Part shown: positions 1 through 39,306 of the stretch, in pieces
Layout of the letters: the number at the start of each line of letters is the position of its first letter
How positions within the stretch are numbered: position 1 is the stretch's first letter
DNA from: Deltaproteobacteria bacterium
GTDB lineage: Bacteria > Acidobacteriota > Holophagae > Holophagales > Holophagaceae
NCBI GenBank assembly: GCA_020048105.1
Contig: JAIFMW010000081.1
Location: forward strand, 1 to 39,306
Direction: 5' to 3'
DNA: 39,306 nt
The notes under the pieces: model-generated
The model's input: the letters and a program-made list of their open reading frames with translations, nothing else
What the model was told of the DNA's origin: nothing
Database searches by the model: none
Translations under genes and position numbers: made by a program

Positions 1-90
1 GAATTTCATCATCAGCCATCTCTGGCTTGTACATCATCAATGATTGCTTGTACATAGAAAAATGCCGCTCAGCGTTAACTGAACGGCATT
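1..90. mobile_element. possible end of an insertion sequence abutting a truncated gene
   Basis: This stretch is visibly more AT-rich than the rest of the window and carries no convincing reading frame. It contains a 10-base direct repeat, GCTTGTACAT at 25-34 and 46-55, and ends in an imperfect hairpin at 61-90. Beta-galactosidase homology begins immediately after the hairpin, while the N-terminal two thirds of that enzyme are missing. The simplest inference is that these bases are one end of a mobile element that interrupted the gene. A subterminal hairpin with a mismatch fits the IS200/IS605 type, but no transposase is visible, so the family is a guess. A rearrangement junction is the alternative. 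Confidence 0.35.
61..90. repeat. imperfect hairpin at the junction with the beta-galactosidase fragment
   Basis: Arms AATGCCG (61-67) and CGGCATT (84-90) pair perfectly. After one mismatch, TCAG (69-72) pairs with CTGA (79-82) around the loop CGTTAA. There is no T-run on either side, so it does not look like an intrinsic terminator. It could be a transposon-end hairpin. Confidence 0.6.
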
Positions 91-91
91 A

Positions 92-1858
92 ACCCTCGAC
101 CTGCCCTTGAAACCACTCCCCACACGACCCGGCACGGAGCTCCACCTGCGGGTGGGATTCACGCTGAAAGAGGCTACGGCCTGGGCGAAGGCGGGCTATG
201 AGATTGCCCGGGAACAACTAACTCTTGTGGCTTCGATGCGCCCGGCTCTAAGGGTGGAAGGCTCGCCACGCCTTACAGGGCACACGGTCCAGGCCGGCCC
301 CGTCACTGCCACCTTTGGCACCGTCAACGGCGGCCTCGCCAGCCTAAGCATCGGCGGGCGAAGCGTCTTCGCGATGGGCCAGGGGCCGGTCCTGGATCTC
401 TTTCGATGCCCTGTAAACAACGATATCTGGGTGGCTTCCCGCTGGTTCGACCAGGGGCTCCACGACCTCGCCCACCGCGTGACGGATTTGAAGGTGCGTC
501 AGGAAGGCGCCGTGGTGCGTGCCGTAGCAGAGGTGGAGAGCCGTGGGACGCGCGCCGCCCTGGGTGATCTAGGCCGCGCGGAAGGCTGGGTTCTCACACC
601 GAAGGAAGGCGCGCCAGACTTGGCCTTTCAGTCCACGTGGACCTGGACCGTCTTCGGCGAGGGCACCATCGCCTGCCAAGTGCAACTGCGTTCGGAGGGC
701 CCTGCACTGCCCCTGCCCAAAGTGGGCGTTGCCATGACGCTGCCCGCGACCTTCGACCGCTTCGAGACCTTCGCCCGGGGCCCCTTCGAGAACTACCCAG
801 ACCGCAAGAGCGGCGCCTTCCTGGGCCGCTGGTCGGGCATGGTGAAGGAGCAGTTGGTGCCCTACGCCAAGCCCCAGGACATGGCCAACCGTGAGGACGC
901 TCGCTGGATCGCCTTGCGGGGAAGCGAAGGACCGGGCCTACTGTTGGTCCCCGAACAGCCCATGGCCGCCACGGTGGCGCCCTGGACGCCCCTGCAGTTT
1001 TTTGCAGCCAAACACCCCCACGAACTGCCGCCGGCGGGAGATACACGGGTGAGCCTTGCGGCCGCGACCCTGGGATTGGGAGGCGCCAGTTGCGGCCCCG
1101 CTCCCATGGAGCGCGACATCCCTCGCACCAACCGCCCCTGGAGCCTTGCCTTCACGCTGCGCCCCTTGATGGAGGGCGAGGACGCCGCCGCAAAGGCCCG
1201 AATGGCCCCGCCCGTGGTGGCTCCCGTGGAGGTCCGCCGCGAAGGCGGACGTCTGCATTTCGCCTGCGCCACGCCCGGCGCCCGGATCGAGGCACGGATC
1301 GGAAAGAACGTCTGGCAGCCAGTCCATGGCAAATGGGTAGCCCCAAAGGGTGCCTTTGTTATAGGCGTTCGGGCCTCGGCCGAGGGCCTGCTTGCCCAGC
1401 CGCCGCGCAGCCAAGCCTTCTCAAAAGAAGCAGTGCGAGTGCCCCTAAGGGTGGTCTACGCCAGCTCTCAGGAATTCGGCGAAGGTGATGCGACAAACCT
1501 GGTGGACGGCAACCCCGACACGATCTGGCACACGGCCTACGGCGTTACCGTCACCAAGCACCCCCACAGCGTGGACTTCGACATGGGAACCTCCCGCGCC
1601 GTGGAAGGCTTTGCCCTGCTGCCGCGCCAAGAGGGCGACAACGGCCGCGTGAAGGGCTATGCATTCTCGGTGAGCCTCGAGGGCAAAGCCTGGGCCGAAG
1701 TGGCTCGAGGCGTCTTCCCCGACAGCGCCGATCGCCAGGTGGTGCGCCTGCCCAAACCAGTGAAGGCCCGCTTCCTCCGCTTCACCGCCCTCAGTGAACA
1801 GCGCCGGCAGGACTATGCCAGCGCCGCGGAGTTTGAGGTGCTCACCGGGAAACGTTAA
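92..1858 (+). pseudogene. C-terminal fragment of a GH2 beta-galactosidase with an F5/8-type C domain
   Basis: The open frame encodes only the end of a LacZ-type glycoside hydrolase family 2 enzyme. The first residues (around PGTELHLRVGF) match the end of the fourth beta-sandwich domain. Residues about 60-345 (counting from the TTG at 107) match the beta-galactosidase small-chain domain, with the typical GPFENYPDRKSG stretch near residue 225 and a PQDMANREDARW stretch near 255. Residues about 445-583 look like a discoidin (F5/8 type C) carbohydrate-binding domain. The sugar-binding, Ig-like and TIM-barrel domains with both catalytic glutamates are absent, so hydrolysis is not expected. The frame stays open leftwards to about 83, and homology stops at the hairpin at 61-90. 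A TTG at 107 could start a product, but no good ribosome binding site precedes it. A split small-subunit gene is a less likely alternative because the fragment starts inside a domain. Confidence 0.75.
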
Positions 1859-1937
1859 TTTCTTTTTTGCGCTTAACGGAACGCCTTTCGCCGTGACTGC
1901 AGACCCCTGGCATCATGGGCATGACACGAGGAGCCCC

Positions 1938-3647
1938 ATGCGCAGCCAAGTCATGTTTTTTCTTGCAGCCACTCTGGTGGCTCAGCCGCCTCTGGAAACG
2001 CGAATCAAGGAAGATCTAGCATTTCTGGCCGGGGCCGACCGCCAAGGGCGTGGCAATGGTTCCCAGGGCCTGGATCAAGCGGCGGCCTTCTTGACCAAGG
2101 GCTACGAGTCCATGGGGCTTAAACCCCAGAACCAGCGCTATGCCTTTGTGGATCGAATTACTCGAATCAAGGCCAAGGCCTCCTTGGGCCAAGGCGCTCC
2201 CTTGGTCTGGGGCCAAGACCTTGACGCCATCGGGTTCAGCGCCGATGGTGCCTTTTCGGGCAAGCCAATGCTCTTTCTCGGGTACGGCCTAAAAACCATG
2301 GGCTACGACGATCTCGAAGGCCAGGACATGCACGGCAAGGTCGCCCTAATCCTGCGCACGGTGCCCGACGCCAAGGCCTTTGCCATGGTGGGCAGATCCG
2401 ACCGGGGCGTCTTGGCGCGCACCATTCGCCTCCAAAAGGCCGGAGCTCTGGCGGTGATCGTTCTGGAGAATGAGGATCGACCCCGACCCCTGGCCCGGGA
2501 AGAAGGCCCCCTAAAACTCGATATCCCGGTGATTAGCCTGCCGATTCAAACATTAAAAGGTACCTGCGGAGATCTCGCAGCGATTGCTCGGCAAAGTGCG
2601 GACACGGGCAAGCCGGCCAGCCAGGAATACCCCACCACCTTCAGCCTGGAACTCAGCCTGGACCGCCATCAGGCCATGCTCCCCAATGTCGCCACGGTCA
2701 TCCCTGGTTCGGACCCCAAGCTAAAAGACGAGTTCATCGTACTGGGGGCGCATCTGGATCACCTGGGCCTCGGCGAACGGCATAGCCTTTCGGGAGAAGC
2801 TGGGCGTGGGCAGGTGCATCCCGGCGCCGATGATAATGCCAGCGGCACCGTCATGGTCTTTGAACTGGCCAAACAGCTAAAAAACCGCCCCACCCGTCGA
2901 TCGGTTGTGCTTTTGCATGTTTCGGGCGAAGAAGAGGGCCTGTTGGGCAGCGCCCACTGGGTGCAGAACCCCACCATCCCGCTGCCCAGCGTCAAGTTCA
3001 TGCTCAACTTCGATATGGTTGGCCGCCTGGATTCCGCCAAGCCCACCCTGCAAATCGGTGGCCTCGGTGCTCCCAAAACCGCCTTGGCCAAGGCCAAGAC
3101 CTTCGCGCCCGAAGGGCTGGCCATCGGCGACGATCTCGGCGTGGCCGTGGGTGGCTCCGATCACATGAGCTTTTCCGCGGCCAAGATTCCGACCTTCTTT
3201 TTTTTCACCGGCGTCCACGGGGACTATCACCGCCCCTCGGATACCGTCGACAAAATCAACGTGCAGGGCATGGCCACTATCACCACCATGGCGGAAAAAA
3301 TCGTTCGCGATCTAGCCGATGCGGACCAGGTGCCAGCCTTCGATCCCGAAACGGCCAAGCTCCCAACGGTGCGGGGCGGCCCGGTACGGGTGGCCTTTGG
3401 CAGCATTCCGGATTTTACCGAAAACCCTAAGGGTTTCCGAATCAATGGAACCTCGCCCGGTTCCGCCGCGGAAGCCATTGGGCTGAAGGCCGGGGATGTG
3501 ATGACCACCTTCGGTGGCAAACGCATCCGTAATCTCTACGATTTCCAGGAAGTGCTTTCCTCCTTCAAGCCCGGGGACAAAGTTCGCGTAGTGTGGCTGC
3601 GAGGCGAAACCACCATGGAACAAGACGCCATCCTCAAAGGCCGGTGA
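1938..3647 (+). CDS. secreted M28 family zinc aminopeptidase with C-terminal PDZ domain
   Basis: Predicted exported metallopeptidase of 569 residues. The ATG at 1938 is preceded by GAGGAG and opens a signal peptide (MRSQVMFFLAATLVAQP); the frame runs further upstream, but that part overlaps the preceding gene fragment. The M28 metal-binding set is visible: AHLDHLG (His near 272), GADDNASG (Asp near 298), SGEEEGLLGS (Glu near 331-333), NFDMVG (Asp near 359) and DYHRPSDT (His near 431). Between the signal peptide and the catalytic part lies a PA-like insert. Residues about 490-568 form a PDZ domain, which usually binds peptide ends. An eight-T run encodes a FFFF stretch that is usual at this point of the family, so it is not a frameshift. 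It is followed after 7 bases by aroB. The substrate is unknown; members of this family release N-terminal residues from peptides in the periplasm. Confidence 0.9.
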   Translation: MRSQVMFFLAATLVAQPPLETRIKEDLAFLAGADRQGRGNGSQGLDQAAAFLTKGYESMGLKPQNQRYAFVDRITRIKAKASLGQGAPLVWGQDLDAIGFSADGAFSGKPMLFLGYGLKTMGYDDLEGQDMHGKVALILRTVPDAKAFAMVGRSDRGVLARTIRLQKAGALAVIVLENEDRPRPLAREEGPLKLDIPVISLPIQTLKGTCGDLAAIARQSADTGKPASQEYPTTFSLELSLDRHQAMLPNVATVIPGSDPKLKDEFIVLGAHLDHLGLGERHSLSGEAGRGQVHPGADDNASGTVMVFELAKQLKNRPTRRSVVLLHVSGEEEGLLGSAHWVQNPTIPLPSVKFMLNFDMVGRLDSAKPTLQIGGLGAPKTALAKAKTFAPEGLAIGDDLGVAVGGSDHMSFSAAKIPTFFFFTGVHGDYHRPSDTVDKINVQGMATITTMAEKIVRDLADADQVPAFDPETAKLPTVRGGPVRVAFGSIPDFTENPKGFRINGTSPGSAAEAIGLKAGDVMTTFGGKRIRNLYDFQEVLSSFKPGDKVRVVWLRGETTMEQDAILKGR

Positions 3648-3654
3648 ACCCAGC

Positions 3655-4689
3655 ATGCTGCTTAACCTTCCCGAGTCCTTTCCGACCGCGGTGCACATCC
3701 TAGAAAAACTGGAAGGTGGCTGTTTGCCCGAAGGCCCCTGGGTGCTGGTGGGCGACGAAGCCATCCGCCCACTCTGGGAGCGTGCCGGGATGCCCGTGCC
3801 CCTTGGTTCCCGTTGGGTGAATTTGAATGAAACCACGAAGCGTCTGGACACCCTGATCCCGTGGTTGGAGGCCTGGGCTGCGCTGCCCCTCCACCGGGAT
3901 GTCTGCATCGTGGCGGTGGGCGGCGGCGTTCTCACGGATATGGTTGGCCTCGCGGCGGCCCTCTTTCTGCGGGGTGTTACCTGGCAGGCTTGGCCCACCA
4001 CACTGCTTTCTCAAGTGGATGCGGGCCTCGGTGGAAAAACCGCCGTAAACCTGACGGCAGGAAAGAATCTCGCCGGTGCATTTCATCCTCCGGAACGCAT
4101 GGTGGTGTGCTCGGCCTTTCTGGATACGCTGCCTGTGCGGCAACTGCAATCGGGCCGATGGGAACTGATCAAGATGGCCTTTCTGGAAGGCGATACGGCT
4201 TGGGCCGAACGCCTGATGGCAGCACCCAAACCGGACTCCAGCGATCTGGCCAGGGCTTTGGAAATTAAGGCCGAACTTGTTCACCACGATCTGCGGGAAG
4301 CCGGGGACCGCAAACTCCTGAATCTGGGCCACACCCTGGGACACGCCCTGGAAGCCGCCTCGGGTTTCCGCCTGCTCCACGGCGAGGCCGTTGGCTTGGG
4401 TCTCCTCGCCGCGTGTTTTCTGGCCGAGGAGGCAGGCCTTCCCCCATTCCCGCCGGAACTCCTGCAGCGACTGGCTAATCACTTGCGGCACCTGGCCCCG
4501 GAGATCGCCCCCTGGGAAGCCTGCCTGCCGTGGTTGGCCCGGGACAAAAAGATCGATACAGGCGCGAATGGAACCGCCCCGGCAGTACACTGTGTTCTGC
4601 CTCAGCCTGGGAATCGTGCCACGTTGAGGTTCCTACCTCCCGAAGCCTGGAGCACTGCCCACGCCAAGCTACTGAACTCTTTTTCCTGA
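3655..4689 (+). CDS. aroB: 3-dehydroquinate synthase
   Basis: Second enzyme of the shikimate pathway: converts 3-deoxy-D-arabino-heptulosonate 7-phosphate to 3-dehydroquinate, using NAD and a divalent metal, in the cytoplasm. The 344 residues match the family length. The nucleotide-binding GGGVLTDMVG stretch, the LRGVTWQAWPTTLLSQVDAG block with following GGKTAVN, and GKNLAGAFHPP are clear. The metal ligands are expected in WELIK (Glu) and in the NLGHTLGHALE and LLHGEAVGLG histidine motifs. The WELIK stretch follows SGR instead of the common G-x-A, a mild variation. It lies 7 bases after the peptidase gene and 9 bases before the TPR gene, so it is probably co-transcribed with both. The ribosome binding site at the ATG is weak. 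Confidence 0.95.
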   Translation: MLLNLPESFPTAVHILEKLEGGCLPEGPWVLVGDEAIRPLWERAGMPVPLGSRWVNLNETTKRLDTLIPWLEAWAALPLHRDVCIVAVGGGVLTDMVGLAAALFLRGVTWQAWPTTLLSQVDAGLGGKTAVNLTAGKNLAGAFHPPERMVVCSAFLDTLPVRQLQSGRWELIKMAFLEGDTAWAERLMAAPKPDSSDLARALEIKAELVHHDLREAGDRKLLNLGHTLGHALEAASGFRLLHGEAVGLGLLAACFLAEEAGLPPFPPELLQRLANHLRHLAPEIAPWEACLPWLARDKKIDTGANGTAPAVHCVLPQPGNRATLRFLPPEAWSTAHAKLLNSFS

Positions 4690-4698
4690 GACACCTCC

Positions 4699-6609
4699 GT
4701 GCACCCATTGAAATACCTGGTCGTTCCCGTTCTTGTTGGCAGCAGTGGTTTCAGCCTTTCAGCCCAGAGCACCGAGGACCCCCGCTCCCTGATCTTGCAA
4801 GGTCGGGCCATGCAGCGGCGCGGAGGCGGTGATAATCCCGCCGGGGCCGCCTTGCTATTCCGGAAGGCCGTGGCACTCTCGCCGAAAAGCGCAGAGGCCA
4901 ATCTGCGCCTTTCCGAGGCCCTGATGGAATCCGGTTCCCTGGAAGCCGCCGTGGAACCTGGCACCCGAGCCACGGATCTGGATCCTTCCCGCGCGGAGTC
5001 CTGGGCTCACCTGGGCATGTTGCATTACCTACGGGGGAGAAAGCTGCCCGAAGCCCAGGCACAGGCCCAAAAGGCTCTCCAACGGGCGGCCACGTTAATG
5101 CCATCGGATGCGGAATTGTGGACTCGCCTCGCCGAAGTCGCCGAGACCTGCAAAGACCAGCCTGCTGCCATCAAGGCCTGGACCCGGGTGGGCCGACTGC
5201 GTCCGCCCTTCTCCATTCAGGGCCGAAACCTGGGTGATATCGCCTGGGAACGGGTGGCCACCCTTGCGGCGGGCCCCAATTACTATGAGCTCCGCCGGGA
5301 AGCCGTGCTGGCCCTCTGCAACGGAAAATATCCAGATGCACCGAGCCTGCGACTCTTGGAGGAGCTGGCCCGAGAGCAGGTGGAAAAGGGGTTTCTGGGA
5401 CACGCCGAAGAAAGCTTTGCCCTGCTGGGTCGAAGCCTTCCCAAGGAGCCTGCGGTTTGGGACAACATCGCCCTCATCCAAATTCGCACGGCCCGATTTC
5501 AAGAAGCCATCGAGACTCTGCGTCGGGCCGAAGCGATTCGATCTACACCTCGAGGGGATTTCAACACGGGCCTTTGCCTAATGAATCTGGGCCAGTTTGA
5601 AGAATCGGAGCCCCGTTGGCGCTCGGTCCTGAAGGCCTCCAAATTCACCAAAGAAGACGAAAAACTCGCGGCCAATGCCCGCTCGCTCCTGGCCACTTCG
5701 ATGCTCCTGCGGGGCAAGCCCAAGGAAATGCTCGAATTACTGAAGGGCTGGCCCGAAGGTAAAACTCAGCCCGATTTGTTGGCCCTTGAGGCCCAGGGGC
5801 TCATTCAAACCCAAGCCTTGAAACAAGCCCGGCTCGTCCTCCGGGATGGCATGGCACGCTTTCCGCTGCATGGCATTTTTCTGCTGGCAAAGGCGATTCC
5901 CGAAAAGCAGTTCAACGGCGGCGTCTTTTCCGGCAAACAATCCCGGAATGCCTTGCAACAATTGGATCTCGAGACAATTGCTGGCCAAATGGGTGAGTTC
6001 CGCCGCTGGGATCGGTGCCTGGAATTCGTACTTCTGGCCCGAAAAACGGCCCCGGTGCGTGATATCGAACTGCTGCTGCTCCAAGGCAGTGCCCTCCAGG
6101 AATTGGGGCGCATGAGCGAAGCCGTTCAGGTACTTCGCGAGGGGCAACGCATGAATCCGGGTCATCCGACCCTACAAAACAATTTGGGCTATGTGTTGCT
6201 GGAGATGGATGAAAGCCAATTGCCGGAGGCCGCCGCCCTCATCGAGGCTTCCATCAAACAAGAGCCCGATAACGGCAACACCATGGATAGCTGGGGTTGG
6301 GCGCTATTCAAACAAGGGAAATTCAAGGAATCGGAAGAAGTCCTCCGCAAGGCCTCGGAGCTTTCGCCCTTCAGCCCCGAGATTCGCAAGCACCTGGGGG
6401 AAACCCTGCTTTCCCTTGGCCGCCTGGAGGAGGCCCTGGAGCAGTGGGAACGGGCGTTGGCCTATGCCTTTCCTGATCGCAAAGCCCTGGAGGTCCGGGC
6501 CCGGGAATTGCGCACTCGCATCGCCAAAAAGCGTCACGAGGCTGCCCTGGCGGATCCAGACGAACCCATCGAGCCCCCAGAACCCGATTTCGATGAGGAT
6601 CCGGAATGA
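4699..6609 (+). CDS. exported tetratricopeptide-repeat protein
   Basis: A 636-residue protein with an N-terminal signal peptide (about residues 1-23, ending near LSAQS) followed by many TPR-type helical pairs. Examples are the segments around ANLRLSEALMESGSLEAAVE, VWDNIALIQIRTARFQEAIE and TLQNNLGYVLLEMDE. TPRs are protein-binding scaffolds; no catalytic domain is visible. The C-terminus is acidic (PDEPIEPPEPDFDEDPE). The start is a GTG 9 bases after the aroB stop with only a weak ribosome binding site, which suggests coupling to aroB. Its own stop overlaps the next gene's ATG (ATGA at 6606-6609). It probably acts in the periplasm or at the outer membrane, perhaps with the small protein encoded next; that role is inference. 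Confidence 0.8.
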   Translation: MHPLKYLVVPVLVGSSGFSLSAQSTEDPRSLILQGRAMQRRGGGDNPAGAALLFRKAVALSPKSAEANLRLSEALMESGSLEAAVEPGTRATDLDPSRAESWAHLGMLHYLRGRKLPEAQAQAQKALQRAATLMPSDAELWTRLAEVAETCKDQPAAIKAWTRVGRLRPPFSIQGRNLGDIAWERVATLAAGPNYYELRREAVLALCNGKYPDAPSLRLLEELAREQVEKGFLGHAEESFALLGRSLPKEPAVWDNIALIQIRTARFQEAIETLRRAEAIRSTPRGDFNTGLCLMNLGQFEESEPRWRSVLKASKFTKEDEKLAANARSLLATSMLLRGKPKEMLELLKGWPEGKTQPDLLALEAQGLIQTQALKQARLVLRDGMARFPLHGIFLLAKAIPEKQFNGGVFSGKQSRNALQQLDLETIAGQMGEFRRWDRCLEFVLLARKTAPVRDIELLLLQGSALQELGRMSEAVQVLREGQRMNPGHPTLQNNLGYVLLEMDESQLPEAAALIEASIKQEPDNGNTMDSWGWALFKQGKFKESEEVLRKASELSPFSPEIRKHLGETLLSLGRLEEALEQWERALAYAFPDRKALEVRARELRTRIAKKRHEAALADPDEPIEPPEPDFDEDPE

Positions 6610-7070
6610 TTTTTCTGTTGGCACTTTCTCAGGCCATTCAGGCCGAACCCGCAAAGGTTCTTCCTCCCCTGCGGGCCCAGTACGGTTGGGGCTATGCAGG
6701 CGACGATGGCGAAGGTAAGGGCGACTTCAGCATCTTGCTGGAACCCGCCACGGGGAAACTGATTCTCGAAGTGCATGGAGTCGGGGAGCGCATTGTCTTT
6801 TTGTCAGGCGACCGTGCCACAGGTTACCGGGTACAGATTCCCCGGCGAAAAATCGATGAAGCCTCGCCCACTCTGGGCGGTTTACCGGTGCCATTCCTGC
6901 CCCAGGTGGGCTCCGTGGAAGGCCTCTACCAGCTCCTCACCCTGGGCGAGGCCAAGGGCGTCAAGGTGACCAAGAAGGATGCCAAGGGCCCCGTAAAGCT
7001 TCGATATGCGGGTACGGATGAGCAAGGCCACGAAGTCATGGTTTGGTTGAATCGCACGCGGTGGGAATAG
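6606..7070 (+). CDS. small exported protein of unknown function
   Basis: A 154-residue protein not recognised as any family. A short signal peptide (about MIFLLALSQAIQA) precedes a mature part that looks beta-rich, with alternating hydrophobic strands. It resembles in general style the LolA or outer-membrane-lipoprotein-sorting type fold (ILLEPATGKLILEVHG, KLRYAGTDEQGHEVMVWLN), but key motifs were not identified. It has no cysteine at the cleavage site, so it is not a lipoprotein. Its ATG overlaps the stop of the TPR gene by four bases, so translation is coupled and the two products may work together. It ends exactly where the convergent nadC ends. Confidence 0.7.
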   Translation: MIFLLALSQAIQAEPAKVLPPLRAQYGWGYAGDDGEGKGDFSILLEPATGKLILEVHGVGERIVFLSGDRATGYRVQIPRRKIDEASPTLGGLPVPFLPQVGSVEGLYQLLTLGEAKGVKVTKKDAKGPVKLRYAGTDEQGHEVMVWLNRTRWE

Positions 7071-7919
7071 TTAATCCATTCGCAGGCTGAGATCCGCCGA
7101 TGGGGCGCTATGGGTCAGCGCGCCAACGCTAAGAAAATCCACGCCCGTTTCCGCCACGGACCGAGCCCGGGTCAGATCGAGGTTGCCGCTCGCCTCCAAA
7201 AACACACGGCGGCCGGAGCCTTGACGCAGCTGCACGGCTTCGCGCAGCGCCTCGAGGGTCATGTTATCCAGCAAGATGCCGTCCACCTCCGGCAAGGCTA
7301 GGCATTCTGCGACCTGGGCCAGGGTCTCGGCCTCCACCTCAATCTTGAGGAGGTTCGGCGACACGCGCCGCGCGGCTTCGACCGCGGCAGCGATGCCACC
7401 GGCCGCGGCGATATGGTTTTCCTTGAGCAACACGCCATCCCCCAAGGTCAGCCGATGGTTGAAGCCACCTCCGCACCGCACCGCCCATTTTTCCAATAGT
7501 TTGAGTCCAGGTGTGGTCTTACGGGTATCCAGGATTCGCGCCCCGGTGCCTTCGATACCATCCACGAAGGCGCGGGTCAGGGTGGCCGTGCCGGAAAGCC
7601 GCTGCAGCAGGTTTAACATCACCCGTTCAGCCATGAGAATTCCGTGGCTCGAACCCTGGATGCGCATGACTTCGGTGCCCCGCACCAACCGATCGCCATC
7701 GGCCACCAAGAAATTCACCGCGACGGCAGGATCCACCGCCCGGAAGACTTGTTCGGCCACGGTGAGCCCAGCGATTACCAAGTCTTGCTTCGCCACCACC
7801 CGGGCAGCCATGGGGCGATCCGGCACCGAGGCCGTGGTCCAATCCTGAGTGCCCCAATCCTCGCGCAGGAAGGCTTGGACCGAATCGATGTAGGAAAGCG
7901 GGTGGGGCGGGTTAAACAT
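7071..7919 (-). CDS. nadC: nicotinate-nucleotide pyrophosphorylase (carboxylating)
   Basis: Quinolinate phosphoribosyltransferase of de novo NAD synthesis: quinolinate plus PRPP gives nicotinate mononucleotide, pyrophosphate and CO2. Hallmarks are EDWGTQDWTTASV near the N-terminus, the LNLLQRLSGTATLT helix, ILDTRKTTPGLKLLEKWAV with following RCGGGFNHR, the LKENHI stretch and the LEASGNLDL block near the C-terminus. The start chosen is the ATG at 7919, six codons inside the longest frame (TTG at 7937), because GGAG lies five bases upstream of it. This gives 282 residues, normal for the family. No nadA or nadB is nearby. It converges on the small exported protein gene with no gap. Confidence 0.95.
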   Translation of the reverse strand: MFNPPHPLSYIDSVQAFLREDWGTQDWTTASVPDRPMAARVVAKQDLVIAGLTVAEQVFRAVDPAVAVNFLVADGDRLVRGTEVMRIQGSSHGILMAERVMLNLLQRLSGTATLTRAFVDGIEGTGARILDTRKTTPGLKLLEKWAVRCGGGFNHRLTLGDGVLLKENHIAAAGGIAAAVEAARRVSPNLLKIEVEAETLAQVAECLALPEVDGILLDNMTLEALREAVQLRQGSGRRVFLEASGNLDLTRARSVAETGVDFLSVGALTHSAPSADLSLRMD

Positions 7920-8050
7920 GGAAGCTCCGGCACTCAACTTAAGATTCTTCCATTATTTCCGTTCAAACCTCGGAGAGTAAATTCTTTCGGAACCTATCTG
8001 CCCTTGACGGTACTAGGCGGCGCTAGCATCCCCTCCGCAGGAGTCGCCCT

Positions 8051-8629
8051 ATGCGCGCCCATCTCTTCAAGTCTTCTGATTACCGCGCCATGCCCTGGAA
8101 AAACGGGGCTGGCTTAACCACCCAACTGGCCATTGAACCCGAAGAAGCCACGCTCGATAGCGGCTTCCATTGGCGCCTTAGCATGGCCGATATGCGCATG
8201 GATGGCCCCTTTTCGGCCTTTCCGGATTACCAGCGGACGATTCTCCTACTCAAGGGAAAAGGCGTTGACTTGGATTTCAACGGCAATGGCCGAAAGCGCC
8301 TTGCCACGCCCCTTGAACCCTTCCATTTCCCCGGCGAGTGGCATGCCACGGCGGAATTACTGGATGGCCCTTGCCGGGATTTCAACGTCATTACCCGCAA
8401 AGGTTTCACCCAGCAGGTATCGATCCTCCGCCCCGAGCCCCGAGCCGTGGTGCCCGCTTCCCCCACCCTGCTGCTGTTTTGCGTCCACGGCAAGGCCAGT
8501 GTCACCCCCGCCGGTAAGGTGTTGGGCCATCACGATCTGTTACGACTCGATGATGCGGGGGTTTTGGAAATAGGCTCCGAAGCACCGGACACGGTGCTCA
8601 TCGCCATCGCCATTGCTCCGGAGAGTTAG
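8051..8629 (+). CDS. HutD/Ves family cupin-like protein
   Basis: A 192-residue protein of the HutD (Ves) family, small double-stranded beta-helix proteins. The family signature is clear at the N-terminus (SDYRAMPWKNGAGLTTQLA), followed by FHWRLSMADM, GPFSAFPDYQRTILLL and the DGPCRDFNVITRKG stretch. AGGAG sits well placed before the ATG. Family members are found with histidine utilisation genes or as the cold-induced Ves protein; their biochemical role is not settled. No hut gene is visible here, so the protein stands alone between nadC and the propeller gene, with which it converges with a 4-base gap. Confidence 0.85.
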   Translation: MRAHLFKSSDYRAMPWKNGAGLTTQLAIEPEEATLDSGFHWRLSMADMRMDGPFSAFPDYQRTILLLKGKGVDLDFNGNGRKRLATPLEPFHFPGEWHATAELLDGPCRDFNVITRKGFTQQVSILRPEPRAVVPASPTLLLFCVHGKASVTPAGKVLGHHDLLRLDDAGVLEIGSEAPDTVLIAIAIAPES

Positions 8630-8633
8630 CCCC

Positions 8634-10757
8634 TTAGCGTTTCTTGGCCGCTTCGCCCATCACGACCGAAGCCGATTGTTCGTTGTGATTCGTATCAATG
8701 ACCCGAACCACCACGCGGTCCCCGCGCATTCGTTCCTTGGGAATCAGCACATCGAATCGTTCCTCCTTCATATCGAAAACCCGATCCTCGGGCGCGATCT
8801 GTAGCCACTGATCGCCATCAGCGCTCACCATGGCTTCCTTCAGAGTCGAGATTTCGTCCTTCACCAAGAATCGGATGCGAAGAGCATCGCCCTCAGGCAG
8901 TACGGAAAGTTCGGAAATCGCTGGCGGCGTGTGATCCACCATGAAGGGCGCGGTGCGCCAGGTACTCGACTGCATGAGATTGAAGGGCTGGCTGGGCAGA
9001 TCCGAGGCCACAACTTCCAACCGGTATTTCCCATCAGGAACCGGCAAGGTATCGAAGGTGAAGAAGCGCTCCTTCCAGGCCTTTTCCAACTCGATGGGCG
9101 CGCCCTTATCGGGCAAAAGACGAAGCCGGAACTGCAGCTGATCACCGTTGGGATCATTCACGCGGAAAACAAAGGCCTGGGCTCCGCGCCGGAAGCTGCG
9201 TTTCTCGGCGCCCATGTAGCCCAGCGCGGGAATAAGCTTCTGCGTTTCGACCGGCACCCGTTCGATGCCAATGTCATCGGGGGGCGCCGTGCGCGTGATG
9301 ACGACTCCCGGCGGCATAGTCTCCACATTTTCCCAAAGGGGCGCCAAATTCCGGTTGGCCCAATGGAGTCGAACGCCTTCCACCACAGGGCTAACGCCCC
9401 CACGGGGGCTGGAAAGCTTCAGACGGAACTGCGCGAAGCGAGCGGGCTTCAGACTGGGACGCTCGCCACTGCGAAGGGGAGGCGTCCACGGGGTCCAGGT
9501 ACCGTCTGGCGTTTCTGTCGAGCCCACGCGGTATTGGAGTTCAACGGAAGTGCCACTGGGCGTTTCGGCATCCAGGTAGGCCCGGCCCCAATCCGCCAGC
9601 GGCGCGCCCTTGAGCACGCGGCTTTCGATCAGCCCCTCCGTGGCTTGGGAATCGGAGAGCAAGTGAATCTCGGCGGGGTTGGAACCGATCACCATGAGAT
9701 CGGAACCCGCATTCAAGAATGCGCTGGCCTGGGCCGTGCCCAAATCCTGAATGACGCCGAAGGGATCCTGCTCTCGGCCCGCGCCGGCAAGGGGAATGCC
9801 GAAGATGCGGGAACGATTGCCGGTGCCAACAACGATCTGCCCGCCCCATAGGCTAAGCGCGAAGACCTGGGCCTGGTTGCTCTGCCAAAGGGTTTCAGGG
9901 ACACGGTCCTTATCCATGCGAATCACAGCGCCCTTGGTGGAGGTGCCCATTTCGGCCAGGTAGCCCTCGCGACGCTCAAGGTTGCCCGAGGCGAAACGAT
10001 TGGCCAATCCGTTGCTGGCGGCGATAAAGACCTGCCCCTCGCGGAACACCAGGCTCTTCACTTCCTCGAAACCCGTGGCCAGCAGCGTCTCCAAGCGATC
10101 ACCGGTCTGCACGCCGGAATAACGAAGTACCAAGCCTCGACCGTGGGTGCCCAAATACCAGCCCCCCTGCCCGTCGGAGGTCAGGCAAGTGAAGGCTGTT
10201 TCTTCGGGCAATTCAGCGAGTTTCCTGCTGAAATTTTCTCGCGCCAGCAAAAGCAAAGCACCTTTCTCACCGCCACCCGCTACCAGGATTTCGCTACCCA
10301 TTAGGCTCATGCCCCAAACCAACCGGGCATCAATATCGGCAAAGGGCTTCACATCGCCGGTCGGCGTTACGCGAAGCAATTTCCCTTCACCGGAAGGTGC
10401 CACGATCAGATCAGCGCCCAGCTTCACCATGGCGAATACAATGCCGCCCTTGACCTGGGCCAAGGGTTTCATCTGACCCCCGGAGAAATGGAACAACTTG
10501 CCCTCGTTGCCGGCACTCAGATACGCGCCACCCGCACCATCGGAGACGGCACACCACACGGCCCCTTCGGAAAGCTGAGCCACGCGGCGCAAGGCCGGAG
10601 CTAGTCGCAAGCGGCCATCGGCTCCGATGCGAACCCCATGCGCATCCGCGCCCAACCAGTCGTTGAAGGAAGCGAAATTCGCCACGGGCGGTTCGGCCTG
10701 GCCAAGGGGGGCCACCAGGGCCGGGATCATCAACGAAAGCATTGCCTTCACACGCAT
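8634..10757 (-). CDS. large exported beta-propeller-like protein
   Basis: A 707-residue exported protein. The ATG at 10757 is chosen over a start 11 codons upstream because GGAG lies five bases before it and a signal peptide follows directly (MRVKAMLSLMIPALVAPLGQA). Residues about 40-400 are a run of repeated beta strands of propeller type (for example AVWCAVSDGAGGAYLSAGNE, GLANRF, VVGTGNRSRIFGIP). The C-terminal half carries fibronectin- or Ig-like modules (VNDPNGDQLQFRLRLLP, VPDGKYRLEVVASDLPSQPF, VDHTPPAISELSVL). No enzymatic motif is seen. It begins 19 bases after the S55-type gene, so the pair is almost surely one operon. A surface or periplasmic binding role is plausible but unproven. 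Confidence 0.75.
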   Translation of the reverse strand: MRVKAMLSLMIPALVAPLGQAEPPVANFASFNDWLGADAHGVRIGADGRLRLAPALRRVAQLSEGAVWCAVSDGAGGAYLSAGNEGKLFHFSGGQMKPLAQVKGGIVFAMVKLGADLIVAPSGEGKLLRVTPTGDVKPFADIDARLVWGMSLMGSEILVAGGGEKGALLLLARENFSRKLAELPEETAFTCLTSDGQGGWYLGTHGRGLVLRYSGVQTGDRLETLLATGFEEVKSLVFREGQVFIAASNGLANRFASGNLERREGYLAEMGTSTKGAVIRMDKDRVPETLWQSNQAQVFALSLWGGQIVVGTGNRSRIFGIPLAGAGREQDPFGVIQDLGTAQASAFLNAGSDLMVIGSNPAEIHLLSDSQATEGLIESRVLKGAPLADWGRAYLDAETPSGTSVELQYRVGSTETPDGTWTPWTPPLRSGERPSLKPARFAQFRLKLSSPRGGVSPVVEGVRLHWANRNLAPLWENVETMPPGVVITRTAPPDDIGIERVPVETQKLIPALGYMGAEKRSFRRGAQAFVFRVNDPNGDQLQFRLRLLPDKGAPIELEKAWKERFFTFDTLPVPDGKYRLEVVASDLPSQPFNLMQSSTWRTAPFMVDHTPPAISELSVLPEGDALRIRFLVKDEISTLKEAMVSADGDQWLQIAPEDRVFDMKEERFDVLIPKERMRGDRVVVRVIDTNHNEQSASVVMGEAAKKR

Positions 10758-10776
10758 GGTCACTCCGAAGTCTTCG

Positions 10777-12540
10777 TTATTCGATTTCAAGATCCAGGCT
10801 CACGAGCCCGCGCACTTCTCGTTCCAAGGGCAACACGGCCCGACTGACGATCCGCCGCTGCAAGCGGTTGGTGGTGCTATCGCCGTCACTACCCAGCAGG
10901 TTGGACACCGTGGGTGGAATGCCTTCGATGCGGCTGCCGCGCAGCCCTGCCCCTGGCTGAGATTGCACAAGCAGACTGTAGGCATGGTTGTTCCGCAGCG
11001 ACCCATTCAGCGCCCGCACCATGTCACCCAGGCTGGCCAAATCGATGGCGCGCTCGTCGGGATCCGTGGCCAACAGACTGAAGCCATCGCCCACCAGCAG
11101 CGTGGCTTTGCCCGGCTTGGCCGAAGGGGGAATATTCACATTGAAGGTGGCGGTCTCGCGCACGCCCTGAATGTTCTGCAGGGTGACGAGAACGGGCAGT
11201 GTCTCGCCCCGCTTGGCGCGAGCCTTGAGCGTTCGCACCCCAGCAATGAGGGTCATATCCAAGCGTTCTTCGGCCTTCACGTTCAGCGAAATGCCCTCGA
11301 TCGTGGCCTTCTCAAAGGGATTCAGCGTAATGGCCTGGGTGATGCCGCCGACATATTGCGCCAAGCGCCCGGCGTTTAGATCAGCCACCATGCATTCCAA
11401 CTGAATGGGACTCTGCCCGGCCAACTTGATGTTGCCTTGGAGGGATAGGCTCTGGAACCCCTGTCCTCGGATATGCGTATTGAGGGTCTGTAGCAGCACC
11501 GTCGCCACGAGATTGGGCGTTACAAAGGGGCTATCCATGACCTCGAATTTGAAATTGAGATTGCGCTTCCCACCTAGATTTAGGCCCACCCGAAGGGACA
11601 CCATCTTGGCTTCGGCGCCCAGCAATCCGGCCACGCCGGAATTGCGATCCAACCGAAGCGCACCCACCGGCGCTACCGCCTGCGTGAGTTTGAAAGAATT
11701 GTTGTAGCTCGGCACAGTAACTGCCACCGTGCCCGACCACATCGGAAGATCCACGGGCCCCAGGTTGAACAAGGGATGCCCAAACAACAACATCTTCTTG
11801 CCCGAGACATAGCTGATGGTCCCCGACGCTGACATTTCCATATCGCCCTGGAGCAGATTGATCACCACCATGCCACCGGGTTCCATGGGGCTGGCTTCCC
11901 CCATGCCATTCCCCGACAGGGCTCCCGACCCTATGAAACGCAAGGGCACCCCTTGCCACAGCGCCTTGGCTTCGGGCCCCAATTCCGTGCCGAACACGGG
12001 GAAGTTCATGCCCGCCACAGCCTCGGCCCCAATGGCGCCGCCACCGAGCAATTCGGCCAAGGGAATCATTTCACCGCGCATGGCCGATTTCAGGACCTTA
12101 GGTGCTTCGATCTTGGGAAGAATAAGCGGGGTCTTGAAGGAGAATGCATCCGGAATATCGCGCAGTTGCTCCAGCATTTCTTCGATGGGGGTAATGGCAC
12201 CGATGGGTTCCTTTTCCTGGGCAATGCCCCTGGATAAGGCGCCCACAAGTTTCCCGTCGATGTAGCAGGGCGAGCCGCTCATGCCCGAGATGATGCCCGT
12301 ATCCGCCAGGGGACCGCCGCTGGCCCGAACCCAAATCAGCGAAGATCCCGGCGAAACATTGCGCTGCACACCAAGCACTTCGAAATCGAAGCGTTCGATC
12401 TTGCCACCCTTGAAGACCGTACGTCCCTGGCCTTTCATGCCGGGCCGGAGTTCCGAAAGCGACATGATCGGTGGCCCCGATTGGGCGTGCATAACCGCAC
12501 AGAAAGCCATCATTGAGTAGATTTTTGTCAAAGGGCGCAT
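10777..12540 (-). CDS. exported protein with SpoIVB-type (peptidase S55) domain
   Basis: A 587-residue exported protein. Residues 86-91 give GMSGSP followed by CYIDGKLVGALSRG, the serine motif of the S55 family known from the sporulation signalling protease SpoIVB. A second family motif, LLFGHPLFNLG with a possible catalytic His near 255, lies after the serine motif, whereas in SpoIVB the histidine comes first. Activity is therefore uncertain. A signal peptide (MRPLTKIYSMMAFCAVMHA) starts at the ATG at 12540; a GTG at 12585 with AGAGG close upstream would add 15 residues and cannot be excluded. Nothing here points to sporulation. It is the upstream partner of the propeller protein gene (19-base gap), suggesting joint action outside the inner membrane. 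Confidence 0.85.
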   Translation of the reverse strand: MRPLTKIYSMMAFCAVMHAQSGPPIMSLSELRPGMKGQGRTVFKGGKIERFDFEVLGVQRNVSPGSSLIWVRASGGPLADTGIISGMSGSPCYIDGKLVGALSRGIAQEKEPIGAITPIEEMLEQLRDIPDAFSFKTPLILPKIEAPKVLKSAMRGEMIPLAELLGGGAIGAEAVAGMNFPVFGTELGPEAKALWQGVPLRFIGSGALSGNGMGEASPMEPGGMVVINLLQGDMEMSASGTISYVSGKKMLLFGHPLFNLGPVDLPMWSGTVAVTVPSYNNSFKLTQAVAPVGALRLDRNSGVAGLLGAEAKMVSLRVGLNLGGKRNLNFKFEVMDSPFVTPNLVATVLLQTLNTHIRGQGFQSLSLQGNIKLAGQSPIQLECMVADLNAGRLAQYVGGITQAITLNPFEKATIEGISLNVKAEERLDMTLIAGVRTLKARAKRGETLPVLVTLQNIQGVRETATFNVNIPPSAKPGKATLLVGDGFSLLATDPDERAIDLASLGDMVRALNGSLRNNHAYSLLVQSQPGAGLRGSRIEGIPPTVSNLLGSDGDSTTNRLQRRIVSRAVLPLEREVRGLVSLDLEIE

Positions 12541-12673
12541 TCGAAACTCGAAACCAGGTGGTGATTCGGGAAGGATGAGGCGCACCGACCTCTCGGCAGA
12601 CCCCTTTCAGCTCAGATGTTCCCATGGGTTCATTGGTTCCGCGACCTGCTGATGCGCCTGCTAGGCTAAAGAG

Positions 12674-13444
12674 ATGCGGACATTGATCCTAGGCGATGTG
12701 GTGGGCGAGCCCGGACGGCGGCTGGTGGAGACTTTCCTGCCCGAATTGAGGCGAGAATTACAACTCGATTTCGTGGTGGTCAATGGCGAAAACGCCGCCC
12801 ACGGACACGGCATCACCGAGCGCATCGCCCGCCAATGGCTGGACGAACTCTGCGTGGATGTGATCACCACCGGCAATCACGCCTTCGATGTCAAAGAAAT
12901 CGCCACCTTTTTCCAGAAAGAAGCGCGCCTGTTGCGCCCCGCCAACTATCCTCCGGGAACCCCCGGTGGTGGCTACGTAAAGCTGCACACAACCTCGGGC
13001 CAAGAAGTGTTGGTAATCAATCTGATGGGCCGAGTCCACATGCCGCCCTGCGATGATCCCTTTCGCTGTGTCGATGCCATTCTCGCCAAAGAACGCGCCG
13101 ATATCGTCTTCGTGGATATGCACGCGGAAGCCACCAGTGAAGCTCTTGCCATGGGCTACCACCTGGAAGGCCGCGTCGCCGCCGTGGTAGGCACCCACAC
13201 CCACGTGCCCACCATGGACGCTAAAGTCTTGCCCGGTGGCACAGCCTATGTGACCGACCTCGGCATGGTGGGCCCCTACGACGGTGTGATCGGAATGAAG
13301 AAAGCCGCTAGCCTCAGTCGATTTCTCCGAGCCAAGGCCGATCGTTTCGAAGTTGCCGAAGGCGATCTCCAACTGCACGGCCTGCTGGTCGTCACCGAAG
13401 GCAAGAAGGCCACCCACGTTGAACGTGTGCTGCGAACCTTGTAA
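12674..13444 (+). CDS. ymdB: YmdB-family metallophosphoesterase
   Basis: Calcineurin-like phosphoesterase of the family that includes YmdB, reported to act on 2',3'-cyclic nucleotides and to influence biofilm and motility decisions in Bacillus. The metal-site motifs are visible: ILGDVVGEPGR at the N-terminus (Asp 8), VVNGENAAHGHG, TTGNHAFD, FVDMHAEATSE and VGTHTHVPTMD, then YVTDLGMVGPYDGVIGM. The length of 256 residues is close to the family's. A short AAAGAG precedes the ATG at 12674. The stop overlaps the next ATG by one base (TAATG at 13442-13446), coupling it to the DciA-like gene. It is divergent from the S55 gene. Confidence 0.92.
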   Translation: MRTLILGDVVGEPGRRLVETFLPELRRELQLDFVVVNGENAAHGHGITERIARQWLDELCVDVITTGNHAFDVKEIATFFQKEARLLRPANYPPGTPGGGYVKLHTTSGQEVLVINLMGRVHMPPCDDPFRCVDAILAKERADIVFVDMHAEATSEALAMGYHLEGRVAAVVGTHTHVPTMDAKVLPGGTAYVTDLGMVGPYDGVIGMKKAASLSRFLRAKADRFEVAEGDLQLHGLLVVTEGKKATHVERVLRTL

Positions 13445-13842
13445 TGCTTCATTCCATTGATTTCGCCACCGAAGATCCCATCCGTGCCGCCGAGCGCCGC
13501 GCTGAGATGCGCCTGATCAAGGCCTGGTCCCTCGTCGTGGGCCCCGCCCTGGTGAATCACACGCGCCTGCTGCGAATTCGCAACCGCACCCTGTTCATGG
13601 GCTGCTGGAAACCCGAAATCATTCCTAATCTCCGCAAATCCGCCGAAGCCGTGTGGCCGGAAATCCAAACCCGCTTGCAGCGCCTCACCCACATCAAACT
13701 CCAAAAGATCGAAGTGCTGCCCTGCGATCCGCCCCCACCTCCCGCACCACCTCCACCCCCACGCCCTGCCGATCCGCTCGATGCCGTCCTCACCAAGCTG
13801 CGCGCGCTCCGCAATCAAGGATGGACGCCCCGCAGGTCCTGA
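13444..13842 (+). CDS. DUF721/DciA-like protein
   Basis: A 132-residue protein resembling the DUF721 family, which includes DciA, a loader of the replicative helicase DnaB in many bacteria without DnaC. Seen: the W-x-x-VVGPALVNHTRLLRIR segment (about residues 28-46), then TLFMGCWKPEIIPNLRKSAE and a final strand (HIKLQKIEVLP). A proline-rich linker (about residues 97-110) separates this from a short basic C-terminal tail. The start overlaps the ymdB stop. The assignment rests on this short similarity pattern, so the helicase-loader role is inference. The tRNA-Pro gene begins about 20 bases after the stop. Confidence 0.7.
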   Translation: MLHSIDFATEDPIRAAERRAEMRLIKAWSLVVGPALVNHTRLLRIRNRTLFMGCWKPEIIPNLRKSAEAVWPEIQTRLQRLTHIKLQKIEVLPCDPPPPPAPPPPPRPADPLDAVLTKLRALRNQGWTPRRS

Positions 13843-13859
13843 GGTAGCATCGATATTCA

Positions 13860-13938
<79 letters not shown>

Positions 13939-13980
13939 TAAAAAGCAAAGGGCACCCATTTGGGTGCCCTTTGCTTTTTA
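13939..13980. terminator. long perfect hairpin after tRNA-Pro, probable bidirectional terminator
   Basis: Twenty base pairs pair without mismatch around the centre of 13939-13980. The GC-rich core is GGCACCCA/TGGGTGCC, flanked by GCAAAG and its complement, with A-runs on the left and T-runs on the right. It begins on the base after the tRNA CCA end. The layout fits an intrinsic terminator that works in both directions. Confidence 0.85.
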
Positions 13981-13982
13981 TG

Positions 13983-14083
13983 CTCGGAGCAGGATTCGAA
14001 CCTCCGAGTGGGATCGCCCGAGGCGTGCCATGCGGCACGCCGAAGCGAGACCGGCAGGCGGCGAAGCCGACTGCGTTCGAATC
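13983..14083. repeat. structured element bounded by inverted tRNA T-arm sequences
   Basis: The left end carries GATTCGAAC (13993-14001) and the right end its complement GTTCGAATC (14075-14083). The left copy is part of a 17-base inverted match (13991-14007) to the T-arm of the neighbouring tRNA-Pro (13909-13925). Three hairpins lie inside: CTCGGAG/CTCCGAG (13983-13989 with 14002-14008), a perfect 8-bp stem GGCGTGCC/GGCACGCC (14022-14029 with 14034-14041), and GCAGGCGGC/GCCGACTGC with one mismatch (14054-14062 with 14066-14074). No acceptor stem or anticodon arm is recognisable, so it is not a second tRNA gene. It may be a small repeat, an attachment-site remnant or a degraded tRNA. The remaining bases to 14178 show nothing further. 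Confidence 0.55.
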
Positions 14084-14178
14084 TTGGTTCCAGATTCACG
14101 AACAGACGCAAACAAACTTCCTACGCCTCGGAAGACCGCAGGAGGCCCAGCCCCTGCCGGTCGAATGCGAGTTCCCCC

Positions 14179-15057
14179 TCACCCCAACTGCGTCAACACC
14201 ACGCCCACAATCACCAACACCGTTCCCACCCCAAACTGCGGCGTGATCGGCTGCGCCAAAAACACCCACGCCAACACCGCTGTCAAAATTGGCTGACCAT
14301 TCGCCGCAATGGCCACCCGACTCGGCTCACGCAACCGCAGTGCATGAAACCAAAGCAAATACATCACCACACTTGCCACCAATCCCAAGTAGAGCCCACC
14401 AATCCATCCAATGGCAGGTATCTGAGCTGGATGAAATCCAGGTAGCCCCACGAGCCCCAGCGGCAGAAACATGGCACTTCCCACCAGAATCGAAAGCGCC
14501 GTGGTTCGCTCGGCCCCATACCGCATCACCAAGGGTCGGCTCACCACCGTGTATCCCGCCCAAGCCACCACCGCCACCATCACCAACAGATCCCCAGCCA
14601 CCCAATGCGGCGGCAACTCATTCCCGTGACGCCCATTGAAGAGCACCACCACACCCGAAAAAGCCAGCAGGATGCCACCCACCTTCAGCACGCTGGGGCG
14701 CTCCAAGCCCCGCATCCAGGCCAAGAGCAACACCACCGTGGGCGTTAAGGCATAGAGCAAGGCCGCATGGGATGGCAGCGTGAGCTTCAACCCCCAAAGA
14801 AATCCGATTTGATTCAAGAGCACGCCCAGGAATCCCGCCAACAAGAAACTCCGCCGGTCGGTCCGCAGGGCTTCCCGCAGGTCGTAGTGCCTAAATCGAG
14901 CCAGCAAAAGGAAAACCACTGCCGCAACGGAGAAGCGAAAAAGCCCCAGGACTAACACGGGAAAGTGAGTGGTAGCGGCCTTGCCCAACAGATAGGTGCC
15001 CGCCGCCAGCAGCGTGTGCATTCCCATGGCCAGGTAGAAGCGTCCCCGAGTCGACAT
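14179..15057 (-). CDS. DMT-superfamily transporter (EamA family)
   Basis: A 292-residue inner-membrane protein with about ten hydrophobic helices arranged as two EamA repeats (roughly residues 8-140 and 152-291). Typical family segments are LVLGLFRFSVAAVVFLLLA, GFLWGLKLTLPSHAALLYAL, TPTVVLLLAW and, in the second half, RVAIAANGQPILTAVLAWVFL. Family members export or exchange small metabolites such as amino acids; the substrate cannot be told from sequence. The first ATG of the frame (15057) is used. It points away from the WYL gene, and the 84 bases between contain no obvious regulatory site. Confidence 0.9.
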   Translation of the reverse strand: MSTRGRFYLAMGMHTLLAAGTYLLGKAATTHFPVLVLGLFRFSVAAVVFLLLARFRHYDLREALRTDRRSFLLAGFLGVLLNQIGFLWGLKLTLPSHAALLYALTPTVVLLLAWMRGLERPSVLKVGGILLAFSGVVVLFNGRHGNELPPHWVAGDLLVMVAVVAWAGYTVVSRPLVMRYGAERTTALSILVGSAMFLPLGLVGLPGFHPAQIPAIGWIGGLYLGLVASVVMYLLWFHALRLREPSRVAIAANGQPILTAVLAWVFLAQPITPQFGVGTVLVIVGVVLTQLG

Positions 15058-15141
15058 TGAATTAGCTTGGCAGGCTGTCTTTCAGGAGTGTCACGGCGCC
15101 CATCCGCGCCGTGCCATAATGCGGGCTTGGAGAAACCACGC

Positions 15142-16287
15142 ATGGCCCCTCGCAAACAAACGACGACCCAAAAGCTATTGGATGGCACCCTTCCGAAGCC
15201 AGAGCCAGCCGCCATTCCAACTCCTGCCCGCAAGAAAACACCGAAGGCCGCCCCCAAGACCGCCAAGACGGCTCCCAAAAAAGCCGCAGCACCTGAGCCC
15301 GAAGCCATTCCTGAAGCGGCAGTGATCCCCGCAGCTAAGCCAGCTCCGAAGGCTGCCGCAGGCCGAAAAAAGGCACCCCTCGCGGCACCCGCACCAGCCG
15401 AAAAAATCGCTGAGGCAGCCCCAACGCCTGTGGCTGTGCCAACGCCAGTAGCTGCGCCAGCGCCTGTGGTTGCAGAAGGCTTCACCGATCACGCCCGCAC
15501 CATCCTGGAAGCGATTTCCACGGGCAAGGCCGTCGAATTCATTTTCAAGGATGGCGACAGCAATCCTCCGCGCACCTTCGAAGCTCGGCAGTTGGTCTTC
15601 GATATCTTCACGGGTGCTTGGTTTGCCTGGGGCTGGGATCGTCGCTACAACGCCGAGCGCCATCATCGTCTGGAACTCCTGGCCGAAATCAATATCGTGG
15701 AAGGCCCAGGTCGGTCGGCCCAGGGTCCCTTTGCCGATGGCACACCCGCCAATCAGATCGGCGGCTGGCGCGGAGGTGAGCCCATCCCGGTCAAGGCTGT
15801 GCTCCAAAAACAGTGGATCTTTGCCGTGAAGCAGTCCCCTGCACCTTTTCCAGAATTTCTGATCGAGGACATCGAGGACGGCAAGGCCCAGGTCAGCTTC
15901 ACCGCCACCGATCTGCGCGCGATCGCTCGTTGGTGCATGCAGTTTGGCGATGGCATCCTGGTGCAGGAACCCCAGCGTCTGGTGGACCGCATCAAACAGG
16001 TTGGTATCGCGTGGGCCGGCAAGATGGCCGCCCCTCTCGCTGCGCCCCAGGCCAAGCCCCAACCCAGGCATGAGCCAAAACACGAAAGCAAGCATGAACC
16101 TAGGCAGGAGCCCCGACACGAAGCCAAGCAGGAGGCGAGGCCTGAGCCCAAACCGGAAGCCAAGCATGAAGCCCGCCGACCGGAAGCCCCTCGCAAGGAG
16201 GTGCGCGAGCACCGTGATGCTCGGGAAAGCGAAGCTCCCAAGCCTGCCAAACCCGGCCGCATCGAAGTCCGCATCGAACGTCTCTAG
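15142..16287 (+). CDS. WYL-domain protein with Lys/Pro/Ala-rich N-tail and His/Glu/Arg-rich C-tail
   Basis: A 381-residue protein with three parts. Residues 1-112 are a Lys/Ala/Pro-rich, probably disordered tail reminiscent of histone-H1-like repeats. Residues about 118-187 match a WYL domain (ILEAISTGKAVEFIFKDGD, TGAWFAWGWDRRYN, RLELLAEINIVEG) and about 215-293 its C-terminal extension (WCX-like). Residues about 308-372 are a repetitive charged tail built from units like EPKHE and EPRHE, ending in a short basic strand. WYL proteins are usually ligand-sensing transcription regulators with an N-terminal helix-turn-helix; none is visible here. The ATG at 15142 is preceded by GGAG; the frame extends 25 codons upstream without support. 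A strong terminator follows at 16304-16335. Confidence 0.8.
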   Translation: MAPRKQTTTQKLLDGTLPKPEPAAIPTPARKKTPKAAPKTAKTAPKKAAAPEPEAIPEAAVIPAAKPAPKAAAGRKKAPLAAPAPAEKIAEAAPTPVAVPTPVAAPAPVVAEGFTDHARTILEAISTGKAVEFIFKDGDSNPPRTFEARQLVFDIFTGAWFAWGWDRRYNAERHHRLELLAEINIVEGPGRSAQGPFADGTPANQIGGWRGGEPIPVKAVLQKQWIFAVKQSPAPFPEFLIEDIEDGKAQVSFTATDLRAIARWCMQFGDGILVQEPQRLVDRIKQVGIAWAGKMAAPLAAPQAKPQPRHEPKHESKHEPRQEPRHEAKQEARPEPKPEAKHEARRPEAPRKEVREHRDARESEAPKPAKPGRIEVRIERL

Positions 16288-16303
16288 TGGTTTTCTTAAT
16301 TGC

Positions 16304-16335
16304 AAAAAGGGCCTCCACGCGTGGAGGCCCTTTTT
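16304..16335. terminator. perfect bidirectional intrinsic terminator
   Basis: A 32-base perfect palindrome: AAAAAGGGCCTCCAC on the left and its complement ending in TTTTT on the right. It sits between the convergent WYL and aldolase genes and can end transcription from both sides. Confidence 0.92.
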
Positions 16336-16350
16336 TAGGGTTCAAAAAAA

Positions 16351-17376
16351 TCAGATTGTCCCGAGGCTCTTGCCTGCGCAGCGGAGATCGTTGCAGGCGC
16401 GGACGACTCGATCCGCCATGCTCTGTTCGGACTTCTTCATGTAGGTGCGCGGATCGTAGACCTTTTTGTTTCCGACTTCGGCATCGACCTTCAAGACTCC
16501 GTCGTAGTTCTTGAACATGTGGTCGGCGATGGCGCGGGTGAAGGCGTATTGGGTGTCGGTATCGATGTTCATCTTGATGACGCCGTAATCCAGGGTTTCG
16601 TGGATTTCTTCGAGGGTGGATCCGGAACCCCCGTGGAAGACCAAGAGAGAATGCTCGCCGCCGCAGGCAGCGGCAATGGCGGCCTGACCATCGCGCAGGA
16701 TGGCGGGCTTCAGCACCACGTTGCCGGGCTTGTAGACCCCATGCACGTTGCCGAAGGTCGCGGCCAACATATAGCGTCCCAGGGGCGCCAAAGCCTTGTG
16801 CACGGCGACCATGTCTTCGGGCGTGGTGTAGAGCTTTTCTTTGCCCAGGTGGCTGGTGTCGTGGCCATCTTCTTCGCCACCCACCACACCAATTTCGACT
16901 TCGAGAATAATTTCGCTGGCCGCGCAGCGCTTCAGCAATTCACTGGACTTGGCAATGTTCTCGGTCAAGGCCAATTCGCTGCCATCGAACATATGAGCGT
17001 TGTAGAGATTCGGCAGCCCAGCCGCCCGGCGCCGCTCGGTTTCCTGAATCAAAGGCAATACGAAGGTTTCAAGGTATTTGGGATGGCAATGATCCGTGTG
17101 CAACGCGACATTCACACCATACTGAGCGGCCATATAGCGAACGTAGTCAGCCAGGGCGATGCCGCCAGCCGCCATGCTCTTAACACCCAACCCCGACAGG
17201 AATTCTGCGCCACCCGTGGAAACCTGGATGATGCCATCGGCATTCGCCGTCTTGAGGCCCAGCAGCACGGCATTGGCGGTTTCGGTAGAGGTAACATTAA
17301 AAGCTGGATAGGCGTAGTGCTCCTGCTTGGCAACTTCGAGCATCTTGCGATATTGGCTTGGATTCACGACCGGCAT
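16351..17376 (-). CDS. fba: class II fructose-bisphosphate aldolase
   Basis: Zinc-dependent aldolase of glycolysis and gluconeogenesis: fructose 1,6-bisphosphate to glyceraldehyde 3-phosphate and dihydroxyacetone phosphate. The 341 residues match the long FbaA-type subgroup. Seen: YAYPAFNVTSTE near the N-terminus, ALHTDHCHPKYLE (catalytic Asp and zinc His), NAHMFDGS, EVEIGVVGGEEDG, TFGNVHGVY (zinc His), VFHGGSGS and KMNIDTDTQYAF (phosphate binding). A strong ribosome binding site (AGGAGG) precedes the ATG at 17376. It shares the terminator at 16304-16335 with the convergent WYL gene. Its upstream region of 130 bases contains palindromes but no clear promoter boxes. Confidence 0.95.
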   Translation of the reverse strand: MPVVNPSQYRKMLEVAKQEHYAYPAFNVTSTETANAVLLGLKTANADGIIQVSTGGAEFLSGLGVKSMAAGGIALADYVRYMAAQYGVNVALHTDHCHPKYLETFVLPLIQETERRRAAGLPNLYNAHMFDGSELALTENIAKSSELLKRCAASEIILEVEIGVVGGEEDGHDTSHLGKEKLYTTPEDMVAVHKALAPLGRYMLAATFGNVHGVYKPGNVVLKPAILRDGQAAIAAACGGEHSLLVFHGGSGSTLEEIHETLDYGVIKMNIDTDTQYAFTRAIADHMFKNYDGVLKVDAEVGNKKVYDPRTYMKKSEQSMADRVVRACNDLRCAGKSLGTI

Positions 17377-17400
17377 GGGAGCCTCCTGTAGGGCAGTGTT

Positions 17401-17425
17401 CCAGGCTATCGAGGCCTAGGCCTGG
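17401..17425. repeat. inverted repeats in the 5' region of fba
   Basis: CCAGGC (17401-17406) is the complement of GCCTGG (17420-17425), and the 12-base palindrome AGGCCTAGGCCT lies inside at 17412-17423. The block is about 25 bases upstream of the fba start codon and downstream of any plausible promoter. It could be an operator or leader hairpin; nothing in sequence identifies a regulator. Confidence 0.3.
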
Positions 17426-17506
17426 ATGCAAAATAAGATCTGCGTCGCGATCCCGAAGGCCTGACTTCCCTAGGTCGTGCCTGCGGCAAACGGAAGGGTG
17501 ATGCCT

Positions 17507-18316
17507 TTACAGGGCGCGCCAAAGGGGAAGGGCAACCAGCAGAGAAAGGACTACGGAAAAGAGCCCATAGGCCATGGCGACACCCAGCAATGCGCCCACC
17601 TTGAGAAGGGTCATCCACCTCCCGTCCCCATAAACCCTCCGAGCGGCCAGAAAGATGTAAATGAACATATAGCCAAAGCCCAGCAGGGACCCAATGCTCA
17701 TCAAGACTGGATTGTGCGTCTTGGAGACCAGCCAGCCCATCACCCCCTGCACGAGATCCGTGGCGCAAAAGGCATATAAAGCAAAAACGGCGTGCTCGCC
17801 AAAGTGGGATCGGCGCTTGTGCCAAAGGAGAAAGCAAAGCCCGATGGCGAGGGCCGTGGAAAGGTAGGTGATCTGAAGGCATTGGAACCCTTGGAATGCG
17901 CTATTGCGGCTGGCTAGATACGCCGCTTCCGTGAGCCCCGCCTGCTTAGCGCCCCAAGCAACCGCAGGCGCAAAGGGCATCGCGAAGGGGCCTGTGCCAG
18001 CGACCAGGTATTGCAGGGAAACCACAGAGTTCTTGGCGAGGAAAAGCGACGGCAGGGAGAAAATCAGGTACAAGCGCAAGGGGCGAATGAGCCCCGAACG
18101 TTTCCCCGTCAAGTAGGCCTCCGCCAGGGCTCCGGGCCGAGTAAACAGGAGCCTGAGGGTCTTCCCCAAATGGCCATCGAGGTGCGTTAATTCGTGGGCC
18201 GCTTCGTGGAGGAAGTGCTTGAAGCTCAGGTGGTGAGCCTCGAAGCGCTTTTCACCGCACTGAGAGCAGTACGGGCCAGCCAACGCCGATTCGCAATTTG
18301 CGCAGGTGCTTTCCAT
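17507..18316 (-). CDS. DUF3667-type membrane protein with zinc ribbon
   Basis: A 269-residue protein opening with a zinc-ribbon-like C-x2-C ... C-x2-CG motif (CANCESALAGPYCSQCGEKR). The pattern characteristic of DUF3667 follows: a FKHFLHEAAHELTHLDGHLGKTLRLLFTRPGALAEAYL segment (about residues 30-67), then GKRSGLIRPLRLYLIFSL. Four or five hydrophobic helices cover the rest. The ATG at 18316 is chosen because it directly precedes the zinc ribbon; the longer frame starts inside the divergent neighbour's region. The ribosome binding site is weak. Family function is unknown. It is divergent from the Ppx/GppA gene. Confidence 0.75.
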   Translation of the reverse strand: MESTCANCESALAGPYCSQCGEKRFEAHHLSFKHFLHEAAHELTHLDGHLGKTLRLLFTRPGALAEAYLTGKRSGLIRPLRLYLIFSLPSLFLAKNSVVSLQYLVAGTGPFAMPFAPAVAWGAKQAGLTEAAYLASRNSAFQGFQCLQITYLSTALAIGLCFLLWHKRRSHFGEHAVFALYAFCATDLVQGVMGWLVSKTHNPVLMSIGSLLGFGYMFIYIFLAARRVYGDGRWMTLLKVGALLGVAMAYGLFSVVLSLLVALPLWRAL

Positions 18317-18419
18317 GGTTGGGGTCTCTGGAATAAGTATCCCACTCACGGCTTGAATCGTGCTGAGTTTCTGGGACGCCTCCCCAACTTCTGCCAGGAT
18401 GATGCTTGGGAAGCCTGCC

Positions 18420-19919
18420 ATGAAAATTGCCGCCATTGATGTTGGTTCCAACTCCATCCACTTGGTAGTGGTCGAAGCCGATTCCGTAGGGAATCAGCGG
18501 ATTCTGGCCCGGGAAAAAACCATGGTCCGGCTGGCTAAGGGCATCGCCAAAACCGGCGAGATTGCCCCCGATGCCTTTCAGGCTGGCCTTGAAACCCTGG
18601 CACTCATGGCGGAAATCACCCGCGGCTTCAAGTGCGACACCCTCATCGCCTGCGGCACGGCAGCTCTGCGGGAAGCTAGCAATGCCGGGAGGTTCATCGA
18701 AGAAGCCGCCCATCTCGGCATCCAGATCCGAGTCATTTCGGGTGAGGAAGAGGCTCGCCTCATTCATCTGGCCGTGAGTCACGCCATACCTTTTCCCGAC
18801 GAACCGGCGGTACTCGTAGATATCGGCGGCGGCAGCACGGAATTGACCTGGGTGCATGGAGAGCGGGTGCTCGCCAGCACCAGTCTTCCTTGGGGTCTGC
18901 AGCGGTTGGCTGACGCCATTCCCACTTCCAACCCACCCACGCCGGATGACATGGCCCGTTTGGGAAAGTTCATCAACAAAATCCTCAAAAAGGCAGGCAA
19001 AACCCTGCCCAGGGAACTGCCTTCAACAACCATCGTGCTGGGCACCTCGGGCACCCTGCTCGACCTAGCCAAGGGCACCGGGGAAGCCTCCGCCTTTTCC
19101 CGGGAACAACTGCTTCGCTTCGAACGCAAGCTCTGGCGTGCCACGGCCCAGGATCGGATCACCAACCTGCAGGTGGATCCCAAACGCGCCGAGGTGCTGC
19201 ATGTGGGCGCCTCGTGGGCCATGGGAATCCTGCGGTGGCTGGAAGCTAGCCAGGTTCGCTGCCTCCCCGTTGGCCTGCGCGAAGGCATGATCTGGGAAGC
19301 CCTGCGCCATGGCGGCGTGGCCCTGCCCGCCTTACCAGACCGGCGGCGGCAGTCCGTGGAAGCCCTAGCGGAACGCCTCGATCCCGACCCTGGCCATAGT
19401 CGCCATGTTCAGTCCTTGGCCGACCAGCTCTTTCTGGATCTTCGCCCCGCCTTCGAGCTGGGCGAAACCGAGCGGGAATTGTTGGGCTACGGCGCGAGGC
19501 TTCACGATATTGGCCTCAGCATCAGCGAGAAGGGCCACCAGAAACATGGCGCCTACCTGATTCAGAACGCCAGTCTGGGGGGATTCTGGCCCAAGGAATG
19601 TGAACTCATCAGCCAAATTGTGCGATTCCATCGCGGCAAGGCTCCGGACGTGCGCAAGCATGAGGCCTTTGGCCTTTTGGCGCCTTGGCATCGCCATGTG
19701 GTGGAGAAATTGGCCGCCATTCTAAGAGTGGCCGATGCCCTGGATCGCCGCCGACGACAGTCCGTGCGCGAGGTTCGGCTGGAAATCGAAGCGGAAGAGG
19801 CTCACCTGATCATTCACGGCTCGGGTGATCTTCGCTCCGAGCTTGAAGCCTTGCAGGAGAAGGGAAAGCTCCTCTTTCATCTCCTGGATCGCCCCGTCAA
19901 AATCTCCATCGTGCCGTAA
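18420..19919 (+). CDS. ppx: Ppx/GppA phosphatase with C-terminal HD-type domain
   Basis: Exopolyphosphatase or guanosine pentaphosphate phosphatase of 499 residues. The actin-like ATPase-fold motifs are present: IDVGSNSIHLVVVEAD at the N-terminus, ACGTAALREASN, ISGEEEARLIHLAV, VDIGGGSTELTW and VLGTSGTLLDLAKG. The C-terminal part (about residues 310-499) is the HD-type module with HSRHVQSLADQL, GARLHDIGLSI and VRFHRGKAPD. It hydrolyses terminal phosphate from polyphosphate or pppGpp; which substrate is preferred cannot be read from sequence. The ATG at 18420 begins the conserved first strand; the frame extends 20 codons further upstream. No ppk is seen in the window. Confidence 0.92.
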   Translation: MKIAAIDVGSNSIHLVVVEADSVGNQRILAREKTMVRLAKGIAKTGEIAPDAFQAGLETLALMAEITRGFKCDTLIACGTAALREASNAGRFIEEAAHLGIQIRVISGEEEARLIHLAVSHAIPFPDEPAVLVDIGGGSTELTWVHGERVLASTSLPWGLQRLADAIPTSNPPTPDDMARLGKFINKILKKAGKTLPRELPSTTIVLGTSGTLLDLAKGTGEASAFSREQLLRFERKLWRATAQDRITNLQVDPKRAEVLHVGASWAMGILRWLEASQVRCLPVGLREGMIWEALRHGGVALPALPDRRRQSVEALAERLDPDPGHSRHVQSLADQLFLDLRPAFELGETERELLGYGARLHDIGLSISEKGHQKHGAYLIQNASLGGFWPKECELISQIVRFHRGKAPDVRKHEAFGLLAPWHRHVVEKLAAILRVADALDRRRRQSVREVRLEIEAEEAHLIIHGSGDLRSELEALQEKGKLLFHLLDRPVKISIVP

Positions 19920-20008
19920 GGAAAAGGCCTGCGCTGCGATTCGTTTGAATTTCAGAGAAGCATTACGCCTACCCTAAGAGAGCAGGAACAGCGCCCCTTG
20001 GAGCCCTT

Positions 20009-21379
20009 GTGGAACATAGTCCAGCTTTTCGTTTTCGCCGATTTCTCAATTGGTTCCCCCTGGGGCTGACCTACGCGACCCTTTACATGGGCCGCTACAA
20101 CTTCAATGTTGTGAAGAACGATATTGGCGCGTGGTACCACTTGGACAAGGCTGATATGGGGCTCATCGCCACCGCGGGCTTCTGGACTTACGGCCTTTCT
20201 GTGGCACTGAACGGCCCCTTGGCAGATCGTTTTGGGGGCAGAAAGGCCATTCTTATTGGTGCTGCCGGCGGGGCCCTCATCAACCTGTTGATCGGTTTGA
20301 TGTTTCTCAATGGCCACACCACCAACCTGTTGGTCTCCATGAGCGTGCTCTGGAGCGCCAACATGTACTTCCAGAGTTTCGGTGCCCTCAGCGTCGTCAA
20401 GGTAAACAGCACCTGGTTCCATGTGCGCGAACGGGGCGTATTCGGCGGAATTTTCGGGATCATGATTTCATCGGGGTATTTTTTGGCCACCACCATTGGC
20501 GCGTGGATCCTCTCGCGCTACCACTGGACGATGATCTGGATCGTTCCCGCCGTGGCCATGTCGATCATGTTCCTGGTGGACTACCTGCTGGTGCGCAACC
20601 GCCCCAGTCATGCGGGCCTTCAAGATTTCGACACGGGCGATGGCAGCAACGCGCACCACGCGGAAGACGCACCCCTGCCCTGGGGTGACCTCATGCGAAA
20701 GGTCTTCCACAATCCGGTAGTGGTGGCCCTCATCTTCGCGGAATTCTGCACCGGCTTCGTCCGCCAGGGGGTGATGCTGTATTTCACGGAATACCTGAGT
20801 GAGGTGTACGGGGTCACCAAGATATTTCCCAAAATCAATATCCTGGGTTGGGAGCCCGCACTTTTCTGGGCCACAGGAATTGCCTTCATGCTGGGAGGAA
20901 TCCTGGGTGGCGTTTTGTGTGGCTGGATGAGCGATAAGCTCTTCGAGAGCCGTCGCCCCCCCGTGGCCTTTCTGTTCTACCTTGTGCAAGTGGTGATGCT
21001 GGTGCTGCTGGGCTTCTCCTTCGGCAAAGGCACCTTTGCTGGTCAGGTCTGGGCCATTATCCTGCTGGGTCTGACCGCGATGTTCATCTTTGGCGTTCAT
21101 GGCATGCTGAGCGGCACCGCGAGCATGGATTTTGGCGGGCGCAAAGCTGCGGCCACCGTGACCGGCGCCCTCGATGGCATCCAGTACGTGGGTAGTGGCC
21201 TCACCGGCTTTGGCTTGGGATGGGTACTGAAAACCTACGGCTGGGATGGCGTGGCCACCCACGGTCACGCTCCCGCCCATGCCTGGGTCTGGGTGGGCTG
21301 CATCATCCCCTTCAGCTTCATCGGCGCCTACATCATGACCCGCATCTGGAAGGCCAAAGCGGGACAGAGCAGCCACTGA
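20009..21379 (+). CDS. OPA-family MFS transporter (GlpT/UhpT-like)
   Basis: A 456-residue inner-membrane protein with twelve expected helices of the organophosphate:phosphate antiporter branch of the major facilitator superfamily. Seen: YATLYMGRYNFNVVKNDI in helix 1, GFWTYGLSVALNGPLADRFGG between helices 2 and 3, and the FHVRERGVFGGIFGIMISSG region near helix 5. Members exchange glycerol 3-phosphate, hexose phosphates or phosphoglycerates for phosphate, or act as sensors. The start is a GTG at 20009 with GGAG five bases upstream. No glycerol phosphate enzymes are adjacent, so the substrate is open. Confidence 0.88.
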   Translation: MEHSPAFRFRRFLNWFPLGLTYATLYMGRYNFNVVKNDIGAWYHLDKADMGLIATAGFWTYGLSVALNGPLADRFGGRKAILIGAAGGALINLLIGLMFLNGHTTNLLVSMSVLWSANMYFQSFGALSVVKVNSTWFHVRERGVFGGIFGIMISSGYFLATTIGAWILSRYHWTMIWIVPAVAMSIMFLVDYLLVRNRPSHAGLQDFDTGDGSNAHHAEDAPLPWGDLMRKVFHNPVVVALIFAEFCTGFVRQGVMLYFTEYLSEVYGVTKIFPKINILGWEPALFWATGIAFMLGGILGGVLCGWMSDKLFESRRPPVAFLFYLVQVVMLVLLGFSFGKGTFAGQVWAIILLGLTAMFIFGVHGMLSGTASMDFGGRKAAATVTGALDGIQYVGSGLTGFGLGWVLKTYGWDGVATHGHAPAHAWVWVGCIIPFSFIGAYIMTRIWKAKAGQSSH

Positions 21380-21434
21380 ATCTGAAGTGGATAGGCGGGA
21401 ACGCTGTGGTTGGCAGCCCTATCGCACGGTCAAT

Positions 21435-21459
21435 AAACACTAACCGTTAGTCGGTGTTT
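21435..21459. terminator. possible weak terminator hairpin between convergent genes
   Basis: AAACAC (21435-21440) pairs with GTGTTT (21454-21459), and CTAAC/GTTAG forms an overlapping inner hairpin. It lies between the ends of the OPA transporter and ruvB. There is no clear T-run, so the call is tentative. Confidence 0.3.
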
Positions 21460-21467
21460 GTCGAAGG

Positions 21468-22496
21468 TCAGGAGAAGAGCGGGCCAGCGCTGGGTTTCAC
21501 ACCTAGGTAGTCGTAGGCCGCATCAGTGGCACGGCGGCCCTGGGGCGTGCGATCCAGAAAACCGATCTGCATAAGGTAGGGTTCCACTAGGTCTTCCAAA
21601 GCATCGCCTTCCACTTCGCCCAGCGCAGCGGCCAGAGTGCGAACGCCTACGGGGCCACCCTTGAACTTGCCGCAAAGGGCTTCCAGGTAGGCACGATCGA
21701 GCCCATCCAGGCCCAAATCGTCCACCTCATGCAGGTGCAGGCAGGCCTCGGCGATTTCGGGGGTGATGATCCCCTGCCCTTTCACTTCCGCATAATCGCG
21801 GCAACGACGCAGCAGGCGATTCACGATGCGCGGGGTGCCACGGCTGCGCCGCGCAATGGCTTCGGCACCCTCCTGTGCCATTTCGACACCCAGCACGTGA
21901 GCACTGCGATTGGCGATGATCCCGAGTTCAGCGCGAGTGTAGTATTCCAACCGGTGCACCATGCCGAAGCGATCGTGGAGCGGCTTGGTGATGAGCCCTG
22001 CGCGGGTAGTAGCACCCACCAAGGTAAAGGCTCGCAGATCCACCTTCAGGGTCTGGGCGCTGGGGCCTTGGCCGATCAGGATGTCGAGCTTGCGATCTTC
22101 CATGGCCGAATAAAGCATCTCTTCGATGGCCGGAGGCAACCGGTGGATCTCATCGATGAATAGAAATTCGCCCTCATCGAGATTCGTCAGGATCGCGGCC
22201 AAATCGCCCTTTTTCTCCAGCGCAGGCGCCTGAATCACCTTGCAGGGAGCCCCCATTTCGTTGGCCAGCACATGGGCCAGGGTGGTCTTGCCCAGGCCAG
22301 GCGGTCCAAACAACAGCACGTGATCCAGCACCTCACTGCGCTTCAAGGCGGCCTTAAGCGCAATTTCCAACCGAGCCTTGACCTTTTCCTGCCCGATGTA
22401 TTCCGTCAGACGTTGAGGGCGCAGCGAGTAATCAAAGGGTTCTTCCCGCTCGGCGGGGTCCAAATCGGGATTGCGTTGGAAGTCCATGGAATTCAT
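21468..22496 (-). CDS. ruvB: Holliday junction branch migration ATPase RuvB
   Basis: Motor subunit of the RuvAB branch migration complex in recombinational repair. The 342 residues carry the family hallmarks: [16 protein letters not shown], Walker A in [15 protein letters not shown], Walker B in [24 protein letters not shown], sensor 1 around [10 protein letters not shown], the LHDRFG arginine finger region, and the [13 protein letters not shown] sensor 2. The C-terminal winged helix includes [11 protein letters not shown]. The ATG at 22496 is used; another ATG three codons in (22487) is about as likely, as both have only GGGA-like ribosome binding sites. ruvA and ruvC are not in the window. 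Confidence 0.96.
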
Positions 22497-22616
22497 TCCC
22501 GCACGAGGGCGGGCTTGTGTCCAGCCCTAGAGGCGCTACCTTGGTAAGCATCAGGAATCCCATGACCATTCCGCAGCTTCAAATCTGGATATCCACGCAT
22601 AACCAAGGGACTCACC

Positions 22617-24137
22617 GTGGCTGAGCGATATTCAATTTCCATTCGGGATCGCCATGGCTTCGAGCGCTCCATTCCCATCAACCGCACCGTAACTCTGGGG
22701 CGGCAAAACCAGTGCGAGATTGTGCTTTCCGATAGCATGGTTAGCCGCAATCACCTGCGCATCGAGGAAGTCGATGGCGAGTGGTGGGCCGAAGACCTGG
22801 GCAGCTCCCATGGCAGTTATTTCCGTGATGCCCGCTTGACCCGCCTTAAGTGGGAGCCCGGTACCACGGTGCGTTTGGCGGATGGCGCCTATTACCTGAC
22901 GCTGCGCTCCGAAGCCGCCCTGGCGCCCGAAGTCAATCTTCAGGCCATTCTCCAGACCGCTCACCTACTCACAGGGCAGGTGGAACTGGATGATCTGCTA
23001 GAGCAAACCCTGGAACGCCTACTGAGCCTTTCCAACACGGATCGCGGTTTCATCATGCTGCCTGAGTCCGGAGATCTAGTCGTCAAGGTGGCCCGCAACC
23101 TCAGCCCTCAATTGGAAAAGGACATTCACCTATCCATGTCCAGCGTTCGCCGGGTGTTCGAAAAGGGCGATCCCATCTGGATCCACAACGTCGCCTCCGA
23201 CGAAAAGCTGATGGCCCAGCAATCCATCATGGATCTCCAACTCAAGACCATTCTGTGTCTGCCCCTCATGGTTCAGGGTGACTGCATCGGCGTGGCCTAT
23301 CTTGATAGCCGCCGCATTGTGACTGAGCCCGTGGATCGCGCCACCTTCGAGGCCATCGTGTCGCTTTGCGCCATTGCCATCGAACGCACGCGCCTTTCCG
23401 AAGATAACCTGCGCAACCAAGTGCTGGCCACCGTGGGTCAGGTGGCCAGTTCCATCGTCCACGACTTCAAAAACGCCCTGTTCGTGATCGCTGGGCATGC
23501 CCAGTTGATGCAAAGTATTGTCCAGGACGAGAAATCCCAGCGCCACCTTACCCAAATACTCGGGGCCGTTGACCGCCTTTCTCAGCTTAGTGGCGATGTG
23601 CTCGACTATTCGAAGGTGCGCGAACCGAATCGAGAACCCGTGGATTTGCACGAGTACATCAAGGATCTGCTGGAGCCTCATCTCACCCGGGCCAGCGAGC
23701 TGGGCGCATCGCTCCGCTGCGAGGGTCCCGTGTGCAAAGCCAGCATCGATCGCTTTCGTTTCGCCCGGGTCATCGAGAATCTGCTGGCCAATAGCCTGGA
23801 TGCTCTAAATGGACGAGAGGATGGTGAAGTGATTGTCCACTGGGCTCCAGGTTCGAGCGATCTGCGAATCACCGTGCAAGACAATGGCAAGGGGATTCCT
23901 CGCAAAGTCCTGAAACGAATCTTCGAACCCTTTTATAGCCACGGAAAAATCAAGGGAACGGGTCTGGGCATGCCCACCGTCAAAAAAATCATCGAGGAGC
24001 ACGGCGGCTCCCTGGAGGTCCAGAGCGAGGAGGATCAAGGCACCTCGGTGATCATCTGGATACCCGATGGGGATAATCAGACAAAGAAAGAAGACACCAC
24101 AGGTCGTATTCGTATTCTGAATCAGGGCAATCAATGA
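22617..24137 (+). CDS. soluble FHA-GAF sensor histidine kinase
   Basis: A 506-residue cytoplasmic kinase with an unusual input. Residues about 20-95 are a forkhead-associated domain ([33 protein letters not shown]), which binds phosphothreonine peptides. Residues about 115-265 are a GAF domain ([35 protein letters not shown]). A HisKA-type helix pair follows with the phospho-acceptor His near 282 ([17 protein letters not shown]). The ATPase domain contains the N box ([12 protein letters not shown]), the G1 box (VQDNGKGIP), an F box (FEPFYSHG) and G2 (GTGLGM). No membrane segment or receiver domain is present. GTG start at 22617 after AAGGGA. Its stop overlaps the ispF start (ATGA). The partner regulator is not encoded nearby. 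Confidence 0.93.
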
Positions 24138-24619
24138 TCCGCGTTGGGCAGGGTTTCGATGTTCATCGCTTTGCCCAACCCGAGGACGGGCGGCCGCTGA
24201 TCTTGATGGGCCTACCCATTCCCCACGACCGCAGCCTTCTCGGTCATAGCGATGCCGATGTCATGGTTCACGCCCTGATGGATGCCCTACTCGGCGCCGC
24301 TGGATTGGGAGATATTGGCCAGCATTTTCCAGATACGGACCCGAGTTACAAAGGTGCCGATTCCACCGTTCTTTTGGAGCGCGTTATGGTCAGCCTCCAG
24401 GAACGTGGCTGGCGAGTGGGCAATGCCGATGTGCTTCTGATCGGTGAACGCCCCAAGATCGGTCCTCACCGCGAAGCCATGCGGAAGCGCATCGCACCCT
24501 TGCTCGGGGTGGAAGTCGAGGCCCTAAACGTAAAGGCCACCACCACCGAAAAACTGGGCTTCACTGGGCGGGGCGAAGGTCTGGCCGCCCAGGCAGTGGT
24601 ACTACTCGAACGGGCTTGA
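24134..24619 (+). CDS. ispF: 2-C-methyl-D-erythritol 2,4-cyclodiphosphate synthase
   Basis: Fifth step of the MEP isoprenoid pathway: cyclises CDP-methylerythritol phosphate to MEcPP with release of CMP. The 161 residues match the family. Zinc ligands are read as Asp 9 and His 11 (GQGFDVHRF) and His 46 ([19 protein letters not shown]). FPDTDP and the C-terminal [17 protein letters not shown] block are also present. The ATG overlaps the kinase stop by four bases, so translation depends on the kinase message. Its last 18 bases overlap the end of the convergent amrS gene. ispD is not adjacent. Confidence 0.97.
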
Positions 24620-25681
24620 AGGCCTAAGGTCTTGCGGCCCATTTGCTTCAAAGACACCGGCACACAGAGCGCCGCATCCATCGCACGTACCAGGGTTGTT
24701 CCAGTTCCATTCGGATAACGTGTAGCGATCCCGGCCGATCAGCAACTGCCCGCATTGGTGGCAGTAGGTATTGCTGCCTTCGGGGCAGCGAACATTGCCC
24801 AGGTAGACATGACGAAGACCATTCTTCTTCGCGATGCGCCGAGCAGACAAAAGGGTAGTCAAGGAAGTCGCCGGGGTCTCCAGCATCTTCCAATCAGGGT
24901 GAAACGCCGAGAAATGGAGGGGCACATCCGGCCCCAGGTTTTCCATGATCCATTGAGTAAGGCATTCCAATTCGTGAGCAGAGTCGTTTTCACCCGGAAG
25001 CAATAAGGTCGTGATTTCCAGCCAGGTTTTGGTCTCGTGGTGAATGTAGTTCAGTGTCTCCAACACGGGTTGCAAATGGCCCCCACAAAGACGTTGATAA
25101 AAGGATTCCGAAAAGCTTTTCAGATCGATGTTGGCGGCATCCATGTTCTTGTAGAACTCGGCACGAGGCTCGGCGCATTGGTAACCAGCCGACACGGCCA
25201 CGGTATGCAATCCGAAGGCTCGACAGGCCTTGGCGGTATCCACGGCGTACTCGTGGAAGACCACCGGATCGTTGTAGGTAAAGGCCACGCTGCGACAGTT
25301 GGTCCGTTGGGCAAGGAGGGCGATGGCGTCAGGATTGACGGTATCCGTGAGGGAATCCACCGCTCTGGAGCGGCTGATCTCCCAATTTTGGCAAAACTTA
25401 CACGCCAAATTGCAGCCTGCGGTACCGAAGGACAACACCTTTGTCCCCGGCAGAAAATGATGAAGAGGCTTTTTCTCAATGGGATCGATACCGAAACCCG
25501 TGGATCGACCATAGGAAAGCAGAACGATTTCCCCGCCGCGGTTGGCCCGAACAAAACAAAAGCCCCGCTGCCCTTCCCGCAGCCGGCAGGAGCGTGGACA
25601 GATGTCGCAGGCCACCCGATCGCCACCCACCCGATGCCAAAAGCGAGTAGGGTGACCTTCCAGGGTGCTCGGTGCATCCAT
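24602..25681 (-). CDS. amrS: AmmeMemoRadiSam system radical SAM enzyme
   Basis: A radical S-adenosylmethionine protein of 359 residues. The cluster-binding motif is in [15 protein letters not shown] (C-x3-C-x2-C). Upstream is a cysteine pair region ([19 protein letters not shown]) and downstream a C-terminal zinc-ribbon-like end (TYCHQCGQ ... [13 protein letters not shown]), both features of this family. The reaction and substrate are not established. The ATG at 25681 is preferred because GGAAG precedes it; longer starts at 25720 and 25783 lack a ribosome binding site and run into the divergent amrB. Together with amrB and amrA it forms the three-part AmmeMemoRadiSam set that recurs across bacteria and archaea. 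Confidence 0.9.
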
Positions 25682-25781
25682 CTTGGGATCTTCCACTGAA
25701 GGCTCTCTGGCTATTGACATCGAAGTTGGCCACCCGACTTTTTGTGTGGAAGTGCTTGTTCGCTCGACCTCGGAGATAGCC

Positions 25782-26567
25782 ATGCAACGCTTGCGCCAGC
25801 CCGCCGTGGCAGGAACATTCTATCCCTCCGATCCCGAACGCCTGCGCGCCATGATCCAGGGCTTTCTCGCAACGGTGCCGCGCGGTGGCACACCACCCAA
25901 GGCCATCCTTGCGCCCCACGCTGGCTTCATCTATTCCGGTCCCACGGCAGCCTATGCCTATGCTCGGTTGGCTCTTGGGCGCTCCCAGATCCGCCGCGTG
26001 ATCCTGCTGGGACCCTCCCATCGCGTGGCCTTTGCGGGCTTGGCCGTCGGCAGCTGGGAAGGCTTCGAGACGCCCCTGGGTTTGGTCCCTATCGATCAAC
26101 AAGGCGTTGAAGCTCTGTTGGAACTGCCTTTCGTTCAAACTCTCGACCTAGCCCACGCCCAGGAACACAGCCTGGAAGTGCAAGTGCCCTTTCTCCAGGA
26201 AACCCTGGAGGACTTTTCCCTGGTGCCCGTTGTGGTTGGGGAAGCCAATCCTGTGCAGGTCAGTGCCGCCATCGAACGGCTCTGGGGCGGGCCGGAAACC
26301 GCCATCGTGATCAGCTCCGATCTGAGCCACTACCTTGACTACACCGCAGCCAACAAAGCAGACCGGGCTACCTCCAACGCCATCGAAGCGCTGGATCCCG
26401 AGGGTATCGGTGACGATTCCGCCTGCGGCTGCCTCCCGATTCGGGGGCTTTTGATGGCTGCGCGAAACCACCGCCTGAGAGGCGAAACTCTCGATGTGCG
26501 AAACTCCGGCGATACCGCTGGCCTCAAGGATCATGTGGTGGGGTATGGCGCCTATGCATTCACCTGA
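25782..26567 (+). CDS. amrB: AmmeMemoRadiSam system protein B (Memo-like)
   Basis: A 261-residue member of the Memo family, distantly related to class III extradiol dioxygenases and the human MEMO1 protein. Conserved pieces: RQPAVAGTFYPSDPERLR at the N-terminus, ILAPHAGFIYSGPTAAYAYA, VILLGPSHRVAF, AQEHSLEVQVPFLQ, VISSDLSHYLDY and ACGCLPIRGLLMAA. Three histidines in these motifs (HAGF, EHSLE and SDLSH) are positioned as a possible metal site. The ATG at 25782 follows CGGAG. It is divergent from amrS and its end overlaps amrA. Confidence 0.92.
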   Translation: MQRLRQPAVAGTFYPSDPERLRAMIQGFLATVPRGGTPPKAILAPHAGFIYSGPTAAYAYARLALGRSQIRRVILLGPSHRVAFAGLAVGSWEGFETPLGLVPIDQQGVEALLELPFVQTLDLAHAQEHSLEVQVPFLQETLEDFSLVPVVVGEANPVQVSAAIERLWGGPETAIVISSDLSHYLDYTAANKADRATSNAIEALDPEGIGDDSACGCLPIRGLLMAARNHRLRGETLDVRNSGDTAGLKDHVVGYGAYAFT

Positions 26568-27138
26568 AAACCAATGTTCATTGATCCAGGAACACCAAAG
26601 AACCCTGCTGGAACTGGCCCAATCCTCCATTCGCCACGGCGTAGCCAAGGGCAAACCGATCCCGGTGGAACTCGCGAAGCTTCCGCCGGAATTGGCCACC
26701 CTTCGCGCGACCTTCGTAACCCTGGAACAGAACGGTGATTTGCGGGGTTGCATCGGCTGCTTGGAGGCTCATCGCCCCCTGGCCGTGGATATTGCCGCCA
26801 ATGCCTTTGCGGCGGCCTTCCGCGACACCCGCTTTCCTCCCGTACGGGCCGAGGAAATCGATAGCCTCGAGATTCACCTTTCTCTGCTCACGCCGCCGGA
26901 GCCCCTCCGGTTCACCTCCGAGGCCGATCTCATCTCCCAACTGGTGCCAGGGCGGGATGGCCTGATCCTCGAAGAGGGCTGGAATCGGGGAACCTTCCTG
27001 CCCTCGGTCTGGCAGAGCTTGCCAGATCCCAGGGATTTTCTGCATCATCTGAAACGAAAAGCTGGCCTTCTGGGAGAGCACTGGTCCAGCACCCTTCGTG
27101 TGCAGCGCTATCGCACGGAGATCATTTCTGGGCCCTGA
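26545..27138 (+). CDS. amrA: AmmeMemoRadiSam system protein A (AMMECR1 domain)
   Basis: AMMECR1-family protein, about 197 residues. The signature is the LRGCIGCLEAHRPLAVDI block, preceded by ATFVTLEQNGD and followed by AFAAAFRDTRFPPV, SLEIHLSLLTPPEPL, GRDGLILEEGWNRGTFLPSVW and LHHLKRKAGL. The family's biochemical role is unknown. The start is uncertain: ATGs at 26545 and 26554 both lie inside the amrB 3' end and neither has a strong ribosome binding site, so translation is likely coupled to amrB. It ends three bases before the end of the convergent chemoreceptor gene. Confidence 0.9.
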   Translation: MAPMHSPENQCSLIQEHQRTLLELAQSSIRHGVAKGKPIPVELAKLPPELATLRATFVTLEQNGDLRGCIGCLEAHRPLAVDIAANAFAAAFRDTRFPPVRAEEIDSLEIHLSLLTPPEPLRFTSEADLISQLVPGRDGLILEEGWNRGTFLPSVWQSLPDPRDFLHHLKRKAGLLGEHWSSTLRVQRYRTEIISGP

Positions 27139-27141
27139 GGT

Positions 27142-28761
27142 TTAACTCGTCTTAAAGCGGGCAAGCGAAGCGCTGAGTTCTTCGGCAATGTTGGCGAGGT
27201 AGTCTGCCGTGTGATTGACCTCCTCCACCGTGGCGGAGAGTTCGGTGGATGCAGCAGCGCTTTGTTCGCTGGACTTGGCGGTGTGCTCCACTTGCATGGC
27301 CACCTCGTTAGCCGTACGTTCTTGCTCCTCTGTGGCCGATCCGATCTCTCTGGACGCACTCACGACCACCGCAATGTTCTCCTGGATTGTGCGAATGGTC
27401 GTATCCGTTGCCTGGACCGTGCGGACACCTTCCTGCATTGCGGCTTCGGTTTGACTGATGAGTTCGCCGATTTCCTTGGCGGCCATGGCGCTGCGTTCGG
27501 CCAATTTACGAACCTCTTCGGCGACCACAGCAAATCCCTTGCCGTGAACCCCGGCCTTTGCAGCCTCGATCGCAGCGTTCAGCGAAAGGAGGTTGGTCTG
27601 ACGAGCGATGTCCTGGATGACCTGAACCGCTTTCACCATTTGCTGGGTGGTTTCGCGGATGGCCTGCATGGCCGATACCGTGGCCGTGCCCTGCTTGGCG
27701 CCTTCATCTGCGGCCCGCTGCATGGTCTCCGTGCGAACGTTGCTGCTGCGAACGTTCTGGGCGACCTCTTGAATCGATGCGGCGAATTGGGTCATGGCGG
27801 TGGCCGTCCGCTCGGCAGCCATCCGCTGCCCCTCAGCGGATTGGGCGATCTCTGCGGTGGCCCTGGCGACCTCGCCTGCGGTGGCATTAAGCTCCGTGGA
27901 GCCTGAGGCCACGCGGCTACTGGCATCTCGAAGTTGGCCGAACAGTTCCTGGAACCGGCCTAGCATGGCATTGAAGTCCCTGGCCATCCGCCCCAGTTCA
28001 TCTGCGGAATGGACTTCGACTCCGCAGCTAAAATCGCCCGCAACCATGCGCTCCATGGCCTCACTTACTTCCTTCAGGGAATTATTGATGCGGCGCACTA
28101 CCGCGCGGGCAATCAGAAGCGCGAAGGCCAAGCCCACCCCAAGGAGAACAGCCTTGAAAATGCCTCCAAAGCGGAACAGGGCCGCCATTTTGGCATTTTC
28201 TCGCGCTTCGATGCGCTCGGCCTCCTTGAAGGTCGTTTCAGCGAGAGCGCCAATGGCCTCGTTCATGGGCCGATCAATGCCCTTGAGCTGAGCATCCACC
28301 GTCCGATAGGCCAAGGGATCCTTGTCCTTCCAAGTGGCAAGAGCCTCCCGGTATTTCGCCCCAAGGGCCTGATGTTCCCGACTGGTCCGGTCGACGAGCT
28401 CCGTCGAAACCTCCAACTCCTTCAAGGCCACCTTCAACTTGGCTAAATGGCCCCCAACGGCCTTTTCGCTGTCATCAAAACCCGCTTTAAACTTGGCCAT
28501 TTGGGCTGGATCATGACCGCGGAGCAGAATGTTCTTCCACTCCTGCACCTGGACCTTGAAGGCATTCTGGGCTTCCCTCGCCGTGTCCCCGGACCGCGCA
28601 ACCCTCTGCATGGTGTTCACGAGTTCACGGGATTGATCCGTAATGCGTGATTCCAGCCAGTAGCCCCCAACCCAGAGAAGCGTAGCCACCAACATGAGGC
28701 TTCCGGTCAGCAACCAGAGTTTCGCCCGGACGGAAATTCGATCAAGAAAGGAAAGGGCCAT
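27142..28761 (-). CDS. transmembrane methyl-accepting chemotaxis protein
   Basis: A 539-residue chemoreceptor. An N-terminal membrane helix (about residues 15-37) is followed by a four-helix-bundle type sensor to about residue 200, a second membrane helix ([19 protein letters not shown]), a HAMP domain, and a cytoplasmic signalling domain. The tip is [20 protein letters not shown] with following [17 protein letters not shown]. It ends in LARFKTS without the NWETF-type tether for CheR. It relays ligand binding to CheA/CheW. The ATG at 28761 is chosen because GGAG lies six bases upstream; a TTG four codons earlier is not supported. A sigma-28-like promoter lies 29 bases before the start codon. 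The ligand is unknown. Confidence 0.94.
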
Positions 28762-28789
28762 GAGGATCTCCAACGCCCAAAAAAGCTTT

Positions 28790-28816
28790 TTATCGGATGC
28801 AGAAAGGAGGTCATTA
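28790..28816 (-). promoter_or_regulatory. sigma-28 (FliA)-type promoter for the chemoreceptor gene
   Basis: On the minus strand, TAAT (28816-28813) is followed by exactly 15 bases and TCCGATAA (28797-28790). The consensus is TAAA-N15-GCCGATAA, so the -10 part has one difference and the -35 part one. It sits just before a chemotaxis gene in the right orientation. Confidence 0.6.
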
Positions 28817-28840
28817 ATTTTTGAAATTTTTCTAAAAACT

Positions 28841-30247
28841 TCACGGGTTGGAAGAGCGCCAAGCCCTTGCCAAAGGAGCTAGGGCTTCCGGCGTGTTCAA
28901 ACCAGGGTTTTCAAGCACTCGGTCCAAGAGATACGCCTGTAACTGCCCCAACCAAGGGCCGCCGGGGCGGGCAAGGCAATCCATCAGTTCGGTCCCATTG
29001 AGCGCAAGATCCCGGGCAAGAAGAGGAGGCCTTGCCTCTGCGAGCCGCTGTATTCGCCCGAGCTCGGTTTCAAACTCTTGTTGCATGGCCTCCAAAGACT
29101 CCATCCGTCCCCGAATATCCGCCCGGCGCAACGCCGCCCAGGCATCCAGGGGCACCTTGTCGGCTTTGAGGCGCGCCAGCAGGCGGCGGCAGGCGGCATC
29201 GCCCCACTGGGCCGATGGGCGCTGACCGTGGTGGCGCACTAACCCCAGCACAGCCTCCAAAAGGGCACGACTAATCTTCAGGCGTCCAAGGAGGTTGCCT
29301 GCCAAACGAACGGAAAGGGCCTCGTGATTGAAGAAATGGGTAGCCCCGTCGGACCCCAGACTGCGGGATCCGGGCTTACCTAGGTCATGCAACAGGGCCG
29401 CCCAGCGAAGAGTCGGCTCCGCAGGAATCGCGGCCACCACCGCCAGCGTGTGCTCCCAGGCATCCAGGTCGTGATAGCGGTTCTGGGCACAGCCTACCAG
29501 GGGCCTGAATTCAGGCATCCAGAGATCCACCAGACCGGAACGTTCCAAAAGACGCAGTCCCGTAGGTGCGTCTTTCCCGCAGAGTAGCTTGTTCATTTCC
29601 TGGAAGACCCGCTCCACGGAGACTTTCTGGGCCACCTCCAACCGTTCGGGAATGGCCGCCAACGTGCTGGGCTCGATCCCAAAGCCAAGCTGAGCCGCAA
29701 AGCGGCAGGCCCGCAGCGGGCGCAGACCATCCTCCTGGAAGCGCACCAAGGGATCGCCCACCGCCCGAAGGAGACCGGCCTCTAGATCGGCCTGCCCGCC
29801 AAAGGGGTCTACTAAGTGTTTTCGCCAGTCGACCTGATTCATGGCCTCAATGGGCAGGGCCATGGCATTCACGGTGAAGTCGCGGCGCGCTAGATCTTCC
29901 TCCAACGCCACGCCGAGATGCACGGATTCGGGCCGCCGACCATCCAGGTAATTGCCGTCCCCCCGGTACGTGGTGATTTCTACTGGGCGGCCTTCCAACA
30001 TGACCGTAACGGTGCCGTGCTGAAGTCCGGTGGGAATGACCCGCAGGCCGGCCTGTTTCGCACGACCAATGACAATCTCTGGCAATAGGGCCGTCGCCAG
30101 ATCCCAGTCGCCTCCCTCACGCCCCAGTAGCCGGTCCCGGACGGCACCCCCAACAAGCACCAGCCCAGCCTCGGGTTCGAGGGCCTCCTGGAGGAAGCCG
30201 AGTAGCCTGGGGGCGTCTTCGGGGGAGACATTGCAAAGATTTGGCAT
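28841..30247 (-). CDS. cca: tRNA nucleotidyltransferase / poly(A) polymerase family protein with HD domain
   Basis: Class II nucleotidyltransferase of 468 residues that repairs or adds the 3' CCA of tRNA, or polyadenylates RNA. Seen: [24 protein letters not shown] (GG-x-VRD and the catalytic DWD), [55 protein letters not shown], then [18 protein letters not shown]. An HD phosphohydrolase domain with [10 protein letters not shown] and LHDLGKPG (about residues 265-300) follows, as in the CCA-adding enzymes of many bacteria. The ATG at 30247 is the only sensible start but has a weak ribosome binding site. The visible tRNA already encodes CCA, so a repair role is likely for it. Confidence 0.9.
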
Positions 30248-30283
30248 GGGTGAATTCTACCCAAGCAGCGGTTTGACCGAGAT

Positions 30284-30310
30284 TAAAGAGCAGGGCGACT
30301 TTACCGAAGA
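30284..30310 (+). promoter_or_regulatory. candidate sigma-28 (FliA)-type promoter for the second chemoreceptor
   Basis: TAAA (30284-30287), exactly 15 bases, then ACCGAAGA (30303-30310), compared with TAAA-N15-GCCGATAA. The CCGA core and spacing fit; three bases of the -10 part differ. The start codon of the chemoreceptor is 38 bases downstream. Confidence 0.45.
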
Positions 30311-30348
30311 AATATAAACATTCTTGCGTCCAGGATAGGGAGCCCCCC

Positions 30349-31947
30349 ATGAACCCAGCCAACATCATCGCCAACCTTCCCATTGGCCGAAAATTCCTTG
30401 TGCTCCTGCTGCTCCAGGCTCTATTCCTTTGCCTTGTGGGCTTTTTTGGGTGGTACGGCATCGAGAGTTCCCAAGCAGGCACGCATAGTGTCGGCGGGGA
30501 TTTAGCTAAAACCCAAGCGGTCTCAAAAATACTCAACGATACGAATACCCTGCGCTCGGTTCATATTTCCATGATCGCGGCGGCCAAGAACGACGCCTAC
30601 ATTGCTAAACGGCGGGAACGTTTGACGACCTATGAGGAACGGGTGAAGGAGGCTTTTTCGAAGATCGGAACCCTTGCCTGGACCCTCGAAGAAAAACCAT
30701 TGGTGGAAAAAGGCTCCGCTGCATTCAAGGCCTATGTCGTCGGCTTTGCCTCCGCCTTCGAACAAGCCAAGGCGCTGAAAGGCATGGAGGCTTCCGGGGA
30801 GCTCATGGAGGCCAATGTGGGCCTTGCCCGGGAGGGGCGTGAAGCCTTCGAAAAACTACTCGACACTCTACAAAAAGCTACTGTCACCAACATTGAGCGT
30901 GACCTCGTTACGGGAAATCAGAAACAGAATTGGATCATCGGCGCTGCCCTCACCGCAGTGCTGCTAGGCGCCCTTCTCACGCGCATGATTTCCAAGCAAA
31001 TTTCAGGTTCCGTGCGGGCCATCGAAGTCACCATGAGCGCCGTTAACCATGGTGATTTGACCGTTGCATGCAAACTCGATACCCGTGATGAATTGGGCCA
31101 TATTGCCGCCAGTCTTCAGCAGATGGTGCAGAAATTGGCCGAAGACATCCAGGCCATGGCCCTCATTTCAGAACGCACAGCCTCCGGCGCCACGGAGCTT
31201 TCCGCCACCACCGATCAGCTTATGTCAGCCACTTCCGATATCAGCAGCGGCGCCGAGCAGCAGCGACTCGCCGTGGAGCAATCCACCGGCTCGCTCAATA
31301 TGCTCTCCTCGGCCATCGCAGAAATCCATCAGGGCTCATCTCGGGCCGCCCAGCTCGCCGACAAGTCGCTGAAGACCAGCGCCGAGGGTACGAAGAACGT
31401 TCATGCCAGCACCCAGGCCATGGCAGCCATTCAAGACAGTTCTGAAAAGGTCGGCCGGATCACAGGAGTCATTTCGGATATTGCCCGCCAGACCAACCTG
31501 TTATCCCTGAACGCCGCCATCGAAGCCGCCAAGGCGGGCGCTCAAGGCAAGGGTTTTGCCGTGGTTGCCGAAGAAATCCGAAAACTCGCCGAGCGCAGCG
31601 GCGCCGCCGCCAAGGAAATTGCCACGCTCATCGAGGAAAGCGGCCAGCGCGTCCTAACCGGCAATAAAGCGGTTGGCACCGTCAGCGACAGCCTTGCTTC
31701 CATCGAAACGGATATCCGAGCCCAAGCCGAGATTGCCGGACGCTCCACCGCCGCCTTGCAAGAACAGGCCAAAGTCAGCGAAGAAGTGGTGGATGCCATG
31801 GGCACCACCCTGCACTTCACCGAACGGAATGCCTCGGCCACCACAGAACTGGCGGCCTCCTTATCGGAAACCACTCGAACCGTGAATGACCTTGCCGAAT
31901 TGGCCGTGCAGCTTCGCCAACTCATCACTCGGTTCAAGCTGAGCTGA
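30349..31947 (+). CDS. transmembrane methyl-accepting chemotaxis protein
   Basis: A 532-residue chemoreceptor. First membrane helix at about residues 14-36 ([22 protein letters not shown]), a sensor of helical-bundle type, second membrane helix [20 protein letters not shown] near 200, a HAMP domain ([20 protein letters not shown]), then the signalling domain with tip [20 protein letters not shown] and following [17 protein letters not shown]. No C-terminal CheR pentapeptide; the end LITRFKLS closely parallels that of the receptor at 27142-28761, suggesting related receptors with different sensors. The ribosome binding site GGGAG precedes the ATG. Transcription is probably from the sigma-28-like site at 30284. 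It is followed six bases later by the broken DUF4440-type gene. Confidence 0.94.
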
Positions 31948-31952
31948 TCCAA

Positions 31953-32393
31953 ATGAAGGCTCGCCTCATCCAACTTGCCATCACCGCAATGTTGGAGGGG
32001 ACGCAGCTCTGCGCAGAGACGCCACCCAAACCCAGCCTGCAGGCCCTTCAGCAGCAGGTAATTCAGACAGAACGCGCATTTGCGAAAACAATGGCCGACC
32101 GCGATCACGCCGCCTTTGTCAGCTTTCTCTCCGAAGAGGCCATCTTCTTTTCCGGGCCTGTGCCCCTCCGCGGAAAGGCAGCCGTTGCGGCCTGGTGGAA
32201 GCGTTTTTATGAAAAACCCGAGACCCCCTTCGCCTAGGAACCGGAGCGCATCGAAGTGCTTGAGTCCGGCAACCTAGCCCTGAGCACAGGTCCCGTGCGC
32301 GACCCCAGCGGCAAGGTGACCGGAAGCTTCACCTCGATCTGGCGCCAAGAAAAGCCTGGCGTTTGGCGCATCGTGTTCGATAAGGGGAACTAG
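31953..32393 (+). pseudogene. DUF4440/SnoaL-like gene interrupted by one in-frame TAG
   Basis: The frame from ATG 31953 encodes 94 residues and stops at TAG 32235-32237, directly after KPETPFA. The same frame then stays open for another 51 codons to TAG 32391-32393 with sequence that continues the family (EPERIEVLESGNLALSTGPV, then SIWRQEKPGVWRIVFDKGN). The whole reads as one NTF2-like protein of about 146 residues of the DUF4440/SnoaL type, with ERAFAKTMADRDHAAFVSFLS at the start of the domain. Relatives usually have Trp at the stop position, so a single TGG to TAG change explains it. A recent nonsense mutation, a suppressed stop or a sequencing error are possible. The last four bases overlap the convergent nuclease gene. 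Confidence 0.8.
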
Positions 32394-33214
32394 GCTGCTG
32401 GCTTCCCCGCTAGCAGCAACGCGTACTGAATCATCTGAGCCAAGTGTTTCGCCGCCAGGGACAGTTGCTGGCGGACCACCGGGGTTTGAAGATTGCCAAA
32501 CACCGCCCAGTAGGCTTCGCCGCGCCGCTTGCCTCGGGGGCCTTCAGGGCTGGTCCGATCGGCACCACGGTCATCTTCCAGCAGTTTGGGGACCAAGGCA
32601 TTGGCCTCTTGCATCCATTTCCAGGGCGCCCGAAACAGCCCCGGTTCCTGGGTGGCAGGCATCACCTGCAGAGCGTTCAAGCTGGCATAGCGTTCCACCA
32701 AGCCCGTTTCCCACCTGGTGTGAACGCCCTTCTGGCCGGTGTCTTGGCCGTTATGATTGTTCGTGGTGTGCAAGGGCACATGGAGATCCGCCACATAGTG
32801 ACCCAGGACCGTTGCAGCCAAGGTGATTTGGGCGCGATCCCCTTTTTTGAAGGCATCGACTAAATCTCGAAGTCGGTCTTGGATGACCCAGGGTACCTGA
32901 CCACTCTTCTGGAAACGCTCGGGGCCGATCTTTCCCAAGGCCTCCGAGACCTCAAAGGGCACCCCTTGGGGGCCCCCGTAGCCCTCGGTATCCAGGTAAT
33001 GGCGAGGACCTTCCTTGCGGTCCTGGCGCCAATGATCGGGATCCGAGGCATGTTCCTTGAAATAGTCTTCCTGCCCTTTGAACCACGCCGCGACCTCGGG
33101 TGGAAGATCCTTCAAGGCCAGCTCAGAAACCAAAACGTGACCCAGGCGCCCCCAGGCCAAGAGAGGCCCGGCCGAGGCTAGCAAAACAACGGAAAGAGCC
33201 AACGCACGCTGCAT
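32390..33214 (-). CDS. exported S1/P1-type zinc nuclease
   Basis: A 274-residue member of the S1/P1 nuclease family, which cleaves single-stranded nucleic acids with three zinc ions. A signal peptide (MQRALALSVVLLASAGPLLA) ends so that the mature protein would begin with Trp 21, the residue whose amino end binds zinc in this family. Further motifs: WGRLGHVLVSELA, ASDPDHWR, RHYLDTEGYG, LGHYVADLHVPLHTTNNHNG with following QDTGQKGVHTRWET. It starts 12 bases after lepB and is probably the last gene of the tex-lipoprotein-lepB operon. A role in nutrient scavenging from extracellular DNA or RNA is inferred from the family. Confidence 0.9.
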   Translation of the reverse strand: MQRALALSVVLLASAGPLLAWGRLGHVLVSELALKDLPPEVAAWFKGQEDYFKEHASDPDHWRQDRKEGPRHYLDTEGYGGPQGVPFEVSEALGKIGPERFQKSGQVPWVIQDRLRDLVDAFKKGDRAQITLAATVLGHYVADLHVPLHTTNNHNGQDTGQKGVHTRWETGLVERYASLNALQVMPATQEPGLFRAPWKWMQEANALVPKLLEDDRGADRTSPEGPRGKRRGEAYWAVFGNLQTPVVRQQLSLAAKHLAQMIQYALLLAGKPAA

Positions 33215-33226
33215 GGTCTTCGCACG

Positions 33227-34123
33227 TTACCTCGGTATGGTGCCCGTGCGCTCCCAGCGGGTGCGGGTGAAGAAGTACCGGGCACCATCGAAGAAATTCT
33301 TAGCCACATCCCCCGGTCCATCGGGCACGGTGGCACGCGTATCGTCGTTGCCACCTTCGCGGAAGCTCCACCAAACCAGGAAGGGCCGACCTCGAAGATG
33401 GTCGGTCGGAACAAAGCCCCAATAGCGGCTGTCTTCGCTGTTTTCTCGGTTATCGCCCATGGCCAAAACGTGACCTTCGGGCACGACAAAGGAGCCAATG
33501 TCATCTCTAAATGGGTAATACGGCCCGCCCTCGGCGGATCCGCCCTGGCGATTGATCTTGAGGCGTTCGGGATCCACAAAGGGCCAGATGCCCGCATAGG
33601 CAGGAAGGTGGCCATTTTCCTTGGCCGCAGCCATCGCCTGATCATGATTGGAAAGACCCGCATCGCGGTTCAAACCCCAGGGGCCGGGTTCGGGCTGATC
33701 GCCATCCTTCAGGCAATGATGTTCGAATTCTCCCGTGGCTTGTTTGCCATTCACATACAGGCGCTTGTTCTTGATCTCCACCTGATCGCCCGCCACAGCC
33801 ACGCAGCGCTTCACATAGTCCATATCGCGACTCAAGGGATAGCGAAATACGATGATGTCACCACGCTCAGCCCGTCGCATAGGAAAGAGCTTTTCCTCCC
33901 AGGACCACTGCGGCACCGCGAACAGGAACTTATTCACCAGCAGGTGATCCCCGATCATCAGCGTATTGCGCATGGAAGCCGAAGGAATCGTGAACTGTTG
34001 TCCCACGAAGGTCTTGAAGAAAAGAATCAACAATACGGCAAAACAGATCACTTCCAGATTGTCCCGAATGGCGCCCTTGGCGACGCCAGGGGGCAAAACG
34101 GCTTCTGTGGTTTCATCACTCAT
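33227..34123 (-). CDS. lepB: signal peptidase I
   Basis: Inner-membrane serine protease that removes signal peptides from exported proteins. One membrane helix (about residues 23-40) is followed by the catalytic Ser 50 in IPSASMRNTL and the general-base Lys 105 in DYVKRCVAV, and box E is GDNRENSEDSRYWGFV. The 298 residues include an insert between about 140 and 200 (around the QPEPGPWGLNRDAG and HLPAYAGIWPFVDPE stretches) that is longer than in small Gram-positive forms. It lies 24 bases downstream of the lipoprotein gene and 12 bases upstream of the nuclease gene on the same strand. Confidence 0.95.
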   Translation of the reverse strand: MSDETTEAVLPPGVAKGAIRDNLEVICFAVLLILFFKTFVGQQFTIPSASMRNTLMIGDHLLVNKFLFAVPQWSWEEKLFPMRRAERGDIIVFRYPLSRDMDYVKRCVAVAGDQVEIKNKRLYVNGKQATGEFEHHCLKDGDQPEPGPWGLNRDAGLSNHDQAMAAAKENGHLPAYAGIWPFVDPERLKINRQGGSAEGGPYYPFRDDIGSFVVPEGHVLAMGDNRENSEDSRYWGFVPTDHLRGRPFLVWWSFREGGNDDTRATVPDGPGDVAKNFFDGARYFFTRTRWERTGTIPR

Positions 34124-34147
34124 TGCAAAACTCCGAAGGGTACGGAT

Positions 34148-34765
34148 TCAGGAATTACCTTTGTTGGACACCGGAAGATCGGTGAACCCATGGGAAACGA
34201 GCCGATTCACAGACACCCATGCGCCGTCCCGCCAAATCAGGGTTTCAACTTCGCCGATATCGGGCAGGAGAAAGCTGCGCTGACGCTTACCCTGGGGCGA
34301 TACGGATTCCATCCACACGCCCACTCGGTCGGCACTTTCAGGCAGTTTCAAGTCATGCAAATCCGCTGCGGCTCGACCCAAGACCCGGGTGGTTGTGCCG
34401 TTGGATTCCCACTGGCTGACACGGTCGGGAAAACCTTCAGGAAGAATCACGATGCCAGGCGTGCGACCATCCTGGCTGAGTGATACGCCGCCATTCTTTT
34501 GAAAGAAAAGAGCCGACATCTCCCCCTGCAGGGTCGTATAGGTCATCCTCACAGCGGTTCCGGCTTCCCCATCCTTGGCGGCGGCCACGCGCACCTGAAG
34601 CCGGGCATTCACTCTGGCTTCCGCCACCAGCTGGGGGTTCTCGTAAATCAAGGTGAGACCAGCCTCGTGAGCGGTGTATACCTTTTCGCGCTTCAATGGC
34701 TCAACCCAGCGACAGGCCGTACCAAGCAGCAGTATTCCCAGACTCACAAGGTGGACTGTTCTCAT
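34148..34765 (-). CDS. predicted lipoprotein of unknown function
   Basis: A 205-residue protein not recognised as a known family. The N-terminus MRTVHLVSLGILLLGTAC is a typical lipoprotein signal with the lipobox ending at Cys 18. The mature part appears beta-rich (AGLTLIYENPQLVAEARVNA, AVRMTYTTLQGEMSALFF, IGEVETLIWRDGAWVSVN) and contains no enzyme motif. Its ATG overlaps the tex stop by one base (TAATG, 34763-34767 read on the minus strand), so translation is coupled to tex. It is followed by lepB. Location is probably the inner or outer membrane, facing the periplasm. Confidence 0.75.
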   Translation of the reverse strand: MRTVHLVSLGILLLGTACRWVEPLKREKVYTAHEAGLTLIYENPQLVAEARVNARLQVRVAAAKDGEAGTAVRMTYTTLQGEMSALFFQKNGGVSLSQDGRTPGIVILPEGFPDRVSQWESNGTTTRVLGRAAADLHDLKLPESADRVGVWMESVSPQGKRQRSFLLPDIGEVETLIWRDGAWVSVNRLVSHGFTDLPVSNKGNS

Positions 34766-37203
34766 TAGCGAATGCCCTTGTTGAAACGGGCCATCAGATC
34801 GTCGAGGCTGGAACCCTTGACCTCTGGTTTCGGTTCGGGTTTCCGCTCTACCGGACGGCTCGTTTCGGGCCGTTGTTGGGGTCTGGTAGAACGGGGAGGT
34901 CGGGAGCCCTCGGGACGATTGGCCGCTGGGGGACGGTTGGCTGCCGCAGGCCGTTCCGGCCGGGGAGCCCGTTCGGGTCGTGGTGCTTGCGGACGAGCCA
35001 CGGGCGCAGCCTGCAGCGCCTTCATGGAAAGACCGATGCGCTTGGAGGCCAAATCCACGGCGAGCACCTTCACGCGCACGGCCTGACCAACGCTCAGCGC
35101 CTGGGAAGGATTCTTCACAAAGGTGTGGCTGATTTCGGACAAATGAACCAAGCCATCCTGATGGACTCCGATATCGACGAAGGCACCAAAATCCGTGACG
35201 TTGGTAACGATGCCCTGAAGCTCCATACCAATTTCGAGATCGCTTGGCTTGTGCACACCTTCCTTGAAGTGCACTGCTTCGAATTTCTTGCGAGGATCGC
35301 GACCCGGCTTCTTGAGCTCCGCCAGAATATCGCCCACGGTTTCGATGCCGAAGCGATCGTCCACAAAGAGCTTGGGATCGAGGCCATCCAGCACGGCATC
35401 GTTGCCAATGAGTTCGGGAACGGTCTTGCCGGTGAGTTGGCAGATCCGCTGCACCACCGGATAGGCCTCGGGATGCACGGCACTTGCATCCAAGGGGTTT
35501 TCACCCTCACGGATGCGCAGGAAGCCCGCCGACTGAAGGAACGCCTTTTCCCCAAATCGAGGCACTTCCATCAACTGTTCCCGCTGCTTGAAGGCACCGT
35601 GTTCATAGCGGAACTGGAGAATGTTCTTTGCCAGACTCTCGCCAATGCCGGCCACGTAGCTAAGCAACCGATAGGAAGCGGTGTTGAGGTCTACGCCCAC
35701 ACGGTTCACGCAGGATTCCACAGCATCATCCAAGCCCTTTTTTAGAGCCGTCTGGTTGACATCGTGCTGATACTGCCCCACGCCAATGGATTTGGGTTCC
35801 ACCTTCACCAATTCCGCCAAGGGATCTTGAAAGCGCCGCGCGATGCTGATGGCGCCTCGCACGGTCAAGTCGTGGTCGGGGAATTCTTCTCGGGCAATAT
35901 CCGAGGCACTGTAGACCGAGGCACCGGCCTCGCTCACCGAAATGCAGGCAACACCCTGGCGATCGGTGTCATTGAGCCATTGCCGAATGAAGGCTTCGGC
36001 CTCGCGCCCGCCAGTGCCATTGCCGATGGCGATGGCTTCCAGGGGGAACTTCGTGGCAATCGCTTCCAGAATGGCGCGGCTGCCTTCGATATCCCGCTTG
36101 GGCTCCAAGGGGTAGATCGTCGCCGTTTCCATGAACTGGCCAAGGCGATTGATGACCGCCAGCTTGCAACCCGTGCGAATGCCAGGGTCCACGCCCAGGG
36201 TGGCCATCTGCCCAGCGGGCGGTGCCAGCAGCAGATGATCCATGTTGGTCTGAAAGACATGGATGGCTTCGATATCGGCCTTCTTCTTGGCATCCATGCG
36301 CACATCGGTTTCGAGACTGGGCGAGAGCAGCCGATCGAAGGCATCCTCGCAAACCTCGTGCAACGTTGGCCGGTAGCCGCTAGCCGGGTGCACCTGCACC
36401 TTGGAGACAAGCAGGGTCACCAGTTTTTCTCGATCCACCAAGAGCTTAACGGTGAGAATTTCTTCCTTTTCGCCGCGGCGCAGGGCCAACACGCGATGAC
36501 CGGGCATTTTCTTGATGGGTTCGCGGAAATCCCAGTAGGGCTTGAAACGCAGGGCTTCCTGAGAATCTTTCTTTTCGTCCCGAAGAGTGGAATGAAGGGT
36601 GCCGAATTCATGGAATTCCACGCGCAGCCAAGCGCGAATATCGGCACTCTCCGCCAGGCGCTCGGCGAGAATGTGACCGGCTCCAACCACACAAAGGCTG
36701 GGCGTTTGCAGGCCTTCCTGGTCTTCCTTGCAGAAAGGAGCGGCCAGCATCAAGGGATCGGCACCACTTTCATCGGTCAGCAGAGCGTCCAGCAAGGGCT
36801 CCAAGCCGCGTTCCTTGGCGTCGGTGGCCTTGGTTCGTTTCTTGAGTTTGTAGGGGAGGTAGAGGTCTTCCAGCTCGGTCTTGGTCCAGGCATTTTCGAT
36901 GCGCGCCTTCAGTTCGGGGGAAAGCTTGGCTTGCTTGTCGATGTTTTTGAGAACCGTTTCGCGACGTTCGAGTAGTTCTTTGTAGTAAGCCACGCGATCT
37001 TCGATGGCTCGGATGGCGACTTCGTCCAAGGACCCTGTGGCTTCCTTTCGGTACCGCGCGATAAAGGGGACGGTGTTCCCCTCGTTTAACAAGGCCACAA
37101 CGGCCGCCACCCGATGCCCGGGCAACGAGAGTTCCTGGCAGATACGATCGACAAAAAGCTCCACAACCATTCCTTTCGAACCACCCAGAAGGTGAAGGGC
37201 CAT
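34765..37203 (-). CDS. tex: Tex-family RNA-binding transcription accessory protein
   Basis: An 812-residue member of the Tex (Spt6-like) family. In order: the N-terminal helical region (VAALLNEGNTVPFIARYRKEATG-like stretch and ELEDLYLPYKLKKRTKAT), the YqgF/RNase-H-like domain (LGVDPGIRTGCKLAVI), a helix-hairpin-helix part (LNTASYRLLSYVAGIGESLA), and an S1 RNA-binding domain at about residues 660-735 (GMELQGIVTNVTDFGAFVDI, GLVHLSEIS). A low-complexity Arg/Pro-rich tail of about 60 residues follows and ends in a short helix (SLDDLMARFNKGIR). The ATG at 37203 is chosen because GAGG lies four bases upstream; an ATG at 37170 has AAGGA directly adjacent, too close. First gene of a four-gene minus-strand operon. 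Confidence 0.95.
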   Translation of the reverse strand: MALHLLGGSKGMVVELFVDRICQELSLPGHRVAAVVALLNEGNTVPFIARYRKEATGSLDEVAIRAIEDRVAYYKELLERRETVLKNIDKQAKLSPELKARIENAWTKTELEDLYLPYKLKKRTKATDAKERGLEPLLDALLTDESGADPLMLAAPFCKEDQEGLQTPSLCVVGAGHILAERLAESADIRAWLRVEFHEFGTLHSTLRDEKKDSQEALRFKPYWDFREPIKKMPGHRVLALRRGEKEEILTVKLLVDREKLVTLLVSKVQVHPASGYRPTLHEVCEDAFDRLLSPSLETDVRMDAKKKADIEAIHVFQTNMDHLLLAPPAGQMATLGVDPGIRTGCKLAVINRLGQFMETATIYPLEPKRDIEGSRAILEAIATKFPLEAIAIGNGTGGREAEAFIRQWLNDTDRQGVACISVSEAGASVYSASDIAREEFPDHDLTVRGAISIARRFQDPLAELVKVEPKSIGVGQYQHDVNQTALKKGLDDAVESCVNRVGVDLNTASYRLLSYVAGIGESLAKNILQFRYEHGAFKQREQLMEVPRFGEKAFLQSAGFLRIREGENPLDASAVHPEAYPVVQRICQLTGKTVPELIGNDAVLDGLDPKLFVDDRFGIETVGDILAELKKPGRDPRKKFEAVHFKEGVHKPSDLEIGMELQGIVTNVTDFGAFVDIGVHQDGLVHLSEISHTFVKNPSQALSVGQAVRVKVLAVDLASKRIGLSMKALQAAPVARPQAPRPERAPRPERPAAANRPPAANRPEGSRPPRSTRPQQRPETSRPVERKPEPKPEVKGSSLDDLMARFNKGIR

Positions 37204-37320
37204 CTTACCTCAGAGTGACTTCGAAACATCGCACAGCGCCCCTGTTTTGGCGCTTCCCACCCGAGGAAAGTCCGAAGAACCCTTTTCTGGATTACAATCG
37301 GCAAATTCAGGGAGTCCACG

Positions 37321-37980
37321 GTGAGCAATTGGGTCGGCACGCATGTCTTTAGCATTGGCATCATTGGTGGCGGGCGCGGAGGCCATGGCCTTCTTGCTTT
37401 TTTTGGGCGCAGCAAAGTCGCCCGAATCGCCTTCCTGGCTGACCCCGATCACGAAGCGATTGGCATCCTGGCCGCCCGGGAGGCTGGAATCCGCACCTAT
37501 ACAGACGCCGAGGAAGCCCTTCGCAGCGGATTACCCGATTTTATTTTCGATGCAACCGGCGACGAAGTATTGGACGCCAAGATTCGGCAAATTATCCGCA
37601 ATACCGATACCCGGCTAATCAGCCCGGTCACGAGTCGCATGATGGTGCGGGTGCTGGAGGAAAATAGCACGCGGGTTCGCGAAGATGTCTCCCAGGTGGT
37701 GGGCACCATCAAGCACGAACTCTCCGATAGCCTGGAAGGTAGCCGGAATCTTGTGAGCCGAATCAATTCCATCATGTCCAGCATGCAGATGCTGGCCCTC
37801 AATGCCAGCATCGAGGCCGCCAAGGCGGGCGTTCACGGCCGGGGCTTTGCGGTGGTGGCCGATCACATGGGCAAATCCGTGGAAGCCGTCCGTAAACTCA
37901 CCCAGGAAATCGATGGCGTGAACGCCAATATCATTCAGGTCTCCGAGCAGATCGATATGGTGCTGGAGAAGCTGAAGTAG
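37321..37980 (+). CDS. soluble fusion of a Rossmann nucleotide-binding domain with a minimal chemoreceptor signalling hairpin
   Basis: A 219-residue protein without membrane segments. Residues about 10-100 are a Rossmann fold: SIGIIGGGRGGHGLLAFF is a glycine-rich dinucleotide-binding loop and IAFLADPD ends the second strand with an acidic residue, typical for NAD. The rest reads EAGIRTYTDAEEAL and DFIFDATGDEVLD. A similar domain is known as an N-terminal input module of signalling proteins. Residues about 105-219 form two long helices around a chemoreceptor tip ([20 protein letters not shown] with following AVVAD, 157-181). The canonical EVRKLAERS after the tip is replaced by HMGKSVEAVRKL. 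GTG start at 37321 with GGAG seven bases upstream. It converges on the Xer-type gene. A cytoplasmic redox or NAD sensor coupled to CheA/CheW is an inference. Confidence 0.85.
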   Translation: MSNWVGTHVFSIGIIGGGRGGHGLLAFFGRSKVARIAFLADPDHEAIGILAAREAGIRTYTDAEEALRSGLPDFIFDATGDEVLDAKIRQIIRNTDTRLISPVTSRMMVRVLEENSTRVREDVSQVVGTIKHELSDSLEGSRNLVSRINSIMSSMQMLALNASIEAAKAGVHGRGFAVVADHMGKSVEAVRKLTQEIDGVNANIIQVSEQIDMVLEKLK

Positions 37981-37982
37981 CA

Positions 37983-38897
37983 CTAGCTCTTATGGGCTCT
38001 TGGATGGGCGGATTCATAGGTCTTCGCCAGTTGTTCCATATCCAGGTGCGTGTAGCGCTGAGTCGTGCTCAGGCTTGCGTGGCCGAGCAATTCCTGAATC
38101 GCACGCAAGTCCATGCCATGGTTCAGTAAATGCGTGGCAAAGCTATGCCTCAAGGCATGCGGACTGATATGGGCACGCAGAGCAACGGATTCGAGGGCGC
38201 TCCCTAAAAAGCTTCGGACACTCGTGGGTGTCAATCGCCCTCCCCGTTGATTCAGAAACAGGGCTGCGCTGGGGGGTAGCCCTTTTTCGGCAAGGAAGGC
38301 CTGCCGGAAGCTCAAATAGCTATCCAGAACCTCAGAGGCGGCCTCATGGAAGGGGACCAAGCGTTCTTTATTCCCTTTGCCCACGACTCGCAGGGTGCGT
38401 TCCTCTCGCAAAATGTCCTGGAGATCTAAGCCAGTGAGTTCGGACACTCGAAGCCCTGAAGCATAGAGAATTTCCAACAGGCAGTTCAGTCGCGCGCTAA
38501 GAAAATCAACGACCGGCCCCAAATCCAAAAGGGATTTGCTTTCACCTTCGGTCAGAAAGGCTGGCAATTTTTGCGGCTGCTTCGGATTTCTTAACCCCGT
38601 GGCCGGATCGCTGGGTATGCGCTGGGTCTCGAACAGCCAATGAAAGTAGGCTCTAGCCGTACTAAGAATTCGGGCCTGACTGGCAGGTTCCAAACCTCGT
38701 TCACCCAATTCAAGGGCGAAGCGTCTCAAGGTTCTGGGTTTTATTTCCCAGGAATCCCACCGGCTGGAAATCGCGTGATGCAGAAGTTTTTCCAGGTCGC
38801 CCTTCTGGGCCCGGGCGGTGTGGGGCGATACTCCCCGAGCTCGCTGCTCGAGGTGAAAAGCCTGGATGGATTCACTTAGGCTTTGCGCGGTTGGCAT
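37983..38897 (-). CDS. xerC: XerC/XerD-type tyrosine recombinase
   Basis: Site-specific recombinase of about 304 residues. The N-terminal SAM-like core-binding domain (LSESIQAFHLEQRARGVSPHTARA) precedes the catalytic domain. The catalytic set is complete: Arg in YASGLRVSEL, Lys in VVGKGNKERLVPF, His-x-x-Arg in SPHALRHSFATHLLNHG, His in LLGHASLSTTQRYTH and the Tyr in that same last motif. The size and motif wording fit the XerC/D chromosome-dimer-resolution family rather than phage integrases; C or D cannot be decided. The ATG at 38897 aligns with usual family N-termini; in-frame ATGs at 38915 and 38921 are also possible. Divergent from the acyl-CoA synthetase gene with 41 bases between. Confidence 0.88.
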   Translation of the reverse strand: MPTAQSLSESIQAFHLEQRARGVSPHTARAQKGDLEKLLHHAISSRWDSWEIKPRTLRRFALELGERGLEPASQARILSTARAYFHWLFETQRIPSDPATGLRNPKQPQKLPAFLTEGESKSLLDLGPVVDFLSARLNCLLEILYASGLRVSELTGLDLQDILREERTLRVVGKGNKERLVPFHEAASEVLDSYLSFRQAFLAEKGLPPSAALFLNQRGGRLTPTSVRSFLGSALESVALRAHISPHALRHSFATHLLNHGMDLRAIQELLGHASLSTTQRYTHLDMEQLAKTYESAHPRAHKS

Positions 38898-38938
38898 CCT
38901 GCTACCATGCCACATTCCCATTTGATGGAGCTATCCAC

Positions 38939-39306
38939 TTGGCCCAGACCATTGCTGAACTGTTTTACGAAGCCTTGCGCATTGATCTTGCGGAGGCCTT
39001 CGCATCAAAAGTGAATGGCGCTTTCCGCCCCATTTCCCATCAGGAACTCCACGAACGCGTGGATCGCCTAGCCCTGGCCCTCCATGCTCGTGGCCTGCGG
39101 GCGGGCGATCGCGTGGCCTTCCTGTCCGAAAATCGACCGGAATGGGCCATCGCCGATTTTGCCTGTGCCCTTTCTGGACTCATCTCCGTTCCTATTTACC
39201 AGGCCCTTAACGCCGAACAAACGGCCTGGATCGTGCGGCATAGCGGCGCACGATGGATCATTTGTTCGACACCCTATCAATTAAAAAAGCTCATTGCCCA
39301 AAAAGC
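38939..39306 (+). CDS. acyl-CoA synthetase (AMP-binding), N-terminal part, cut by the window end
   Basis: The first 122 codons of an ANL-superfamily adenylating enzyme, most like long-chain fatty acid-CoA ligases. Seen: ISHQELHERVDRLALALHARGLRAGDRVAFLSENRPEWAIADFACALSG-type sequence, read as separate blocks near residues 35-80, then LISVPIYQALNAEQTAWIVRHSG. The ATP/AMP signature motifs lie beyond the window. The start is a TTG at 38939 with GGAG eight bases upstream; no in-frame ATG fits the family N-terminus. Role: activation of fatty acids to acyl-CoA via acyl-AMP, for beta-oxidation or lipid synthesis. Confidence 0.85.
   Translation, partial: MAQTIAELFYEALRIDLAEAFASKVNGAFRPISHQELHERVDRLALALHARGLRAGDRVAFLSENRPEWAIADFACALSGLISVPIYQALNAEQTAWIVRHSGARWIICSTPYQLKKLIAQK

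Follow-up and report, generated by a model that had tools for sequence, protein, structure and literature searches.

A Small Protein Family Joins a Rossmann Domain to a Chemoreceptor-type Hairpin

The window analyzed here, a stretch of 39,306 nucleotides, carries on its forward strand (37321–37980) a gene for a 219-residue protein, in which a Rossmann domain is followed directly by a chemoreceptor-type hairpin and which we refer to as the mini-receptor. The gene rests on an ORF call, on family alignments and on the signature of purifying selection, with a GTG start codon at 37321 and a stop codon that ends at 37980. A Shine-Dalgarno-like AGGGAG (37309–37314, forward strand) can be read in the sequence 6 nt upstream of the GTG, the open frame 5′ of the GTG contains no further in-frame ATG, GTG or TTG, and the start site is about the same in most homologues of the family alignment. 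Two ordinary full-length chemoreceptors are also encoded in the window (27142–28773, reverse strand, and 30349–31947, forward strand), 5–10 kb from the mini-receptor.

A family profile search of 93 genomes of the class, 77 of them in the family of the window genome, probably Holophagaceae, returned 19 full-length copies (E ≤ 3.1e-83) in 15 of the 77 Holophagaceae genomes, the next matches being ordinary receptors from E 4.5e-18 onward. The copies are 218–226 residues long with almost coincident C-terminal ends, no longer version occurs among the Holophagaceae homologues, and in a tree of the hairpin all 19 form one clade (100/100), set off by a very long branch. Among database records, a Holophaga sp. 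MAG comes nearest, its protein being 97% identical; relative to it dN is 0.015 and dS 0.285 (dN/dS ∼0.05), with third codon positions holding 39 of the 45 base differences, and by this sequence measure purifying selection on the gene is strong. The 219-residue protein is thus a real and conserved small family. The gene is flanked by tex and xerC in genera g1 and g3 and adjoins tex in g2 and g9, and genome G015 has two tandem copies and a third copy elsewhere. In G003, only the last 36 codons (L033, 6179–6286, forward strand; 86% identical) are left between tex and xerC, the rest being deleted, and in G002 tex directly adjoins xerC and nothing of the gene is left at the site, indicating that it is dispensable in some relatives.

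The preliminary description of this locus had named, as one outcome that would overturn its reading, homologues that expose the protein as a truncated full-length receptor; the length of 218–226 residues in every Holophagaceae homologue rules this out there. Truncation or pseudogenization was accordingly rejected, given this length, the purifying selection and the 19 intact copies, as was an assembly artifact, given the same architecture in independent genomes, including the single-contig genomes G008, G011, G017, G024 and G071.

The N-terminal Domain Has an NAD-type Dinucleotide Signature

The Rossmann domain (residues 10–100; 37348–37620, forward strand) was assigned from the alternation of strands and helices in the predicted model and from profile and fold matches. 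Rossmann families of Pfam match residues 10–91 weakly, below their cut-off, and the acetaldehyde dehydrogenase family of NCBIfam matches residues 10–100 with an E-value of 1.9e-5 and a score far below the family cut-off. Structure comparison of the model gives NAD-dependent dehydrogenases and NAD-bound oxidoreductases as the nearest folds, and the NAD domain of acylating acetaldehyde dehydrogenase (PDB 4lrt, 1nvm, 7z3s), which is also the best Rossmann match among PDB sequence profiles, is the closest Rossmann domain by profile and fold together. In contrast to that enzyme, the mini-receptor has no catalytic domain, a long helix beginning directly at residue 102 of the model, and its Rossmann domain would serve as an input module. 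The missing catalytic domain makes a binding role likelier than an enzymatic one. A Rossmann enzyme with a coiled-coil tail was also considered and is disfavored by the lack of a catalytic domain and by the invariance of the receptor tip.

The glycine-rich NAD-type loop that the preliminary description had noticed corresponds to GGGRGG, a GxGxxG dinucleotide loop (residues 16–21; 37366–37383, forward strand) whose Gly-16, Gly-18 and Gly-21 are invariant in 17 of 17 rows of alignment A1. It is joined by Asp-41 (37441–37443, forward strand), placed at the end of strand 2 by alignment A3 and the model and invariant in all 18 rows of that alignment, distant relatives included; position 21 is alanine in both f28 relatives (described below). 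An acid at the end of strand 2 is assigned a ribose-binding role in NAD-type Rossmann enzymes in a passage of PMC4777477. Both features of an NAD-type domain, the GxGxxG loop and the strand-2 acid, are therefore found within a Rossmann fold, and the putative ligand is most likely a dinucleotide, NAD(H) foremost, or a related nucleotide, as judged from these residues.

The Hairpin Is Soluble and Short

The chemoreceptor-type helical hairpin (residues 102–218; 37624–37974, forward strand) is supported by Pfam, by the model and by matches to the Thermotoga maritima receptor TM14. MCPsignal (PF00015) matches residues 114–215 with an E-value of 7.2e-16, passing the cut-off, and the match spans positions 9–109 of the 172 in the profile, short of full-length cytoplasmic arms. 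No HAMP domain was found in the 219-residue protein by Pfam and no membrane span is present (best 19-residue Kyte-Doolittle mean of 1.13), so the protein has the receptor hairpin without membrane segment of a soluble chemoreceptor, as had been proposed. The C-terminal arm has ∼44 residues, and the N-terminal arm, at ∼65–69 residues from residue 102, is longer than the earlier estimate of 45–50 residues for each helix. The claim that methylation helices of normal length are missing holds: from the LNA motif to the C terminus there are 60 residues, compared with 145–201 in the eight other receptors of the same genome, the strict methylation consensus was found in none of 17 family members, and a relaxed pattern occurs in only two of the 17, the window protein not among them. 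To our knowledge, the 24-heptad class is the smallest recognized receptor length class. The arms of the mini-receptor are roughly half the length of this class, which is described in PMC4742279.

AlphaFold2 was run twice, with 17 and 54 aligned sequences, giving a mean pLDDT of 88 and 90. The pTM of 0.57–0.61 is low, which leaves the relative orientation of the Rossmann part and the hairpin uncertain. DSSP assigns residues 102–218 of both models to one continuous helix, with no break at the tip. Foldseek nevertheless superposes the model on the TM14 hairpin over 140–143 columns (22–24% identity, rmsd 4.3–5.4 Å), and the sequence match to the TM14 chain runs through the tip almost free of gaps. 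An in-register superposition on TM14 with such an rmsd would be impossible for a straight rod, and the predicted model is most likely a hairpin on the strength of the superposition and the in-register sequence match. As far as the models allow a judgement, the other outcome named as fatal to the earlier reading, a predicted structure without a hairpin, thus did not arise, despite the unbroken DSSP helix.

Soluble receptors are already well known, and the nearest to the mini-receptor are TM14, YfmS and TlpD. TM14 (PDB 3g67, 3g6b) is likewise a membrane-free hairpin, with which model and sequence align across the tip, and it too lacks canonical methylation sites (PMC12871147); it differs in consisting of 213 residues of hairpin with no input domain, whereas the mini-receptor has arms about half as long and an N-terminal Rossmann domain fused to them. 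YfmS of Bacillus subtilis, termed a soluble chemoreceptor in PMC7542364, is a small soluble receptor that has been modeled with CheW (PDB 9a72) and appears among the structural matches, but it is 286 residues long, and the ∼119 columns that align come from a comparison that left out its N-terminal domain. TlpD (PMC12871147) resembles the mini-receptor as a soluble, cytoplasmic receptor that has a small sensory domain and is devoid of canonical methylation sites; its sensory domain is a different one, a C-terminal CZB domain, and the receptor keeps the trimer residues E231/R233 (PMC12871147). Transmembrane chemoreceptors differ more plainly, since the mini-receptor has neither a transmembrane helix nor HAMP. 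We found no chemoreceptor with a Rossmann input in the open-access literature, to which the search was limited.

The Core of the Tip Is Invariant and the Segment after It Is Altered

Aligned with receptor tips, the hairpin tip comprises residues 157–181 (37789–37863, forward strand). The positions equivalent to 380, 381, 384, 385, 390, 393, 395, 396 and 398 of Tsr are identical in all 19 copies, the invariant equivalents including Leu-380, Asn-381, Glu-385, Gly-390, Gly-393, Gly-395, Phe-396 and Val-398. The conserved tip sequence of an MCP signaling domain, claimed earlier for the window copy, is therefore present both by Pfam and by these core residues throughout the family.

The flanks of this core depart from other receptors. 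The alignment places His-182, Met-183 and Gly-184 (37864–37872, forward strand) at the positions of Tsr Glu-402, Val-403 and Arg-404, and the change after the tip that the preliminary description had remarked on in the window copy proved to be family-wide (19/19) and no oddity of that copy. Position 402 is His, Gln or Asn in every copy, compared with Glu in 29 and Gln in 5 of 34 comparison receptors; position 404 is Gly, Thr, Ala, Ser or Asn (Arg or Lys in 31/34); position 406 is Ser or Val (Leu in 34/34); position 407 is Val or Ala (Ala in 31/34); and positions 375–376 are Met/Leu and Gln in 19/19 copies, where the comparison receptors have Thr (33/34) and Asn (32/34). Residues of the E402/R404 type are thus absent from the whole family, and the eight other receptors of the window genome all retain Glu at 402 and Arg or Lys at 404. 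The new post-tip motif is itself conserved, with Lys-185 (at Tsr position 405, Lys in all 19 copies), Val-190, Arg-191 and Thr-194 invariant. The shifted VRKLT had pointed to an extra heptad behind the tip, but such an insertion is unsupported, because the alignment to other receptors is free of gaps and the Lys at 405 is constant.

In E. coli, Glu-402 and Arg-404 form an inter-receptor salt bridge and contact Arg-40 and Asp-107 of CheW, and they stabilize the CheA-ON state (PMC6954272). The family-wide loss of the equivalents of Glu-402, Arg-404 and Leu-406 suggests that normal coupling may not occur. However, the two aligned CheWs of the window genome have Ser/Ile at Arg-40, Ser/Asp at Asp-107 and Gln at Glu-18, so the E402/R404 contacts may not define coupling here, and the salt-bridge argument from E. 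coli CheW carries over with less force.

The Gene Occurs in Genomes That Encode CheA

The window genome encodes two CheA proteins, nine CheW-domain matches and nine receptor matches, the mini-receptor included, and the mini-receptor gene lies away from its che genes. All 15 carrier genomes have CheA, and the gene occurs in none of the 28 CheA-less genomes among the 93; this co-occurrence is weaker than it looks because carriers are not independent of phylogeny. In genus g6 the mini-receptor is followed by a weakly matching HATPase-like protein and a sigma-54 response regulator (L030, 4682–7751, and L037, 7093–9861), and in a third g6 neighborhood (L027, 5895–9008) the sigma-54 response regulator lies 3′ of the mini-receptor with no HATPase-like gene detected. 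In these three and in L035, the mini-receptor is divergent from a bacteriohemerythrin gene. At L024 (5656–7498, reverse strand), STAS, a mini-receptor paralogue and a CheY-like protein stand in a row on one strand. Neighbors of these STAS, CheY, HATPase and sigma-54 types were noticed at none of the other copies, among annotated neighbors.

The Rossmann Module Has Relatives with Other Outputs

The preliminary description had suggested searching other genomes for the same domain order. The short hairpin is constant in all 19 Holophagaceae copies, and it had not been foreseen that the Rossmann–hairpin pairing would also occur outside Holophagaceae, in Acetoanaerobium and in two other Acidobacteriota. 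The latter, the f28 relatives, come from two genomes of another Acidobacteriota class (L062, 3621–4304, reverse strand; L063, 7134–7811, forward strand) and have 225–227 residues, the same domain order and a degenerate receptor tip, which in L062 reads TLNAKIESARAGDAGNAFAIVV; these proteins may show the hairpin working without standard array contact. In Acetoanaerobium noterae (Bacillota), a 260-residue Rossmann–MCP protein (L082, 4998–5780), unannotated in the record used, is likewise soluble and of the same domain order, but its hairpin is longer, its tip is the canonical GEHGRGF, Glu-402 is kept and Arg-404 is Gln. The f28 and Acetoanaerobium hairpins sit on long branches of the hairpin tree, and the pairing may have had one origin or several. 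A contig-wide search with a single-protein query, which under-samples the spread over other phyla, returned one relative. A viral link was rejected: matches on viral contigs were confined to the receptor tip, from query residue 91 onward, without the Rossmann part, and BFVD gave no match at E ≤ 0.001.

Related N-terminal Rossmann domains are carried by other signaling proteins of Acidobacteriota with different output domains, namely sigma-54 AAA+ activators (L066 in G161, 3003–4349, reverse strand; L149 in G140, 1468–2862, forward strand) and PAS-HisKA-HATPase kinases (L067 in G316, 1848–4361, and L068 in G196, 1855–4002, both on the reverse strand, the L068 gene being cut by the contig end). 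The kinases bear out the earlier statement that similar Rossmann modules occur on signaling kinases, and the relatives together point to an exchangeable signal-input module. L066 has a Fis-type HTH by Pfam, and neither it nor L149 has a receiver domain; from their sequences, both are candidates for nucleotide-sensing transcription activators without phosphorylation input.

Discussion

Our leading interpretation, which we hold at even strength, is that the mini-receptor acts in the cytoplasm as a sensor of the NAD(H) type and that its hairpin, as a dimer, enters the chemosensory array through a modified interface; here we infer, beyond what the data show, the ligand, the dimerization, the membership in the array and the direction of the output. 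NAD(H) is the most likely ligand of the Rossmann domain, which would bind this or another dinucleotide or a related nucleotide. Because this domain would be seated directly on the start of the first helix of the hairpin, ligand-dependent changes in its dimer would shift how the four-helix bundle packs, at a distance of only some six or seven heptads from the tip. The conserved receptor-receptor core would bring the tip together with CheA, CheW and full-length receptors, the side of the tip that faces CheW/CheA being modified, and the redox or metabolic state of the cell interior would bias kinase activity, with no adaptation by methylation at the customary sites. The MCPsignal match, the invariant core tip, the GxGxxG loop with Asp-41 and the CheA of all carriers are sequence features that would fit such a role, as would the CheA, CheW and receptors of the same genome, the related Rossmann domains on sigma-54 activators and PAS kinases, the STAS, CheY-like, HATPase-like and sigma-54 neighbors of some copies and, for the predicted model, the presence of TM14 and the YfmS-CheW model among the structural matches. 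Against it stand the lost equivalents of E402, R404 and L406, the patchy set of carriers (15/77), the losses in G003 and G002, the position of the window gene away from che genes and the degenerate f28 tip.

The same contrast between core and flank could instead mark a modulator or decoy, the tip entering receptor trimers by its core, failing in kinase coupling and so diluting or capping the units, with nucleotide binding setting how much of the protein joins. This alternative, which takes up the capping inhibitor of the preliminary description, is rather unlikely, although it would account for a core that is kept while positions 402, 404, 406 and 375–376 are altered in 19/19 copies, in a genome whose eight other receptors keep Glu and Arg/Lys and given the part that E402/R404 play in the CheA-ON state of E. 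coli (PMC6954272). The E. coli contact map, however, transfers incompletely, as the two CheWs of the window genome differ, and the tight conservation of Lys-185, Val-190, Arg-191 and Thr-194 points to a positive interaction more than to a simple loss. We also judge it unlikely that the hairpin works outside the array, as a dimeric coiled coil for another partner such as the g6 HATPase-like protein and sigma-54 regulator or the STAS/CheY-like proteins beside one paralogue. The gene order at L030, L037 and L024, the degenerate tip of the f28 homologues, the very long branch of the family hairpin and the non-chemotaxis outputs driven by related Rossmann domains would all agree with such an adaptor, but these neighborhoods are lineage-specific and tex is the neighbor of most other copies, CheA is present in every carrier, and the strong receptor-specific conservation of the tip would be difficult to account for if no receptor-like contact were made. 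That the gene is decaying, or is a remnant of a full-length receptor, is highly improbable: the losses in G003 and G002 would suit it, but 19 intact copies of near-constant length, a dN/dS of ∼0.05 and retained duplications oppose it, and for the window copy it is refuted.

If the sensor reading is right, the family would, tentatively, form a chemoreceptor class in which the NAD(H) pool is read directly by a Rossmann domain shared with other systems as an input module, with a hairpin far below the 24-heptad length and a re-engineered kinase-facing side. Signal transfer to the tip is usually studied in receptors with a wide distance between sensor and tip. In the mini-receptor, 44 to 69 residues of helix would place a compact ligand domain perhaps 7–10 nm away from the tip, and a soluble protein of 219 residues could make the sensor-to-kinase step directly testable. 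Were NAD(H) bound, the protein would act directly as a sensor for redox or energy taxis, next to the FAD-based Aer. Because the whole family has lost residues considered critical in E. coli, it also provides a natural experiment on the true requirements of the tip.

An unusual adaptor arrangement was also observed at L083 (G000:C234), where one protein with three CheW domains (5658–7181, forward strand) is encoded next to two others, a CheA that itself has a CheW domain and another CheW-domain protein.
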